A stretch of DNA of 64,000 nt from a cyanobiont of Ornithocercus magnificus (GTDB lineage: Bacteria; Cyanobacteriota; Cyanobacteriia; PCC-6307; Cyanobiaceae): the NCBI GenBank assembly GCA_007996965.1, contig BIMP01000001.1:1364001-1428000 (forward strand). Reading direction: 5' to 3'. The translations under genes and the position numbers were made by a program. The notes beneath the pieces are model-generated. The model saw only the letters and a program-made list of their open reading frames with translations. It did not search any database and had not been told where the DNA came from. Below are positions 1 through 64,000 of the stretch, one piece after another. Positions within the stretch are counted from its first letter, which is position 1, and the number at the start of each line of letters is the position of its first letter.

Positions 1-1
1 T

Positions 2-1372
2 CTATCTAGTTTAGCGATGCTTATTGACGGTCATCGCTGGGAGGTCCACTATCTAAGCTTGAAACTGCCGAGCCATTGGTCTGCTACTGTTCCTCTACCA
101 CTTAGCGGAGACGATTACGTAGCATCAAGTTTTGACCAGTTGGTGGACTCCCCAGTTCATGCTGGCATACTTGACCTGCGTCCTTTCGAAGTTAAGGGGC
201 ACCGTCATCTCCTGGTGCTCTATGGAGAACCACCTCGGGGCTGGCCAATATCCTTTCTGGATGACGTCGCTGCTATTTGCCAAGCGACTTGCTCACTCAT
301 GAAAGACTCACCACCAGCGGGTAACGGTTACCAAATCGTTTTGCTACTTCTAGATAGTGGCTATGGGGGTCTCGAGCATGACAATTCTAGTGTATTACAC
401 TTTTCTTGGCTAAGTCTAGGATCGGAGAAAGGATACCGTCAGCTATTGCAACTGATCGGCCACGAGTACCTACACCAGTGGAATGTACGACGCCTGCGCC
501 CGCAGGAATTTCTACCCTATGATTATGATCGTGCAGTAGTTAGCGATGGACTTTGGTTTGCGGAAGGTATCACCAGCTACTTTGACTTATTCTTACCACT
601 TATCACAGGACATTCTGACCAACTTACTGCATTGCGCGACCTCAGTACCGAGGTTTCATGGGTGCTAACAACACCAGGACGAAAAGTACAAAGTTTGGCC
701 GATAGCTCACGCGAGGCATGGATTAAGCTTTATAAGGCAGTTCCACCCAGTGCAGATGTACAAATAAGTTACTACCGACTTGGTACAGCTCTGGCTTTCT
801 GTCTTGATATCAAACTGCGATGTACAGGATCCAGTCTTGCAGAACTACTCCGTACTCTTTATGAAACCTATGGTCGTTGCCAGCGTGGTTTCTGCCGTAG
901 AGATATTGAGCAGCAGCTATCTGCCTTGGGACACCAGAATATTGCTGAACAACTAGCTGATTGGTTGGACCAGCCTGATAATCTGCCACTGCAGGAGGCT
1001 GTTTCAGTAGTAGGTCTCCAACTTCATCCCGTATATGCGCCACGCCGTTGTAGTGGTCTTCAGCTTAAGCTGAATGATGGTATCATTACTGTTGTGCGAG
1101 TAGTTGCTGGTAGCGCAGCTCAAACTGCTGGTGTTATCGCTGGGGATGAACTGCTAGCAGTCGCTGGCTATAGAATACGCCGCCCAGAATTGTTACCCGA
1201 GCTAATCCCAGACTATGGGACTTGTGAACTGCATCTCTGCCGCCGTGGTCGCATACTAACCGTTAGTCTCAACCCTAATTCACCAAAAATAGATCGTTGG
1301 GAAATTAGTTACGACCCTAAAGCATCTTCCAAGGCAGTCGCCCTGCGGGAACAATGGTTCCAGATTATTTAG
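2..1372 (+). CDS. M61 family metallopeptidase with PDZ domain (5' end cut by window)
   Basis: Likely a glycyl-aminopeptidase-like M61 zinc protease. Counting from the ATG at 17, the zinc motif HEYLH lies at residues 149-153, with a following WFAEG glutamate near 183 as third ligand. A PDZ domain sits near 345-425 (a GSAAQTAGVIAGDELLAV-type segment). The frame is open back to base 2 with no stop, and family members are usually around 600 residues, so the N-terminal beta domain is probably missing outside the window and the ATG at 17 is probably internal. The C terminus ends normally at a TAG, followed by a 600-base spacer before pgi. The substrate cannot be told from sequence. Confidence 0.88.
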   Translation, partial: LSSLAMLIDGHRWEVHYLSLKLPSHWSATVPLPLSGDDYVASSFDQLVDSPVHAGILDLRPFEVKGHRHLLVLYGEPPRGWPISFLDDVAAICQATCSLMKDSPPAGNGYQIVLLLLDSGYGGLEHDNSSVLHFSWLSLGSEKGYRQLLQLIGHEYLHQWNVRRLRPQEFLPYDYDRAVVSDGLWFAEGITSYFDLFLPLITGHSDQLTALRDLSTEVSWVLTTPGRKVQSLADSSREAWIKLYKAVPPSADVQISYYRLGTALAFCLDIKLRCTGSSLAELLRTLYETYGRCQRGFCRRDIEQQLSALGHQNIAEQLADWLDQPDNLPLQEAVSVVGLQLHPVYAPRRCSGLQLKLNDGIITVVRVVAGSAAQTAGVIAGDELLAVAGYRIRRPELLPELIPDYGTCELHLCRRGRILTVSLNPNSPKIDRWEISYDPKASSKAVALREQWFQII

Positions 1373-1981
1373 CCCGCTAGGTAAGGCAACGATGTATCTC
1401 CAACTTTGTAATTGCCTTGAAGCTGAGGTTAGTGCTCTCTAACTTAGCCTATGGTTTTGTCCTTAAAACATTTTTATAAAGGCTATCTGAATTAGTAAGC
1501 TGAGCAGTTGCCTATATAGTTCGTGGGATCATTTTATAACAAGGTGAATAATTTGATAAACATTAGTCAGCCCAGTAGTCTCTAATTTGTGAAGAGATTT
1601 TGGTACTACCTGGATTAGCATAGGTATGCAAGGCTTTTACCAAACTTGAAATGACAAGTCCCATCAGGTAGACTTAATTAAGAACTACTATTTGGTTAAG
1701 CCGAAATCTATACAGTAGAATTTGACGAGGCATTGCAAGATTTTTACCTAGATTGATTCCGGATAGCATTATCTTGCGTGTGAATAGCTAGATACATCAT
1801 CAGAATCGCAAGTCAAAGCTAAAACCTTTTCTACAACTATTGAAATACGAGGTTGTTGCCAAACTGTACGAGAGTTTGGCGGCTGTGAGGGACAGACAAC
1901 ACTAGCCAGGGTGTCGCAGTTGACGATGGGCAGTACGATAGATCGTGGATAGCTTCAGCACGGTGTAATCCTCTAATAACA
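1373..1981. other. Gene-free spacer before pgi
   Basis: About 600 bases, clearly more AT-rich than the flanking genes. There is no ORF with protein-like composition on either strand and no tRNA-like fold. The only structure seen is an 8-bp inverted repeat at 1858-1880. It may be a decayed gene, but no family could be recognised in any frame. Confidence 0.5.
1858..1880. repeat. 8-bp perfect inverted repeat (hairpin)
   Basis: GCCAAACT and AGTTTGGC are separated by a 7-base loop, about 100 bases before pgi. No T-run follows on the plus strand, so an intrinsic terminator is unlikely. It could be an operator or an RNA hairpin in the pgi leader. Confidence 0.35.
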
Positions 1982-3580
1982 ATGAGCTTTCCAGATTTCA
2001 GCGTCAGCGACATTCAGACTCAATGGCAACGACTTTGTGACCTACTCTGGTTTCATGAAGATCTAGGCATGTGGCTGGACATCAGCCGAATGCATCTCAA
2101 TAGTTCTGATCTAGAGAAACTGCAAAAGCAACTTGATCAGGCCTTCAGAGCTATGGAAGAGCTGGAAAAGGGAGCAATTGCTAATTACGAAGAGAAGCGC
2201 CAAGTGGGTCACTACTGGCTCCGAGATCCACAGCGAGCGCCAAACTCCTCAGTAACCGACCACATCACACATGAGATTGACACCATTGAGGCTTTTGGCC
2301 GCGATGTCATCAGTGGTGTAATCAAGGCTCCTAACGGCAAACACTTTACTAGTGTTCTTTGGATTGGTATCGGTGGCAGTAGCCTCGGTCCTCTACTAAT
2401 GGTCCGAGCTCTTCAGAACAGAGATGAAGGCCTGTCGTTCCATTTCTTTGATAACGCAGACCCTAACGGCATGAGCAAAGTTCTCGCCACAATTGGAGAT
2501 GATCTGAGGACTACACTTGTAGTCACAGCAAGTAAGTCTGGCACAACTCCCGAGCCACATCTTGGCATGGAGCAAGCACGCCACCGACTTGAGAGTGTTG
2601 GTGGCTGCTGGCCTAACCAGGCTGTAGCAGTAACCATGCGTGATACTCACCTTGACCAGCAGGCCAAAGAAGAGGGTTGGCTAAAGCGGTTTGATATGTT
2701 TGATTGGGTTGGAGGACGCACAAGTATTACTGGCGCTGTAGGATTATTGCCTGGGGCACTTATCTCCACCGATATACGTGCATTTCTATTTGGTGCTGCA
2801 CAAATGGATACAGCAACACGGGTTAGTGATGTACGTCACAATCCTGCTGCTCTAATGGCTTTAAGCTGGTACGTTGCTGGAGAAGGATGCGGTAAACGTG
2901 ATATGGTAGTTCTTCCCTACCGTGATCGACTTGAAGTCTTCAGTCATTACCTACAGCAACTACTGATGGAGTCACTTGGCAAACGACTCGATCGCCAAGG
3001 TCGTGAGGTGAATCAGGGTATTGCCGTTTATGGTAATAAGGGCTCAACAGATCAACACGCCTATGTACAACAACTACGTGATGGTATAGATAACTTCTTT
3101 GTGACCTTTATTGAGGTACTACGCGATGCCGAGGATATACCTGCCATCTGCGGCAAACGTCCTGGTGATTTTCTTGATGCCTCGCTTCAGGGCACTCGTG
3201 CTGCCCTTACTGGTGGGGGGCGTCAGAGCCTCAGCATTAGCATGCGAGAGCTTGACTCACGACGCCTTGGGGCACTCATTGCACTATTTGAACGTGCAGT
3301 AGGTATTTACGCAGAGCTTGTTGATATAAATGCATATCATCAGCCTGGGGTAGAAGCTGGAAAGAAAGCCTCTGCAGCGACCCTAAAACTGCAGAGTGAG
3401 GTTGAGAGGGCTCTCATTGATGGTGTGAATTGCTCTATTGCAGAAATTCACCAGGTAATCGGGTGTGGGTCTGAAGAAGATATCTTCTGGATTTTGCGTC
3501 ATCTTACAGGAAACAACCGTGGTTATGTTGCTCAAGGATCCTGGGGAGATCCTACCTCACTGAGGTTTAGCAGAGCTTAA
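1982..3580 (+). CDS. pgi: Glucose-6-phosphate isomerase
   Basis: Interconverts glucose-6-phosphate and fructose-6-phosphate in the cytoplasm, linking glycogen metabolism, the oxidative pentose phosphate route and the Calvin cycle. At 532 residues it is full length for the cyanobacterial form. The phosphosugar-binding SIS fold shows GGSSLGP at about residues 131-137 and SKSGTTPEP near 185. [13 protein letters not shown] segment lies near 352 and a C-terminal GKKAS carries the catalytic-region lysine. It starts at an ATG with no obvious Shine-Dalgarno. The stop overlaps the leuS stop by 4 bases on the opposite strand. Confidence 0.96.
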
Positions 3581-6213
3581 GGTACTAGATTCACAAGCCT
3601 ACCAGGAACAACTATTACTCGGCTAGGAAGAGATCCCTGGAGCCACTTGTGAGCAATCTCACTACCGAGGGCGAGACGCTCAACTGTCTCACTATCAGAA
3701 TCAATAGGGACATTGATTGATCCCCTTACCTTGCCTTTTACTTGAATAACGATCCTGATGCTCTCCACTTTGAGAGCTTCGGGATCATAGTTAGGCCAGC
3801 ATTGCTGATGGACGCTATCTTCGCCCCCAAGCATCTGCCAAAACTCTTCAGCAAGATGTGGGGCAAAGGGTGCCAAAAGTCGGATTAAGGTGGAGACTGC
3901 TTCAGAGACAACGATATCTGCTGCATCCTCTAATAAGCTGGTAATCGCATTGCTGAGTTTCATCAACTCTGAAATGGCTGTATTAAATTGCATTTTGTCA
4001 CTAAGATCCTCATCAATAGCATATATAGCGCTATGAACAGCTCGGCGAATTTCTCTGTCGTTATTGTTCAGTGCAGAAGAGGCTTTTATGCTAGAAGCCT
4101 TAATTTTTAGGTTGATGCGAGACCTATGAAGAGAACATATCAATCGTCTTAAGCGTTGTAGAAAGCGGTATTGACCCTCAACATCAGCATTATCCCACTC
4201 AAGATTTTTTTCGGGTGGCGCTTTAAACAAGATAAACATCCTAGCAGTGTCAGCGCCGTAACGATTTATGACACAATTTGGGTCGACGCCATTATATTTT
4301 GACTTTGACATTTTCTCGAATAGCACCTCTAACGATTCTCCACTATCTGGATCACGAGGATTATCTGGATCAATGACTTGAGTTGGTGCTACATAGCGTC
4401 CACTTACTGAATTGCGGTAGGTAAGACCCTGGACCATGCCCTGTGTAAGAAGGCGCTCGAAAGGCTCGTTAATTGAAACCAGCCCACGGTCCCTTAATGC
4501 TTTGGTTAAAAAGCGAGCATAAAGCAAGTGGAGGATTGCGTGCTCGACACCACCAACATATTGGCTGACGGGAAGCCAGTGATGGATAGCCTCCAGATCA
4601 AAAGGCATGTCTAGGTTGACCGGATCAGCGAAGCGGAGAAAGTACCACGATGAGCACATAAAAGTGTCCATAGTGTCGGTCTCTCTTTTGGCCACAGCGC
4701 CACAGCAGGGGCAGTCTGTCTTTACCCAGTCAATTTGGCCTCCTAGTGGTGACCCGCTATGGCCAGACAGCCTGACTCCCTTCGGTAATTTTATGGGCAG
4801 TTGCTCTTTTGGAACTGGCAACATACCACAATGGTCACAGTAAACAATTGGAATTGGGCAACCCCAGTAACGCTGCCGAGAGATCAGCCAGTCCCGTATA
4901 CGGTACTGCACGCGCTTACGGGCCCAACCCTTTGTTTCTCCACAGCGCACAATGGCATCTTTTGCTATATCCGATGTCATGCCGCTGAATTCTGCTGAGT
5001 GGATGAGTACGCCTGGTCCACTCCAGACCTGCTCCTCGTAGTTAGGGGAACACAGATTTTCGTCGGTAGGCTGGATTACTGGAAGAATCGGTAGCTTATA
5101 TCGATGAGCAAATGAAAAATCTCGCTCGTCGTGAGACGGTACGCCCATTACTGCACCGTAACCATAATCACCTAGCACATAATCAGCAATCCATACAGGG
5201 ATGGCATCACCTGTAAGTGGGTGGAGGACCGCAGCACCAATCGGTACACCCTGCTTAGTTTTATCTTCCGTTGTTCTATCTTCAAAGCTAAGGCTAGAGA
5301 CGAAATCACGAAATGACTTAACTGATTGTTGATGCTTAGGATCAGTAATAGAGTCCACTATAGGATGGTCAGGTGCAAGTGCCACGTAGCTCACACCGAA
5401 TAGTGTTTCAGGTCGGGTCGTGAAAACTGTGATCTTGGTGCTATTATGGCCGATTATAGTAAAGTCGATCTCAGCACCTCGAGAGCGGCCAATCCAATTG
5501 GCCTGCATGGTCCTTACTCTTTCAGGCCAGCCGTGCAACTGGTCAAGGTCATCTAACAATTTGTCAGCGTAGGCAGTAATTTTTAAAAACCACTGCTTAA
5601 GCTGTTTTATCTCAACCATAGCCCCAGAGCGCCAGGAGCGACCTCCAGAGTCAACCTGTTCATTTGCTAGTACAGTTTGGTCAACAGGATCCCAATTAAC
5701 AGTCGCCTCTTTTTGATAGGCGAGGCCTGCTTCAAACAACTCTAGAAACAACCATTGTGTCCAGCGATAGTAGTTTTCACTGCAAGTAGTCTGTTCTCGT
5801 TGCCAATCAATTGAGAGACCCAGCTGATTGAGCTGGCTACGCATCTGTTTGATGTTGTAACTGGTCCATTCTGCAGGATCAGTTCCACGCTCAATCGCTG
5901 CATTTTCTGCTGGTAGTCCAAAAGCGTCCCAACCCATCGGGTGTAACACCGCATAGCCACGCATACGCTGCACCCGAGCAATCACATCCGTTATCACGTA
6001 GTTTCGGACGTGCCCCATGTGTAGACTGCCCGATGGGTACGGGAACATTGAGAGCGCATAGAATGGTGGTCGTGGATCCTTTAGATCAGGGGTGCGGTCT
6101 AGTTTAATTTGCTTCCAGTAATGTTGCCAATGAGTTTCTAAAGCAACAGGATCGAAGGGATCTGACGGTAGTGTTGCTGCTGCCGTAGAGTGATTAGCTG
6201 GGTTTTCTGTCAT
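3577..6213 (-). CDS. leuS: Leucyl-tRNA synthetase
   Basis: Charges tRNA-Leu (class Ia). At 878 residues it is full length. The HIGH-type motif appears as HMGH in the segment [16 protein letters not shown] near residues 57-72. A zinc-type insertion with CDHCG and CPCCG pairs lies around 470-500, the CP1 editing domain sits between about 230 and 430, and the KMSKS loop reads MSKSK in the last third. The C terminus has the anticodon-binding domain and the small C-terminal beta domain. It faces pgi tail to tail with a 4-base overlap, so any terminator for either gene would lie inside the other. Confidence 0.97.
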
Positions 6214-6870
6214 AGAACAAGGCCTGGGTAGACTAATCGTGTCATATTCAAGGTTGTCTTTGGGTCTAGAGCTACCTTAGATGTGGAGACTAACTCGATT
6301 CTTCTATCAAGCGCTAAAGCTATGCTTTGAAAATTTAGACCAGGCAAAGAAAAATGATGATTAAGAATTGTCTTTAGATTAGTCCACTTTAGCTAGAGCC
6401 TGGAGGGCAGTAAAAATCTAGGCAACAGCCATAACTATCAAGTAGTATGCCCTGTGTCATTAGAACACAGAGAGGTTAGTAAATCGAGGCATAAACAGAT
6501 TAAGTTATAGGTATGCTATACCTTGGTGAGCTATAGGTTGTGTTTATTTATAGTCAGGGGCTTGAAATGATAAGCCTCTCTCGATGACTCAGAATTATTA
6601 TATGAGTAGTTTTTCTTAAGTCGTGACAGTATCTGTGCTTCACCCAACTTGCACTACCGGATCAGATTATAGGACTAGCCCAAATCATTTTGAGTGGCCT
6701 TAGACTAGGTCTTAACTCTCTACAAGGTGCCGAGCTAGTAGTCAATTTAGTAGTTCTGATACTAAAGTAACATCAGAGCTTCCCTAACAATGTCTGGCAA
6801 TCCGAACCTTAGCCGAACCTCAGCCGTCTAGGCAAGTTCTCTACGGTATCAGCTATTTTATAAAGGCTCA
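6214..6870. other. Gene-free AT-rich spacer
   Basis: About 650 bases between the leuS start and a small ORF, read on both strands without finding a protein-like frame, tRNA or strong hairpin. It should hold the leuS promoter near its left end. The length is unusual for a picocyanobacterium and fits gene loss. Confidence 0.5.
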
Positions 6871-7068
6871 ATGGCCCAGCTCAAACATTATTCCCTCTCA
6901 GAACAAAGGTTCAAAATCGAGTCATTGTTCAAGGAGATTGATGCTGTTGAAGATATTGAGACACTAAGATCAATTGCGAAGGAGATAGCTACATCGCGGG
7001 AGGCTCAGAAGACAGCGGTCTGTCAAGCAATACAGGAAATACGGTGTGAAATAGAGACACAATTTTAG
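6871..7068 (+). CDS. Small conserved-looking protein of unknown function, 65 aa
   Basis: A 65-residue soluble, mostly helical, charged protein with many Glu, Lys, Gln and Ile residues and no signal peptide or membrane helix. I do not recognise a named family. It is called because its composition is protein-like (heptad-like hydrophobics, ordinary codon use), unlike the surrounding AT-rich spacer, and it begins with an ATG. It stands alone between 650- and 480-base gene-free stretches. It resembles the small soluble hypotheticals common in picocyanobacteria, but that is an impression, not a match. Confidence 0.6.
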   Translation: MAQLKHYSLSEQRFKIESLFKEIDAVEDIETLRSIAKEIATSREAQKTAVCQAIQEIRCEIETQF

Positions 7069-7551
7069 CGGAGCGGTAATAATTGTCAAGCTTTAGCATT
7101 ATAATTGTCTTATCCTCTAAATTTAAGGTTCCACCAGGTAATGCCCTAGTCTAGGCCAGATACCTTAAATCTAAACCACCTTGCTTTATGATACTACTAG
7201 GTCCTTGAGTAGTGACAATGCTCATACACTTATATTAATTGTCTGCAAAATACTATAACTATTGTCGACCCAAATCTCAGTCTACCAAAACCATAATATA
7301 TAGGTGCCAGTTAGATTTTTGCTCAGCCAGTCGAGTTCGCTCATGATTTTCCTGCTATGATGTACCTTTCCAGGTGATGTAAGTTGAGCTTCTTTAAGGT
7401 AGGCTGAGTGTAAAGCTGCTCGTGAGTGATGTGGACCACCTATAAGGTTGATTTCACCTTTAGAACAGGAGCAGACTATGTCAGTATAAAATGCCTGCTA
7501 ATCTTTGTGAATAGTTTCTCCCCTTATTTTAGACCCTAATCTCTAGAACAA
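7069..7551. other. Gene-free AT-rich spacer upstream of dapF
   Basis: About 480 bases. No credible ORF, tRNA or strong hairpin is seen on either strand. It must contain the dapF promoter, but no clear -35/-10 pair could be assigned. Confidence 0.45.
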
Positions 7552-8487
7552 ATGCTTCAGTTCAGCAAATATCAAGGCCTCGGCAACGACTTCATTATTA
7601 TTGATAATCGTCATGGTCAACTTCCGGCAGTTACCGTAAATCCCGACCCTATCTGGGTGCAACAGTTGTGTGACCGGCACTTTGGTATCGGAGCTGATGG
7701 GCTAATCTTGGCTCTTCCTGGCGGCTTAGACTTTGAACTAGAAATGCGCATATTTAATGCCGATGGTAGTGAGGCTGAGATGTGTGGCAATGGTATTCGT
7801 TGCCTAGCACAGTTTCTGGCAGATAGCTCTGGCGAGAACACCAGTTGTTGCTGGGTGGTCAAGACACTAGCAGGTTTAATCCGCCCCTCCGTACAGCCAA
7901 ATGGCCAGATTCTTGTGGATATGGGTCTACCTTCACTAGAACCACAGCAAGTGCCTACCACGCTCAACCGTGGACCGGCTGGCCTGCCACAGGGTGAGCT
8001 TGTCATTCACGGCACTAAATTAAATATTGCGGTAGTTGGTATGGGTAATCCCCACGCAATTATCCCTGTCAATGATTTAGATAAAATTGATTTCGAACGC
8101 TGGGCGCACGCACTAGAGTCTCATCCTGTGTTTCCAGCACGAACAAATGTTCACTTCCTGAAAGTTCATGCCATCAATCGATTGCAAATCAGGGTCTGGG
8201 AACGAGGAGCTGGGCCTACCCTAGCTTGTGGTACGGGGGCATGTGCAACCTTAGTGGCTGCTGTGCTGCTTGGTCTAGCTACTAATAAAGCTGATGTTAT
8301 GCTACCAGGAGGAATACTTAACGTTAGCTGGCCAGATCGTAACAGCTCTGTTCTGATGTCAGGTCCAGCAGTAGCGGTTTTTGATGGCCTCTTGACACCA
8401 GACCTGGTTTCTACAACTAGAGATGGTCTCACATCAAGGATTACTGCAACTGACAAAAACCTGTTGACTGGGGAACTTGCCAGATAG
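7552..8487 (+). CDS. dapF: Diaminopimelate epimerase
   Basis: Converts LL-diaminopimelate to the meso form for lysine and peptidoglycan synthesis. At 311 residues it is slightly longer than E. coli DapF because of a C-terminal tail. Both catalytic cysteines are in place: Cys78 in EMCGNGIRC and Cys226 in ACGTGACA. The N-terminal GLGNDFI motif is also present. It is the first gene of a plus-strand run (dapF, cysteine desulfurase, DUF1995, DUF4330) with gaps of about 50, 23 and 8 bases, which could be one operon. Confidence 0.96.
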   Translation: MLQFSKYQGLGNDFIIIDNRHGQLPAVTVNPDPIWVQQLCDRHFGIGADGLILALPGGLDFELEMRIFNADGSEAEMCGNGIRCLAQFLADSSGENTSCCWVVKTLAGLIRPSVQPNGQILVDMGLPSLEPQQVPTTLNRGPAGLPQGELVIHGTKLNIAVVGMGNPHAIIPVNDLDKIDFERWAHALESHPVFPARTNVHFLKVHAINRLQIRVWERGAGPTLACGTGACATLVAAVLLGLATNKADVMLPGGILNVSWPDRNSSVLMSGPAVAVFDGLLTPDLVSTTRDGLTSRITATDKNLLTGELAR

Positions 8488-8539
8488 CGACTTAACAGCA
8501 GGTGTAAGGAACTACTCGCTTGACTAGGAACAAACACTA

Positions 8540-9718
8540 TTGATGGAAATGCCTCTGGATCTTTATCTAGATGCTGCTGCTAGCGCGCCACCCACTTCTC
8601 GTGTAATAGCAGTAATGAGTGAGGTACAACGCAGCTGCTGGGGTAACCCCTCAAGTCTTCACATTCAAGGACTGCGAGCTGCTGAATGCCTAGAGAGAAG
8701 TCGACAAGCAATTGCCTATAGGCTTGGAGCTGAGCCGGATGAGCTGATATTCACTTCCGGGGCGACTGAGTCTGTACATTTGGCAATCCACGGCCTTGCA
8801 GCCAGCTTGCGACCTGGTCGGCTCGTAATCTCTGCAGTAGAGCATCCGGCAGTCGAAGCAGCAGCGAACAGCCTTCGCTCGTATGGATGGTCTATTGCAC
8901 GCTGGCCAGTCGATGATGTTGGCCGTATTCAACTAGACTATCTTGGGGAGATGCTCGCGCCACCCACACGATTAGTCTCACTAATTTGGGGACAGAATGA
9001 GATTGGCACACTACAGCCTATAGAAATAGTTGGGCGCGCTTGTCGTGATCTTGGCTTGCCTATTCATACCGATGCTACTCAAGTGCTGTCGCAAGGTTTG
9101 CCAAACTGGCGCTCATTGCCGGTTGACTTACTAAGCGGATCAGGCCATAAACTTCGTGGACCGCATGGCATCGGCATATTGCTCCGGAGATGTGGAGATG
9201 GAGCACTTTTATGTCCAATTCAGGGCGGTGGTAGTCAAGAGAATGGCCTTCGTGCTGGTACGGAGCCGGTAGCTCTGGTAGCAGGGCTAGCAGAGGCTTT
9301 CCGCGATCTTCCCCATTGGTCAAGTGTAATCAATCCAATGGTCCCCTCAGCATTACGTGACTTACGGGATGATCTCCTTAGCTCTCTGCTGCAGATACCA
9401 GGATTGCGACTTAGTGGTGATCCAAGGTACCGACTTCCTCACCACATCTCAATTCTGGCTGGAACCCCGCGACACAAACCTGTTGATGGTCGTGCTGTTG
9501 TCCGTAAGCTGGCACGACAGGGTGTCTCAATTAGCAGCGGAAGTGCATGTAGCGCAGGTCATGCTACCGACAGCGCCATATTGACCGCTATAGGAATTGA
9601 TCCAATCTGGCGACGTTCGGGACTACGTATCACACTTGGCCCTTGGCTAGAACAATCAGTACTTGATGGCTTACCAGACCTAATTGCCGAGGCAATAGCA
9701 GCGGCATCACCTCCTTGA
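8540..9718 (+). CDS. IscS/NifS-type cysteine desulfurase (class V aminotransferase)
   Basis: PLP enzyme that takes sulfur from cysteine for Fe-S clusters and thio-modifications. Of 392 residues, the PLP lysine is Lys204 in SGSGHKLRGPHG and the active-site cysteine is Cys335 in SSGSACSAGHA. The N-terminal YLDAAASAPP and GNPSSLH motifs place it in the NifS/IscS class rather than SufS. The start could be either of two ATGs (8540 or three codons later). Its place downstream of dapF offers no functional partner such as iscU, so the sulfur acceptor is not evident. Confidence 0.93.
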   Translation: MMEMPLDLYLDAAASAPPTSRVIAVMSEVQRSCWGNPSSLHIQGLRAAECLERSRQAIAYRLGAEPDELIFTSGATESVHLAIHGLAASLRPGRLVISAVEHPAVEAAANSLRSYGWSIARWPVDDVGRIQLDYLGEMLAPPTRLVSLIWGQNEIGTLQPIEIVGRACRDLGLPIHTDATQVLSQGLPNWRSLPVDLLSGSGHKLRGPHGIGILLRRCGDGALLCPIQGGGSQENGLRAGTEPVALVAGLAEAFRDLPHWSSVINPMVPSALRDLRDDLLSSLLQIPGLRLSGDPRYRLPHHISILAGTPRHKPVDGRAVVRKLARQGVSISSGSACSAGHATDSAILTAIGIDPIWRRSGLRITLGPWLEQSVLDGLPDLIAEAIAAASPP

Positions 9719-9741
9719 ATAAACCCAACACCCAACCATAA

Positions 9742-10434
9742 GTGACAATTTCTCTTCCCATTGATCTCTACTCAGCTGAAGCGCAAGCCCTCGAAAGCCT
9801 CAAGTCAGCTTTGCGTGACTGCCCAAAACGCTTATGGAGTGTTGGCTGGGCGTTTGAGGGCTTGCGACTCATGCCTGTAGCACTACGCCTTAGGAATTCC
9901 TTACAGCAGCACGGCTATAGACCACTCTTTCTATGGCCAGATGCCGGGTCTGCAGCCTTGGCAAGGCGTGATGTCAACAACAATGACCCAAAGATCACTG
10001 ACTTTCGAAATTATCTTGCTGAGGGCAGCACTATACATAATGATATCATTGTTGTTGTTGCTCCTCAGCCAAGTGATTATGAGCAGGTAGTTTCAATATG
10101 CGATCGTCGTGTCGGTGCTTGTGTGATTCTTAACGGCCGCCTTGAAAATGCTGCTGTCGGCATTGGTAGTATAGCCAGAGAAAATCGCCGCAACTTTCTT
10201 TCTATCATCGGCATAGCTTACCAACTTCAACCTCTAGATAGTGGGGCACTGTTGAGAGCATACCCACAAGACTGGGCACTATTCCGCGCCGACCCTGACG
10301 GTTATCGTTTGGTTGATACCTTTAAAACACGTCCTGACTTTGAGGCAATCAATGCTGCCTTACTAGACAGCCGTAATAGCCTCGTTCGCCAGGTTACTGA
10401 AATTGAGAGGTTCTTGGAAGGATTACAGCACTAG
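9742..10434 (+). CDS. DUF1995 family protein
   Basis: A 230-residue soluble protein of the DUF1995 family, found in cyanobacteria and plastids. Plant relatives have been linked to photosystem assembly, but the biochemical role is unclear. Recognisable features are the N-terminal LPIDLYSAEAQA stretch, a central beta-strand DIIVVVAPQPSDYEQV and the C-terminal FKTRPDFEAINAAL. It starts with GTG. It lies 23 bases after the cysteine desulfurase and 8 before the DUF4330 gene, implying co-transcription. Confidence 0.8.
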   Translation: MTISLPIDLYSAEAQALESLKSALRDCPKRLWSVGWAFEGLRLMPVALRLRNSLQQHGYRPLFLWPDAGSAALARRDVNNNDPKITDFRNYLAEGSTIHNDIIVVVAPQPSDYEQVVSICDRRVGACVILNGRLENAAVGIGSIARENRRNFLSIIGIAYQLQPLDSGALLRAYPQDWALFRADPDGYRLVDTFKTRPDFEAINAALLDSRNSLVRQVTEIERFLEGLQH

Positions 10435-10442
10435 ATTGCGTA

Positions 10443-11021
10443 ATGGTTATTAGTCAAGCACAGTATACAATAGAACTCTTAGGTGCACGGAAGCCGCTGC
10501 AAAGCATGAGACTATCTCTGGTGCTAAGGGATCTATCTGCAGTCGATGTGCTTGCAACTACCATTGCACTCATGGCACTTGTTGGTGTAATTTGGAGTCC
10601 GAAGCTTAGCAATACTATTGCCCAAGGCACCAGCAAATCCAAGTCAGTTGAGGTCAGCGTAGATGTGCGACGTTTAGCATCAGCTGATCCTAATGGCCTG
10701 ATTAGGTCAGCTCTTGAGGAAGGTCAGACCCAAATTGTAATCCGTAATGCACCAGCAGGCTTTATACGCCTAGTAGATATTAAAGTCTTAGAGCGGCAGC
10801 TAGTAGCTGTTCAACCCGACGGCAGCTTGGTGATAACCACTGCTCCTAGTCGTCCGGAGATTGATGGACTAAATGCCCGTTTTGTACTTCAGGGAAATGC
10901 AGTAGTAGCCGACACAGGAGTGATCATAGGTAATACAAGTCTAAAGATTGGTACCCCTATCGAACTTGAAGGTCGTATGTACCGGGTAAATGGAATTGTT
11001 AGTGGGTTAGCTATTAGATAG
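10443..11021 (+). CDS. DUF4330 domain membrane-anchored protein
   Basis: A 192-residue protein with an N-terminal signal-anchor helix at about residues 35-55 (VLATTIALMALVGVIW), followed by a beta-rich extracytoplasmic domain with VEVSVDVRRL and IVIRNAPAG segments typical of DUF4330. The family is cyanobacterial and of unknown function. It follows the DUF1995 gene by 8 bases and ends the plus-strand run. No terminator hairpin is visible immediately after it. Confidence 0.78.
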   Translation: MVISQAQYTIELLGARKPLQSMRLSLVLRDLSAVDVLATTIALMALVGVIWSPKLSNTIAQGTSKSKSVEVSVDVRRLASADPNGLIRSALEEGQTQIVIRNAPAGFIRLVDIKVLERQLVAVQPDGSLVITTAPSRPEIDGLNARFVLQGNAVVADTGVIIGNTSLKIGTPIELEGRMYRVNGIVSGLAIR

Positions 11022-11590
11022 TCTAAGATATTTGCTTTTGCTATCTGCTAAATCTATTTATAGAAGTCACTACAGTTCGAGAGCTCACGCCTCAAGTTCT
11101 ACTTAGCTGCGAAATAGTGGGTTAACAGCCTACATACCACTATAAGGAGTTGCAAGTTGCCACAGGTTAAGTAGTTGGATTTGTGGGCTGGCACTTGAGT
11201 GCTGAAGTGTTGATATGATTATAGCCAGCAACCACATAATTTTAGTAGCCTAATGCTGGAAACAATTCTTCTGGCCAGGAGTCTATATAACAGAAGATTT
11301 GCATCTGGATGCAGACATAGACCTGTTGATGCTGGACCCACACACTGTAAAACGGCAGTGACCTCTCAGGGATAACTACACAATAAGCTCAACATTAAGT
11401 ATGTTACTAACACAAACATCTTACAAATTTATGTTGCCGTGTCTCAATAGCAAAGATTACCTTAGATCTTTAACGTAGATATAGCACCATGCTGCAAGCC
11501 TAACTCCGCAAGCGCTTAGCTAATGTCTAAAGAGTTAACTTAGGAGATAAGTTAGAGCTCTCAACTGCTAGCAAGCTTGCCTAGCTTTGT
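11022..11590. other. Gene-free spacer between convergent genes
   Basis: About 570 bases between two 3' ends, so it needs no promoter for either neighbour. A modest nested structure lies at 11187-11229: GCTGGC pairs with GCCAGC across a 31-base gap, with CACTT/AAGTG inside. It has no T-run. No protein-like frame was found. This is a strong candidate for a place where a gene has eroded. Confidence 0.45.
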
Positions 11591-12520
11591 CTAAGTTATC
11601 CGCTTATTATTATGCTGTACATGACTAAGTGATGGAGGTTTATCTTTGTTAGAGAGACTAGACTTATGAGTAGGGACTTTGATATCTGGCCTAGATCCTT
11701 GAATTTTGTCTAGCTCATGACGCCCTACTAAAATAGTTTGTGATACCTCTTTAAGGCATTTCTCTAGTTCACCAAGTACCTGTTCAGCATAATACTTAGC
11801 ATTATCCTGAACTAAATTAGCTTCCTCGCGACTGTGCTGAGCTAATATCTTGCACTGCCGTTGGGTATGTTGATGGAATTGGAGTGCATCCTGGTGTAGC
11901 CGTTCTGCTTCTAGCTGAGCTTCCTTTTGTAGTCGCGCCTTGTCTTGCCGAAGTTGCTCAAGTTCCTGCACTGCTAGTAAGCGGTTGCGCTCATACCGCT
12001 TGACCAGTTGCTGCTGATGCTCTACTGCTTTAGCACTAAGTTGTTGATATCGTTTAATCTCTTCTTGCTCGAGTTGCTGACGGCGAAGCGCAAACTGTTG
12101 CTCCAGCTGGGTGAGACGACTCTGCATTCCTTGTTCCATTTGTGCAGATTGCTGACGAGTTAACTGGAGCAACTGCTCACACTGCTGACGGGTTTGTTCG
12201 CGTAACTCAGCCACTTGACGCTCAGCTTCCTGACGAATTGAGACAGCGCTGACTAGCTGTTTGTGCTGTTGCTGGGCTTGACTAATGATATCTTTGGCCT
12301 GAGAGCGGGAAGTCTGGAGTAGCTCCTCACGCTGCTGAAGCAGCTGATCAGCACGCTTGACTTGATTAGGGAGTGCCTCTCGCACTGCGTCAAGAACCTC
12401 AACGGCATCCTGCTCATTAACTAGACGACCACCGCTGAATGGTACCCGAGTTCCCTCAAGTATGATTTCTTCTAGCTGATCTAGCTGATCTAAGATACTG
12501 AAACTAGGCCCATTGCTCAT
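11591..12520 (-). CDS. Long coiled-coil protein, DivIVA-like
   Basis: A 309-residue, very Gln/Glu/Arg-rich protein with an almost continuous coiled coil from about residue 55 to 260. The N-terminal SILDQLDQLEEIILEG and VNEQDAVEVLDAVREALP segments resemble cyanobacterial proteins annotated as DivIVA-like or ATP synthase subunit-like. Only the coiled coil can be asserted. It starts 19 bases after the coaD stop and is probably co-transcribed with coaD. It has no signal peptide or membrane helix. Roles in cell shape, division or scaffolding are possible but not shown. Confidence 0.8.
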   Translation of the reverse strand: MSNGPSFSILDQLDQLEEIILEGTRVPFSGGRLVNEQDAVEVLDAVREALPNQVKRADQLLQQREELLQTSRSQAKDIISQAQQQHKQLVSAVSIRQEAERQVAELREQTRQQCEQLLQLTRQQSAQMEQGMQSRLTQLEQQFALRRQQLEQEEIKRYQQLSAKAVEHQQQLVKRYERNRLLAVQELEQLRQDKARLQKEAQLEAERLHQDALQFHQHTQRQCKILAQHSREEANLVQDNAKYYAEQVLGELEKCLKEVSQTILVGRHELDKIQGSRPDIKVPTHKSSLSNKDKPPSLSHVQHNNKRIT

Positions 12521-12539
12521 TGCAGCGAGACGTGAAAGC

Positions 12540-13013
12540 CTAACTAAAGAGCCTAAGCAGATCTCCTGCTACCGCTTGTGGAACCATGTGCGAAATCTTA
12601 CCACCAAAGCGTGCTACCTCTTTCACCATAGAGCTGCTTAGAAAGCTGTAGTGCGCAGAAGTGGCTAAAAAAAGAGTCTCAAGATCTGGTGCTAATGAAC
12701 GGTTCGTGTGGGCAATTTGCAATTCGTATTCAAAGTCAGTCATTGCACGTAGGCCGCGCAGGATCAGGCTAGCTCCACACTGTTGTGCACATTCGACAGT
12801 TAATCCATTGAAACTAATCACCTCAATACCGCTCAGGTGTCGTGTTGCACGGCGGATTTGATCTAGGCGGCACTCTAGTGAAAATGCCGCTTGTTTTTCA
12901 GGATTGGCTAGCACAGCTATTATTATTTCCTCAAAGAGAGTACAGCCACGTTCGATTAGATCGAGGTGCCCTAGAGTTAAAGGGTCGAAGCTTCCAGGGT
13001 AAAGGGCCCGCAT
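12540..13013 (-). CDS. coaD: Phosphopantetheine adenylyltransferase
   Basis: Catalyses the penultimate step of coenzyme A synthesis, transferring AMP to 4'-phosphopantetheine. The nucleotidyltransferase signature [18 protein letters not shown] is at the N terminus and the second signature with SSSMVKEVA is near the C terminus. A longer reading frame exists from 13052, but the ATG at 13013 gives 157 residues beginning [11 protein letters not shown], the family's usual start. The gene diverges from the flavin reductase (about 80 bases) and precedes the coiled-coil gene. Confidence 0.95.
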
Positions 13014-13094
13014 AACATCCGGGTTCAAGTCTGCGGTTGCGGCGAAGCCCAATATAGGCTTGTGAGGTAAACTTTTTTAAGATGAGGGAAAGCG

Positions 13095-13577
13095 ATGGCA
13101 CTCGACATAGCTGCTAAGAAGTTGCTCTTGCGAAAGATTTCTCACGGTTTGTTCATTTGCGGTGTGCGTGAGGGTGAGGATGTAAATGGGTTCACGGCTA
13201 GCTGGGTTACTCAGGGTTCTTTCGAGCCACCGTTGGTGGTTATAGCTGTCCGGAGCGATGCAAGCAGTCACAGTGTAATCATGCGGACAGAAAGATTCTC
13301 AGTCAATATGCTCCGCTCTGATCAGAAAGACCTTGCTGCTGTGTTTTTCCGTCCACAAAAAGCCATGGGAGGTCGCTTTGAAGCAGCACCATTCCGATAT
13401 GGTCCTCTAGGTTTGCCACTATTGACCGATGCAATTGGTGGAGTGGAGTGCAAGTTAGTAGGGCAAGTCTCTTATGGCGACCACACAATCTTTGTAGGCG
13501 AGGTAAGATCTGCAGAAGTTGTTCAGGACGGCGAGCCACTGCTTTTGTCGGCAACAGGTTGGTCGTACGGCGGCTAA
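13095..13577 (+). CDS. Flavin reductase-like domain protein
   Basis: A 160-residue single-domain protein of the FMN-binding split-barrel flavin reductase family. Visible features are the NGFTASWVTQGSFEPPLVVIAV strands that line the FMN site (split here as NGFTASWVTQ and FEPPLVVIAV), an FSVNML segment and the terminal GWSYGG. It probably reduces FMN or FAD with NAD(P)H. Similar domains form the C terminus of cyanobacterial flavodiiron proteins, but here the domain stands alone. It lies 16 bases upstream of uvrC and is probably co-transcribed with it. Confidence 0.85.
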   Translation: MALDIAAKKLLLRKISHGLFICGVREGEDVNGFTASWVTQGSFEPPLVVIAVRSDASSHSVIMRTERFSVNMLRSDQKDLAAVFFRPQKAMGGRFEAAPFRYGPLGLPLLTDAIGGVECKLVGQVSYGDHTIFVGEVRSAEVVQDGEPLLLSATGWSYGG

Positions 13578-13593
13578 GTATATCTCATTTAGT

Positions 13594-15537
13594 ATGAGGG
13601 GTCGCAACGAGCTAATTCTCCAACCCGAGCGCTTACGACACCGACTGCGGGAAATCCCACAGGAGGCTGGATGCTACCTGATGCATGATAATGAGAACCG
13701 CCTTCTCTATGTTGGTAAGTCGAAAAATTTGCGCAGTCGTATTCGCAGCTATTTTCACAGTCAGCATGACCTAAATTTGCGAATTCGATTAATGGTGCGG
13801 CAGATATGCGAGATCGAGTTTATTGTTACTGATAGCGAGGCAGAAGCTCTTGTTCTAGAATCAAACCTGATAAAAACACATCAACCACACTTCAACATAC
13901 TGCTAAAAGATGATAAGAGGTATCCCTATCTATGCATAACGTGGAGCGAGCCCTATCCACGCATTTTCATCACACGTCAGCGCCGCCTCCGCAATCAGCT
14001 TGACCGCCTTTACGGGCCCTACGTTGATGTAGGACTACTGCGCCGTACACTTTCTCTCATAAAGCATGTCTTTCCACTACGTCAGCGTCCTAGGCCTATT
14101 TATCCAGACCGTACATGTCTAAATTATGCAATTGGCCGCTGTCCTGGCGTGTGCCAGGAAAAGATTAGCTCCGAAGAGTACCACCATACTCTTCGGAGAG
14201 CTGCAATGGTGTTTCAAGGCCGTGGCAATGAGTTGCAGATATTACTGAGGAATCAGATGGAGCGTTGTGCTGAAAGGTTAGATTTTGAAGCTGCAGCTCG
14301 TGTGCGTGATCAGCTGCAAGGACTCAAGTGCCTAGCTGCTGAACAGAAGGTGAGCTTACCAGACTCCAGCATAAGCCGTGATATAATTGCTCTTGCACAT
14401 AGTGTGCATACTGCTGCAATACAACTCTTTCAGGTGCGTGCCGGGAACTTAGTTGGACGCCTCGGGTTTACTGCCGATGTCAAATGTCTAGAGCGCAATA
14501 CAATACTGCAACGAGTGATTGAAGAACACTACAGCAAAGTTGATGCAGTTGAGATCCCTGCCGAGGTAGTTGTTCAGTATCAGCTTCCAGATCAGGAAAT
14601 TCTGGCAGAATGGCTTAGCCAAAAACGAGGGGGTCGCGTTCAAATCATCTGCCCACAACGACGGCAAAAGGCTAATCTGATCGAACTAGTTGCACGGAAT
14701 GCCGAATTCGAGCTACTACACATTCAACAGGATCATAGGCAGCGAGCTTTGGCCAACGAGGGTTTGGCTCGATTACTGGGTCTTCTTAGTCCACCACATC
14801 GGATTGAGGGATATGATGTTAGCCATATTCAGGGCAGTGATGTAGTTGGATCTCAGGTTGTGTTTATCGATGGTCTTCCAGCAAAACAGTATTATCGTAA
14901 GTACAAGATCTTAAGTAGCAGCATTAGCCCAGGTCACAGCGATGACTTTATGGCAATGGCTGAGATTATACGCCGCCGTTTTCGCCACTGGGCACATATT
15001 AAGGCTGAGGATGGTGATATACAGCGATTGCGTAGCTGCTGCAATAACTATCTCAGAGATAATAATCTTGATGACTGGCCTGACCTAGTCATGATTGATG
15101 GAGGTAAGGGACAACTCTTGGCTGTGATGGAAGCTCTGCGTGAGCTCAATCTACATGAGGATTTGGTAGTTTGTGCTCTGGCCAAGAAACGTGAGGAGGT
15201 ATTTCTGCCTGGCAGCAACATGCCGCTCAAGACTGAGCCAGATCAGCCAGCAATCTCCCTACTGCGACGTCTGCGCAATGAGGCCCACCGCTTTGCCATT
15301 AACTTCCATCGGCAACAGCGTAGACAACGTATGAGACACTCTAATCTTAATGAAATTCCTGGAATAGGTCCAAAGCGGGTACGTGATCTTCTAGCTCACT
15401 TTCACTCAGTTGATGCCGTCCAGCTTGCAAGTATCGACCAACTCACCAATGTCTCAGGGCTAGGAAAGTCTCTCGCGAGGCAAATTTATTCTTACTTTCA
15501 TCCTAATGACAGAGACTGTAAACAAGACGTGACTTGA
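13594..15537 (+). CDS. uvrC: Excinuclease ABC subunit C
   Basis: Makes both incisions in UvrABC nucleotide excision repair. From the ATG at 13594 it has 647 residues: an N-terminal GIY-YIG nuclease (GCYLMHDNENRLLYVGKSKN), a central UVR motif (LDFEAAARVRDQL), the RNase H-like C-terminal nuclease (YDVSHIQGSDVVGS, MIDGGKGQL) and a helix-hairpin-helix tail (IPGIGPKRVRDLL). The frame reaches back to 13519 inside the flavin reductase gene, but ATG 13594 leaves a normal 16-base gap and matches the family start. The stop abuts the next gene's ATG directly. Confidence 0.96.
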   Translation: MRGRNELILQPERLRHRLREIPQEAGCYLMHDNENRLLYVGKSKNLRSRIRSYFHSQHDLNLRIRLMVRQICEIEFIVTDSEAEALVLESNLIKTHQPHFNILLKDDKRYPYLCITWSEPYPRIFITRQRRLRNQLDRLYGPYVDVGLLRRTLSLIKHVFPLRQRPRPIYPDRTCLNYAIGRCPGVCQEKISSEEYHHTLRRAAMVFQGRGNELQILLRNQMERCAERLDFEAAARVRDQLQGLKCLAAEQKVSLPDSSISRDIIALAHSVHTAAIQLFQVRAGNLVGRLGFTADVKCLERNTILQRVIEEHYSKVDAVEIPAEVVVQYQLPDQEILAEWLSQKRGGRVQIICPQRRQKANLIELVARNAEFELLHIQQDHRQRALANEGLARLLGLLSPPHRIEGYDVSHIQGSDVVGSQVVFIDGLPAKQYYRKYKILSSSISPGHSDDFMAMAEIIRRRFRHWAHIKAEDGDIQRLRSCCNNYLRDNNLDDWPDLVMIDGGKGQLLAVMEALRELNLHEDLVVCALAKKREEVFLPGSNMPLKTEPDQPAISLLRRLRNEAHRFAINFHRQQRRQRMRHSNLNEIPGIGPKRVRDLLAHFHSVDAVQLASIDQLTNVSGLGKSLARQIYSYFHPNDRDCKQDVT

Positions 15538-15837
15538 ATGATTCGCTTGATGCTTTTATCTCCCATATTTGTTGTTCTCCTCATTATTGCAGTTTCTTCA
15601 ACTGCACAAGCTGGGCCTGGACTTTGCACAGGCCCAGTTTGCGCTGATGCAATTAGTCGAAGTGCCAAGAATCACTGGCAGTTAATCCTTAAATTAGAGG
15701 ATCAGCAAGGCCATCGTGAACGGGTAGTCATAGATTGCCGCCAGTTGGTGGTAAGCCCGCGGTTTGGGCTTGTCGATCGCAGTTACGCAATTGCTATTGG
15801 TCGCCGTGCTTGCAGGCTGATACGCGAGGTCACTTAA
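15538..15837 (+). CDS. Small secreted protein of unknown function, 99 aa
   Basis: It has an N-terminal signal peptide of about 25 residues (hydrophobic LLSPIFVVLLIIAVSS, then AQA, a cleavage site) and a short mature domain with four cysteines that could form disulfides. I do not recognise a family. Its ATG directly follows the uvrC TGA, so it is translationally linked to uvrC. A strong hairpin at 15871 closes the unit. Confidence 0.7.
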   Translation: MIRLMLLSPIFVVLLIIAVSSTAQAGPGLCTGPVCADAISRSAKNHWQLILKLEDQQGHRERVVIDCRQLVVSPRFGLVDRSYAIAIGRRACRLIREVT

Positions 15838-15870
15838 GAACGAACTTTATTTATGTAATGCTACGTAAGC

Positions 15871-15906
15871 TAAGTACGAAGCACTATACCTAATGCTTCG
15901 TACTTA
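15871..15906 (+). terminator. Intrinsic terminator-like hairpin after the uvrC unit
   Basis: A perfect 13-bp inverted repeat, TAAGTACGAAGCA and its complement, is separated by a 10-base loop and followed within about 10 bases by a short T-rich stretch (CTTTT). It lies 33 bases after the stop of the small secreted protein. It is the clearest hairpin in the window. Confidence 0.7.
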
Positions 15907-16494
15907 AGTTAGTCTTTTGCTTGTGGTCTTTATCATAGCGTGGGTTACTAGATAAGAACCACTCTCCACAGTCTGTTGTCAGAGCCCTTATGGTATTTAA
16001 GCTTAGTTGGTTCTAACTAATAACTTACTTGATTGCTGTAAGAATCATATGCAGAGTGCATAATCTCTCTGGAGCAGTAACAAGAGTGTAGATGCTATTA
16101 ACTATCATCTGGGATTATAGCGAAGTAATATTTTCCTGCAATAGATAAAAGCTTTGCACCATGGTAAAGCAATAGCTAAGATAGAGCTTCACTAAGAGAC
16201 AAAATATTGCCCAGGTGTAATTCTTAATATACAGAGCTGAGTACAACTAAGGTCAACTAATAACCGTTACTAAGCTTAGCAGAGGGCAGAACTTCAAAAT
16301 CAGCAAATGACAAACTAGGTCTCTGCAATCTAGCCAGGGCCAACATATACTGTTTGGAGAAAGCTGCAACAGCACGAGCCCCACATACGAACCCTGTGTT
16401 CAGGCGCATATGCCCTCATGCTCTGGATCCTTGCTTTAATAGGGTCTCATCCACCATGCTTTGTTAATGCCAATCAGCTTTGCCTGACACAATT
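15907..16494. other. Gene-free spacer upstream of hemJ
   Basis: About 590 bases, AT-rich, with no credible ORF, tRNA or repeat on either strand. It holds the hemJ promoter, but no good consensus could be assigned. Probably eroded sequence. Confidence 0.45.
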
Positions 16495-17082
16495 ATGATG
16501 CTTTCTTCAGATGCCTATCTCTGGTTCAAAACGCTCCATATTGTGGGAGTTGTGGTCTGGTTCGCCGGGCTGTTTTACTTAGTACGCCTCTTCATCTACC
16601 ACATTGATGTAGAGGAGCTTGATCCTGAGCTGAGAGAGCCTTTCCACCGTCAGTACGAGCTAATGGAGCGCCGCTTGGCCAACATTATTACTACTCCTGG
16701 CATGGTTCTTACCATCTCTATGGCAGTGGGGCTACTAATCAGCCAGCCGGACTGGATTAGGCAAGGATGGATGCATGTCAAGCTGTGTATTGTAGCTGGA
16801 ATTGTCCTCTACCATGGTTTTTGTTATAGGTTGATGGGACAATTAGGTACGGGGACATGCCATTGGACTAGTCGACAGCTGCGTGTGCTCAACGAGTTGC
16901 CGACACTGGCACTAGTGTTAGTGGTTATGCTAGTGGTATTCAAGTCTCAGTTCCCCACTAGCGCAGCAACCTGGTTAATTGTTGGGCTGACAATATTTAT
17001 TGCTGCCAGTATTCAGTTCTACGCGCGTTGGCGTCGACTTAGGCACGAGGCTGAGTCAACTGAGGCTGTTCATGGCATCTGA
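16495..17082 (+). CDS. hemJ: Protoporphyrinogen IX oxidase, HemJ type
   Basis: Membrane enzyme oxidising protoporphyrinogen IX to protoporphyrin IX, the branch precursor for haem and chlorophyll; most cyanobacteria use HemJ. It has four to five membrane helices and the conserved histidine in WFKTLHIVGVVVWFAGLFY (split: KTLHIVGVVVWFAG). RLANIITTPGM and WMHVKL segments carry the other conserved residues. The frame opens at TTG 16480, but ATG 16495 or 16498 is more likely. The PHP gene begins inside its last codons (11-base overlap), so the two are coupled. Confidence 0.9.
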   Translation: MMLSSDAYLWFKTLHIVGVVVWFAGLFYLVRLFIYHIDVEELDPELREPFHRQYELMERRLANIITTPGMVLTISMAVGLLISQPDWIRQGWMHVKLCIVAGIVLYHGFCYRLMGQLGTGTCHWTSRQLRVLNELPTLALVLVVMLVVFKSQFPTSAATWLIVGLTIFIAASIQFYARWRRLRHEAESTEAVHGI

Positions 17083-17731
17083 GATACATCATCACCCTTT
17101 AGCCACAGTGCTAGAAGGGGTCAACGCTGATAGCTGCCCAGACCGTCTGAATTTTCACTGCCATACTGTTTGCAGTGACGGCAGCCTCACGCCACAAGAA
17201 CTGATTCGCCAGGCATCGGAGATTGGTCTTAAGCACATCGCTGTGACGGATCATCACTCTGTCGATGCCTTTCCACAAATGCAGGCCTGGATCGCAGACC
17301 AAGACGCAGCACAAGACTGGCCGACCATCTGGACTGGGATCGAAATAAGTGCAGTGCTGCAAGGATGCCTTGTGCATGTACTGGGATTGAGTTTCCGCTA
17401 TGGTGATTCGTCTCTGAAGCCTTACTGCACAGGTGATGCCGCTATAGGTGAACCACTGCGGGCAGAGTCGGTTTGCCATGCCATTCATGCAGCCGGGGGG
17501 CTAGCTGTACTTGCACACCCGGCTCGCTATCGGCTGAGTTGTCATGATCTGATCGATGCAGCAGCAGCAGTTGGCTTTGACGGTGGTGAAACCTGGTACG
17601 ACTATGACATGCGACCTGAGTGGAGACCAACGGCAATCATTTGCGACTCGATTGAACGGCAACTCAATAGCCTTGGCCTCCTGCATACATGTGGTACCGA
17701 TACACACGGATTGAACCTCCGCGGTCGCTAG
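17072..17731 (+). CDS. PHP domain phosphoesterase
   Basis: A 219-residue polymerase-and-histidinol-phosphatase fold protein. The metal-binding motifs are visible: FHCHTVCSDGS near residue 26, VTDHHS near 60, GIEIS, LAHPARY and the terminal CGTDTHG. The family includes RNase AM-type 5'-3' exonucleases and nucleotide phosphoesterases; the exact substrate cannot be inferred. The start at 17072 overlaps hemJ by 11 bases; an earlier frame start at 17000 lies deep in hemJ and is less likely. The next gene follows after 30 bases. Confidence 0.85.
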   Translation: MASEIHHHPLATVLEGVNADSCPDRLNFHCHTVCSDGSLTPQELIRQASEIGLKHIAVTDHHSVDAFPQMQAWIADQDAAQDWPTIWTGIEISAVLQGCLVHVLGLSFRYGDSSLKPYCTGDAAIGEPLRAESVCHAIHAAGGLAVLAHPARYRLSCHDLIDAAAAVGFDGGETWYDYDMRPEWRPTAIICDSIERQLNSLGLLHTCGTDTHGLNLRGR

Positions 17732-17761
17732 ATTTCAACCTAGGCTTTAAATCGCTCAGCT

Positions 17762-18325
17762 ATGGGTTTTCTAGATCGGTTGCTGAAGGGTAATTCTTCC
17801 GATACTCCAGCTAAACCAAAAGTCCCTGTTGATAAGGAAACAGCTTTCTTCCTAGACTCTGATTCATCCTCTTCTCTAGGAGATGTAGCTTACATGCGTG
17901 AAGCTAAAACTATCACGCATACCTTCCCCGGTACAGTGAGTAACCCTGGAAACAAGAAACTTGTGTTTGAAGTGGATGCAACGGATACAAAGCTTGAAGA
18001 GCGAAGTCAAGGTCTTGGTGGTTCAGCTACTCAGGAACAGGAGAAGTCCTACCCTATCTCATCTGGGATTCCTAAACCGGTGAAGAAAACCTTTGCCGAA
18101 AAAATGACGCAAGAGGAGATGGAAAAGCGCCTGCGTGGCAGTGCCATCACAGGTGTCAATACGAATACTCCTATAGATACTAAAGCTGTCTCAGGTATAC
18201 AAGATGCTCAATACAGTGACAACAACAAGCCAAAAAGTACTAAGCCCAAGGCTAGCATTAACCGTAGCAGCTCATCTGGGTCTATAGATCCTTTCCGCGC
18301 CATGGCACGCGATCTCAACAACTAA
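17762..18325 (+). CDS. Low-complexity soluble protein of unknown function, 187 aa
   Basis: A hydrophilic protein rich in Ser, Lys, Thr, Pro and Asp. It starts with an amphipathic MGFLDRLLKG stretch that could touch membranes. A short ordered core (FLDSDSSSSLGDVAYMREAK and KTITHTFPGTVSN) is followed by a charged KTFAEKMTQEEMEKRLRGS helix and a disordered tail ending SIDPFRAMARDLNN. I do not recognise a named family; it looks like a conserved hypothetical of picocyanobacteria. It converges on cobN with an 11-base overlap. Confidence 0.75.
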   Translation: MGFLDRLLKGNSSDTPAKPKVPVDKETAFFLDSDSSSSLGDVAYMREAKTITHTFPGTVSNPGNKKLVFEVDATDTKLEERSQGLGGSATQEQEKSYPISSGIPKPVKKTFAEKMTQEEMEKRLRGSAITGVNTNTPIDTKAVSGIQDAQYSDNNKPKSTKPKASINRSSSSGSIDPFRAMARDLNN

Positions 18326-21300
18326 AGCCCCCCTGCTCAATTCTGGCTTCTGAGCTGAGAATGAGATTCTGGAGTGCCTCCAGCTGGATGGTATCCGCTC
18401 CTTGCCAGAGACCTCTGTTTGATGCTTCGAGGAGTCGCTCTGCCATATCGCGAAGTGCCCATGGATTCCGTCTCTCAAGAAAGTCTCGAGTGCTGCAGTC
18501 AGCTAGCCAAGCATCAAAGAGCGCTCCGTAGCACCAGTCAGGAACTCGATCAGTTGCTGCATCATAGGCAAATAGATAATCCAGGCTTGCAGATAACTCG
18601 AAGCCGCCCTTATAGCCATGTTCGCGCATACCATTGATCCAGCGAGGATTGAGTAGCCGACTGCGCACTACCTTATCAATCTCTTTTTCAAGGCTGTGTA
18701 GCCGTAATCTTTGCATCCGTGAGTGATCCGCAAACCAGAGACGCGGTCGGTTACCACCACTACTTTCCACAGCAGCCGAGAGCCCACCATGAAACTGGTA
18801 GTAGTCGTCTGAGTCGAGCAGATCGTGCTCGCGGTTATCCTGATTGTGTAAGACGGCTTGAACTCGTCGTAGATTCTGCCGCAAGCCGTTGGGATCATGT
18901 TGTCCCAATACATTTTCGTCATAGCTCCACGCACTCCAGGCCAAAAAGGCTTCACCGAGTTCGTGACGCTCATTCCAGTTGCCACCGTCGATCAATGTTT
19001 GCAAACCAGCGCCGTAAGCCCCAGGTGCTGAACCATAGATTCGATTTTGGTGGCCTACCTCGCGCTGCAGCGCCGCTAATGGATTCATCTCCGCAGGCTC
19101 GTCAAGAGCAGCTACCATGGCTTGTGCACGGTGTACCCAAGAAACTAGTTGAGGGAATGCATCTCGGAAGAGACCGGAAATGCGGAGCACTACATCAACA
19201 CGTGGACGACCAAGTGACGATAGAGGAATCAGTTCAAGATCAACGATACGCCGGGAGGGTCCATCCCAAACTGGCCATACGCCCAACAAAGCGAGTAGTT
19301 GTGCAATGTCCTCCCCGCCATTACGCATCGTAGCTGTTCCCCATACGGAAAGAGCTAGATGAAGCAGGTGCTCTCCTTCCTCTTGAAGGTGTAATTCAAG
19401 TAGCTGACTAGCACTGCGTCTACCAAGATCCCAGGCAGACTCTGTTGGTAATCCACGCAGATCTACAGAGTAGAAATTACGGCCTGTTGGAAGAACCTCT
19501 GGCCGCCCTCTAGTTGGTGCACCCGACGGGCCAGCTCTGAGACGTTGGCCTGCAACGCCTGCCAGGAATGCTTCTCGTTCGGCATTACCGCAGGCCACCA
19601 AGCGTGGCCATAGCTCCTGTAGCACGCGCTTGCGCTGACAGTCAGGTAGTGGATGTGACGACCAGACCACATGCGGAGACCCGAGACTGATGGGATAATC
19701 CAACCAGCTATTTACCAACTTGAGTGCTTGTTCCTCAAGCCAGGCCACTCCATGGCCAATGCAGCGCGGTTGCTTGATGCCAATTTCGCGCAGACATTGT
19801 TGATCAGGCACCGTCAGGATATTTCCCTCTTCATCACTCCAGGGATCTAACTCTAGATCCAAGGCAGTCGCCATAGCCTGTGTAAGGCCAGCTTCGCCAG
19901 CCTGTGGACAGCGAGCTAGAGAAAGGAGCAAATCCAGCATATGTTGTGGGTCTGGGGAATTTCCCAGACAGTGAAGGCCAGTACGAATCTGGGCCTCTCT
20001 CAGCTCACAAAGATACGCGTCAGCAGTCTCGAGACAGGAGTGCAAACGACTCTGCCATCCTTGTGTGCCCTCGCAAATCTCAGAGCTCCCTGGCCAGTTT
20101 AGTACTTTTAGTAACTGCTGTAGCTTTTGCTCAAGAATTGGTTTTCTCTCAGCTCCTAGCTGCTGAACCTGAAGATATTCCTCTAGCAAATCTTCAAGCT
20201 TCTGCAAGCCACCATATAGATCAGCACGGGCTAATGGTGGGGTCAAATGATCTAATATTACCGCATGACCACGTCGCTTAGCTTGGGATCCTTCCCCGGG
20301 ATCATTAACGATAAAGGGATAAAGGTGTGGGATAGCTCCAAGGGCAAGACTAGGAGCACAAATCTCGCTTAGTCCAACTGACTTGCCGGGTAACCATTCG
20401 GCACTGCCGTGTTTGCCCACATGCACCATTAGTTGCATTTTATGGTGACAGCGCAGCCACAAGTACTGGGCCAGATAGCGATGTGGCGGTGGTAGGTCAG
20501 GTGAATGCAGATCGTTGATCGCATCCGGGTCGTAGCCACGAGAAGGCTGGATTAGGATCACTATATGGCCAAAGCGCAGGCCATGGATAGGGAATCCTTT
20601 GTCCTCGAGATCGATAGCTTGTTCAGGATTGCCCCAGCGTGACTGGATAGGTGTACGTACTTGTGGAGAAAGCGTCCGCCACCAGTTTAGGTAGTCTCCG
20701 ATACTTAGGTAGTCTAGAGGAGGTCTACTACGACTCTCAAGATCATTAGTTCGACCCTCCAGAAGCTTGTGCATTAGGGCATCACCACTCTGTGGTATAG
20801 CTAGGGAACCAAGCTGGTAACCAGCTGTCTTTAACCAATGCAGGATAGATACAATACTGGCCGGTGTATCAAGACCAACGCCATTGGCAATGCGTCCATC
20901 TCGCACAGGATAATTAGCCAAGATTAGGGCTAATCGACGCAACTCTGGAGGTGTGTGACGCAGATCACACCAGGCAGCAGCATGGCTCGCAATCCAGTTT
21001 AGGCCTGTGGCATCTGGCCTAAGTCGATGGACCGCCGTGGCTAAGCTTGCATCGGCGCGTTCAATACTCCGAAAGCTGCCAACCCGCGTAGTAACACGAC
21101 CGTCAAGCTCTGGCAGTACAACCTGCAAGCAAAGGTCAAGAGGGTCAATGCCTTGGCTACTACATCGCCACTGCTCATAGCTGCGTCCGCTGCTCAGAAG
21201 TTGTAGGACCGGCACACCGAGCATATCCCAAAGAGGGGAGCCCATGCCTGCATCCTCAAACTGAACTGAGGCAAATGATGTGGCGGTGATTACTGCGTCT

Positions 21301-22055
21301 ACAGACTCACGCTGTAGAAATCTTAAGACCCTATTTTGAACAGCGGTGTCGCGAAGGCTACTTACCCACAGTGTCCTTGGTGCGATGCCAGAACGACGCA
21401 GTGCTGCTAGAAGTGCTTTTGCTGCTTCTGTATCACCTGATTGGTACAAAGCACGATAAAGAATAACACCAACGCGTGGTCCAGGCTCTTGCTGCCAGTC
21501 CCATGGTTGTGGATCTGCCATTGGCTGTGGGGTAATTTTGGCAGCTAGTGGTCTGGCTCCACTTTGCAGTTGGCTAACTACTTCGAGAAACTTTACGAGG
21601 TTATTGGTACCACCAATACGCAAAAGCTCAGCTAGACGCCCAGCGAGCCCAGGATCAATGCTGCCCAGGTCATGTAGCTCTTTATCTTGGTCAGGGGTTC
21701 CTGCCAAGACAACAAGCACACGACTACTAACATCTTCTTGCCAACGGCGCACCTGTTCAAGGCCATAATTCCAGTGGCTACGTCCGCCTAGGAGCCTTAT
21801 GATCACAACGTCGGCGTACTGGGCCGTTGTAGAAAGGTAATGATCAACTTGGGCGGGATGACTCAGGGCAGACAGCGGCAGTGCTCGTATCCCGTTGCGC
21901 CACAGTTGATGAATTGCTGGGATGCGAAGTGTTGCAGCTAGGCTACTGATATCAGAGAGAGCACTGGTTAAGAACAGCGCCTTAGCTGGTGGTTGCTCGA
22001 CGAGGTCTCCACTATCTGGTGGACCAGAGCCTGGTAGGGTGGCAATTCGGTGCAT
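18315..22055 (-). CDS. cobN: Cobaltochelatase large subunit CobN
   Basis: Large subunit of the aerobic-type cobalt chelatase, inserting Co2+ into the corrin ring for (pseudo)cobalamin. Its 1246 residues are close to cyanobacterial CobN and shorter than ChlH. The diagnostic segment HVGKHGSAEWLPGKSVGLSE lies in the middle third, followed by FIVNDPGEGSQAKRRGHAV. CobN and ChlH are homologous; length and this segment favour CobN. No cobS or cobT is seen in the window; in cyanobacteria ChlI/ChlD are thought to supply the ATPase subunits. It diverges from the aminotransferase gene, about 50 bases start to start. Confidence 0.92.
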   Translation of the reverse strand: MHRIATLPGSGPPDSGDLVEQPPAKALFLTSALSDISSLAATLRIPAIHQLWRNGIRALPLSALSHPAQVDHYLSTTAQYADVVIIRLLGGRSHWNYGLEQVRRWQEDVSSRVLVVLAGTPDQDKELHDLGSIDPGLAGRLAELLRIGGTNNLVKFLEVVSQLQSGARPLAAKITPQPMADPQPWDWQQEPGPRVGVILYRALYQSGDTEAAKALLAALRRSGIAPRTLWVSSLRDTAVQNRVLRFLQRESVDAVITATSFASVQFEDAGMGSPLWDMLGVPVLQLLSSGRSYEQWRCSSQGIDPLDLCLQVVLPELDGRVTTRVGSFRSIERADASLATAVHRLRPDATGLNWIASHAAAWCDLRHTPPELRRLALILANYPVRDGRIANGVGLDTPASIVSILHWLKTAGYQLGSLAIPQSGDALMHKLLEGRTNDLESRSRPPLDYLSIGDYLNWWRTLSPQVRTPIQSRWGNPEQAIDLEDKGFPIHGLRFGHIVILIQPSRGYDPDAINDLHSPDLPPPHRYLAQYLWLRCHHKMQLMVHVGKHGSAEWLPGKSVGLSEICAPSLALGAIPHLYPFIVNDPGEGSQAKRRGHAVILDHLTPPLARADLYGGLQKLEDLLEEYLQVQQLGAERKPILEQKLQQLLKVLNWPGSSEICEGTQGWQSRLHSCLETADAYLCELREAQIRTGLHCLGNSPDPQHMLDLLLSLARCPQAGEAGLTQAMATALDLELDPWSDEEGNILTVPDQQCLREIGIKQPRCIGHGVAWLEEQALKLVNSWLDYPISLGSPHVVWSSHPLPDCQRKRVLQELWPRLVACGNAEREAFLAGVAGQRLRAGPSGAPTRGRPEVLPTGRNFYSVDLRGLPTESAWDLGRRSASQLLELHLQEEGEHLLHLALSVWGTATMRNGGEDIAQLLALLGVWPVWDGPSRRIVDLELIPLSSLGRPRVDVVLRISGLFRDAFPQLVSWVHRAQAMVAALDEPAEMNPLAALQREVGHQNRIYGSAPGAYGAGLQTLIDGGNWNERHELGEAFLAWSAWSYDENVLGQHDPNGLRQNLRRVQAVLHNQDNREHDLLDSDDYYQFHGGLSAAVESSGGNRPRLWFADHSRMQRLRLHSLEKEIDKVVRSRLLNPRWINGMREHGYKGGFELSASLDYLFAYDAATDRVPDWCYGALFDAWLADCSTRDFLERRNPWALRDMAERLLEASNRGLWQGADTIQLEALQNLILSSEARIEQGGFSC

Positions 22056-22105
22056 CAGCCCATTCTCTACTGCAATGAGAGGATTTGGCCTCCGGGCCGA
22101 CGACT

Positions 22106-23026
22106 ATGCATCAGTTCCTCCCCTACGCCTGGTTCCAGGGACGTTGCGTGCCTTTTGAGGAGGCACGCATCTCGATAGCAACCCATGCGCTGCACTATGG
22201 AACAGGAGCTTTTGGGGGCATGCGAGCGATTCCTGACCCAATCAACCCCAACTGCATCCTGCTCTTCCGCGCAGATCGTCATGCTCGACGGCTTAGCCAG
22301 AGCGCTCGACTCTTGGTCTCCGACTTAAGTGAGGAGATTGTGATGAGGGCCATCATAGCAATGCTACAAGCTAACCGGCCCATAGCTTCAGTCTATCTGA
22401 GACCATTTGTCTACACGAGTGATGTAGGCATCGCGCCGCGCTTACATAACATCGAGACAGATTTTCTAATCTATGGTATCGAGTTGGGTGATTACCTCTC
22501 TCCGGATGGCGTTAGTTGCAGGATCAGTAGCTGGACACGTCAGGAAGATAGGTCGCTACCTTTGCGAGGAAAAGTTAGTGGTGCCTACATCACAAGCTCA
22601 CTGGCTAAAACAGAGGCTGTACAGAGTGGCTTTGATGAGGCCTTATTACTCAATAGCCGTGGCAAGGTAAGCGAGGCTAGCGGCATGAATCTTTTCCTTG
22701 TGCGTGATGATGTTTTAATTACGCCAGGGGTTGACCAGGACATACTTGAAGGTATTACTCGGGCTAGTGTGATAGAGCTAGCTAAAGACATGGGAATTCG
22801 AGTGGTTGAACGTCCAGTTGATAAGACCGAACTTTTCATTGCTGAGGAAGTTTTCCTAACAGGAACAGCAGCAAAGATTACGCCAGTTCGGAGGCTTGAA
22901 ACCACTGATCTGGCAACTCAGCGCCCAGTAATGAATGCCTTACGTGAAAAGCTCAACGCAATCACCGAAGGGCGCGAGCCAGCATATGAGCATTGGGTCA
23001 CACGTATCATACTTAGTGAGACCTAG
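22106..23026 (+). CDS. ilvE: Class IV aminotransferase, branched-chain type
   Basis: PLP enzyme, most likely the branched-chain amino acid transaminase. The ATG at 22106 gives 306 residues beginning MHQFLPYAWFQG. The family features are THALHYGTGAFGGMRA, the PLP-lysine region GAYITSSLAKTEA, NSRGKVSEASGMNLFLV, and FLTGTAAKITPV near the C terminus. The frame extends to a TTG at 22085, which is less likely. It diverges from cobN and is followed by metH after about 45 bases. Confidence 0.92.
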   Translation: MHQFLPYAWFQGRCVPFEEARISIATHALHYGTGAFGGMRAIPDPINPNCILLFRADRHARRLSQSARLLVSDLSEEIVMRAIIAMLQANRPIASVYLRPFVYTSDVGIAPRLHNIETDFLIYGIELGDYLSPDGVSCRISSWTRQEDRSLPLRGKVSGAYITSSLAKTEAVQSGFDEALLLNSRGKVSEASGMNLFLVRDDVLITPGVDQDILEGITRASVIELAKDMGIRVVERPVDKTELFIAEEVFLTGTAAKITPVRRLETTDLATQRPVMNALREKLNAITEGREPAYEHWVTRIILSET

Positions 23027-23071
23027 TAACAATCATCTCTAGGATTGCGCTCTGAAAAGCGAGTCCGGTGG

Positions 23072-26000
23072 ATGCAGGTAGCAACCAGGGAACAACAACG
23101 CCATGGTTCCAGCTCCTTTTTCCTCAATAGGCTTCACGGTCCGGAGCGGCCCGTCTTAGTTTTTGACGGCGCCACAGGAACATCACTGCAGAAACTCGGT
23201 CTGACTGCAGAAGATTTTGGCGGATTGGATTTGGAGGGCTGTAACGAGAACTTGGTTGTCACCTGCCCTGATGCTGTACGCAGAGTGCATTGCCAATTCC
23301 TTGAGGCAGGTTGTGATGTGATTGAGACCAATACCTTCGGTGCCACTTCAATTGTCCTTGCTGAGTATGGTCTCGAGGATCAAGCACTGGTAATTAACCG
23401 CCGTGCTGCAGAGCTAGCTCGCGAGACAGCTGCTGCTTACAGCACGGCGGCACAGCCACGCTTTGTTGCCGGCTCCATAGGCCCTACCACAAAGCTACCA
23501 ACTCTGGGTCATGTCAATTTTGATATGATGTGTAGTGCCTTCAGCGAACAGGCAGAAGGCCTACTACTTGGTGATGTTGATTTATTCATCATCGAGACCT
23601 GCCAGGACGTCCTACAAATTAAGGCTGCTATACAAGGGATTGAGCAGGCATTTACTCGTTTAGGACAACGTCGCCCGCTAATGGTCTCAGTAACAATGGA
23701 GACGACTGGGACAATGCTTGTTGGCTCTGATATTTCTGCTGTCGTAGCGATTCTGGAGCCTTTTCCAATTGACATCCTTGGCCTGAACTGTGCTACTGGC
23801 CCCGAGCAAATGAAGGAGCATATACATTATCTTTCTAAGCATTCACCATTTACGGTTAGTTGCATCCCCAATGCTGGAATTCCGGAGAATATAGGCGGCA
23901 TAGCTCACTACCGACTACAGCCACTTGAGCTGAGGATGCAGCTCATGCACTTTGTGGAAGATCTTGGTGTGCAGGTAATTGGCGGTTGCTGTGGCACTAC
24001 ACCTGAACACATTCGGGAGCTAGCTGATATGGCTCGCAATTTACATCCTCTGAAAAGACCTCATCAGCGTTGTCTAGGTAATCTTGCTCGGGAATTCTTA
24101 GTTCATGAGCCTGCTGCTGCTTCTATTTATGGGGCAACTCCTTATCATCAGGATAATTCCTTTCTAATTGTTGGAGAGCGGCTAAACGCTAGTGGCTCGC
24201 GCAAGGTTCGTGAATTGCTCAATGCTGAAGACTGGGATGGTCTGGTTTCAGTAGCACGCAGCCAGGTGAAAGAAAATGCACACATACTTGATATTAATGT
24301 CGATTATGTTGGCCGTGACGGTGTACGCGACATGCAAGAGCTGGTTAGCCGCCTAGTGACTAGTGTCAACTTACCACTCATGCTCGATTCAACTGACTGG
24401 TTAAAAATGGAGGCAGGACTAAAGGTTGCTGGAGGTAAGTGTATCATCAATTCAACAAACTATGAGGATGGTGACGAGCGATTCTTTCGTATTCTGCAAC
24501 TTGCCCGCAACTTTGGGGCTAGCATAGTAATTGGAACAATTGACGAGGAGGGTATGGCGAGAACGGCAGAAAAGAAGTTTGCTATTGCCCAACGGGCTTA
24601 CCACGATGCTGCTGAATATGGTATTCCGGCTCATGAGATTTTCTATGATCCACTTGCCCTTCCTATCTCTACAGGTATTGAGGAAGACCGTCGCAATGGT
24701 GCCGAGACTATAGAGGCCATCCGTCGCATCCGTGCTTGCCTACCCAGGGCACATGTAATTCTTGGCATCTCAAACATTAGCTTCGGTCTATCACCTGCAG
24801 CAAGGATTACACTTAATTCTGTCTTCTTGCATGATTGCTGTGAGGCTGGCATGGATGCAGCAATTATTTCGCCAACAAAAATACTGCCGCTGGCAAAGAT
24901 TAGCGAAGAACAACAACAGGTATGCCACAATCTGATTAATGATTCTCGTCAGTTTAAAAATGGTCTTTGCATTTATGATCCTCTCGTCAAGCTTACCAGT
25001 CTTTTCGAGGGCGTTAGCATTCGTGATGCACGAAATGCTGGTCCTTCACTTAGCGAGCTCTCAATTGAGGATCGACTACGGCAACATATAATTGATGGCG
25101 AGCGTATTGGACTTAATGATGGTCTAAAAGAAGCTCTTGCAACCTACAAGCCTCTAGAGATAGTTAACACTTTTCTGCTAGACGGTATGAAAGTTGTAGG
25201 TGATTTGTTTGGATCTGGCCAGATGCAACTGCCTTTTGTCCTTCAGTCTGCGGAGACAATGAAAGCAGCTGTTGCTTTTATCAAGCCCTATATGGATAAA
25301 GCTGAGGGCGAAGCTGCAGCAAAAGGAAGGTTTCTGATTGCTACTGTTAAAGGTGATGTGCACGACATTGGCAAAAATCTCGTCGATATTATTCTTACCA
25401 ATAATGGCTATGAGGTAATTAACCTTGGTATTAAGCAAGAGATTAACGCTATTATCGAAGCGCAAAAAGAACACCAGGCTGACTGTATTGCTATGAGTGG
25501 TCTTTTGGTAAAGTCAACAGTCTTTATGAAAGACAATCTACAAGCCCTCAATGATGCAGGGATTAATGTGCCTGTAATCCTTGGTGGTGCTGCACTTACA
25601 CCACAATTCGTCAACCGCGACTGTAGTAAAGTCTATAAGGGCAAGGTGCTTTATGGACGCGATGCCTTTACTGATCTGCGCTTCATGGATGCTTATATTG
25701 CAGCTCGAATAGCTGGCCGTTGGGACAATTGCAGAGGTTTTTTGGATGGCTGTCCAAAGGGGATTAACTTTGGTGGAGAAACTACTGAAGTTACGAGTAG
25801 TTCTCGACCAATAAGTGATGGTGAAACCATTAAAGATACTGTCGGCAAAATATCTATATCTACTGCTAGCGTTACATCGTGCCGTTCCGAAGTCGTCCCA
25901 GCAGAAGAACCGGTGCATCCTCCCTTCCTTGGAGCTCGAGTACTAAGTGCCTGCGAGATTCCTTTAGAAGAGGTCATCAAATATATTGATCGCCACGCAC

Positions 26001-26713
26001 TCTTTGCAGGACAGTGGCAGTTTCGCAAGAGTAAAGATCAGTCACGTAAGGAGTATGAGTCGCTACTGCACGAGCGAGCAGAACCAGTTCTCAGCTACTG
26101 GCTGAAACGCGTGTGCCAAGAGTCTCTGCTCTGTCCTGCTGTTGCCTATGGCTACTTTCCCTGCGGTCGAGAAGGTAACAGGCTGACCATATTTGATTCC
26201 GGCGGCTTATGTACACTTGGTTACTTTGACTTACCTAGACAACGTGGAGGCAACCGATACTGTATCTCAGACTTTTTCCGAGATCTTAAGGATGGACATC
26301 CCACTGATGTGTTGCCAATGCAGGCAGTAACGATGGGGGAGAAAGCAAGTGCATTTAGCCAGGAGCTATTCCAGGCTAATGCCTATAGTGATTATCTGTA
26401 TTTTCACGGACTAGCAGTTCAAATGGCTGAGGCTTTAGCGGAGTGGACACACGCGCGCATTCGCCAAGAATGTGGCTTTGGTGATGCTGATGCCATGTCT
26501 CTCCGTGATGTTCTCGCTCAGCGGTACCGTGGAAGTCGATATTCCTTCGGCTACCCAGCCTGCCCAAATATGGCCGATTCGCGACAGCAACTAGACTGGC
26601 TGGATGCCAAGCGCATAGGCTTGTCGATGGATACTAGCGATCAGTTGCAACCAGAGCAAAGCACAACAGCTCTTATTGCATTGCATAGCAAAGCAGGCTA
26701 CTTCAGTGCCTAA
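23072..26713 (+). CDS. metH: Cobalamin-dependent methionine synthase
   Basis: Transfers the methyl group of methyltetrahydrofolate to homocysteine through cobalamin. From ATG 23072 it has 1213 residues with all four modules. The homocysteine domain has the zinc cysteines (NCATGP and [10 protein letters not shown], near 23985). The pterin-binding domain follows, with [12 protein letters not shown]. The cobalamin domain has the cofactor histidine motif GDVHDIGKN (near 25352). The C-terminal activation domain ends with SFGYPACPN. The frame extends to a TTG at 23045, but the ATG fits better. Present together with cobN and cobU, it implies a B12-making, B12-using cell. Confidence 0.97.
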
Positions 26714-26718
26714 GGGCT

Positions 26719-26746
26719 CCCAGTAAGCTTTACTTGTAAGCTTGGG
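26719..26746 (+). terminator. Possible weak terminator hairpin after metH
   Basis: AAGCTT repeats 7 bases apart extend by CCC/GGG across a 3-base bulge, starting 6 bases after the metH stop. There is no clear T-run, so the call is tentative. It also lies at the 3' end of a minus-strand gene and could serve both. Confidence 0.3.
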
Positions 26747-26865
26747 TGAATAATGCGAGGCTGCGAACTTTAGCGATTTTAATACCATATTTTCTGGAAA
26801 AGAAAAGGAAGGTAAGAAAAGTAGTAATAAAATGTGGGCTACTAGGGCTCTCGTGAGACACATGT

Positions 26866-27096
26866 TCAATCTCGGCAGAGGATCTCCATGGTGTCGATTA
26901 CCTCTTGCTGAAAGGCTTCTAGATCCTCAGAGTCGCTGAGATCAAACCCCTCACCAGCAGCATTTTGTGTTAGTTCCTGGAAATGGAATGCACCCTCACC
27001 ATTAGCTAGAAACTCTATAGCGGAACTCTCACCACTCTCGCGGAACGCATCGCAGAGGGCGAGGAAAGCGGCGTCTTCTGTGAACTCCCAGTCCAT
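26866..27096 (-). CDS. Small acidic protein of unknown function, 76 aa
   Basis: A strongly acidic soluble protein (many Glu, Asp, Phe) with no signal or membrane helix. The N-terminal MDWEFTEDAAFLALCDAFRE helix and a C-terminal EAFQQEVIDTMEIL helix suggest a small helical domain. I recognise no named family, but its composition and clean ATG start support a real gene of the picocyanobacterial hypothetical type. It diverges from the DUF2237 gene across a 125-base promoter region. Confidence 0.7.
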   Translation of the reverse strand: MDWEFTEDAAFLALCDAFRESGESSAIEFLANGEGAFHFQELTQNAAGEGFDLSDSEDLEAFQQEVIDTMEILCRD

Positions 27097-27221
27097 TGAG
27101 GAGGCATGACTGACTGACCTTTAACGCCTGCACCGGGGGATCCGTCAACCTTACCCACTGCTAATATGTCGGCCTTTGGGCAGACTCTCCTACATCACTT
27201 CGCGGACTTACAATCTTTACC

Positions 27222-27599
27222 GTGTCATCTACCACTCTTAATGTTCTTGGGGAACCGCTGAATCTGTGCAGTTGCAAGCCGATGACCGGCTGGTTCCGCG
27301 ATGGTCACTGTCGTACTGAGCCATCAGATCTGGGCCGCCACAGCATCTGCTGTATGATGACTGAAACCTTTCTGCGTTACAGTCGCTCACAAGGCAATGA
27401 CTTGTCTACACCCGCTCCTGAGTTTGGATTTCCTGGCCTAAGGCCAGGAAATTACTGGTGCATTTGTGCAACGCGTTGGAAACAAGCTTATGAAGATGGT
27501 ATGGCACCACCAGTACTCCTTAGTTCTACTGAACAAAGTACGTTAGAGATAGTGCCACTTGAACTTCTGCAGAACTTTGCTTACCAGGGAACTGACTGA
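27222..27599 (+). CDS. DUF2237 family protein
   Basis: A 125-residue protein matching the DUF2237 pattern: GEPLNLCSCKPMTGWFRDG near the N terminus, a central CCMMTETFLRYS cysteine-rich segment, then FPGLRPGNYWCICATRWKQA and a terminal LLQNFAY. The family is widespread in cyanobacteria and proteobacteria and of unknown function. It starts with GTG 27222; no ATG fits. The end overlaps the SDR gene by 19 bases, tail to tail. Confidence 0.85.
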   Translation: MSSTTLNVLGEPLNLCSCKPMTGWFRDGHCRTEPSDLGRHSICCMMTETFLRYSRSQGNDLSTPAPEFGFPGLRPGNYWCICATRWKQAYEDGMAPPVLLSSTEQSTLEIVPLELLQNFAYQGTD

Positions 27600-28300
27600 C
27601 CATCCCAAGCCAAGAAAGATCCAGATTGGTCTGGTGTCTGGCACATCAGTACTTTCAGTAAGTGCTCGGCTGCACGCTGTGTCGTGAATATGCTTTCTGC
27701 AGAAACAAATTGTTGGAATGGTTGTGAGAGCGCCGTGTCAGTGGTCCCAGGGTGTAGCAAAGTGACAGTAGCCAGTGGGAACTTTCTTGACCATTCTATG
27801 CTGAGGGTACGCAGCAGCTGATTCTGCGCAGCTTTAGCTGCTCTGTAAGCATACCAACCACCGCTACGGTTGTCAGCAATACTACCAACGCGCGCGCTCA
27901 AGCTGGCGAAGTTAAAAGGCAGGCTCCGCTGTATAGCTGGCTCGATGGCACGTGCTAGAAGAAGGGGACCTATTGCGTTAATGCCAAAGCTTTCGGCAAG
28001 GTACCGACGCTGCACCTGCTGTAGGCGCTTTTCCGGATGCAGATCGGGCCCATGCAGACGTCCACTGGAATTAATGACGAGACGTAGAGGGAGATCCTGA
28101 TGACTAAGTCGATCTCGAAGAACTGACAGACTACTATCGCACTCAAGATCTACTTGCCATTCAGCTGGGTTAGTTGTTGCCCTACAGCAGCGGACTACCT
28201 CTAGTGATGGCCAATTACGAGCCAGAGTATCCGCAAGCGCATTGCCAATACCACCAACCCCGACTACTAGAGCAAGTCCGCTCCAGGAATCTTCATTCAT
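27581..28300 (-). CDS. Short-chain dehydrogenase/reductase
   Basis: An NAD(P)-dependent oxidoreductase with a Rossmann fold: VVGVGGIGNALADTLA at the N terminus, NSSGRLHG, the serine of NFASLSARVGS, and the catalytic YRAAKAAQNQL (Tyr-x3-Lys). The ATG at 28300 gives 239 residues. The frame continues open to 28489, but that extension is not SDR-like and is rich in spacer-type composition. The closest known style is the CsgA-like SDR group. The substrate is unknown. Confidence 0.85.
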   Translation of the reverse strand: MNEDSWSGLALVVGVGGIGNALADTLARNWPSLEVVRCCRATTNPAEWQVDLECDSSLSVLRDRLSHQDLPLRLVINSSGRLHGPDLHPEKRLQQVQRRYLAESFGINAIGPLLLARAIEPAIQRSLPFNFASLSARVGSIADNRSGGWYAYRAAKAAQNQLLRTLSIEWSRKFPLATVTLLHPGTTDTALSQPFQQFVSAESIFTTQRAAEHLLKVLMCQTPDQSGSFLAWDGQSVPW

Positions 28301-29103
28301 AAGAGCCTTGCTGCCTAGCTGTATTGTAGGATTCACATAGATTGTTACGATAGCGAAATTTGTAGGACTATTGCTTGCACACGTGCCTACATCTTGTGAC
28401 ATAAAGTCATAGAGTGTAATCTCATCTGTAGCTTGCGGTAAGGACCCATATTTAATATGATAATTGTCAAACCTAATAAAGCAATCCAACTTGACACAAG
28501 GATAAAGTGGTACAGTTTGACTTCTAAACCATCCATACTGTTTACTAGCTTAGATCCTACCAAAAATTTGGCCTGTCGGTTAATGGTATAATTTAGTGTA
28601 GTTAGATGGCACAAAAAGTCTCAAACTAGTGTCAAGATCAACACAAGCTGGCCTCGTATAACATAATAAATGCTTTAGAAAGTTTAGCTTTCCTAAAGCA
28701 TCTCCAGAGCATATTTGAAGGCTACCCTATCGCTTCCCAAAGGTCACAGCGCAGTGTAGCTAAATTCTCAGCCTAACTTCTATGCTCCACAAACTAGTAT
28801 CTTGTTTAAAGACTGCAAGAGGTAGTTAGGCTAGCATGTAATCTTTCTGACTGATTTCTGCTCGACTGCAATTCTAGAGAACCTCAAACCTGCAAATCAC
28901 ATGCCCTTAGGACCTGCGCAATGTTTTACCTCATAGTATTGAGCTAGATTTGCAAGGCCAGAGTGGTCCTGCTATATTGACCCTTTAAATCTAGTGGCAT
29001 AAATGTCTACAGCTTGTTATGTGCGGCTAACTACCTTGATCAAAGCACATAACTATACCTCACCTCAGCAAAGCTGGAGCAAGCAGGCTAGAAATGCAGT
29101 TGA
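28301..29103. other. Long gene-free spacer between divergent genes
   Basis: About 800 bases. It must hold promoters for the SDR and adenylyltransferase genes, but this length is far more than needed. No tRNA or recognised protein was found on either strand. A strong hairpin sits at 28670-28701. Confidence 0.5.
28670..28701. repeat. Strong hairpin inside a gene-free spacer
   Basis: ATGCTTTAG pairs with CTAAAGCAT, continued inward by GAAAG/CTTTC after a small offset, around a TTTAG loop. It is about 370 bases from the SDR start and 400 bases from the adenylyltransferase start, so it is not a terminator of either. It may end a small RNA or a vanished gene. Confidence 0.4.
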
Positions 29104-30015
29104 ATGACCCCATTAGGCTTTAGGAAGTTATTAAGCTCTGGAAAATTTTTTCCTTTTCCTTGGACTATCCTCAATACCGTGCATAACAAGCGCCTCTGGG
29201 CAAAAGCCCTTCACCGTAGTCGCACTGCTCGTGTCCAGAGAGCACTAATCCCTCTCACTACTACGATCCGGCCACTAGACAGTGCTAGTAGGTCCTTTGA
29301 GCTGCGCTGTCTCTCTGGCATTCCTCCACGCCACTTGCAAGCTGCTGGGCCAAAACCGAATCCTTTTCTTCCATGGAATCCGCAACTTGCTGTTGCTCCT
29401 ATTGGCAACACCCACGTGCTGATCTTAAACAAGTTTCCGGTTCAGACAGCTCATATGCTGTTAATCACACGCCACTGGGCCCCTCAGATTGGCTGGTTAG
29501 AGATCAGCGATTTTGCCGCTTTACTAGAGGTGGATCGTGATACTCAGGGGCTTTGGTTCTTTAACAGTGGACCAGGTGCTGGAGCAAGTCAGCCCCATCG
29601 GCATTTGCAGCTATTGCCGCGCAGCTGTGAAGAACAGATTTGTCCGCGTGCAAGCTGGTTCGAAGATCTCTTGCAAGGCCGGGAAAACTGTGGGAGTTTA
29701 GCAAAGGCTTGTGCTGTTGCTTATCGTAGTATCAATCAGGTCTGTAGCCAAACCGAGACACTGTATAGTCAGTACATTGCACTTGCCTGCAACTTAGGGC
29801 TTGGCGACCCGTTATACGATCGTCAGCCACTTCATCCATATAACCTATTACTGACACCAACATGGGTGGCCCTGATACGACGTCGCCGGGAAGGAGTGGC
29901 AGGATTTAGCGTTAATGCTCTCGGATTTGCTGGCTATCTACTTGCTACTGATTGTTCTAATCTTAGCTGGCTGCTCAAGAGAGGGCCTGAGAATCTTCTT
30001 CAAGAGGTCGTGTAG
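29104..30015 (+). CDS. ATP adenylyltransferase (Ap4A phosphorylase type)
   Basis: HIT-superfamily enzyme that phosphorolyses Ap4A to ATP and ADP. The histidine motif is QPHRHLQLLP in the middle of the protein, preceded by LWFFNSGPGAGAS. The N-terminal part has GPKPNPFLPW and VLILNKFPVQTAHMLLIT, typical of Apa2-like proteins, and the C-terminal YNLLLTPTWVALIRRR. The ATG at 29104 gives 303 residues, but the first 25 look unrelated. A GTG at 29179 may be the true start. It stands alone, flanked by spacers. Confidence 0.85.
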   Translation: MTPLGFRKLLSSGKFFPFPWTILNTVHNKRLWAKALHRSRTARVQRALIPLTTTIRPLDSASRSFELRCLSGIPPRHLQAAGPKPNPFLPWNPQLAVAPIGNTHVLILNKFPVQTAHMLLITRHWAPQIGWLEISDFAALLEVDRDTQGLWFFNSGPGAGASQPHRHLQLLPRSCEEQICPRASWFEDLLQGRENCGSLAKACAVAYRSINQVCSQTETLYSQYIALACNLGLGDPLYDRQPLHPYNLLLTPTWVALIRRRREGVAGFSVNALGFAGYLLATDCSNLSWLLKRGPENLLQEVV

Positions 30016-30317
30016 CCAGATCATCATACACACTACTTAGCACTACTTTAATATGCAAGGTTGATATATACATTGTCACAGCTGCTGGAAGCTAATGATT
30101 ATATGCATATTTTAGCTCAGAAACTATTAGTTTAACGGTTAATCAGTGTTAGATTGACAGAATTAGGTTTCCAATCCTAAGATTAGTGGAGATGGTCTTC
30201 TTATATCACCAAGTACAATATGATATTGACAATTTTATGGAAACCGCTTAGCTTACAACTGCTAAATAAAACTGTGCTAGTTCAGTGACTAGAGGCTATA
30301 GCTGATCATTGGGAGTT
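30016..30317. other. Gene-free spacer between convergent genes
   Basis: About 300 bases between two 3' ends. No ORF, tRNA or clear terminator hairpin was found. Confidence 0.4.
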
Positions 30318-30509
30318 TCATGCGTCAGCCTGATTACGGTCTATCTGGCTCTGAAGCGTGTTGATCGAGGCATCGAGGGCAGCTAGCTGGCGCTCAATGC
30401 CCTCGCGCCAAAATTTGAGCATCTGTAACTTTCGTTTATAGTAATGAATCCGTGACTCTTCGGAAGAGTTACACTGGCCAGAGTAGCCGCAGCAAAAAGT
30501 AGGGAACAT
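30318..30509 (-). CDS. Small helical protein of unknown function, 63 aa
   Basis: After a short Cys-containing N terminus, the segment ESRIHYYKRKLQMLKFWREG and the following RQLAALDASINTLQSQIDR form a charged amphipathic coiled coil. The pattern resembles small conserved picocyanobacterial hypotheticals; no function is known to me. An internal ATG (MLKFWREG, residue 30) could be used, but the upstream part already looks protein-like. It lies downstream of apcD on the same strand, about 250 bases away. Confidence 0.65.
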   Translation of the reverse strand: MFPTFCCGYSGQCNSSEESRIHYYKRKLQMLKFWREGIERQLAALDASINTLQSQIDRNQADA

Positions 30510-30762
30510 AGCTAGCCTTGTTAGCGATCCTATCCTGGCGGATCGGAGCTCTAACTGTGCTGCTTGTCCTTGTAGTTGTGGAATGGTCTGGCGAGACTAG
30601 CCTAAATAATATTACGACATTCTAAGCGTTACAGCTCACTTTTATGACTAAACCTATTAGCTTCTGTGACTTTTTTGCAAACCCCGACAACAACTGATGA
30701 GAGCAAAAAGCTAATCAAGTAACTACGAGTCAACAATTTATTAGCATCTGAAAAGCAAAAAA

Positions 30763-31257
30763 CTAAGTTGGTGTTTGCATGCCCTGAATCAAAAAGTCAA
30801 AGTAGGGTGCTGTGATAAGTTGCTGTTGCTCAGACAGTAAAACAAGCGAGGCAGCCTTCATTGCTTTCATCGCTTCGACCATACCTTGCATAGGTACGCC
30901 TAGGCTATTATACATTTCGCGGGCGCCGATTAAGCCAATCATCTGAATTATCTCAGTGCTGCCAGCGAGCACTCCATATGTGACAAGACGTAGGTACCAA
31001 CTGTAATCGCGCAGACACTGTGCCCGTTGACGCTGACCGTAGGCATTACCTCCGGGTGCGACATATTCCGGTCGGCGACGGAAAAGCTGCTTAGCTGACT
31101 CATCTATGATCTTCTTCTCATTGTCTGTAAGCATGCGCACGATTGACAATCGTGTTGCTCCCTGAGCCAAGTAGCTTACCATTGTAATAAGTTCACCACT
31201 ACTGGGATAACGAAGCTCATCATCGGCCTGTAGAATTAGATCGCGGACAACACTCAT
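30763..31257 (-). CDS. apcD: Allophycocyanin-B alpha-type subunit
   Basis: A phycobilisome core subunit that acts as a terminal energy emitter, favouring transfer to photosystem I. Its 164 residues include the chromophore cysteine Cys81 in the AQCLRDYSWYLRL segment, NAYGQRQ just before it, and VTYGVLAGSTEII after. ApcD rather than ApcA is chosen from the N-terminal MSVVRDLILQADDELRYPSS, which matches the ApcD form (ILQADDELRYP). It stands alone, away from apcABC, as is usual for apcD. Its presence excludes a phycobilisome-less Prochlorococcus. Confidence 0.93.
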   Translation of the reverse strand: MSVVRDLILQADDELRYPSSGELITMVSYLAQGATRLSIVRMLTDNEKKIIDESAKQLFRRRPEYVAPGGNAYGQRQRAQCLRDYSWYLRLVTYGVLAGSTEIIQMIGLIGAREMYNSLGVPMQGMVEAMKAMKAASLVLLSEQQQLITAPYFDFLIQGMQTPT

Positions 31258-31279
31258 GATCTCAGAGAAGCTAATAGCG

Positions 31280-31285
31280 ATTATA
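31280..31285 (-). promoter_or_regulatory. Candidate -10 box for apcD
   Basis: A TATAAT hexamer on the minus strand, ending about 22 bases before the apcD ATG, in an AT-rich region. No good -35 box lies at 16-18 bases, which is common for cyanobacterial light-harvesting genes. Predicted by eye only. Confidence 0.35.
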
Positions 31286-31729
31286 AAAGAATTTGAGACT
31301 TTCCTCTGGAGTTTTTAAGCCTTGCACGCATCTCCTCTCTCCTTCATCGCTCTGAGATAGGGTCTTAACTGGCTGCAGTGAGAAAGCCACTTAATCTTGG
31401 TAGGAAAAATCTGGATGCTACCAAGATCTGAGAAAAATCCCAAAGGTTTCTTTCTAGAGTCTTTCTGTGAACTTTTGACTTTGCTACTAGCATCTTAATG
31501 GCATATCTTAGGCTAGCTACTATTCAAGTCTAAGTGCTTAGACTAGGTATGCGAATGCTCTTTGTTACTAGTTCTCCATATGAACTTGTTAAGCAGCTAG
31601 CATAGCCCAGTTTACAAAATAACAGTTTGCGCTGAAAGACTTTTCTAAGAGACTGAAGTATTTTGTATGATTATTTGTTTTAGAAATCTAAACCATTATT
31701 GTATGCAGCTTATCTTAAATCTCCATTAG
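31286..31729. other. Gene-free spacer between pheT and apcD
   Basis: About 440 bases downstream of pheT and upstream of apcD. No tRNA, no recognised protein and no strong hairpin. An 18-codon frame at 31549 begins like a glycosyltransferase start but stops at once. Confidence 0.4.
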
Positions 31730-34180
31730 TTAGCTGCGTGGCTCTGCTCTAAAATGTTGTACTAGTGCCTCGCGAATCTTTTGCTGAATAGGTAACACCT
31801 GGGCATCGGTTAGTGTGCCAGATCCACGAAAACGAAGTCGGTAGGATTGGCTACAGTGACCTGCCTTCAGGTTATCGCTCTCAAAATGGTCAACTAGTTC
31901 CACGTTCTCAAGAAGAGGCTTTCCTGCTCTGCAGATAACCTGGAGCACATCTCCACTAGCAGTATTAGTAGGTACTAGCACAGCAAGATCACGGTCTATT
32001 GATGGCACTGTCGGATACGGCTGAAATACAGGGATCCGGCGATTGCCTCGTGTAGATGCCGTCAGTATTGAATTGAGGCCAAGCTGGAATAGATAGGTTT
32101 CTCTAGGAAGAACCAGATCTTCAGCATAGCTAGGATGAAGTTGCCCGAAGTGCCCACAAACCTGCCCCTCTAGGAATAGTTCAGCGCAACGGCCTGGATG
32201 TAGCAGAGGCGGAGGTGATAGATAGGGACGATCACTGACATCGAGCTTAAGACCAGCCAAGGAGCGCCCAACAAGAGCACGGGCTTCGAAATAACTTAGT
32301 AACTTTAGCTTGCCGCTTCGGCTCCATCGCTCAAGGACTCGTTCACCGCTAATGACTCCAGCAAGTACAGAGTTTTGCCGGATATCATCTGAACTGCCCG
32401 AAAATAAATTGCCAATCTCAAAGATCCAGCAGCCAGATTGGAAAGACCTAAAGTTGCTCTGACACACGCGTAGGTGCTCTTCGTGCAGATCGTTGCGGAG
32501 ATAACCATACTCAGTTAACAAAGGGTTTGAAAGGGGAACCCGATGGTTATCATCTAGGGGTGGGCCCACTAGAGATAGTGTTGAGATCTCCTGAAAGCCA
32601 CTAATAGCAAGAAGTTTACGAAGTTCTCGCTCAGCCTTTTGGCGGGGGTTAAGGCCACCTGGGCCGAGGGTTTTCGGGAGCTTTGCCTCGAAAAGGTTGT
32701 AGCCGACAAGTCGAGCGACCTCCTCAACTAGATCAATCTCACGAAGAAGATCACAACGGCGTGAGTGAGGGATGCTGACCTGCCATCCTTCTCTAGTGCT
32801 ATCAAGAGTACAGCCTAGGGCAACTAGACAGCGCTCAATCTCATCGTCTTTTAGGCTCCGTGGCGTGCCATTGTCTACTAGTAAGCCAAGTGTGCGGTGG
32901 ATCGCCTGGCGCCTTAAAGAGATCGGTGGGAAACTCTCTTCCAAACGGCCATGAACCCAGCGGCCACTAGTGGTAGAACCAAGTATTTCTTGTAGGAGCG
33001 TTGCAGCACGGGCAGAAGATGACAGTGTTATGCCTCGTGGTAGCCCTTTCTCGAAACGAGTACTAGCATCGGTTCTTAGGCCAGTGGAGCGAGCAGTACG
33101 CCGGACAGCAGCTGGGGTAAATAGCGCTGCCTCAAGCCAGATTCTACAAGTAGACTCAGTTACGCGGCTGTCCATTGAGCCCATTACGCCTGCTAGAGCA
33201 ATCGGACGATCATGGCAGGTCACCACCTGCACTTCGCAGTTGAGCATGCGTTCGCATCCATCTATTCCTTTGAAGTACTCTCCGTCATGCGCCTGACGCA
33301 GATTAAAGTCAGCTGCTGAGATAGGACAGTCGGCAAGGCGCTCTAGCGCGTCGGCATCAAAAGCATGAAGTGGCTGGCTCTGCTCAAGCATCACTAGGTT
33401 GGTGACGTCAACAGCCACGTTGACCGATTTAATTCCTGAATGCTGTAGTCGTTGCTGTATCCAGGCAGGAGAAACTTGACCTAGGGTTTGCCCTGTTGGC
33501 GCCTCAATTAGTGAGAGACTGTAAAGTTCCCCACTAGGTGGTCTATTGAGTACTGTTTTTGGGAAATCATCAAAGGGTGGATTGAGCTCAAGACTCGGAA
33601 GGCTCGTCGGTTGATTTGTAAGAGCTGCAACCTCCCGAGCAACACCAATCATTGATAGGCCATCAGGTCTGTTAGCTGTGATTGCTAGTTTGAGTATGGT
33701 ATCATCCAGGCCTAGCAGAGGACCTACCTTATCACCAGGACGTAAGGCTTGAATAGTAAGATTATCTAGAATCGCAATGCCGTCAGACTGGTCTGCTATA
33801 CTAAGTTCAGTAAGAGAACAAATCATACCCTCGCTAACCACCCCCCGCAAAATAGCTGGACGAATAACGAGATTTACAGCAGGCAAGCTACAGCCAGCAA
33901 GAGCAACAGGAACATAGATACCGGTTCTAACATTAGGAGCACCACAAACTACTTGCAGAGGAGTCTCAGTACCCACATCCACAGAGCAGATGCTGAGCCT
34001 ATCGGCTTCTGGGTGCTGCTTGTTCGATAAGATATAACCCACGACAACGCCTTCAGCATAACGGCGCAGATCATCAATCTCCTCAACCTCGAAGCCTGCC
34101 ATAGAAAGCTGTTCAGCAAGCTCCTCAGGACCAGTCTCGACACGCACAAGATCACGGAGCCAGGAGAGGGAGATCCGCAT
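31730..34180 (-). CDS. pheT: Phenylalanyl-tRNA synthetase beta subunit
   Basis: Beta chain of the alpha2-beta2 PheRS, holding the editing and tRNA-binding domains. From the ATG at 34180 it has 816 residues. They include the start MRISLSWLRDLV, an OB-fold tRNA-binding domain (NVRTGIYVPVALAG), the B3/B4 editing region (VAVDVTNLVMLEQSQPLHAFD), the B5 DNA-binding-like domain, a catalytic-like core and the C-terminal anticodon-binding domain (FQPYPTVPSIDRDLAVLV, RLRF). The frame runs to 34243, but the upstream residues are not conserved-looking. pheS is not in the window. Confidence 0.96.
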   Translation of the reverse strand: MRISLSWLRDLVRVETGPEELAEQLSMAGFEVEEIDDLRRYAEGVVVGYILSNKQHPEADRLSICSVDVGTETPLQVVCGAPNVRTGIYVPVALAGCSLPAVNLVIRPAILRGVVSEGMICSLTELSIADQSDGIAILDNLTIQALRPGDKVGPLLGLDDTILKLAITANRPDGLSMIGVAREVAALTNQPTSLPSLELNPPFDDFPKTVLNRPPSGELYSLSLIEAPTGQTLGQVSPAWIQQRLQHSGIKSVNVAVDVTNLVMLEQSQPLHAFDADALERLADCPISAADFNLRQAHDGEYFKGIDGCERMLNCEVQVVTCHDRPIALAGVMGSMDSRVTESTCRIWLEAALFTPAAVRRTARSTGLRTDASTRFEKGLPRGITLSSSARAATLLQEILGSTTSGRWVHGRLEESFPPISLRRQAIHRTLGLLVDNGTPRSLKDDEIERCLVALGCTLDSTREGWQVSIPHSRRCDLLREIDLVEEVARLVGYNLFEAKLPKTLGPGGLNPRQKAERELRKLLAISGFQEISTLSLVGPPLDDNHRVPLSNPLLTEYGYLRNDLHEEHLRVCQSNFRSFQSGCWIFEIGNLFSGSSDDIRQNSVLAGVISGERVLERWSRSGKLKLLSYFEARALVGRSLAGLKLDVSDRPYLSPPPLLHPGRCAELFLEGQVCGHFGQLHPSYAEDLVLPRETYLFQLGLNSILTASTRGNRRIPVFQPYPTVPSIDRDLAVLVPTNTASGDVLQVICRAGKPLLENVELVDHFESDNLKAGHCSQSYRLRFRGSGTLTDAQVLPIQQKIREALVQHFRAEPRS

Positions 34181-34321
34181 AAGATTGCCAGAAGCAGCCA
34201 CAGAATCTAGTGGCCCCGAGGGGATAATCCTCGTGAAAGGCATAGCTTGCTATGCTGAGGTCTAAACTTGCTACAGTTAAGGTCTGTATGATTCGCCCTA
34301 CCACAGCGGCATAGTGCCTCT

Positions 34322-34518
34322 ATAGTTAAGGACAAGGGCGTCCGGATCGAAAGCCACTCTTGAGTGCACAGAATGCTGATCCAAATCCTGTAAAGCGCTC
34401 TCCTAGTAGCTCCCGCTACTAACCACCGAAAAAACGCCGAAACACTGTTGAGAGGATGGAAATCAAAAAATTCTACTCTCAATGCAGCCGGCCAACTCGC
34501 TATAAAGAGATCAAGTGA
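34322..34518 (+). pseudogene. rpmG: Decayed ribosomal protein L33 gene
   Basis: Pieces of L33 can be read in order in three frames over 197 bases, the length of an intact rpmG. They are VKDKGVRI from 34325, where the start ATG is now ATA (34322); TLECTEC from 34356, followed by an in-frame TGA; VKRSPSSSRY from 34390; TTEK from 34422; and RRNTVERMEIKKF running to YKEIK and a TGA at 34516. At least four frameshifts, one stop and start loss make it non-functional. One zinc cysteine is also replaced (FYSQC instead of FCxxC). It lies 42 bases upstream of intact rpsR, the usual picocyanobacterial order. Confidence 0.88.
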
Positions 34519-34560
34519 GACCGAGGCCCTTGCTAACTCACCGACTGTTTTTGATCTATG

Positions 34561-34779
34561 TCTAGCTCCTTTTTCAAGAAGCGCCTATCTCCAATCAGAC
34601 CTGGAGACCCGATTGACTACAAGGATGTTGAACTTCTCAAGAAGTTCATCACTGAACGAGGGAAAATTCTCCCCCGCCGGCTTACTGGTCTTACCGCAAA
34701 GCAGCAGCGTGACTTAACTAATGCTGTGAAACGTGCCCGTATTGTGGCTCTGCTCCCATTTGTCAATCCCGAGGGTTAA
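34561..34779 (+). CDS. rpsR: 30S ribosomal protein S18
   Basis: Binds S6 and 16S rRNA in the platform of the small subunit. The core is intact: [20 protein letters not shown], then [20 protein letters not shown] and ARIVALLPF. The ATG reads in a frame opening at 34558, giving about 72 residues, the usual length. The stop TAA shares a base with the probable ATT start of the next gene. The upstream partner rpmG is a pseudogene, so rpsR must now be driven from within or before that remnant. Confidence 0.95.
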
Positions 34780-36824
34780 TTCAGACTCTGACTGCTCAGC
34801 ATCTTATCACCGGTGACTTAATTGGCGTCCAAGATGGACGTGGCTCAAAGCTTGGAGTTGTAATCTCCGTTCATGGCAGCAGGATCCGATTAAACCTTGG
34901 CTATGAGGGTCGGTTGCAGGTCTTGCCTCTCCGTCAGATTACTCGACTAGCTTCTGTCAACAATGCGCAGTGCCCTCGCCGTATTAGCGACCCACCTTGG
35001 AATCTAGTTAGGGAAAATCTTGAACTACTGCACTCCTCACATAAATCTCGTAAGCAACTCTGGTCCCTGCTGTGCGAAAGTGGTGAGGAGTTAGATCTTC
35101 AGACCTTTGTCGGACTTCTTTACGGACGAGAAGATCACGATGTCATAGCTGCGGCCTGGCTGGAACTTGTCAATAAACCAACTATGTTTCGCATTCGGCA
35201 GGATCGTGTTTCGGCAAGGCCACTGAATGATCTACGGCGATTACAAAAGGAGCGTCGACGCCGGAAGGCAAGTGAAAGACTCGAGAAGGCATGGATGCAT
35301 CTACTGACAGCACCTAGCACGAGGACAGAGTCAAGTACGAATCCTGTATTGCTTGAGCGTTTGGATAAACTTAGGGAAATTGCTTCAGGGCAAGCTGGAC
35401 CTGAGTCTCTCGCACCCGAACTGTGCAAAAGCTTGATGCGAGCTGGAATCGCTGTCGAACGCAATGAGTTGCGTCAGTTTCTCCACAGATGCGGCTGTTG
35501 GGGTGTCCATCAGTTGCCATCATTAGAGGGCAGCAGTTGGTCCCAAGGTTTTGGTGAAGATATCCTTTTAGAGTGTCGGACAATTCTTGAGCAATGTGAC
35601 TCGGAGCACGATAGTGACAAGAGTCGTCTCGATATGACAAGTCAGCGCTGTGTCACCATCGATGATGCTGATACCTACGAGATTGATGATGCAATTGGTC
35701 TTGAAACACGGGCAGATGGATGCCAACGCATTTGGATTCATATTGCAGATCCAGGTCGTTTAGTCCTGGTTGGATCCCTGTTGGACCTTGAGGCACAACG
35801 TCGTGCTAGCAGCCTCTATCTGACTACTGGAAGTTTACCAATGTTTCCCGAGGAGCTAAGCAGCGGCCCCTTCAGCTTACGGGCAGGCCGAAGGTCAGCA
35901 GCGTGGAGCACTTGGGTAGAGCTTGACAGCGAAGGAGATATAGCTGACTTTGGCATACTGCGTACCTGGGTCTGCCCAACCTATAGGCTTAGCTACGATG
36001 ACGCCGATGAGCTTATCGAGCTAGCACCTCCGGAAGATAAAGACCTAGCTGAGCTGGATCAATTACTGGCTCAGCGCCGACAGTGGCGACAGCAGCACGG
36101 GGGTTTATTGATGGAGCTGCCTGAAGGGCGTCTTCGCCAGCATGATGGCAGCCTAGAGGTTGTAATTACGGAACCAGGAGCTTCCAGAAGGCTGGTAGCT
36201 GAGGCGATGATTCTTGCTGGGGCTATCGCTGCGCGGTTCGGATACCAAGAAGGTTTAGCACTTCCATACCGTGGTCAGCCTAAGGCTGAACTGCCAACCA
36301 CATCAGAGTTACAGTGCTTGCCTAGAGGAGCAGTTCGCTTCGCTGCTATAAGACGATGTCTCAGCCGCGGTGTTACGGGGCCAGTTCCCATGATGCACTT
36401 CAGTCTAGGGTTATCTGCCTATGCTCAGGTTACTTCACCTATCCGTCGTTACAGTGACCTCATGGCTCAGCGACAGATCGCTGCGCGACTTGAAGGAGAG
36501 CCGGAACTAGACCCACATGAGCTTCAGCAGCAGATCGACACGATCAACTTATCCTTGCGTGAGGGAATCGCCATTACCCGCGAAGATCAGCGTCACTGGC
36601 AGCAGGTTTGGTTTGCGGACCGAAGTCAGAGTAGCTGGTCTGGGATCTTTCTGCGCTGGCTTCGCTCACAAGATCAACTTGGGCTAGTCAGGATTGAGTC
36701 TTTAGCCATGGACCTGCCAGCAATATGCCCCACTACATCACAACCCGGTTTTAACCTAAGGATTCACGTCAGACAAGCCAACCCATTACTAGACCAGCTA
36801 CAGCTGACGGCGACATCTATATAA
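34779..36824 (+). CDS. RNase II/R-type exoribonuclease (RNB domain)
   Basis: A 3'-5' exoribonuclease with an active-looking catalytic block: TIDDADTYEIDDAIGLE, then RIWIHIADPGRLV, and SPIRRYSDLMAQRQ near the C terminus. No ATG, GTG or TTG fits the N terminus: homologous-looking coding continues upstream of the TTG at 34914 (residues GDLIGVQDGRGSKLGVVIS), back to the rpsR stop. I place the start at ATT 34779, overlapping TAA as TAATT, giving 681 residues; the safe minimum start is 34914. It lacks a clear S1 domain at the C terminus. Likely co-transcribed with rpsR. Confidence 0.85.
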   Translation: MQTLTAQHLITGDLIGVQDGRGSKLGVVISVHGSRIRLNLGYEGRLQVLPLRQITRLASVNNAQCPRRISDPPWNLVRENLELLHSSHKSRKQLWSLLCESGEELDLQTFVGLLYGREDHDVIAAAWLELVNKPTMFRIRQDRVSARPLNDLRRLQKERRRRKASERLEKAWMHLLTAPSTRTESSTNPVLLERLDKLREIASGQAGPESLAPELCKSLMRAGIAVERNELRQFLHRCGCWGVHQLPSLEGSSWSQGFGEDILLECRTILEQCDSEHDSDKSRLDMTSQRCVTIDDADTYEIDDAIGLETRADGCQRIWIHIADPGRLVLVGSLLDLEAQRRASSLYLTTGSLPMFPEELSSGPFSLRAGRRSAAWSTWVELDSEGDIADFGILRTWVCPTYRLSYDDADELIELAPPEDKDLAELDQLLAQRRQWRQQHGGLLMELPEGRLRQHDGSLEVVITEPGASRRLVAEAMILAGAIAARFGYQEGLALPYRGQPKAELPTTSELQCLPRGAVRFAAIRRCLSRGVTGPVPMMHFSLGLSAYAQVTSPIRRYSDLMAQRQIAARLEGEPELDPHELQQQIDTINLSLREGIAITREDQRHWQQVWFADRSQSSWSGIFLRWLRSQDQLGLVRIESLAMDLPAICPTTSQPGFNLRIHVRQANPLLDQLQLTATSI

Positions 36825-37237
36825 GAGCCTTACAACGTCAGCTATAAGACTCATATGGTCACATTATAGCCTTAATTTCTGGCATAGTGAGTGAGAAAAC
36901 GAGAGACTTCAGCCAGGATCTAATCAAGAACTGAGTAGTTACTGGAAAAAATCAGCGAGCGCCAGGCACTTTGACAAGAGAACTACTGTTTGCAAAGAAC
37001 AGATATAGCCAAGCTAAACTTGGTTGGCTATAGGCTATGTTCGAGGCGAGACTTTGTGTCAAGACTCAAGTGGTCTACAGGCTAGGCCTCTAAGTTGTCA
37101 GACCGCATCAGGGCTGTGCGGAAAGCATGCCATCATAAATTAAGGTGTATATCCCTAATCATTGTTTGGTAAGCATGACTAGCATGAGTTAGTAAAATCC
37201 AGCGTCGCGGGCATTTAGAGTCGTGGGTTTCTTCAAG
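36825..37237. other. Gene-free spacer upstream of metG
   Basis: About 410 bases holding the metG promoter and one hairpin (37004-37032). No tRNA, T-box-like leader or protein was recognised. Confidence 0.4.
37004..37032. repeat. 9-bp perfect inverted repeat between the RNase gene and metG
   Basis: TATAGCCAA and TTGGCTATA are separated by 11 bases; an alternative inner pairing CCAAG/CTTGG is possible. It lies 180 bases after the RNase stop and 200 bases before metG, without a T-run. It may be a terminator remnant, an operator or a leader hairpin. Confidence 0.35.
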
Positions 37238-38779
37238 ATGCCAATGCCCTACACTCTTACGACGCCGCTTTACTACGTCAATGACGGTCCACATCTAGGA
37301 AGTACCTACACTACGATTGCCTGTGATGCACTCGCTCGTTTCCAAAGGCTTGAAGGTCGCAGTGTGCGCTTCATCACAGGAGTCGACGAGCATGGTCAGA
37401 AGATTGAGCGCACAGCTGCTGCTGCATCACGAACACCGCAGCAGCATTGCGATCTGGTCGCCAGCAGTTACCAGGAGCAATGGCAGCATTGGGATATCAG
37501 TAACGACTGCTTTATACGCACAAGCAGCCTGCGGCATCGTCAGCTTGTCGAAACATTCTTCCAGCGAGTTGAGGCTGCTGGAGATATTAGACTAGGACAC
37601 CAGACTGGTTGGTACTGTGTAGGCTGTGAGGAGTTTAAGGACGAGCTTGCTGAAGTCTCTAGCCCTTGCTGCCCATTACATCATCGGCCACTAGAGTGGC
37701 GTGATGAGCAGAATATTTTCTTTCGTCTATCGCGGTATCAAAGAACAATTGAAGAGCTGGTTAATTCACCAGGGTTCGTGGCACCAGCAAGTCGCCAGCG
37801 TGAGATCAGCAATTTTGTCGCTCAGGGCTTGAGGGATTTTTCCATATCCCGCTTGAATGTTGCCTGGGGCATTCCCGTACCTGGCTATGCAGGACATACT
37901 TTTTATGTTTGGTTTGATGCGCTACTTGGTTACCTTAGTGCTCTGCTCGATGATGGTGGCACGATTGATCTAGACCGACTTACCGATGTGGGGTGGCCTG
38001 CATCCACACACATTATTGGCAAGGACATACTGCGATTTCATGCAGTCTACTGGCCAGCAATGCTTATGTCTGCAGGGTTGCAGCTTCCAAAACAGGTTTT
38101 CGGGCACGGATTTCTGACCCGAGAAGGTCAGAAGATGGGAAAATCACTTGGAAATGTTTTAGACCCTGGAGTTTTGCTCAAGAGATGTGGTAGGGATGCT
38201 GTGCGCTGGTATCTGCTGCGGGACATACAGTTTGGGGAGGACGGCGATTTCCAGCAGCGACGTTTCAGCAATCTGGTTAATAAAGATCTAGCCAACACTA
38301 TTGGCAACCTACTGAATCGAACGCTATCAATGGCTCATAAGTGGTTTGACGATCGTGTACCAACCACAAATGTTTCACCAGAGCATCCATTGGCACAAAG
38401 GGCAACAAACAGCATTGCTATAGTGCGTCGCTCAATGCCGGATCTCAGTTTTCACATTGCAGCAGAAGCCATTCTCCAGCTCGCAATTGATGCCAACGGG
38501 CACCTCAATGCCAAGGCTCCCTGGAAGTTGATAAGTCAGCCAGGTCAGGAACAAGTAGTTGCGCAAGACTTGTATGTCGTCCTTGAATCATGCCGGCTTG
38601 TCGGATACCTGCTGCAACCTCTACTTCCAGATCTCAGTAGGCGGATTCTTGCTCAGCTTCCTGCAACTGGTTATGAAAGTTGGCTAGAAAACCTTACTTG
38701 GGGATTGCTTCCTTGTAATGCTGTTTTACCTGAGCCGAGTCCCGTGATGCAACGGCTTGAGCTTGATGAGTGTTTGTGA
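37238..38779 (+). CDS. metG: Methionyl-tRNA synthetase
   Basis: Charges elongator and initiator tRNA-Met. From ATG 37238 it has 513 residues. YTLTTPLYYVNDGPHLGSTY carries the HIGH-type motif (HLGS), the zinc-binding knuckle has WYCVGCEEF and SPCCPLHH, and the KMSKS loop reads KMGKSLGN. It has no C-terminal dimerisation (tRNA-binding) domain, as in the short bacterial form. A GTG at 37223 could add five residues. The lptC gene starts within its last codons (10-base overlap). Confidence 0.96.
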   Translation: MPMPYTLTTPLYYVNDGPHLGSTYTTIACDALARFQRLEGRSVRFITGVDEHGQKIERTAAAASRTPQQHCDLVASSYQEQWQHWDISNDCFIRTSSLRHRQLVETFFQRVEAAGDIRLGHQTGWYCVGCEEFKDELAEVSSPCCPLHHRPLEWRDEQNIFFRLSRYQRTIEELVNSPGFVAPASRQREISNFVAQGLRDFSISRLNVAWGIPVPGYAGHTFYVWFDALLGYLSALLDDGGTIDLDRLTDVGWPASTHIIGKDILRFHAVYWPAMLMSAGLQLPKQVFGHGFLTREGQKMGKSLGNVLDPGVLLKRCGRDAVRWYLLRDIQFGEDGDFQQRRFSNLVNKDLANTIGNLLNRTLSMAHKWFDDRVPTTNVSPEHPLAQRATNSIAIVRRSMPDLSFHIAAEAILQLAIDANGHLNAKAPWKLISQPGQEQVVAQDLYVVLESCRLVGYLLQPLLPDLSRRILAQLPATGYESWLENLTWGLLPCNAVLPEPSPVMQRLELDECL

Positions 38780-39957
38780 GGAGTTTAGCGCTAACTACTT
38801 TCATAGCAGTTCTATCAGCTACTACAGGACTTTCCTCTTGCGATAAGCCTCAAAAAGTAAGTAATGAATCTCCACCATTCATCTTTCGCAGCCTTGAGCT
38901 CAGCCATAACAACTTTGGCGGACAGCGTTCCTGGGAACTTAGCAGCCCAGAAGCAAGGTACGAGCTTAACCGCCGGATTATGCGTAGCAGGAATCCCCGT
39001 GGCTTACTTTACAGTAACAGCAAACCATCCTACTCTATCAGCGCAGATAGCATGACAATAGTCAATGATGGTGAACTTATCTTGCTTGAGGGTCAAGTCA
39101 GGATACAGCAACTTAGAGGAAAAAAAATTACAATCCGCGGTGGTCAACTGCGCTGGATTCCTGGTAAAAACTTAATGCTTATTGAGCAGAGGCCTATTGC
39201 TACAGATAAGTTCTCTCGATTGGTTGCCAAGAGTGCCAGATTTTACCCAGAACAGCAAGAGCTAGAGTTCCTTGGACCAACTAAGATAGACCACTGGAGC
39301 ATGAATAAAACTGCAGATCAGGGTCAAAAATCAGATGTTGTCATATGGACCAATAACGGGAGTTGGAATTTGGCTAGTGGGAGCTTGAGTGCCTCTGGAC
39401 CTATCCGTATCCGTCATGGTGACAAAGATCAAGCTCATCTGCGATGGCTAGAGGCCAGTCAGCTAAGTGGTAACACAGTCGAAAGTTACATAGATCTAAC
39501 TGCGCCTGTGGTGGCTGTCATGCCTAAATATAAATCTTGGTTGGAAGCTGGTACTACCCGCTGGTGGTACCATAAGCAACACCTAACTACACCAGCAGCA
39601 TTTACAGCCAAGATTGGTGAAGCAACTGTAAAGGGTTACGGGTTTCACATAGGACTAAGAGAGACCACAGTAAAAGTACTTGCAGGATGCACAGTGCAGC
39701 GTTCTGGTGAACGTATACAGGCAAAATTCTGCAGCTGGAATTGGGCATCCGGGAAGATTTTGGCCAAAGGTGACGTCGAATTGCGTCGACACAGTAACAA
39801 CCAAGTCACCCAGGCACAGTCGTTGACAGGGTCAGCTGGTAGCTTAAAAAGATACGTTCAGCTCAATAGTAGTTTTGGTGGGCGTGTGAAGTCAAAGTTC
39901 ACGCTAGCCCGGAAAAAACTGTCACCTAAGCATCAAGCATCTCTAATTGGGTTCTAA
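38770..39957 (+). CDS. lptC: LptC-like lipopolysaccharide export protein
   Basis: Periplasmic bridge component of the LPS transport machine, 395 residues. The N terminus has a lipoprotein-type signal peptide: hydrophobic LALTTFIAVLSATTG, then LSSC with a candidate lipidation cysteine near 24. Repeating beta strands of the OstA/LptC fold follow (ITIRGGQLRWIPGKNLMLIE, AKSARFYPEQQELEFLG). The start is a GTG inside the metG 3' end, so translation is coupled to metG. The end overlaps the opposite-strand gene by 32 bases. Confidence 0.82.
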   Translation: MFVRSLALTTFIAVLSATTGLSSCDKPQKVSNESPPFIFRSLELSHNNFGGQRSWELSSPEARYELNRRIMRSRNPRGLLYSNSKPSYSISADSMTIVNDGELILLEGQVRIQQLRGKKITIRGGQLRWIPGKNLMLIEQRPIATDKFSRLVAKSARFYPEQQELEFLGPTKIDHWSMNKTADQGQKSDVVIWTNNGSWNLASGSLSASGPIRIRHGDKDQAHLRWLEASQLSGNTVESYIDLTAPVVAVMPKYKSWLEAGTTRWWYHKQHLTTPAAFTAKIGEATVKGYGFHIGLRETTVKVLAGCTVQRSGERIQAKFCSWNWASGKILAKGDVELRRHSNNQVTQAQSLTGSAGSLKRYVQLNSSFGGRVKSKFTLARKKLSPKHQASLIGF

Positions 39958-40552
39958 TCTTCTCAGCCCAGCCACATAACCAGCGCTCATCAGAGCGACT
40001 AAAACAGCGGGAAGACCACCCACCAAGCACAAGCCAACCTCTATTAGATAGGGGATACACCATGACTGCTGGCAGATTCTGCGTCACACTGTCAAATTCA
40101 GTACGACCGGGAAACAGTCTTGTGTCAACAAGCGAAATTAGCTTGCCGCGCTCTCTAGCCTGCATACAGATAGCTCCTGGAAGAAAGGAGTCGTTTGTAA
40201 GGATACCACGATGAAGAAGTGTTACTCCATTCCAATACAGAAGCACAGTAGCGGCTGGCGTTGCTGTGAGCAGTAAATGGCTCCCCCAGGCTAGTTCATA
40301 GCGTACTGAAGACGGCAGCGTGTCATTTATTCTGAGACCTCGTGGCCCTTCAAGTTCAACACGTTTCGGTGCTACAGGCGCCGCTTGTGTCCATAAAACT
40401 GCCACCAGCATTAAGCCAACACCTGAGAGACCCGCCAAGATCTCAGCACGCTGTAATGCAGGCGAGACGAAGCCGGCCTCTAAGCCGTTGCTGATAGCCA
40501 GCGTCAGCACAAGTAGTCCAGCAGCAAGGGCCACACGGGCTGAGGGAGGCAT
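39926..40552 (-). CDS. Complex C (cytochrome b6) cofactor assembly protein, CCB2/CCB4 type
   Basis: A 208-residue membrane protein with two N-terminal helices (ARVALAAGLLVLTLAIS and ILAGLSGVGLMLVAVLW), then a soluble domain with a LPSSVRYELAWGSHLLLTATPA stretch and C-terminal GWLVLGGWSSRCFS. This matches cyanobacterial proteins annotated as cofactor assembly of complex C subunit B, which attach haem ci to cytochrome b6. The frame opens at GTG 40564; the ATG at 40552 is preferred. It is convergent with lptC, overlapping by 32 bases. Confidence 0.75.
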   Translation of the reverse strand: MPPSARVALAAGLLVLTLAISNGLEAGFVSPALQRAEILAGLSGVGLMLVAVLWTQAAPVAPKRVELEGPRGLRINDTLPSSVRYELAWGSHLLLTATPAATVLLYWNGVTLLHRGILTNDSFLPGAICMQARERGKLISLVDTRLFPGRTEFDSVTQNLPAVMVYPLSNRGWLVLGGWSSRCFSRSDERWLCGWAEKIRTQLEMLDA

Positions 40553-40615
40553 CAATCTCCTCACAACTGTCAGAGAGACTCAATCCTGCTGGAATGAGAA
40601 AAATGCTATGATGCC

Positions 40616-41023
40616 ATGAATACAGTTGAAGCTTTTGCAGCTGTTGCACTAGCTGCTATTGCTTGTGATGACGCTCTAAATCACGATGAGGCTCACTCGC
40701 TGCGCCAACAGCTAGAACACCGCACTCCTTACAATACTTATAGTGATAAAGAAATAGGAGAACTATTTGATAATCTGCTATTAAAGATTCGGCAGGGGGG
40801 AGTTTACGCGCTAGTCGATCATGCATTGCCTGTTCTGACAGCCTGTCAGCAAGAGAGTGCCCTTGCTGTAGCAGCTCAGCTAGCCTATGCCGATCGCACT
40901 ATCTCTAAAGCTGAGCGTAACTTCCTTGAGTATCTTTCTGGACGACTGTCGATTCCCAAGCAGGATGCACAACGCATAATTGCAGCCATCGAGGCACTAA
41001 ACCGTGACAGCCTGGCTCCCTAA
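40616..41023 (+). CDS. TerB-like helical protein
   Basis: A 135-residue soluble all-helical protein of the TerB (tellurite resistance B) fold. Acidic helix starts such as AIACDDALNHDEAHSL and AYADRTISKAERNFLEYLS form the paired metal-site-like motifs. In cyanobacteria these proteins stand apart from ter operons and their role is unknown; tellurite resistance should not be inferred. It diverges from the CCB gene and is followed after about 33 bases by the TPM gene. Confidence 0.75.
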   Translation: MNTVEAFAAVALAAIACDDALNHDEAHSLRQQLEHRTPYNTYSDKEIGELFDNLLLKIRQGGVYALVDHALPVLTACQQESALAVAAQLAYADRTISKAERNFLEYLSGRLSIPKQDAQRIIAAIEALNRDSLAP

Positions 41024-41056
41024 CGTCAGACTGCATATCTCTTCACCTCCAAGCCC

Positions 41057-41743
41057 GTGAGAGTCAAGCGACTTCTACCTTACCTACTCAGCTGTCTGAT
41101 CCTTCTTAGCAGCATCATCCCCGCTGCACTTGCTGTGGCACCACAAGACTTTCCCACCACACTGCCAACGGATCATGTTATAGACGGTGCAGAGGTTCTC
41201 AGCCGCGCGGTACGCTCAGAACTTGAGGCTCGCCTGCAAGACCTGGAACGTGATCGTATCGACGCCCGTCTAATAACTCTGAAGCGTCTCGATTACGGCT
41301 TGACACTCACAGATTTTGGTGACAAGTTACTCAAACGCTGGGCAATAACCGATCAATCTTTAGTAGCCGACAAGCAGCTTCCACTGCTACTTCTACTAAT
41401 CGAGTCGCAAAACAAACGTGCTGATATCGTCGCGGCAAGCATACTGGAAGATCAACTTCCTGAGGCTTTGTTAAAAAGTACGGCGCGCACTACAATGAGT
41501 CAACCACTGCGCAATGGCGACCGTTACCGGCAGGCGTCGCTTGAGGCTATACAACGCCTCAAAATTGTTCTCGATGGGGGTGAAGACCCGGGTCCCCCAG
41601 TAGAGCTTACCCGTGAGGCAGTCCCTACAAATATCCCCACTGTAGAACAGACCCGAGAGAGCAATGCATTCACATGGGTTATCGTTTTATTGGTCATCGG
41701 CACAATTGTACCGATGGCGACTTGGTGGGTTTTTTCCCGTTGA
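41057..41743 (+). CDS. TPM domain membrane protein (Psb32-like)
   Basis: It has a signal peptide (LLPYLLSCLILLSSIIPAAL, cleavage near AVA), a TPM domain in the lumen or periplasm (VIDGAEVLSRAVRSELEARL, then ITLKRLDYGLTLTDFGDKLL) and a C-terminal membrane helix (FTWVIVLLVIGTIVPMATWW). This layout matches Psb32-type TPM proteins of cyanobacteria that aid photosystem II repair. A GTG start at 41057 fits the signal peptide. It is probably co-transcribed with the TerB-like gene. Confidence 0.8.
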   Translation: MRVKRLLPYLLSCLILLSSIIPAALAVAPQDFPTTLPTDHVIDGAEVLSRAVRSELEARLQDLERDRIDARLITLKRLDYGLTLTDFGDKLLKRWAITDQSLVADKQLPLLLLLIESQNKRADIVAASILEDQLPEALLKSTARTTMSQPLRNGDRYRQASLEAIQRLKIVLDGGEDPGPPVELTREAVPTNIPTVEQTRESNAFTWVIVLLVIGTIVPMATWWVFSR

Positions 41744-42285
41744 AGGTAATCATAGTGTGGAGTAGCTAGATGGAAGTATTTTGCCATTTCTAAAGACCTA
41801 ACCCTAATAGCACTAGTCAGATTATTGCCACATCACTATAAGAGCTTTGAGCTCCAATGTTGTTTCTCCAGCCAACCAAATTCCCCAATATTGAGAACAT
41901 CTCTGGCTCTAGATTTGAGTAGCGACACAGTACCAGTTAGTAGATGGGCATGTAGTAAGAATATGTCCGTCCAGATGTTATCACTGCTACAGCTTTGCTC
42001 AGTATCCACCCTGCCCAGTCACAAAACTTAAGGGTTCTAGTAACTTATTCAACAAGATGACTTATGGCCTCAGCAAAGCTAACCAAGACTATGGAAAGGA
42101 GTATTTTTATACCCTAAGTTATATCATTAGATAAAGTTCTTAGTCATCTCTCTTAATCTTATTATAAGTAAAAGCTTCAGCCTGCAGTTTTACTGCAACG
42201 TCTTTGTGTATACTAGCAATATTCCTTAACAAGTTTTTTCACTCTGCCCATACATTATTGGTGGCAGAATTAGGAGGTATAAATA
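41744..42285. other. Gene-free spacer upstream of cobU
   Basis: About 540 bases. A 68-codon frame at 41825 has no protein-like composition or recognisable family and is not called. A good ribosome binding site for cobU lies at the right end. Confidence 0.45.
42272..42277 (+). promoter_or_regulatory. Shine-Dalgarno site setting the cobU GTG start
   Basis: A perfect AGGAGG lies 8 bases before the GTG at 42286. It is one of the best ribosome binding sites in the window and supports the GTG start. Confidence 0.7.
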
Positions 42286-42840
42286 GTGGCATCTGATCTC
42301 TACCCACTATCTGCAGGACTAACCCTGGTGAGTGGCCCAAGCCGCAGCGGTAAGAGTCGTTGGGCTGAGCACCTTGTCTCTAATCTTCCCAAAGTCACCT
42401 ACGTAGCAACGTCAGCACATCAACCAGACGATATGGATTGGCATGAACGTATGCGGAAACACCGCTTACGCCGCCCATCCCACTGGAAACTTGTGGAGTG
42501 TGGCCCAGATCTACTCTCCTTACTAAGAAATCCGCCTGGTCACGCTCTCCTTATAGATTCTCTCGGAGGTTATGTAGCACAGCACCTCAGCACTAGTCAC
42601 TCTGCTTGGGGTATACAATGTGAACAATGGCCTGATCTTACTACACAGCTCCGCCATCCTGTTGTCCTAGTTATTGAGGAGATAGGCTGGGGTGTAGTAC
42701 CTACCACTTCTGCTGGATATCTATTTCGTGAACGCCTAGGTGAACTTGCAGAGTATCTAAGTAACCTATCAAAATGTTCCTGGCTTGTTATTCAAGGGCG
42801 CGCATTAGAGCTTACTTCACTGGGGTTAAAAGTGCCATGA
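42286..42840 (+). CDS. cobU: Adenosylcobinamide kinase / guanylyltransferase
   Basis: Phosphorylates adenosylcobinamide and transfers GMP to it in the nucleotide-loop step of cobalamin assembly. Its 184 residues show the P-loop GPSRSGKSRW at about 17-26, the YVATSAHQPDDMDWHERMRKHR segment (split: YVATSAHQPDD, HERMRKHR) and a LVIEEIGWGVVP strand. The length is normal. Together with cobN it shows that the late and middle B12 pathway is kept. Both flanks are gene-free spacers, so it is monocistronic here. Confidence 0.92.
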   Translation: MASDLYPLSAGLTLVSGPSRSGKSRWAEHLVSNLPKVTYVATSAHQPDDMDWHERMRKHRLRRPSHWKLVECGPDLLSLLRNPPGHALLIDSLGGYVAQHLSTSHSAWGIQCEQWPDLTTQLRHPVVLVIEEIGWGVVPTTSAGYLFRERLGELAEYLSNLSKCSWLVIQGRALELTSLGLKVP

Positions 42841-43192
42841 CTAAAGCCTAAGGCCTGATAAGCCTAGCTAGAAATTTGTATAATTTATAACCACATAGTC
42901 AGGTCTTCGTGAAAGTACGCCTTCCCTGTAAAGCTCTCTTGCAACTGGATTACTCCTGTTAAACTTTAATCATATAATACTACGATTTAGATTATTCTAT
43001 GGTGTGTCCAGACTCTAGTTGTAGCCGGCTATACAGCTTGATTTTACCCTCTCCCCATGCATTGTGCTGTTCCAAACTTGATCTACAGGTGAATGCGTGC
43101 TGATGATAGTGACACTGCATTAAATCTTGCATTAGTACTTCCGGTCCTTGCTTGCAATCACTGTATTGATCTAATCGATTCTCATTTTAGAT
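42841..43192. other. Gene-free spacer between cobU and the M23 peptidase
   Basis: About 350 bases, AT-rich. No protein, tRNA or strong hairpin was recognised. Confidence 0.4.
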
Positions 43193-44194
43193 ATGCGCTT
43201 TCTGCTGCTACTATCTGCCTTTTCGGTGCTTCCAGCAGCAGCCTGCATTAGCTTGCTCATTATTCCTAGCCAAGCTAAGAATTCTCGCCGCACGGCAAAT
43301 CCACTGGTTGCTGGAACTGGCAGACTTGCGCGAATGCCAGATTACATCTGGGTACCGCTGCAGCAAGCCGTCTCGCTCAGTGAGGTTTCTAGTAGGCTAG
43401 CACTTGCTGCCGCAGATCTCTCCGAACTGAATGGCATTCCCGCCAAGCAAAAACTTCGGCCAGGCACCTGGATTGTCCTGCCAGCATCCAGTCGACTCAT
43501 TGCCAGTCGTGAGTTGTCACTTCAGCTAGTAAATCTGCGCGTGACAGCACCACTTATTGCTCCACCGCCAATTATATCTAATATCATAGTCAAGTCTGGC
43601 AACCCACTCAGATCTGTCTCTCTCGGCCACAACCTTTCAAAGACACCATTGCCCCGACTGGATCCTGTTCTGCGACTTTCGCGCTTGGCTACTAACTCAG
43701 AGGGCCGTACCAGTAATGTTGCCTCACTGCCACTAGTTCGATCACCTCAAAACAGAGCGTTAATCCAGCCATCATTGCTTTCCCCTGTGGCTGAGAACCT
43801 CTCTCAATCGTCTGTAAACTTTATCTGGCCAGCAAAGGGTATATTTATCTCCGGATATGGATGGCGTTGGGGGCGCATGCACAAGGGGATCGATATTGCA
43901 AACAGCGTCGGAACACCGATCCTAGCGTCTAAGGGTGGCATTGTTTCCTACGCTAACTGGAGTGGCGGTTATGGTTATCTAGTGGAACTCTCCCACGCTG
44001 ATGGTTCTTCAACTCGCTACGCACACAACAGTCGCCTACTAGTAAGAGAGGGTCAAATCGTTCCACAGGGAACAGAAATCTCACTCATGGGTAGTACCGG
44101 ACGAGCTACCGGCCCTCATTTACACTTTGAGGTCCGCCGTTCAAGTGGTGCCGCTGTTGACCCTATGCAAGTATTGCCTCCCAATCGTGTCTAA
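43193..44194 (+). CDS. Secreted LysM/M23 peptidoglycan endopeptidase
   Basis: A 333-residue envelope protein. It has an N-terminal signal peptide (LLLSAFSVLPAAACISLLI), a LysM-like segment at about residues 60-105 (VSLSEVSSRLALAAADLSEL), a variable linker and a C-terminal M23 domain. That domain has GRMHKGIDIAN (zinc His and Asp) and GPHLHFEVRRS (catalytic and ligand histidines). It probably cuts peptide cross-links or helps cell separation. The tRNA-Met gene starts 36 bases after its stop. Confidence 0.9.
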   Translation: MRFLLLLSAFSVLPAAACISLLIIPSQAKNSRRTANPLVAGTGRLARMPDYIWVPLQQAVSLSEVSSRLALAAADLSELNGIPAKQKLRPGTWIVLPASSRLIASRELSLQLVNLRVTAPLIAPPPIISNIIVKSGNPLRSVSLGHNLSKTPLPRLDPVLRLSRLATNSEGRTSNVASLPLVRSPQNRALIQPSLLSPVAENLSQSSVNFIWPAKGIFISGYGWRWGRMHKGIDIANSVGTPILASKGGIVSYANWSGGYGYLVELSHADGSSTRYAHNSRLLVREGQIVPQGTEISLMGSTGRATGPHLHFEVRRSSGAAVDPMQVLPPNRV

Positions 44195-44230
44195 GATTAC
44201 AAATCCATCCTCTAACGTTTTAGCTTCTAG

Positions 44231-44303
44231 GCTCGGTAGCTCAGCTGGTCAGAGCACGGGATTCATAACCCCGGAGTCGGGAGTTCAAGTCTCCCCCGAG
44301 CCA
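44231..44303 (+). tRNA. tRNA-Met (anticodon CAU), elongator type
   Basis: A complete 73-base cloverleaf without encoded CCA. The acceptor stem GGCTCGG/CCGAGCC is perfect, the D arm is GCTCAGCTGGTCAGAGC, and the T arm is GGGAG-TTCAAGT-CTCCC. The anticodon loop TTCATAA reads CAU. The G1-C72 pair rules out initiator tRNA; similarity to E. coli elongator tRNA-Met supports that identity, though tRNA-Ile(k2CAU) is not excluded. The anticodon stem CGGGA/CCCCG has an A31-C39 mismatch where A-U is expected. Confidence 0.93.
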
Positions 44304-44319
44304 TGTCTATCAAGCTATC

Positions 44320-44676
44320 TCAGCGCATTTCAATGATGCTGAGCCTATCGCGGAATGTACTGCTTGGAGCAAGCCGCGCCTGCCTGGCACTCTCTATAAG
44401 GCATGCTCCCTCTTGCTGTCGTGCTTGATAAGAACCTCGCCGCCTACCACGTTGTGGGGGGCGTAGCTCTGCAGTGACAGGATCACGGTCTAGAGGGTTG
44501 TTGCGAAGATCCGTGCGTGTCTGATTTAGCAGGCGAAAATGCCCTGTGCTGTTGTATTTGCGGAGCAGCGTCTGATCCCAGTCCATTCTGTGGTTTCGGT
44601 CATCGTCCAATGTTAGGACTGGAGCTAGCGCTGCACACATGTACTGACTAGCTGCTAATAGTTCGAAGCTACGCAT
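44320..44676 (-). CDS. Conserved-looking basic protein of unknown function
   Basis: The ATG at 44676 gives 118 residues starting MRSFELLAASQYMCAALAPV. The segment MDWDQTLLRKYNSTGHFRLL followed by NQTRTDLRNNPL resembles a cyanobacterial hypothetical family with a KYNxTGHFRLLNQ motif. The C terminus is very Arg/Gln-rich (RPPQRGRRRGSYQ) and probably disordered or nucleic-acid-binding. The frame opens further back at 44760. It is convergent with the tRNA and diverges from the peroxiredoxin gene. No function can be assigned. Confidence 0.72.
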   Translation of the reverse strand: MRSFELLAASQYMCAALAPVLTLDDDRNHRMDWDQTLLRKYNSTGHFRLLNQTRTDLRNNPLDRDPVTAELRPPQRGRRRGSYQARQQEGACLIESARQARLAPSSTFRDRLSIIEMR

Positions 44677-44778
44677 GATAGGTTGGCATGGCAATCGAAA
44701 GTCGCAATGTTTACGGGATAAGCAGCTAAATCTGTATATCCCGCGCACGACTTCACGCAATTCTCAACTCCTGCGATT

Positions 44779-45378
44779 ATGACCAACAACAACTGCTTGT
44801 GTGTAGGCCAACCAGCGCCCGATTTTACTGCCACTGCAGTATTAAATCAGGAATTTCAGGAGATCTCTCTCTCTCAATATCGTGGTAAATACGTGGTGCT
44901 GTTTTTCTATCCTCTCGATTTTACCTTTGTGTGCCCAACAGAGATCACAGCCTTCAGCGACCGCTATGCTGAATTCTCAAGTAAGAACTCCGAGGTTTTA
45001 GCTGTCTCCGTTGATAGCGAATACAGCCACCTGGCCTGGATTCAGACGCCACGCAACCAGGGTGGCATAGGAGACATAGCTTATCCCATCATATCAGACC
45101 TTAAGCGAGAGATCTGTGCCTCGTATAATGTCCTCAACGAAGACGGCTATGCAGATCGTGGTCTTTTCATTATTAATCCTCAAGGTATAATAATGCATAC
45201 CACAATTAACAAGGCACCTGTTGGCCGCAATGTCGACGAGACTTTACGTGTGCTGCAAGCTTATCAATACGTAGAGTCCCACCCCGATGAAGTTTGCCCC
45301 GCTAATTGGACGCCAGGCGAAAAGACCATGAAGCCAAGTCCTGTTGGCAGTAAAGAGTTTTTTGCCGCTGTCAACTGA
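44779..45378 (+). CDS. Typical 2-Cys peroxiredoxin
   Basis: Thiol peroxidase that removes H2O2 and organic peroxides. The 199 residues contain the peroxidatic Cys52 in FTFVCPTEI with YPLDFT before it, and the resolving Cys173 in [10 protein letters not shown]. There is no clear C-terminal YF extension, so it may be the robust, over-oxidation-resistant type. In cyanobacteria it protects photosynthesis and takes electrons from thioredoxin. It diverges from the basic hypothetical gene and converges on UPF0182 across 30 bases. Confidence 0.95.
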
Positions 45379-45408
45379 AAGATTACTATAGCGCTTAGCA
45401 CTGCTCTC

Positions 45409-48234
45409 TCAGGGTCCTATCACATCAGTGATGGGTCCTTGTTTAATGTCGCTAACTATATTGCCTCGGCCTTCAACAAGGGCATTCAGCCCCTCTAGAA
45501 GGGTTTCCGCCATTGCGACGCGACTGCCATCACTTACGACAATTCGCGTTAGAGTCGGTAGACCACCCTGGCGTGCTCTCAAGTAGACTGGCTCGATATA
45601 AAGCAGCGCGTTTCCAATCGGAACAACGAGCAAGTTGCCCTGCACCACCTGAGAGCCAGCACGGTCCCATAAACCATATTGCTGACTGATAAGTGGGTTT
45701 TGATTAATAAGAGCCTGAATTTGCTCAGGTCCAAATATTGGTGCCTGACTTGGGAATCGCAGCAGCTCTATCTGACCATAGCGCTCACCATCGCTGCGAG
45801 CCGCTAGCCAAGCTGAAAGATTGGGACGTGCAAGTGGGGTAAGAGGTTGCAGTAGCAAAAACTCTGACTGATCAGAATCCTTCAGCTGAGCCGTGATATG
45901 GTACGGCTCTACAGGAACTTGTCGGCCCCCATAAAGTTCCATTGGAACTTGCCAGATGTCGTCACCACTGTAAAAAATCCTTGGATCAGTTACATGGTAA
46001 CGCAGTAATTGCCGGATCTGTGCATCAAATTGATGGACAGGAACCATTAGATGTTCGCGCAGCTCGCGCGGCATCTGATCTAGCGGTTGCATTAGCTCAG
46101 GAAAGAGCCTTTTCCAGCCACGGATTAAAGGGTCTTCTGGTTCAGAGACAAACAGCCATACACTACCGTTGTAGGCATCAACGACAGCTTTGACAGAGTT
46201 ACGCAGGTAGCGAAGCGACTTTCCCTTGCCCACAGAGGCTGCGTAAGGGTAAGTATCTGACCGAGTGTATCCATCAACAATCCAGTACTGATGCTGCCGG
46301 CGATCGAATCCATTAGGGGACCCAGCAATGGAAACAGAGACTAGATAGGGTTCACTGGCTAGGTCTAAAAATGGGGCTAAAGCGTGAATGCGCTGTCGGA
46401 CCTCTCGCCGCACTAGTAACTTTGAATGTGAGTTGAGTGAGTCTGTAAACAGTAGACGCGGTTCATGCAGATAAAGTGCTGCTGCAAAGCGCTGCCAAAA
46501 TTTATCTAGAGAAATACCAGCAGTACCTGCATAATGGTTGTAGGTGTTTTGATCACCTTCAGGAAAGTCAAACTCTAGAACATTTGTAGGGGCAATAGCA
46601 TAAGGAGACGGTAACATCCCGAAATAGAGTGCTGCACGACCAATAGGAACCGACGACTCAACATCTATGCGAGAGATACCGAGCGAACGGTTACCGTCGA
46701 CTCGTGTCGATCGCCCTAGATCACTGATGAAATATTCAGGGAGTCCATCAACAGCCTTGGTATTGACTGGGCTGAGAGTAAAACCATACCCGTGCGTAAA
46801 AACAAAGTGGCGGTTCAGCCAGGTCCGTGACCGTGCTGGCAAGCTTGTCTGATCAAGTTCTCGTGCTGCAACTATTACTTGCTGGCGTTCATTGGAGTTA
46901 GGCTTAAGGCGATAACGGTCCACTGCAGCCGAGGAAAACCTGTAATAAACTCGAAGCTGTTGCAACTGACGATTAGTGGCTAACAGAGGCTGACTATCCC
47001 AGAGGCGCAAGTTTTTTAAAGTGCTGGCGCCTGCAGTCAAATCGTCACGGCTAAGGCGAGGCTGTGGGTTAATTGCCCGTGTTCGAATGGTGTCGAGTTG
47101 GAAGGCCCGACGTGTTGATCGAATAGAATCTGCAATGTATGGAGTCTCAAGTCGCAATTCCCTTGGGCGTACCAGTAACCACTGGAGAAGGGGTGATAGT
47201 ATTAGTTCACTCAGCAAGGAAATTACTGACGTTGTTAAACAGACTATCCGCCAAAAAGAACGTGTAGTCGGTAGTGGTAGCAAAAGCAATGCACAAGCCA
47301 GAAGGGCCAAAGCAGCAGAAGTACGGAGTGGTAGCCGAAAGTGCACATCAAGCCAACTAGCACCAGCAACAACGCCGCTTTGTGTCCAAAGAAACTGATG
47401 GCGAGATAACCAAATCAGTGCCACGCCAGTGGTCATGAGACACAGCAGTGGCAACCTAAGTCCTGAGTTTTGGCGAGCTGTTAACCCTGCGAAGGCCCAG
47501 TCACTAAGGCTAGGCGGACGTACAAAGATTGTTAGGAAAGCACTGACCAAGGTAAGCAAAATCTGTAGCGCTAAGAGCTCCAGTAGAACAATTAGTGCAG
47601 GAAAACGACCAAGCGCAAAACTAACGTCAGCACCTAGTAAAGGATCACTTACACCACTATCAGGAATGGCAAGAGCAAGAGACCAAAGACCCCATCCCCG
47701 AGTGAGAGCTACGCAAAAGCAGAAACTGCCAAGCAGCTGAGGCAACAGTCGAAGTCGTTTTGAGAAGAGCAAAGTGACAGTGATTATGGCAGCTAAAGCA
47801 ATCATCACCAAAAGCCCAGCTACCCCTCTATAGCCTTCATGTATTTCCCACCAGCGTGGTAATGCAAATGGCTCCCAATATGCCAAACAAGCAAAGCGCA
47901 TTAACAGAGCTAGTGTAAGCAGCGCAAACAGTGTAAGCAGCAGTAAAAAGCTGCCAAAGCGCCAACCATGTAGTGCAAGTCTATAACGTTTGGCCTTGTC
48001 TGATTGCATCGAAAGCCAGTTGGCTTGCCAGAAAAATGTAATGAGAGTGATAGTGACAGCCAAAACCAAACCAATTGACTGGAAAAACCACCGGCGCCAC
48101 AGAACAGATTGAAGCGTGAATTGCCCAAACCACAATATCTCGACCGTAAGCCGTGCTAACAACCAGATTGTCGCAATCCCAAGTAAAATGAGAGTCAACG
48201 GTAAGACAACACGGCGGGTATGATTGGCATTCAT
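45409..48234 (-). CDS. UPF0182 family large membrane protein
   Basis: A 941-residue protein with about seven hydrophobic helices in the first 340 residues (for example LVMIALAAIITVTLLF and ALALLACALLLLPLP). A large soluble domain follows with FTHGYGFTLSPVN, LPEYFISD and YWIVDGYTRSDTYPYA, all typical of UPF0182. The family is widespread in cyanobacteria and actinobacteria and its function is unknown. It lies 11 bases downstream of ftsH on the same strand and may be co-transcribed. Confidence 0.9.
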   Translation of the reverse strand: MNANHTRRVVLPLTLILLGIATIWLLARLTVEILWFGQFTLQSVLWRRWFFQSIGLVLAVTITLITFFWQANWLSMQSDKAKRYRLALHGWRFGSFLLLLTLFALLTLALLMRFACLAYWEPFALPRWWEIHEGYRGVAGLLVMIALAAIITVTLLFSKRLRLLPQLLGSFCFCVALTRGWGLWSLALAIPDSGVSDPLLGADVSFALGRFPALIVLLELLALQILLTLVSAFLTIFVRPPSLSDWAFAGLTARQNSGLRLPLLCLMTTGVALIWLSRHQFLWTQSGVVAGASWLDVHFRLPLRTSAALALLACALLLLPLPTTRSFWRIVCLTTSVISLLSELILSPLLQWLLVRPRELRLETPYIADSIRSTRRAFQLDTIRTRAINPQPRLSRDDLTAGASTLKNLRLWDSQPLLATNRQLQQLRVYYRFSSAAVDRYRLKPNSNERQQVIVAARELDQTSLPARSRTWLNRHFVFTHGYGFTLSPVNTKAVDGLPEYFISDLGRSTRVDGNRSLGISRIDVESSVPIGRAALYFGMLPSPYAIAPTNVLEFDFPEGDQNTYNHYAGTAGISLDKFWQRFAAALYLHEPRLLFTDSLNSHSKLLVRREVRQRIHALAPFLDLASEPYLVSVSIAGSPNGFDRRQHQYWIVDGYTRSDTYPYAASVGKGKSLRYLRNSVKAVVDAYNGSVWLFVSEPEDPLIRGWKRLFPELMQPLDQMPRELREHLMVPVHQFDAQIRQLLRYHVTDPRIFYSGDDIWQVPMELYGGRQVPVEPYHITAQLKDSDQSEFLLLQPLTPLARPNLSAWLAARSDGERYGQIELLRFPSQAPIFGPEQIQALINQNPLISQQYGLWDRAGSQVVQGNLLVVPIGNALLYIEPVYLRARQGGLPTLTRIVVSDGSRVAMAETLLEGLNALVEGRGNIVSDIKQGPITDVIGP

Positions 48235-48245
48235 TACTTCAAATC

Positions 48246-50018
48246 CTAAGCAAGACCAGCAAGCTCAAGAAATCGTTCTCCTTGGAGCGTTTCCTCCTCG
48301 ATCAATACCTCAACAAGGCGATCCATAACTTCACGTCGCGATGATAGAAGTCTTCGGGCCTGATCAAGAGCTTGCATAGCTAGGATGCGAACTTGCTGAT
48401 CAATTACTCTCCCGGTAGATTCGGCATAGCTTGGACGTGTATGGATCAGATCTCTCCCAAGGAACACGTCTGAGCCTGGACCCTCGAGCGCTACAAGACC
48501 GAGAGACGAAAAACCAAACCGGGTAACCATCTCGCGCGCTAAATATGTGACGCTTTGCAAGTCACTACTAGCTCCCTGGGTTACCTCTCCAGAGCCAAAG
48601 ACAACCTCCTCGGCTGCCCGACCGCCAAGAGCAACTACTAAGCGGGCCTCGAGATAAGATCGCGTTACGATCCCAGAATCAAGAACTTCTTCATCTGGCC
48701 AGAATCGGGTAAATCCTCCTACCCCGCTGCCACGTGGTAGCAATGTCACTTTATCGACACGGTCCGCGCGAGGCATGAGGGCCGCTACAAGAGCGTGCCC
48801 AATCTCATGATACGCAATCAGACGCTTCTTAGCGCAATCTTGTAGAGGTGCTGCAGTCAATCCTATAGTGACTCGCTCAAGAGCAGCCTCCAGTTGGCGA
48901 TTACCTATTGCAAGTTGTTCGTCCCTAACCGTGAGAATGGCAGCCTCGTTAAGAAGGTTAGCCAGCTCAGCGCCTGAAAACCCGGGTGTTCGCTTTGCCC
49001 AATCCTCCAGTGCTACCTCCTCTTGCAAGGGGCGTGTCCTGGCGTGGACACTGAGAATTGCTAAGCGGCCGCGCCGATCAGGCAGAGATATATCAATACG
49101 GCGATCGAAACGACCAGGACGCATCAGGGCCGCATCTAATACATCTGAGCGATTCGTTGCGGCTAGCAGGATCACGCCAGAGTTATCTGCAAACCCATCC
49201 ATCTCAGTGAGCAACTGGTTCAAAGTTTGCTCCCGTTCATCATTACCCCCACCGATTCCTGCACCACGCTGGCGACCTACGGCATCTATCTCATCAATAA
49301 AGATAATGCAGGGTGATTTCTCCTTAGCCTTACAGAATAGGTCACGGACACGACTAGCACCGACACCAACAAATAGCTCAACAAACTCTGAGGCAGCTAT
49401 TGAGAAGAATGGAACACCAGCTTCGCCTGCAATCGCCTTAGCGAGGAGAGTTTTGCCTGTGCCAGGAGGACCGACAAGGAGGACACCTTTTGGAATCTTA
49501 GCCCCAAGCTTAATAAAGCCCTCAGGCTGTTTCAAGAATGTAACTACTTCTTGCAGTTCTTGCTTAGCCTCGGAAATTCCTGCTACGTCTTCAAAGCACA
49601 CTTCCAAATCTTCCTGAGGTTTGAGGCGAGCTTGACTACGCCCAAATCCCATGGCGCGGTTAGCCATCTGAGCAGAACGTCGCAGCAGAAAGGAGAGCCC
49701 GGCCACAACCAGGAGAACAAGCACTAGATTGCCGGTAAGACCAGCAATCGCTTGCTCCTGACGGATGTCTTTCACAGTTAATGGTGTTCCAACTGACTCA
49801 GCTGTGCGAAGAATCGTCTGGTCGCTGGCAAGTACAGGAACACGGGCAGATCTGCCATCGGTGTAAGTTACTTGTACTTCTCGACGCGCTGGGATAAGCT
49901 CCAGCGATGCAACTTCTCTCCTGCGGATCTGGCGCAGCAACTCACTGTAGCTTGGAGGCGGATCAGAGCGTCGCAGCCAGAATGGGAAGGAATTAGACTC
50001 TAGGTTGCCGGAGCTCAC
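48246..50018 (-). CDS. ftsH: ATP-dependent zinc metalloprotease FtsH
   Basis: Membrane AAA+ protease for quality control of thylakoid and plasma-membrane proteins. It has Walker A GPPGTGKT (183-190), Walker [12 protein letters not shown], the arginine-finger region [20 protein letters not shown] and the zinc motif HEIGH (404-408). The start is GTG 50018, 590 residues. Unusually, only one membrane helix is seen (about 97-112); the usual N-terminal helix before the lumenal domain is absent, and no upstream start could add one, because rpmF begins 90 bases away in the other direction. Confidence 0.93.
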
Positions 50019-50107
50019 ACCTTGACTGCGGTCAATTGAGCCTAGCGATTGACACCGAGCTATTCGCTAGAGGATGATGAACTTTCGGCATGGAAAACAA
50101 GTGAGCT

Positions 50108-50284
50108 ATGGCCGTTCCCAAGAAAAAAACGTCCAAGAGAAAACGCAACCAGCGTAATGCTATTTGGAGAGGCAAGGCTACTATCGCTGCTCGTCGAGCT
50201 CTCTCAGTCGGCAAGTCTGTTCTTAGCGGTCGCTCTCAAGGTTTTATTTACCCTGTAGATGATACTGAGGAAGCAGAAGGCTGA
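50108..50284 (+). CDS. rpmF: 50S ribosomal protein L32
   Basis: A 58-residue basic protein of the large subunit, with the family start [20 protein letters not shown] and a C-terminal [16 protein letters not shown]. It is the cysteine-free form typical of cyanobacteria. It diverges from ftsH (90 bases) and overlaps the glycerate kinase gene tail to tail by 37 bases. Unlike rpmG it is intact. Confidence 0.93.
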
Positions 50285-51258
50285 CCTACCAAGCCGATTC
50301 TGGGAACGCTTCGGTCGGTTCGAATTTCTGCCACAACGTCAGCAGGAATCTTGTGCAGTGAGGAGCTAGGCATTGCTGTGCGGATCATGCGGATCATGCG
50401 GTCCAGTTCCTCTGATGTCAAAGAGTTCCCTGTTCTCAGATGCATTGACAGTTCCTGCTGACGTTTCCAGACCTCTACAGCTTGATGGTCAAGAGCCCTC
50501 AGTTGCCACAGTCTGTCGAGCCTTTGCCACACAGATTGGTAGAGGACCAGCTCTGAGTGAACCACTTGACGGTAAGCTCGCTCTCTATCAGTTAGTTGTA
50601 TACCTCTTGGTTCTTCATCCATGCATTGTTGTTCCCAGGGGCGGCAACCTAAGAACCAACCCTCAAGAAGCAGAACGCGCGGATTTGCAGTCTGCCACCC
50701 GCTTCGATCGCCATAACCACCGCGGAGGTGTTTGGAAAAGCAGGGTGCTGTGAGAGTTCCCTGGTGTCGCCAACTATCGATTGTCTTAGCTAGAAGATTT
50801 AAATCGTGACTTCCAGGGAGGGCTCTGGGTACATTCCAGGGATTGCCAGCCATTCTGCCTTCCAGAATTTTTGCAGGCCAGTAAAAATCATCTAGAGACA
50901 GTACATAAACAGGCCAGTTAAGTTGTCGCGCAGCTGCCTGAATCCAGTGGCCGAGACTAGTCTTACCACAACCTGGCAGTGCACTTAAACCAAGAAGCCA
51001 CTCCCTGCCAAACACTAAAGCTTTTTCTATCTCGGTAAGTAGCGGTAGTCCAAGTCCCCAGATCCAGTCATCAGCAATACCATTACTCCAATCCCTATAA
51101 GCGAGCCTGCTGCCCCCCCTAATCTGCCAGTGTTGTACCCAAGCTACAGGATCTGGCCAGCCAAGATCTGCGAGCAACAGTCGTAGAGACCAAGGATCAG
51201 GATGACGATCTAAGAGGTGAAGTCCTCTAAGGGGAAGGAAACGCAGCTTGCTATCCAT
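50248..51258 (-). CDS. D-glycerate 3-kinase
   Basis: Phosphorylates glycerate to 3-phosphoglycerate, the last step of photorespiration, returning carbon to the Calvin cycle. A P-loop ([14 protein letters not shown]), [10 protein letters not shown] and [12 protein letters not shown] match the plant/cyanobacterial GLYK family. The ATG at 51258 gives 336 residues; the frame extends to a TTG at 51279. It is the last gene of a minus-strand trio (HAD phosphatase, ycf20, glycerate kinase) with gaps of a few to about 45 bases. The HAD upstream could belong to sugar or phosphoglycolate metabolism. Confidence 0.9.
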
Positions 51259-51304
51259 AAGCGTACCGATGACCGACAACCTAACTACCAGTATCTAGCT
51301 AACT

Positions 51305-51634
51305 TCAGGAGCCCAGCTTGTAAGCCTCTAGGACTACAGCGTAGACTGTGCCTATTCTCAGATTATCCAGTAGCACTAAGCTCATAGGCCAAGGGTAAAC
51401 ATGCACACTAGTTCTTAGTCGCACCAATAACTCCACTATCACTACCATTACAAGTACTACTAACGGTCGCTGACCAATCTTCTGCAGATAATAGACAGTG
51501 AGGTTACTGCCCAAGTAAAAGCCAACTAGAAGAGTGATCAGAGCTAGGCTGCGCCGCCTCCAAGTTCCTATCCAAGTCCCAAGGAAATAATGAGTGACAT
51601 GCTGTCGGACTTGTTCAAAGCGGGTGCTCTGCAT
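51305..51634 (-). CDS. ycf20: Ycf20-like membrane protein (DUF565)
   Basis: A 109-residue protein with two to three hydrophobic segments (SLALITLLVGFYLGSNLTVY, PLVVLVMVVIVELLVRL) and a conserved-looking C terminus with LDNLRIGTVYAVVLEAYKLG. It belongs to the Ycf20/DUF565 family shared with plastids; in plants and algae it has been linked to non-photochemical quenching, but the mechanism is unknown. The start lies 3 bases after the HAD gene stop, so translation is probably coupled. Confidence 0.85.
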   Translation of the reverse strand: MQSTRFEQVRQHVTHYFLGTWIGTWRRRSLALITLLVGFYLGSNLTVYYLQKIGQRPLVVLVMVVIVELLVRLRTSVHVYPWPMSLVLLDNLRIGTVYAVVLEAYKLGS

Positions 51635-51637
51635 ATA

Positions 51638-52396
51638 CTACCTTCCAGAAAATTCTAGGAGCAAAAGCTGGAGATAATCAACAGTGACTAGGGACTCTGG
51701 GCAAGCAAAGCCTTTTAGCAAGGTAGCTGGATAGTTAGGCTCACCTAAGCTGCTCAAGACCGCACAGGCTTGGTGATGTTCATGGGTGATCCTGTGGTCC
51801 CAGACAGAAGGGGTAACTAGGCAGGCTAGACCCGCAGCACAGGCTGCTAGAAGGCCAGCATGGGAATCCTCAATAACAATCACTTCATTTGCCGCGCAGC
51901 AGCTACGAGTAAGAGCAAGAGCATATCCTTCAGGACTAGGCTTAGGTCTCCCAACATCTTCTGAGGTAATACAACCGCAGAATGTATCTGGGTCAGGAAA
52001 ATTAGCATCTAGCAGAGCCTTGACAGAGGAAAAAGAGCTACTAGTGACAATCCACTGCTGGATACCTGACGCTTTCAGCTCATGCACCAACCGCCGGACT
52101 CCTTGTCTAAGAGGCACATCACCATTTTTGGCACGGCGTAGGTAGTACTCTTGCTTAGCTAGGCGAACACGGTACAACTGCTCACTATCGAGTTCAGTTC
52201 CTTGCTCGCGTGCAAATGATTGTAAGCGGTGGTATCCTCCAGCAATAAACAGAAGACGCGCGTAGGTATTCTTGTCCCAGTGCCAGCTTAATCCCTCCTT
52301 TGCGAAAGCTTCATTATAAGCTGGGCGGTGACCCTCCATCTCTGAGTCAGCTAGAGTGCCGTCTACATCCCAAAAAACTGCTCTAAGTTCGCACAT
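51638..52396 (-). CDS. HAD-family phosphatase (CbbY-like)
   Basis: A haloacid dehalogenase superfamily hydrolase with motif I FWDVDGTLADSE (catalytic Asp), motif II VTSSSFSSV and motif III/IV GRPKPSPEGY with IVIEDSHAGLLAA. The helical cap between motifs I and II is of the CbbY/phosphoglucomutase type. Sugar-phosphate substrates are likely, with CbbY removing the inhibitor xylulose-1,5-bisphosphate in some bacteria. The ATG at 52396 (or 52402) is chosen over the open frame to 52441. First gene of the trio with ycf20 and glycerate kinase; diverges from recJ. Confidence 0.87.
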   Translation of the reverse strand: MCELRAVFWDVDGTLADSEMEGHRPAYNEAFAKEGLSWHWDKNTYARLLFIAGGYHRLQSFAREQGTELDSEQLYRVRLAKQEYYLRRAKNGDVPLRQGVRRLVHELKASGIQQWIVTSSSFSSVKALLDANFPDPDTFCGCITSEDVGRPKPSPEGYALALTRSCCAANEVIVIEDSHAGLLAACAAGLACLVTPSVWDHRITHEHHQACAVLSSLGEPNYPATLLKGFACPESLVTVDYLQLLLLEFSGR

Positions 52397-52467
52397 GATC
52401 ATGACACTTTGATTTAGACCAACATGAAGCAGTCCAGACAATCACGTAGCCTGCACAACTTTTTTTC

Positions 52468-54363
52468 TTGAAAGCCCTAGAACACAACTGCGCCTGGTAT
52501 CTACCATCGCCATCTGGTTATGATCCTTTGCCAAGACTGCCGCTACCTCTTGCTCTTCGCACAATTCTCTACCGACGTGGCTGGCAAGAGGAAGCAGTTG
52601 AGCAAGAGTTGCTAACATCTACAGCACCCCCACAAGCAATAGATCATTTCCCTAGCCTGAATCAAGTGGTAGAGAGACTAGCAAATGCATGTTATCTAGC
52701 TGAAGAGCTAGCCATCTGCGGTGACTATGATGCTGATGGGATGACCAGTAGTGCTTTGCTCCGAGTAACTCTAGAGTCGCTCGGGGCAAAACCAATAGTA
52801 GCTATCCCTAGCCGGATGGAAAATGGCTATGGTTTAAATACCACGGTAGTTAAGCAGCTACATAAAAGCGGCATTCGTCTTGCTGTAACGGTAGACAACG
52901 GTGTAGCTGCTAACGAGGCACTATCACTTGCACATGCGCTTGGCATAGACATGATTGTTACAGACCACCATGCATTGCCAGAACAGCTCCCTCCGATGTG
53001 GGCATTGATCCATCCAGCGACAACTCCCGCCAATTCTCCTTACAGACCACTCGCTGGTGTTGGTCTTGCCTTTGTACTCGCGTGTTGCTTAGCTGAGCGT
53101 CTTGGACAACCCGAAGCAGTAGCAGCAGCATTAGATCTGTTTTGCATCGGCACAGTTGCTGACATGGCACCACTGACTGGGGCGAATAGATACTGGCTTC
53201 AGAAAGGTTTGGCAGAGCTTCATCACAGTCAAAATCTTGGTCTGGCAGCTCTGCAAAAACTCTGCGGCTTTGGTGAGCGAAAGCTCTATACAGAAGACAT
53301 TGGTTTTCAACTAGCACCGCGGATTAATGCCGTCGGAAGACTTGGAGACCCATCGCTTGTGGTAGATCTGCTTTGTACTAGCGATGAGGGAGAAGCTATA
53401 CGAATAGCCAAAATCTGTGACCGACTTAACCAACATCGGCGTGAGCTTTGTCGTGTCATTGAAGAGGAGGCAATTGCATTACTTGAAGCAGATAATCAGG
53501 GCCTCCCACATTTCTTGATGTTGACCCAGAATCACTGGCACCATGGTGTAATCGGGATCGTTGCTGCACGGCTGTCAGAGCGTTATCAGCTACCGACAGC
53601 ATTGTTAGCCAGTGAAGGCAATGACAGATTACGAGCATCAGTCCGCGCACCAGCAGGATTTACCGTCAATATTGCTCTAAGGTCCTGTAGTGATCTGCTA
53701 GAACGACATGGTGGGCATGCAGCTGCTGGAGGATTTACAGTTAGAGTGGAGCAGCTGTCCCAGCTTCACAGACGCCTCGATACCATTGCGGAAGTCTGGC
53801 TTGCTGGACGGGAAACAGGTTTAGTTCTCAAGCCGGAAGCTCATCTCCAACTCAATGAGGTTAACTGGGAGTTTTTGAGATCGATGGAGCAGCTAGGGCC
53901 TTTCGGACCCGGTCATCCTGTTCCACTATTCTGGTTACGCGGTTGCCACATCTCACGGCAGCGCTGGCTTCGAGGTGGCCACCTTGAGCTTGAGCTAGCA
54001 CAAGGTGGCGTACGTCGGCGAGCGATCGCCTGGCGCTGGCCGAAGAGCAGAATGATTAACGGGGTAATCGACGTAGTTGTTTCACTTACAGTCAGTAACT
54101 GGAGAGGCAAACGAAGTCTGCAATTAGAGATACATGACCTCCGAAGCCATACTTCAGCTCTTGAGTTACACCATGGTGAGAAAGTCTATCACTGCACCCA
54201 CTATGTTGATGATGCTATCGAGATTACAAATGTTAAAGGTGACCGGCTTTTGCTGCAAATCAGCCCTGATGGAATACCAAAGTGTACAGATAGGCGTGCT
54301 TCACACCCCTATGTTCAAGAGCTTATAGACAGGGTAATGATTGGTTTTGGGCTAACTGCTTGA
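52468..54363 (+). CDS. recJ: Single-strand DNA 5'-3' exonuclease RecJ
   Basis: Exonuclease in recombination and mismatch repair. The DHH domain motifs are GDYDADGMTSSALL (about 85-98) and TDHHALPEQ (DHH at 166-168). The DHHA1 domain has GGHAAAGGFTV, with an OB fold at the C terminus. The start is TTG 52468, giving 631 residues; no ATG fits, and TTG starts also occur at tldD and pmbA here. It diverges from the HAD gene across a short promoter region. Confidence 0.92.
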   Translation: MKALEHNCAWYLPSPSGYDPLPRLPLPLALRTILYRRGWQEEAVEQELLTSTAPPQAIDHFPSLNQVVERLANACYLAEELAICGDYDADGMTSSALLRVTLESLGAKPIVAIPSRMENGYGLNTTVVKQLHKSGIRLAVTVDNGVAANEALSLAHALGIDMIVTDHHALPEQLPPMWALIHPATTPANSPYRPLAGVGLAFVLACCLAERLGQPEAVAAALDLFCIGTVADMAPLTGANRYWLQKGLAELHHSQNLGLAALQKLCGFGERKLYTEDIGFQLAPRINAVGRLGDPSLVVDLLCTSDEGEAIRIAKICDRLNQHRRELCRVIEEEAIALLEADNQGLPHFLMLTQNHWHHGVIGIVAARLSERYQLPTALLASEGNDRLRASVRAPAGFTVNIALRSCSDLLERHGGHAAAGGFTVRVEQLSQLHRRLDTIAEVWLAGRETGLVLKPEAHLQLNEVNWEFLRSMEQLGPFGPGHPVPLFWLRGCHISRQRWLRGGHLELELAQGGVRRRAIAWRWPKSRMINGVIDVVVSLTVSNWRGKRSLQLEIHDLRSHTSALELHHGEKVYHCTHYVDDAIEITNVKGDRLLLQISPDGIPKCTDRRASHPYVQELIDRVMIGFGLTA

Positions 54364-55004
54364 TAGATAAATCTCAACGATTAACTCACTCAATTTTTGA
54401 TGTGGCGAGATCTTAACAAGGGCTGGGCTTATTGCCTGCAGACTCCGTTATGATAAAGGTCCTATTAAATCGACTACTTAGTTGCTAAGCAGGTTAGATG
54501 TTGCCTCGAGTATTTTTATTAAAGAGTAGACACCAATTTATGTGACCCTGGTTATATACGGTGCTTGCGGTTAAGCTTAATTGAAATTCTTTCGACATAT
54601 GAAACTGAGATCTCGGCGATTGCATGTAAAAGTTAGAGGATCTCAACAGGTTACTGTCAGAGGTTGAGAGAGTGGCTCAACAATTGTTTTAAATTTTCCT
54701 CATGTTAGTACCTTGGGACCAAACTAAGAATTGATACCTATAGCAGTTAACTTTGGCGGCGTCTAGTAGATTTGGGCCTGATGCTGCTATCCTAATTATT
54801 TAGTGTGAAGATTATCATCCTACTAGTCTAGTATAACTACTAAGCTAAAGAATAAGAATGCAGATGGTGACAGTGATGTTAAGCTAATAATTAAATCAAG
54901 CTGCACGTTAATCAACGTACTCGCGTAATGTAGTTCTTGTAGTGCATGCCTGAAGGGCTCTCTACACTAATTGACTTATGAGCCGTTCCCCATCAGGGCT
55001 TCTT
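54364..55004. other. Gene-free spacer between recJ and psb30
   Basis: About 640 bases between two 3' ends. AT-rich, with scattered weak palindromes. No recognisable gene or RNA on either strand. Because no promoter is needed here, this is a good candidate for an eroded gene. Confidence 0.45.
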
Positions 55005-55112
55005 TTAAAGGGCACCACGGCGGTAGAAGAGGATAAAGATGACAGCAGGGCCAGCGACAGTGATTAGTGCAAGCGCTGTGAAATTAGCGATTAGGTGGAA
55101 ATCAAAACCCAT
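55005..55112 (-). CDS. psb30: Photosystem II reaction centre protein Psb30 (Ycf12)
   Basis: A 35-residue single-helix subunit at the periphery of photosystem II, near PsbE/F. The protein begins [20 protein letters not shown], runs through [12 protein letters not shown] and ends RRGAL, the Psb30/Ycf12 pattern. Too short for standard ORF cut-offs. A TATACT -10-like box lies about 25 bases upstream. It stands alone between two gene-free spacers. Confidence 0.92.
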
Positions 55113-55136
55113 GGTTGAAAGACAGTTCCAGAGCTG

Positions 55137-55142
55137 AGTATA
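55137..55142 (-). promoter_or_regulatory. Candidate -10 box for psb30
   Basis: TATACT on the minus strand ends about 25 bases before the psb30 ATG; the upstream AT-rich block offers no clear -35. Predicted by eye only. Confidence 0.35.
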
Positions 55143-55548
55143 GACTATACCCTGTCTGGGCTATCGGTCCGGCAACTTTGTATGTTTAGAAGCCAGCCTA
55201 CTGCCTTACGCAATGGCGGTGGCAGTGGTGACTTGCCCTAAACTCTATATTAAGTTATCGACATTAAGGACTAGTAACTTGAGGTTACTGTGTTACCTCT
55301 ATTGCAATATAGTATACTCAGATCAGACATTGTCGAATATGGTCTATGTAACTCTGATGAGGAAAACCATGGTGCAATTGTTCATGAACCCACTTAAGTT
55401 AACAGAATTTGTCAATACCTCCAGATGTTGCAACGCTAACGGTTTGTCGCTGCCTCTAAAAACGGGAAGAGCTGAAAGAAGTGTACAATAGCACTTATCT
55501 CACCTAATGTGCTTGGGCTCAATGTATGCAGAACGGCATCTTTAGAAA
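55143..55548. other. Gene-free spacer upstream of the GDT1 pair
   Basis: About 400 bases holding promoters for psb30 (minus) and the transporter pair (plus). A 92-codon frame at 55213 is Cys/Leu-rich by chance and not called. Confidence 0.4.
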
Positions 55549-55923
55549 GTGACTGACATGGATACTGGTAAGACACTAACCCCTGCGCAGATCGATGAGG
55601 TTCGAACAAAGACAGACCTAACACCAGCCTTTGGCTCTGTGCTGGCGAGCGCCTTCACAACGGTTTTTTTAGCAGAGCTTGGTGATAAAACCCAGCTAGC
55701 AACTTTGTTGCTGGCTGCTCAATCTAATCAACCTTTGCTAGTTTTTTCCGGAGCTGCTATAGCGCTGGTTTGCTCAAGCCTAGTAGGAGTCTTATTGGGC
55801 CGATGGTTTGCTGCTCTGCTGGCTCCAGAGCGCCTCAAACAGATGGCTGGGATACTGATGGTAAGCCTCGGTCTTTGGCTTGGCCTTCAAGCCCTGCAGT
55901 CATTTGTGGGTCATCACGCCTGA
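55549..55923 (+). CDS. Half-size GDT1/UPF0016 cation transporter, first of pair
   Basis: A 124-residue membrane protein with three helices and the family's signature AELGDKTQLATLLLA in the first helix pair. The UPF0016/GDT1 family exports Mn2+ (and moves Ca2+) in cyanobacteria, plastids and Golgi; full-size members carry two such repeats in one chain. Here each half is its own gene, so this protein probably pairs with its neighbour 33 bases downstream. The start is GTG 55549 or ATG 55558. Confidence 0.88.
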   Translation: MTDMDTGKTLTPAQIDEVRTKTDLTPAFGSVLASAFTTVFLAELGDKTQLATLLLAAQSNQPLLVFSGAAIALVCSSLVGVLLGRWFAALLAPERLKQMAGILMVSLGLWLGLQALQSFVGHHA

Positions 55924-55956
55924 ATATAGAAACAGCTTAAAGTTGTCGGCAAGTCT

Positions 55957-56289
55957 GTGGACCTACCACTCTTTTTATCAACATTCACAACCGTCTTCCT
56001 AGCAGAACTAGGCGACAAGACACAGCTAGCTACTATTGCACTCTCGGGTACCTCTAGCCGACCGCTTGCTGTCTTTCTCGGATCAGCCCTGGCCTTAGTG
56101 TTTGCTAGCTTTATGGGAAGTATTGCCGGCGGGTCTATAGCAGCGCTAATATCCCAGGATCTGCTGCAACTTGTGGCAGCAGTTGGATTCTTAATCATTG
56201 GTACACGTTTGCTAATACCAACAGCTGTTGGTGCTGCAAGCTTGAAAACACCTTGCATTCATGACCCCAATGCAACCATCCAGGAGTAA
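55957..56289 (+). CDS. Half-size GDT1/UPF0016 cation transporter, second of pair
   Basis: A 110-residue membrane protein with the repeat of the family motif, AELGDKTQLATIALS, then SALALVFASFMGSIAGGSIA and VAAVGFLIIGTRLL. It starts with GTG 55957, right at the first helix. It likely forms a heterodimer with the preceding half-transporter in the thylakoid or plasma membrane to remove excess Mn2+, which matters for building the oxygen-evolving complex. Confidence 0.88.
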   Translation: MDLPLFLSTFTTVFLAELGDKTQLATIALSGTSSRPLAVFLGSALALVFASFMGSIAGGSIAALISQDLLQLVAAVGFLIIGTRLLIPTAVGAASLKTPCIHDPNATIQE

Positions 56290-56355
56290 TTTCGCGGTTG
56301 GTCTCTAGGGTTGATGTCAATACGGCCTGAAGGGCCGGTTCCATTGTTCCGTCCG

Positions 56356-58725
56356 ATGAAGTTCACGGTTGCCGATCTTCTCGACCAACTGCACACCTCC
56401 GAAGGACGGGAGGTCGCAAGGCTCGAGAAAGCTTTCAAGTTCACCAGCAAAGCCGACCGCCACACATTGGAGATGGCTTTAACCGCACTTCAACGGCTAG
56501 GCATCTTAAATGTAAATGCAGAGAGTGGTCTGCTGACTCGTCAGCAGAATGATGGGCTAATTGAGGCATGTTTACGTTGCAGTAGCAAGGGCTTCTGCTT
56601 TGCTATCCGCGAGGATGGGGGTGAAGACATCTACATACGCGACCATCAGCTAAACCACGCTTGGAACGGCGATCGGGTCCTGGTACGTATTACTTGGGAA
56701 GGTAGTGGTCGACGCTCTCCTGAGGGAAGCATACAGTGTATTCTAGAGCGTACTACTACTAGTCTTTTAGCCTTAGTTAAACAGCAAGGCAACCATTTGA
56801 TTGCCTCGCCGCTTGATGATCGTCTGCTCGCAGCAATTCACCTGCCTAGCTTCGATATCGGCTGTCTAGCTGATGGTGAAATAGAGCATTTAGCAGAAGT
56901 TGCAATAGATTGTTTTCCAATTGGTCAATACCCTGCAAAAGGTCATGTAGTCAGGATGTTGCCCACTGATGGAGGAATTGAGGCTGACCGGGAGCTACTT
57001 CTAACAAAAGCGCACCTCCAGAACCGCTCCGCTACCCCACGTAGCACACTAAAGACGCCACCAACCAAGCGGCGCCAAGATCTCACATGCCAGCCAGCTC
57101 TTTTGCTTCGTAGCTGGTTGAGTCAAGGAGCGCCAACGTTACCTGCCATACATGCATTACCACACAATGGTGGCATTCGTCTCTGGCTTCATGCTCCTGC
57201 AGTAGCAGAGCGTATAAATCCTGGGAATAGTCTTGACCTCTGGCTTCGTGAACGTGCCGAATCACTTTGCTTAGGCCAGGTTTGGCAGCCCATGCTTAAC
57301 TTGCCACTGAGTAAGGCTTGCGAATTTCGAGTTGGAGAAACGCAAGATGCTGTAAGCATCTGCATGGATATAGGGGTTGAAGGTGAAATCCATAATTGGA
57401 GCTTTCAGCTCAGCAAGATTTGCCCAGTTTCCACTGTGGATTCCTCAGCGCTTAGAGCACTTGCCAGTCGCAAGCCCCGCTCCCGCACTATCCCTGCTGC
57501 ACTAAAATCATTGAAGGATCAGCTCGGCCAGATAGAAAGCCTAATTTCTGCTGCCCGCTTACTACACGTAGCTGAGCAGCGAAGTGGCTCTATTGAGCTG
57601 GACCTACCAATACCCTCTCTGAAGGATTTGGGTGACCTCATAGCTGTTGAACCTGACAGATCCATGGATAGCTGGTTCGAGCCACTTAATGAGAGTGAAC
57701 CTCAGTCAATTCTGTCCAGATTTATCCGGGCTGCTGATCGTTGTTGGACTGAGCAAATGTCCTCTCTTCATCTTCCTGGCTTATCACTAGATAATTGCAT
57801 GCCTGATCCATGTCAACTCAATGATGTTGCCAAGGCAGCCATTGCTCTTGAACTACCGCTGCACTTAGATGAAGAAAATGGATTACCTTCAGTAGCTGAG
57901 CTAGCTGCTGTGTTTGCTGAGTCCCCAGTACGCCGTGTTCTTGATCTTCAGCTGTGTCAGTCTCTGCCAGAATTAACACTGCGGATTTACAGTCAGGGTC
58001 GCGAGTGTTTGGAAGAGCCAAGAGATATAGCAGTGGATGCAGCACAAAAGGGTAGCGATGAAGTGTCCCAAACTAAGCCAAAGGACTGGCCACGTACGCC
58101 TTGGTGCTGTCCGACACTTCACTACGCTGACCTAGTTAATCAGCAGGTCATTACTACATTGTTAAACGATGGCAAAGATCGTCCAACAGTAAGACATAAA
58201 AATCGGGTAAATCTCGGTGAGAAAGGAGTCTCAGAGCAGGTGTCTTGGCCGCTATTTAGTGCTAGCCAGGCACAAAAGCTCCATGCCTTCTTGCAGGAGC
58301 GACTAGTCCAGCGTTTGAACTTGCGCCGACGTCAGGCACGTGAACTGCGAAACGACCTAGTGGCCATGTTTCAGGCACGCGCTGCAGAGCCCCTTATTGG
58401 CCAGAGTCTCACAGGTGTTATCAGCGGCGTACAAAGCTACGGATTCTTCGTGGAAGTACCACCATCCATGGTCGAGGGACTCGTGCACGTTAGTGCACTA
58501 AGCGATGATTGGTATGAATACCGTTCCCGACAGAATCGTCTTGTTGGTAGAAAAAACCGCAGGATCTATAAGCTTGGGGACAATGTCACGGTGATCATCA
58601 CCAAAGTGGACTCACTACGGAATCAGATCGATATGGAGATCGTTGTCGATGAGACTTGCAAGAGTGATGGAGAAGAAGCTGACAGCAGGAAACCATTGCC
58701 CGTTGCTGTGAGTGAAGAAGTATGA
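56356..58725 (+). CDS. zam: RNase R-like protein Zam (RNB fold, catalytic residues apparently lost)
   Basis: A 789-residue protein laid out like RNase R. It has a winged-helix start (MKFTVADLLDQLHTSEG), cold-shock domains (GFCFAIREDGGEDIYIRDHQ), an RNB-like core (LWLHAPAVAERINPGNSLDL) and an S1 domain (GVISGVQSYGFFVEVP, GLVHVSAL). In active enzymes an Asp-rich block (DxDDA) lies just before the LWVHIAD-like strand; here that place reads IHALPHNGG, and the later SPIRRYADL reads CPTLHYADL. The Zam label is from memory of cyanobacterial annotation (acetazolamide resistance locus). ubiX overlaps its stop by 4 bases. Confidence 0.83.
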   Translation: MKFTVADLLDQLHTSEGREVARLEKAFKFTSKADRHTLEMALTALQRLGILNVNAESGLLTRQQNDGLIEACLRCSSKGFCFAIREDGGEDIYIRDHQLNHAWNGDRVLVRITWEGSGRRSPEGSIQCILERTTTSLLALVKQQGNHLIASPLDDRLLAAIHLPSFDIGCLADGEIEHLAEVAIDCFPIGQYPAKGHVVRMLPTDGGIEADRELLLTKAHLQNRSATPRSTLKTPPTKRRQDLTCQPALLLRSWLSQGAPTLPAIHALPHNGGIRLWLHAPAVAERINPGNSLDLWLRERAESLCLGQVWQPMLNLPLSKACEFRVGETQDAVSICMDIGVEGEIHNWSFQLSKICPVSTVDSSALRALASRKPRSRTIPAALKSLKDQLGQIESLISAARLLHVAEQRSGSIELDLPIPSLKDLGDLIAVEPDRSMDSWFEPLNESEPQSILSRFIRAADRCWTEQMSSLHLPGLSLDNCMPDPCQLNDVAKAAIALELPLHLDEENGLPSVAELAAVFAESPVRRVLDLQLCQSLPELTLRIYSQGRECLEEPRDIAVDAAQKGSDEVSQTKPKDWPRTPWCCPTLHYADLVNQQVITTLLNDGKDRPTVRHKNRVNLGEKGVSEQVSWPLFSASQAQKLHAFLQERLVQRLNLRRRQARELRNDLVAMFQARAAEPLIGQSLTGVISGVQSYGFFVEVPPSMVEGLVHVSALSDDWYEYRSRQNRLVGRKNRRIYKLGDNVTVIITKVDSLRNQIDMEIVVDETCKSDGEEADSRKPLPVAVSEEV

Positions 58726-59333
58726 TTTCACCATTTGTACTCGGTGTCAGCGGAGCATCAGCACAGCAGCTTGCGGAGCGTGCTCTACAGCAGCTGCTAC
58801 GCAATGGTTGCGACGTGCATTTGATTATGAGTCGTGGGGCCTACAAAGTCTGGCGGGCAGAGCGGGCTCTTGCTGTACCGACTGATCCTGAAAGACAATC
58901 TATGTTCTGGCGCGATCGCCTCGATGAGAGTGGTGGTACACTCACTTGTCACCATTGGAATAATCAATCTGCTGTAGTTGCCAGTGGCAGTTTCCGCACT
59001 GCAGCTATGGCTGTAATCCCTTGCAGTATGGGCACCATTGGTAGAATCCGAGCGGGTATAGCATCTGACCTAATAGAGCGATGCGCTGATGTTCACCTCA
59101 AAGAACGTAGACCTCTGTTACTAGCTCCTCGCGAGACCCCATTTAACCTAATCCATCTTCGTAACCTCACAGAATTAGCAGAGGCTGGAGCAACAATCGC
59201 ACCACCAATTCCAGCTTGGTACACCGATCCAAAGTCTATCGATGACATGGTTGACTTCATGGTGGTTCGTATGTTTGATAGTCTTGGCGAGACACTTAAG
59301 CCACTCAAACGCTGGCATGGAGGTGTTCTATGA
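58722..59333 (+). CDS. ubiX: Flavin prenyltransferase UbiX
   Basis: Makes prenylated FMN, the cofactor of UbiD decarboxylases. The 203 residues show the N-terminal GVSGASAQQLAERAL flavin-binding loop, the PCSMGTIGRIRAGIASDLIE segment and RRPLLLAPRETPFNLIHLRN, the UbiX signature. Translation is coupled: its ATG overlaps the zam TGA, and its own stop overlaps the next ATG. No ubiD is in the window. Confidence 0.93.
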   Translation: MISPFVLGVSGASAQQLAERALQQLLRNGCDVHLIMSRGAYKVWRAERALAVPTDPERQSMFWRDRLDESGGTLTCHHWNNQSAVVASGSFRTAAMAVIPCSMGTIGRIRAGIASDLIERCADVHLKERRPLLLAPRETPFNLIHLRNLTELAEAGATIAPPIPAWYTDPKSIDDMVDFMVVRMFDSLGETLKPLKRWHGGVL

Positions 59334-59827
59334 CGCGCAAGCAAAGCTTGCTCTACGTCTTGGCTCTGTTACCTCTGCTAGTGGTGATGCTAGTCGCCGT
59401 TGCCAACTGGCAGCAGCCAGTAAGACTTCGATTACTTACTTGGACAGGACCATCTCTACCGATTGGAGCTTGGCTTACGCTAGCTGGGAGCAGCGGAATG
59501 ATTTTGGGGCTTGCTAAAGGCATTCTGGCATCTCAACAGCCCTATCCATACCTAATAAGACGTCGGGTCCAGCGAGAACCGCGATTTTGTGCGGAGGATC
59601 TAATGACATCGTCAAATTTTTCAAGCACACGCGAGAGCGAGTTAGAATTGACTGTGTCCAAGCACGATTTGAAAAGCCCATTTCCAACTGTCACTGTCCC
59701 CTTCCGAATCATTCGTCATGGCAGCAGTCGCCGTACAGTGCAACCACACTCAATTAGGACAAACAATAAAGATTTCAGTGCTTCTATAGACGAAGATTGG
59801 GGAAGCCAGTCAATGGAAGATTGGTAA
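59330..59827 (+). CDS. Membrane protein of unknown function, 165 aa
   Basis: Two N-terminal membrane helices (LLYVLALLPLLVVMLVAVAN and LTLAGSSGMILGLAKGIL) are followed by a hydrophilic, Ser/Arg-rich and probably disordered tail. The two-helix part resembles LapA-type small membrane proteins, but the match is too general to name. It overlaps the ubiX stop by 4 bases, so it is translated with zam and ubiX. Confidence 0.75.
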   Translation: MTRKQSLLYVLALLPLLVVMLVAVANWQQPVRLRLLTWTGPSLPIGAWLTLAGSSGMILGLAKGILASQQPYPYLIRRRVQREPRFCAEDLMTSSNFSSTRESELELTVSKHDLKSPFPTVTVPFRIIRHGSSRRTVQPHSIRTNNKDFSASIDEDWGSQSMEDW

Positions 59828-59873
59828 TTCAGGCCACTAAAGTGCTTACTGTCACGTAAGCCAAATCACCCCA

Positions 59874-60269
59874 GTGAGCAAAGCTAGTGCTGCCACTCCC
59901 AAGTCACCAAAGCTGGAGGATAAGCCATTCAGAGAGTTTATCGAAGCTGAGTTCATTCCGTCACTTTGTGCAGCTCTGCGCGAAAGGAGTGTAGAATTAG
60001 AGACACTTAACCTGAAAATGGGTGAGCGTCCGGTAGTTGGTGGCAACTGCTGGATGGTGGTTGGAGAGTTTAGGGATGGTCGGCGGTTCTGGCTTTGCTT
60101 TGAGAAAGAGGATATTGGATCGGGAAGAACGATTTCTTTAGCTGATCCAGGGACGCAGCCAACTTTGCTCGAGTCATTTCTCATTGACGAGCGGCGCATC
60201 ACTTTGCAACTGTTGGTCTCTAGACTGATCCAGCGTCTCAATGGCCAGAAATGGCTAGGCAGCAACTAA
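59874..60269 (+). CDS. DUF2996 family protein
   Basis: A 131-residue soluble protein. The PFREFIEAEFIPSLCAAL and GERPVVGGNCWMVVGEFRDG segments, plus RRFWLCFEKEDI, match the cyanobacterial DUF2996 pattern. It has no known function. GTG start at 59874; an in-frame ATG is absent nearby. It lies 46 bases after the membrane protein gene and upstream of acsF. Confidence 0.8.
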   Translation: MSKASAATPKSPKLEDKPFREFIEAEFIPSLCAALRERSVELETLNLKMGERPVVGGNCWMVVGEFRDGRRFWLCFEKEDIGSGRTISLADPGTQPTLLESFLIDERRITLQLLVSRLIQRLNGQKWLGSN

Positions 60270-60379
60270 GTCCTTGCACTTTGCTGTAATACGTGAAGCC
60301 AAGATGCTAAACATGTCATGGAAGGTCTCTGGTGGCGCTGGATCACTTATAGTCTTATAGGTAAGATTTCTCTGTAACT

Positions 60380-61441
60380 GTGCCCGAAGCCATAGCATCC
60401 CAGGGCGTCGCTATTAAGGATCCGGTGAAGGACACGATCCTCACACCGCGCTTTTACACAACGGATTTTGACGCCATGGCTGCCATGGATCTCAGTCCCA
60501 ACAGGGAAGAGCTCAATGCTATCTGCGAAGAGTTTCGCAAAGACTACAACCGCCACCACTTTGTCCGTAATCAGGAATTCGAAGGGGCTGCCGATAAGCT
60601 TGACCCACAAACTAGAAAGGTCTTCATTGAATTTCTTGAACAGAGTTGTACCTCAGAATTTTCAGGCTTCTTACTCTATAAAGAGTTAAGCCGCCGAATT
60701 AAGCAAAAAAATCCCTTACTTGCTGAATGCTTTGCCCACATGGCACGCGACGAGGCTCGTCATGCTGGTTTTCTGAACAAGTCAATGAGTGACTTCGGTG
60801 TCCAGCTTGATCTTGGGTTTCTTACCGCTAACAAGAAGTACACCTTCTTTAAGCCAAAGTTTATTTTTTATGCTACCTACCTTTCGGAGAAGATTGGCTA
60901 TTGGCGCTATATCACTATCTATCGACACCTTCAGAAGAATCCGAGCAGCAGAATCTTTCCAATCTTCAATTTTTTCGAGAACTGGTGCCAAGATGAGAAC
61001 CGTCATGGTGACTTCTTTGATGCTTTGATGAAAGCTCAGCCAGAGACTATACAAGGATTTAGGGCCAAGTTATGGTGCCGTTTTTTCTTGCTCGCTGTCT
61101 TTACAACTATGTACGTCCGTGACATCGCCCGGAAGGAATTCTACGAGGCGATTGGCCTCGACGCCCGAGATTATGACCGCTTTGTTATTAATAAAACAAA
61201 TGAGACAGCTGCTCGTGTATTTCCTGCTGTGCTTGACACTCATCACCCCAGTTTCTGGTATAGGCTTGAGGCAATCGTGGCTAATAATGCCGCTCTAAGT
61301 CGCACTGAAGATACTACTGCACCTAGATTTATCAAATTAATTCAAAAGTTGCCTTACTGGTTATCCAATGTTGGACAAATGCTGCGACTATTTATGATAT
61401 CTCCTCTTGACAGTGAGCTAATGCAGTCGACCGTGCGCTGA
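60380..61441 (+). CDS. acsF: Mg-protoporphyrin IX monomethyl ester cyclase, aerobic form
   Basis: Di-iron enzyme closing the fifth (isocyclic) ring of chlorophyll, using O2. The 353 residues show the carboxylate/histidine iron ligands in [34 protein letters not shown] (about 121-134) and [15 protein letters not shown]. It starts with GTG 60380. With hemJ in the same window, two steps of the chlorophyll branch are represented. An O2-limited isoform (second acsF) is not in the window. Confidence 0.96.
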
Positions 61442-61482
61442 ACCGTACATAATCCCAGTCAACTAGCCCCGGACTCAGAAAC

Positions 61483-62919
61483 TTGAACGTTGCCGTTGCT
61501 ACTAACCCAAGTGTTATCTCTCTTAGTGAAGGTGCTCTTCGGGACAGTCTCAACCGTCTCCTTGCAGCTGGTTACCAAGCTGGTGTTGACCTGGTAGAAA
61601 TCTTTCTAGAATCGACTAATCATTTAAGCATACTTGTTGAACAAGATCATATAACTAGCGTAGCACCCTCATTCACATGCGGTGCTGGCGTTCGCGTCTT
61701 CCTTGATAAACAGGATGGCTTTGTAAGCACAAATGACTTATCTGAGCAGGGCCTGCTGCAAGCTTTGCTGCAGGCCCTCGATATACTCGGCCTACAGCCT
61801 GCCCAGGTAGGTCCTTCAGGATTTGAGGGCCTTGGAAATCTGCGTGACCACACTGCTAGTAAGCGGTCGTGGTTGAGTGAATGCCCAGAACTTCAGGAAG
61901 CTGGTGAGAAAATCTTGGATGGCACAAATCAGCTTAAGAAGTTGGGCCAGCATCTACAAGTGCGACGTGGGAATTATTCCCGAGACTGGCAAGAAGTTCT
62001 TGTCGCAGCAAGTGATGGCACCTTTGCACGAGACATCCGTCTACATCAGTCCCAGGGATTGAGTGTGATTGCGGCTGATGGTAATCATCGCAGCAGTGTC
62101 GCACGTCGCTATGGCAGTACTGACAAACCCCATGATTTGCGTGTTTGGGATGAGGATGCCTCAGCAGCAGAAGTTTGTGACGGTGCTGGCACTATGCTTT
62201 ATGCTGACTACGTTGAAGCAGGTCAGATGCCAGCTATACTGGCCAACCGCTTTGGTGGCGTGATCTTCCACGAAGCCTGTGGACACCTACTTGAAACGAC
62301 CCAGATTGAAAGGGGAACAACACCTTTTGCAGAAAAAATTGATAAGCCAATTGCACACACATCTGTCACAGCAATTGATGAAGGCCTAAGTCATGGGGCC
62401 TTCGGCTCAATTGCAATGGATGATGAAGGTATGGAGGCACAACGCACAGTCTTGATTGAGAATGGAGTACTGCGCCATTTCATTAGTGATCGTGCTGGTG
62501 AACGGCGTACTGGACATCCGCGTACTGGTAGTGGTCGACGCCAAAGTCATGCTTTTGCTGCTGCCAGCCGTATGCGCAACACGTATATTGCTGCTGGTCC
62601 ACATACACCTGAGCAGCTTGTTGCTTCGGTTGACCGGGGTCTTTACTGCAAATCCATGGGCGGTGGTAGTGTTGGACCAACAGGTCAGTTTAACTTCTCA
62701 GTCGAAGAGGCTTATTTGATCGAGAACGGTAGCCTGACACGCCCAGTTAAAGGAGCCACGCTGATTGGTGAGGCTAAAGAGGTGATGCCAAGAATTTCAA
62801 TGTGTGCCAATGATCTTGACCTAGCTGCCGGCTATTGTGGGTCAGTTAGCGGTAGCATCTTTGTAACTGTCGGGCAGCCGCACATCAAGGTGGACTCTAT
62901 TACTGTTGGGGGGCGTTAA
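61483..62919 (+). CDS. tldD: Metalloprotease TldD
   Basis: Forms a heterodimeric protease with TldE/PmbA that digests unfolded or modified peptides (as in microcin B17 maturation and CcdA turnover). The zinc motif HEACGH is at residues 263-268 and the glycine-rich [20 protein letters not shown] lies near the C terminus. The start is TTG 61483, and 478 residues is normal. Its partner begins 5 bases after its stop. Confidence 0.94.
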
Positions 62920-62924
62920 AGAAA

Positions 62925-64000
62925 TTGCCTAATGCTGCTACTATCCGGGGTAACCAACTAGACCCCATACATCTCCGTGATGTTCTTGAACGCAAAGCAC
63001 ATATCCTAGGGATACATCAGTGGGACCTAGGCGCTTCTTACAGCCTCGATAAACTTGTCCAGGTTGATCGTGGTGAAGCTAAACAACTACAGGCTGCGCA
63101 ACAAAGTGGCATCATGGTTCGCACTTGGAACGCCAGAGGTCTTGCTGGAGTTACCAGCACTACTGATTTAAGCGAAGCGGGCTTAGGCCGTGCTCTGGAA
63201 GGCGCACATGCCGCAAGTGCTTTTGGCAACTCTGAGGATACCCCATCTTTTTCTCCACTAGCTTCTGCTTCACTGCCTCTATTCGAGCGCCCATTGCGGT
63301 CACCAAGTAAGATCCAGGTGTTGCTTCAAAGACTTCGCGAGGCAGAAGCAGATCTGCTTGGACGTCATAACGCCATTAGCACAGTGCCGTATAATGGCCT
63401 AGCAGAGTCACAGTCGGAGAAACTCTACCTCAATAGCGAGGGAGCAGTTCGCTGGATAGAGGTATCCCAGGCAAGCCTTTACCTCTATGCACGTGCTGAA
63501 GAACCGGGACGTAAACCACGAAGTAGCGGCGCAATCCGAGTCGGCTATGGCAGTGAGGATATCGACATAGAAAGTTGTGTAAATGAAGCCGCCCAGCGCA
63601 CTATTAGTCACCTTGACTACCGACCAATTGCTACCGGCTCATATACTGTTTGTTTTACCCCAGAAGCATTCCTCGATCTTATTGGGGCCTTCAGTAGTAT
63701 ATTTAATGCTCGAGCAATTCTAGATGGTATCAGTCTTAGTACTACCAAGTCACTGGGAACGGAAATCGCCGCTCCATTTTTTTCGCTATGTGACGACAGC
63801 TTAAATACTAACTATGTAGGCGCTTTACCATTCGACGGTGAGGGAACACCTACAAGTCGTATCACACTCGTGAATAGTGGCCGACTTGAAAACGTTTTGC
63901 ACTCAGAAGCAACCGCCCGACACTTTGGTGTTTCTCCAACTGGTCATGCAAAGCTAGGAGCCAAAGTTTCTGTAAGACCAGGATGGCTTGAAGTTAGTCG
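62925..64000 (+). CDS. pmbA: TldE/PmbA protease partner (3' end cut by window)
   Basis: The frame is open from TTG 62925 to the window end (358 codons), so it is partial. The segments LQAAQQSGIMVRTWNARGLAG (split: QQSGIMVRTW, NARGLAGVTS), YGSEDIDIESCVNEAA and the glycine-rich GEGTPTSRITLVNSGRLENV (about 63840-63900) match PmbA/TldE. Non-catalytic subunit of the TldD/TldE protease. The TTG follows the tldD stop by 5 bases; no ATG is available near the start. Co-transcribed with tldD. Confidence 0.88.
   Translation, partial: MPNAATIRGNQLDPIHLRDVLERKAHILGIHQWDLGASYSLDKLVQVDRGEAKQLQAAQQSGIMVRTWNARGLAGVTSTTDLSEAGLGRALEGAHAASAFGNSEDTPSFSPLASASLPLFERPLRSPSKIQVLLQRLREAEADLLGRHNAISTVPYNGLAESQSEKLYLNSEGAVRWIEVSQASLYLYARAEEPGRKPRSSGAIRVGYGSEDIDIESCVNEAAQRTISHLDYRPIATGSYTVCFTPEAFLDLIGAFSSIFNARAILDGISLSTTKSLGTEIAAPFFSLCDDSLNTNYVGALPFDGEGTPTSRITLVNSGRLENVLHSEATARHFGVSPTGHAKLGAKVSVRPGWLEVS

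Follow-up and report, generated by a model that had tools for sequence, protein, structure and literature searches.

Introduction

Paralogous and alternative ribosomal proteins provide the closest described systems for the locus studied here. Makarova and colleagues are said to have described in 2001, by comparative genomics, pairs of C+ and C- paralogs for L31, L33, L36, S14 and S18. Alternative ribosomal proteins controlled by Zur are found in Mycobacterium (PMC5912738), and the regulator also occurs in marine Synechococcus (PMC9337993). Gene decay in reduced symbionts offers a further point of comparison: OmCyn, a cyanobiont of Ornithocercus, lies at the base of subcluster 5.1 and has a reduced genome (PMC11150560). 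We found no paper in the open-access literature on two types of L33 in picocyanobacteria.

The DNA analysed here, which we call the window, is the whole 64,000-nucleotide stretch C1:1364001-1428000 of a draft genome of 1.88 Mb (16 contigs, 95.6% complete, 0.04% contamination). In a tree of PheT and S18 the genome has a near-basal position with respect to the Synechococcus/Cyanobium groups, with no close relative in the comparison set. This position and the 1.88 Mb size would be compatible with OmCyn or another reduced cyanobiont of dinoflagellates, in which case the free-living habit assumed in the original prediction would be wrong. We argue that the native, zinc-ribbon rpmG of this genome very likely died because a divergent L33 of 65/66 aa already supplied the ribosome from elsewhere.

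Results

A dead rpmG in its native slot

The slot next to rpsR is fixed as the native one by its divergent upstream neighbour pheT (31730..34243, minus strand). It holds at 34322..34518, on the plus strand, a pseudogene of rpmG (bL33) of the ancestral 64-aa, four-cysteine type, identified by alignments and by its profile score. Downstream of the dead gene, rpsR (bS18; 34558..34779, plus strand) is intact, its 73-aa product being 97% identical in marine Synechococcus, and 3' of it lies an ORF for an RNB-type exoribonuclease (34914..36824, plus strand, start codon uncertain), in the same order as in relatives. The slot scores 111.7 bits against a profile built from intact native genes, while the best of 300 dinucleotide shuffles gives -0.7, so that the match is not due to chance. 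A search of a phage collection returned no DNA similar to the native rpmG locus. Elsewhere in the window, three long stretches without ORFs of at least 80 aa (6213-7552, 54360-55213 and 30012-30766) may contain other decayed genes.

The original prediction of a pseudogene beside an intact rpsR, with these coordinates, is borne out: the 197 nt correspond to 192 coding nt, 3 of stop and a net 2 inserted. The start codon has become ATA at 34322, an in-frame TGA at 34377 follows TLECTEC, and a two-indel alignment also puts a TAA at 34420 in frame; the third zinc cysteine is replaced by tyrosine while the fourth is kept. The match to the PF00471 profile is confined to positions 13-47, at 27.4 bits, and contains a stop; the ATA start, the stops and the indels leave no intact bL33 frame with a start. 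Three features place the dead gene in the zinc-ribbon type: the two-residue insert described below is absent, the fourth cysteine is still there, and the alignment score is 196 with 64-aa genes but 163 at best with 66-aa genes. At least four frameshifts had also been predicted. When aligned to 30 intact picocyanobacterial rpmG genes, the pseudogene needs a minimum of two single-base insertions (10/30 references align so), the other common outcome being four bases inserted and two deleted, consistent with four indel events (+1, +1, +2, -2); four frameshifts are thus possible, but two single-base insertions suffice.

Mismatches fall on codon positions 1 and 2 in 46% of cases in the pseudogene, versus 29% among intact genes, a shift that indicates relaxed selection and, as had been proposed, more than base-calling error. 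Multiple inactivating lesions and relaxed selection, the hallmarks of a pseudogene, are therefore both present at the locus. It is highly improbable that the gene is really intact and that sequencing or assembly is at fault: single-base indels are a usual fault of assemblies, and two single-lesion cases in relatives (G040 and L107, see below) could be of this kind, but here a lost start, a stop, several indels, a lost zinc cysteine and a relaxed codon pattern come together in a gene whose neighbours are clean. That programmed frameshifting or recoding still yields a single protein from the native locus is hardly credible, despite all parts being in order and the last 25 codons open, given the ATA start, the in-frame stop and the scattered indels, and given that the slots of relatives decay otherwise and that an intact paralog exists.

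An intact second copy on another contig

Replacement by another L33 copy elsewhere had been among the explanations first offered, and a search of the genome found exactly one other L33, an intact rpmG of the second type at C6:7950-8147. It encodes 66 aa in a full-length open frame without stops (75.1 bits against PF00471, cut-off 25), carries the two-residue insert and has CPQLN in place of CPHCN, that is, no fourth zinc ligand. The loss of L33 as such, contemplated in the original prediction, is not supported in view of this gene, and loss without replacement was rejected for the same reason. The C6 rpmG has its nearest relatives among native-slot copies of marine Synechococcus, with identities of up to 97%. 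Against one 97%-identical relative there are 2, 2 and 30 changes at codon positions 1, 2 and 3, respectively, so that the gene looks constrained, as a working one would. We considered a recent transfer from marine Synechococcus and rejected it, as an old origin explains the data no less well: third-position identity to the possible donors is only slightly higher for the C6 rpmG (0.45-0.64) than for rpsR (0.38-0.55).

C6 is a 27-kb contig, separate from C1, and possibly a plasmid or an island undergoing decay. Among its genes are those for a DUF3854 protein, an RmuC match, DoxX, a MUG113/T5orf172 gene and a flavin amine oxidoreductase. One could suppose that C6 is a binned contaminant and that drift and genome reduction in a host-restricted symbiont have left the cell without L33. 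The genome is small and the only member of its genus in the comparison set, reduced dinoflagellate cyanobionts sit at the base of the clade (PMC11150560), and C6 is gene-poor, with ORF densities of 0.42 and 0.29 (L003 and L004) versus 0.84. We nevertheless find this quite unlikely. C6 matches the window in GC content (47.9% versus 47.6-49.0%) and in tetranucleotides (r 0.90-0.92; eight other picocyanobacterial loci reach no more than 0.77), which together with the contamination estimate of 0.04% makes contamination unlikely. Also, one survey found L33 in 70/70 genomes of at least 90% completeness, and the same deaths occur in Prochlorococcus genomes that have the second type elsewhere.

Two types of L33 in picocyanobacteria

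Replacement by a paralog presupposes two kinds of L33, and both are found. Type A, of 64 aa, has four zinc cysteines (CTEC...CPHCN) and adjoins rpsR in cyanobacteria; type B, in picocyanobacteria, has 65 or 66 aa, a two-residue insert after CTECR and no fourth cysteine, the motif being CPQLN, CPELN or SPQLN. One branch parts the two in an L33 protein tree of low resolution (63 columns), so that CPHCN and CPQLN types form separate paralogs, as in the C+/C- system of L33. Six marine Synechococcus genomes (G004, G060, G211, G253, G286 and G316) keep both types intact, hence the redundancy is not always resolved. A query with the second type had no match in 3/197 Cyanobiaceae genomes at least 90% complete. 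Other variants were also seen: a native L33 of Prochlorococcus (L042, genome G017) has a single cysteine left (CTEA...NPHLN), the most degenerate ribbon observed, and a third variant of 64 aa has CPHDN or CPYDN, the fourth cysteine being replaced by aspartate (L076 of WH7803, L049, L104 and L109).

The missing ligand of type B invites another explanation, in which the second copy is a Zur-controlled paralog for zinc starvation and the death of the native gene follows permanently low zinc. We consider this unlikely, even though Zur is known to control alternative ribosomal proteins (PMC5912738) and exists in marine Synechococcus. A palindrome scan of the 220 nt upstream of the C6 rpmG and of 20 other type-B copies found no Zur box as in PMC9337993, so that none of 21 type-B copies away from rpsR has such a palindrome upstream, and the cysteines of L36 are retained. 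A broader zinc sparing was likewise rejected: L31 is single-copy with one cysteine, L36 keeps its cysteines, and no general shift is seen.

Recurrent death of the native gene

Several Prochlorococcus genomes, some of them partial single-cell assemblies, carry type B away from rpsR. We scanned eleven pheT-rpsR slots that have no intact gene in genomes with type B elsewhere, namely this genome and ten relatives. Nine of them hold recognisable wrecks, each scoring above all of its 300 shuffles and graded from nearly whole to barely detectable: besides the window, G166 (169 bits), G131 (86), G102 (43), G057 (42), G038 (21), G130 (15), G016 (11) and G012 (9), with G038, G057, G102 and G130 being 99-100% complete. 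The profile scores of the remaining two slots (G039 and G041) do not exceed their shuffles. Aligning the locus with relatives thus confirms the lesions of the window against intact genes and finds native slots decayed there too, differently; the loss, first judged unusual, has comparable wrecks in the same slot of many Prochlorococcus genomes. Two further cases, an otherwise clean native 64-aa rpmG with one base missing (L039, in G040) and another with one stop (L107, Prochlorococcus AG-363-B04), might be incipient pseudogenes or single-cell sequencing errors.

Parsimony on the PheT and S18 tree requires nine changes of the dead-slot state, and well-supported branches force at least five of these; the count includes the two single-lesion cases and the two slots without detectable remnant, and it does not tell gain from loss. 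The reverse case also exists: in the marine Synechococcus G244 and G271 (genus g5) an intact type B adjoins rpsR, and the rpmG at the second locus (G244:C15:276035-276199 and G271:C1:281458-281651), a locus common to the genus, is shortened or frameshifted. The window case is therefore one of repeated paralog replacements, and not a single event. A single common locus for all second copies was considered and rejected, as it is clearly common only within g5; the second-copy loci of C6 and G060 have only a DUF2973 neighbour in common, in a different orientation.

The leader of the slot

Dead slots are 319-377 nt long versus 339-372 nt for intact ones, and in 8/11 a promoter-like motif resembling TTGTAGGAT stands at slot position 62-66; in this genome (G000) the motif lies at position 103, unlike in its relatives. 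Length and motif mostly persist, probably because they serve rpsR. Before the old start, at 34285..34321 on the plus strand, comparison with native leaders of relatives identifies the remains of the rpmG leader, with a CGC...GCG stem-like element also found in their intact native slots, and we infer that this stretch would now be part of the leader of rpsR. A search of the slot for RNA families gave a single match, which fell well short of the gathering score.

Where the second type occupies a native slot, a native-style leader still precedes the gene, which suggests that the coding part was overwritten in place. The second copies of Prochlorococcus have a similar leader of their own, in which TTGTANNAT is followed by a stem-like element, TTCC...GGAACT, and then by ATG; it is found in the 75 nt upstream of second copies (L202-L221) at different genomic places.

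Discussion

Replacement of the native rpmG by a paralog would work as follows. Either type of L33 would be enough for the ribosome, so that the redundant copy, whichever it is, would decay. The second copy would be transcribed from its own promoter, and the body of the dead gene would persist since rpsR now relies on its promoter and leader. A lower zinc demand of type B is a possible reason for its frequent win, and zinc sparing would be a natural driver of the replacement.

We further propose, tentatively and as something short of an even chance, that L33 in picocyanobacteria forms a long-lived system of two genes, where a putatively zinc-sparing type repeatedly displaces the zinc-ribbon type, from a distance or through in-place overwriting under the native leader, the dead body being kept at near-constant length as a leader of rpsR. 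If true, this would provide a natural series for timing the replacement of a ribosomal protein in low-zinc oceans. The genes of ribosomal proteins are commonly regarded as stable, present once and inherited vertically; here L33 has been swapped repeatedly, with old copies at stages that go from a single lesion to barely recognisable, upon which the timing of replacement and the question of zinc scarcity can be addressed. In more practical terms, caution is advisable when L33 serves as a phylogenetic marker in picocyanobacteria, and replacement explains why annotation may call it missing or misplaced.

The comparison with known systems is instructive. A recognisable wreck with multiple lesions beside intact neighbours is what pseudogenes of reduced symbionts look like, but here a paralog covers the function, and since Prochlorococcus genomes contain the same wreck, symbiosis is not needed as an explanation. 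With the Zur-controlled proteins of Mycobacterium and other bacteria our case shares a ligand-poor L33 able to replace the zinc form. It differs in that no Zur box is seen upstream of type B, that type B does not share an operon with further alternative ribosomal proteins, and that it is often the sole L33 and hence cannot be a spare for starvation only. The C+/C- pairs are alike in having two L33 types, one with four cysteines and one with a broken ribbon, and in their duplication and lineage-specific loss; unlike them, type B mostly keeps three of the four cysteines and is also found in the native slot, and graded wrecks of that slot occur in many related genomes. The C+/C- theme is thus already known, and the new part is the repeated replacement within one family, with its graded wrecks and a slot of near-constant length.
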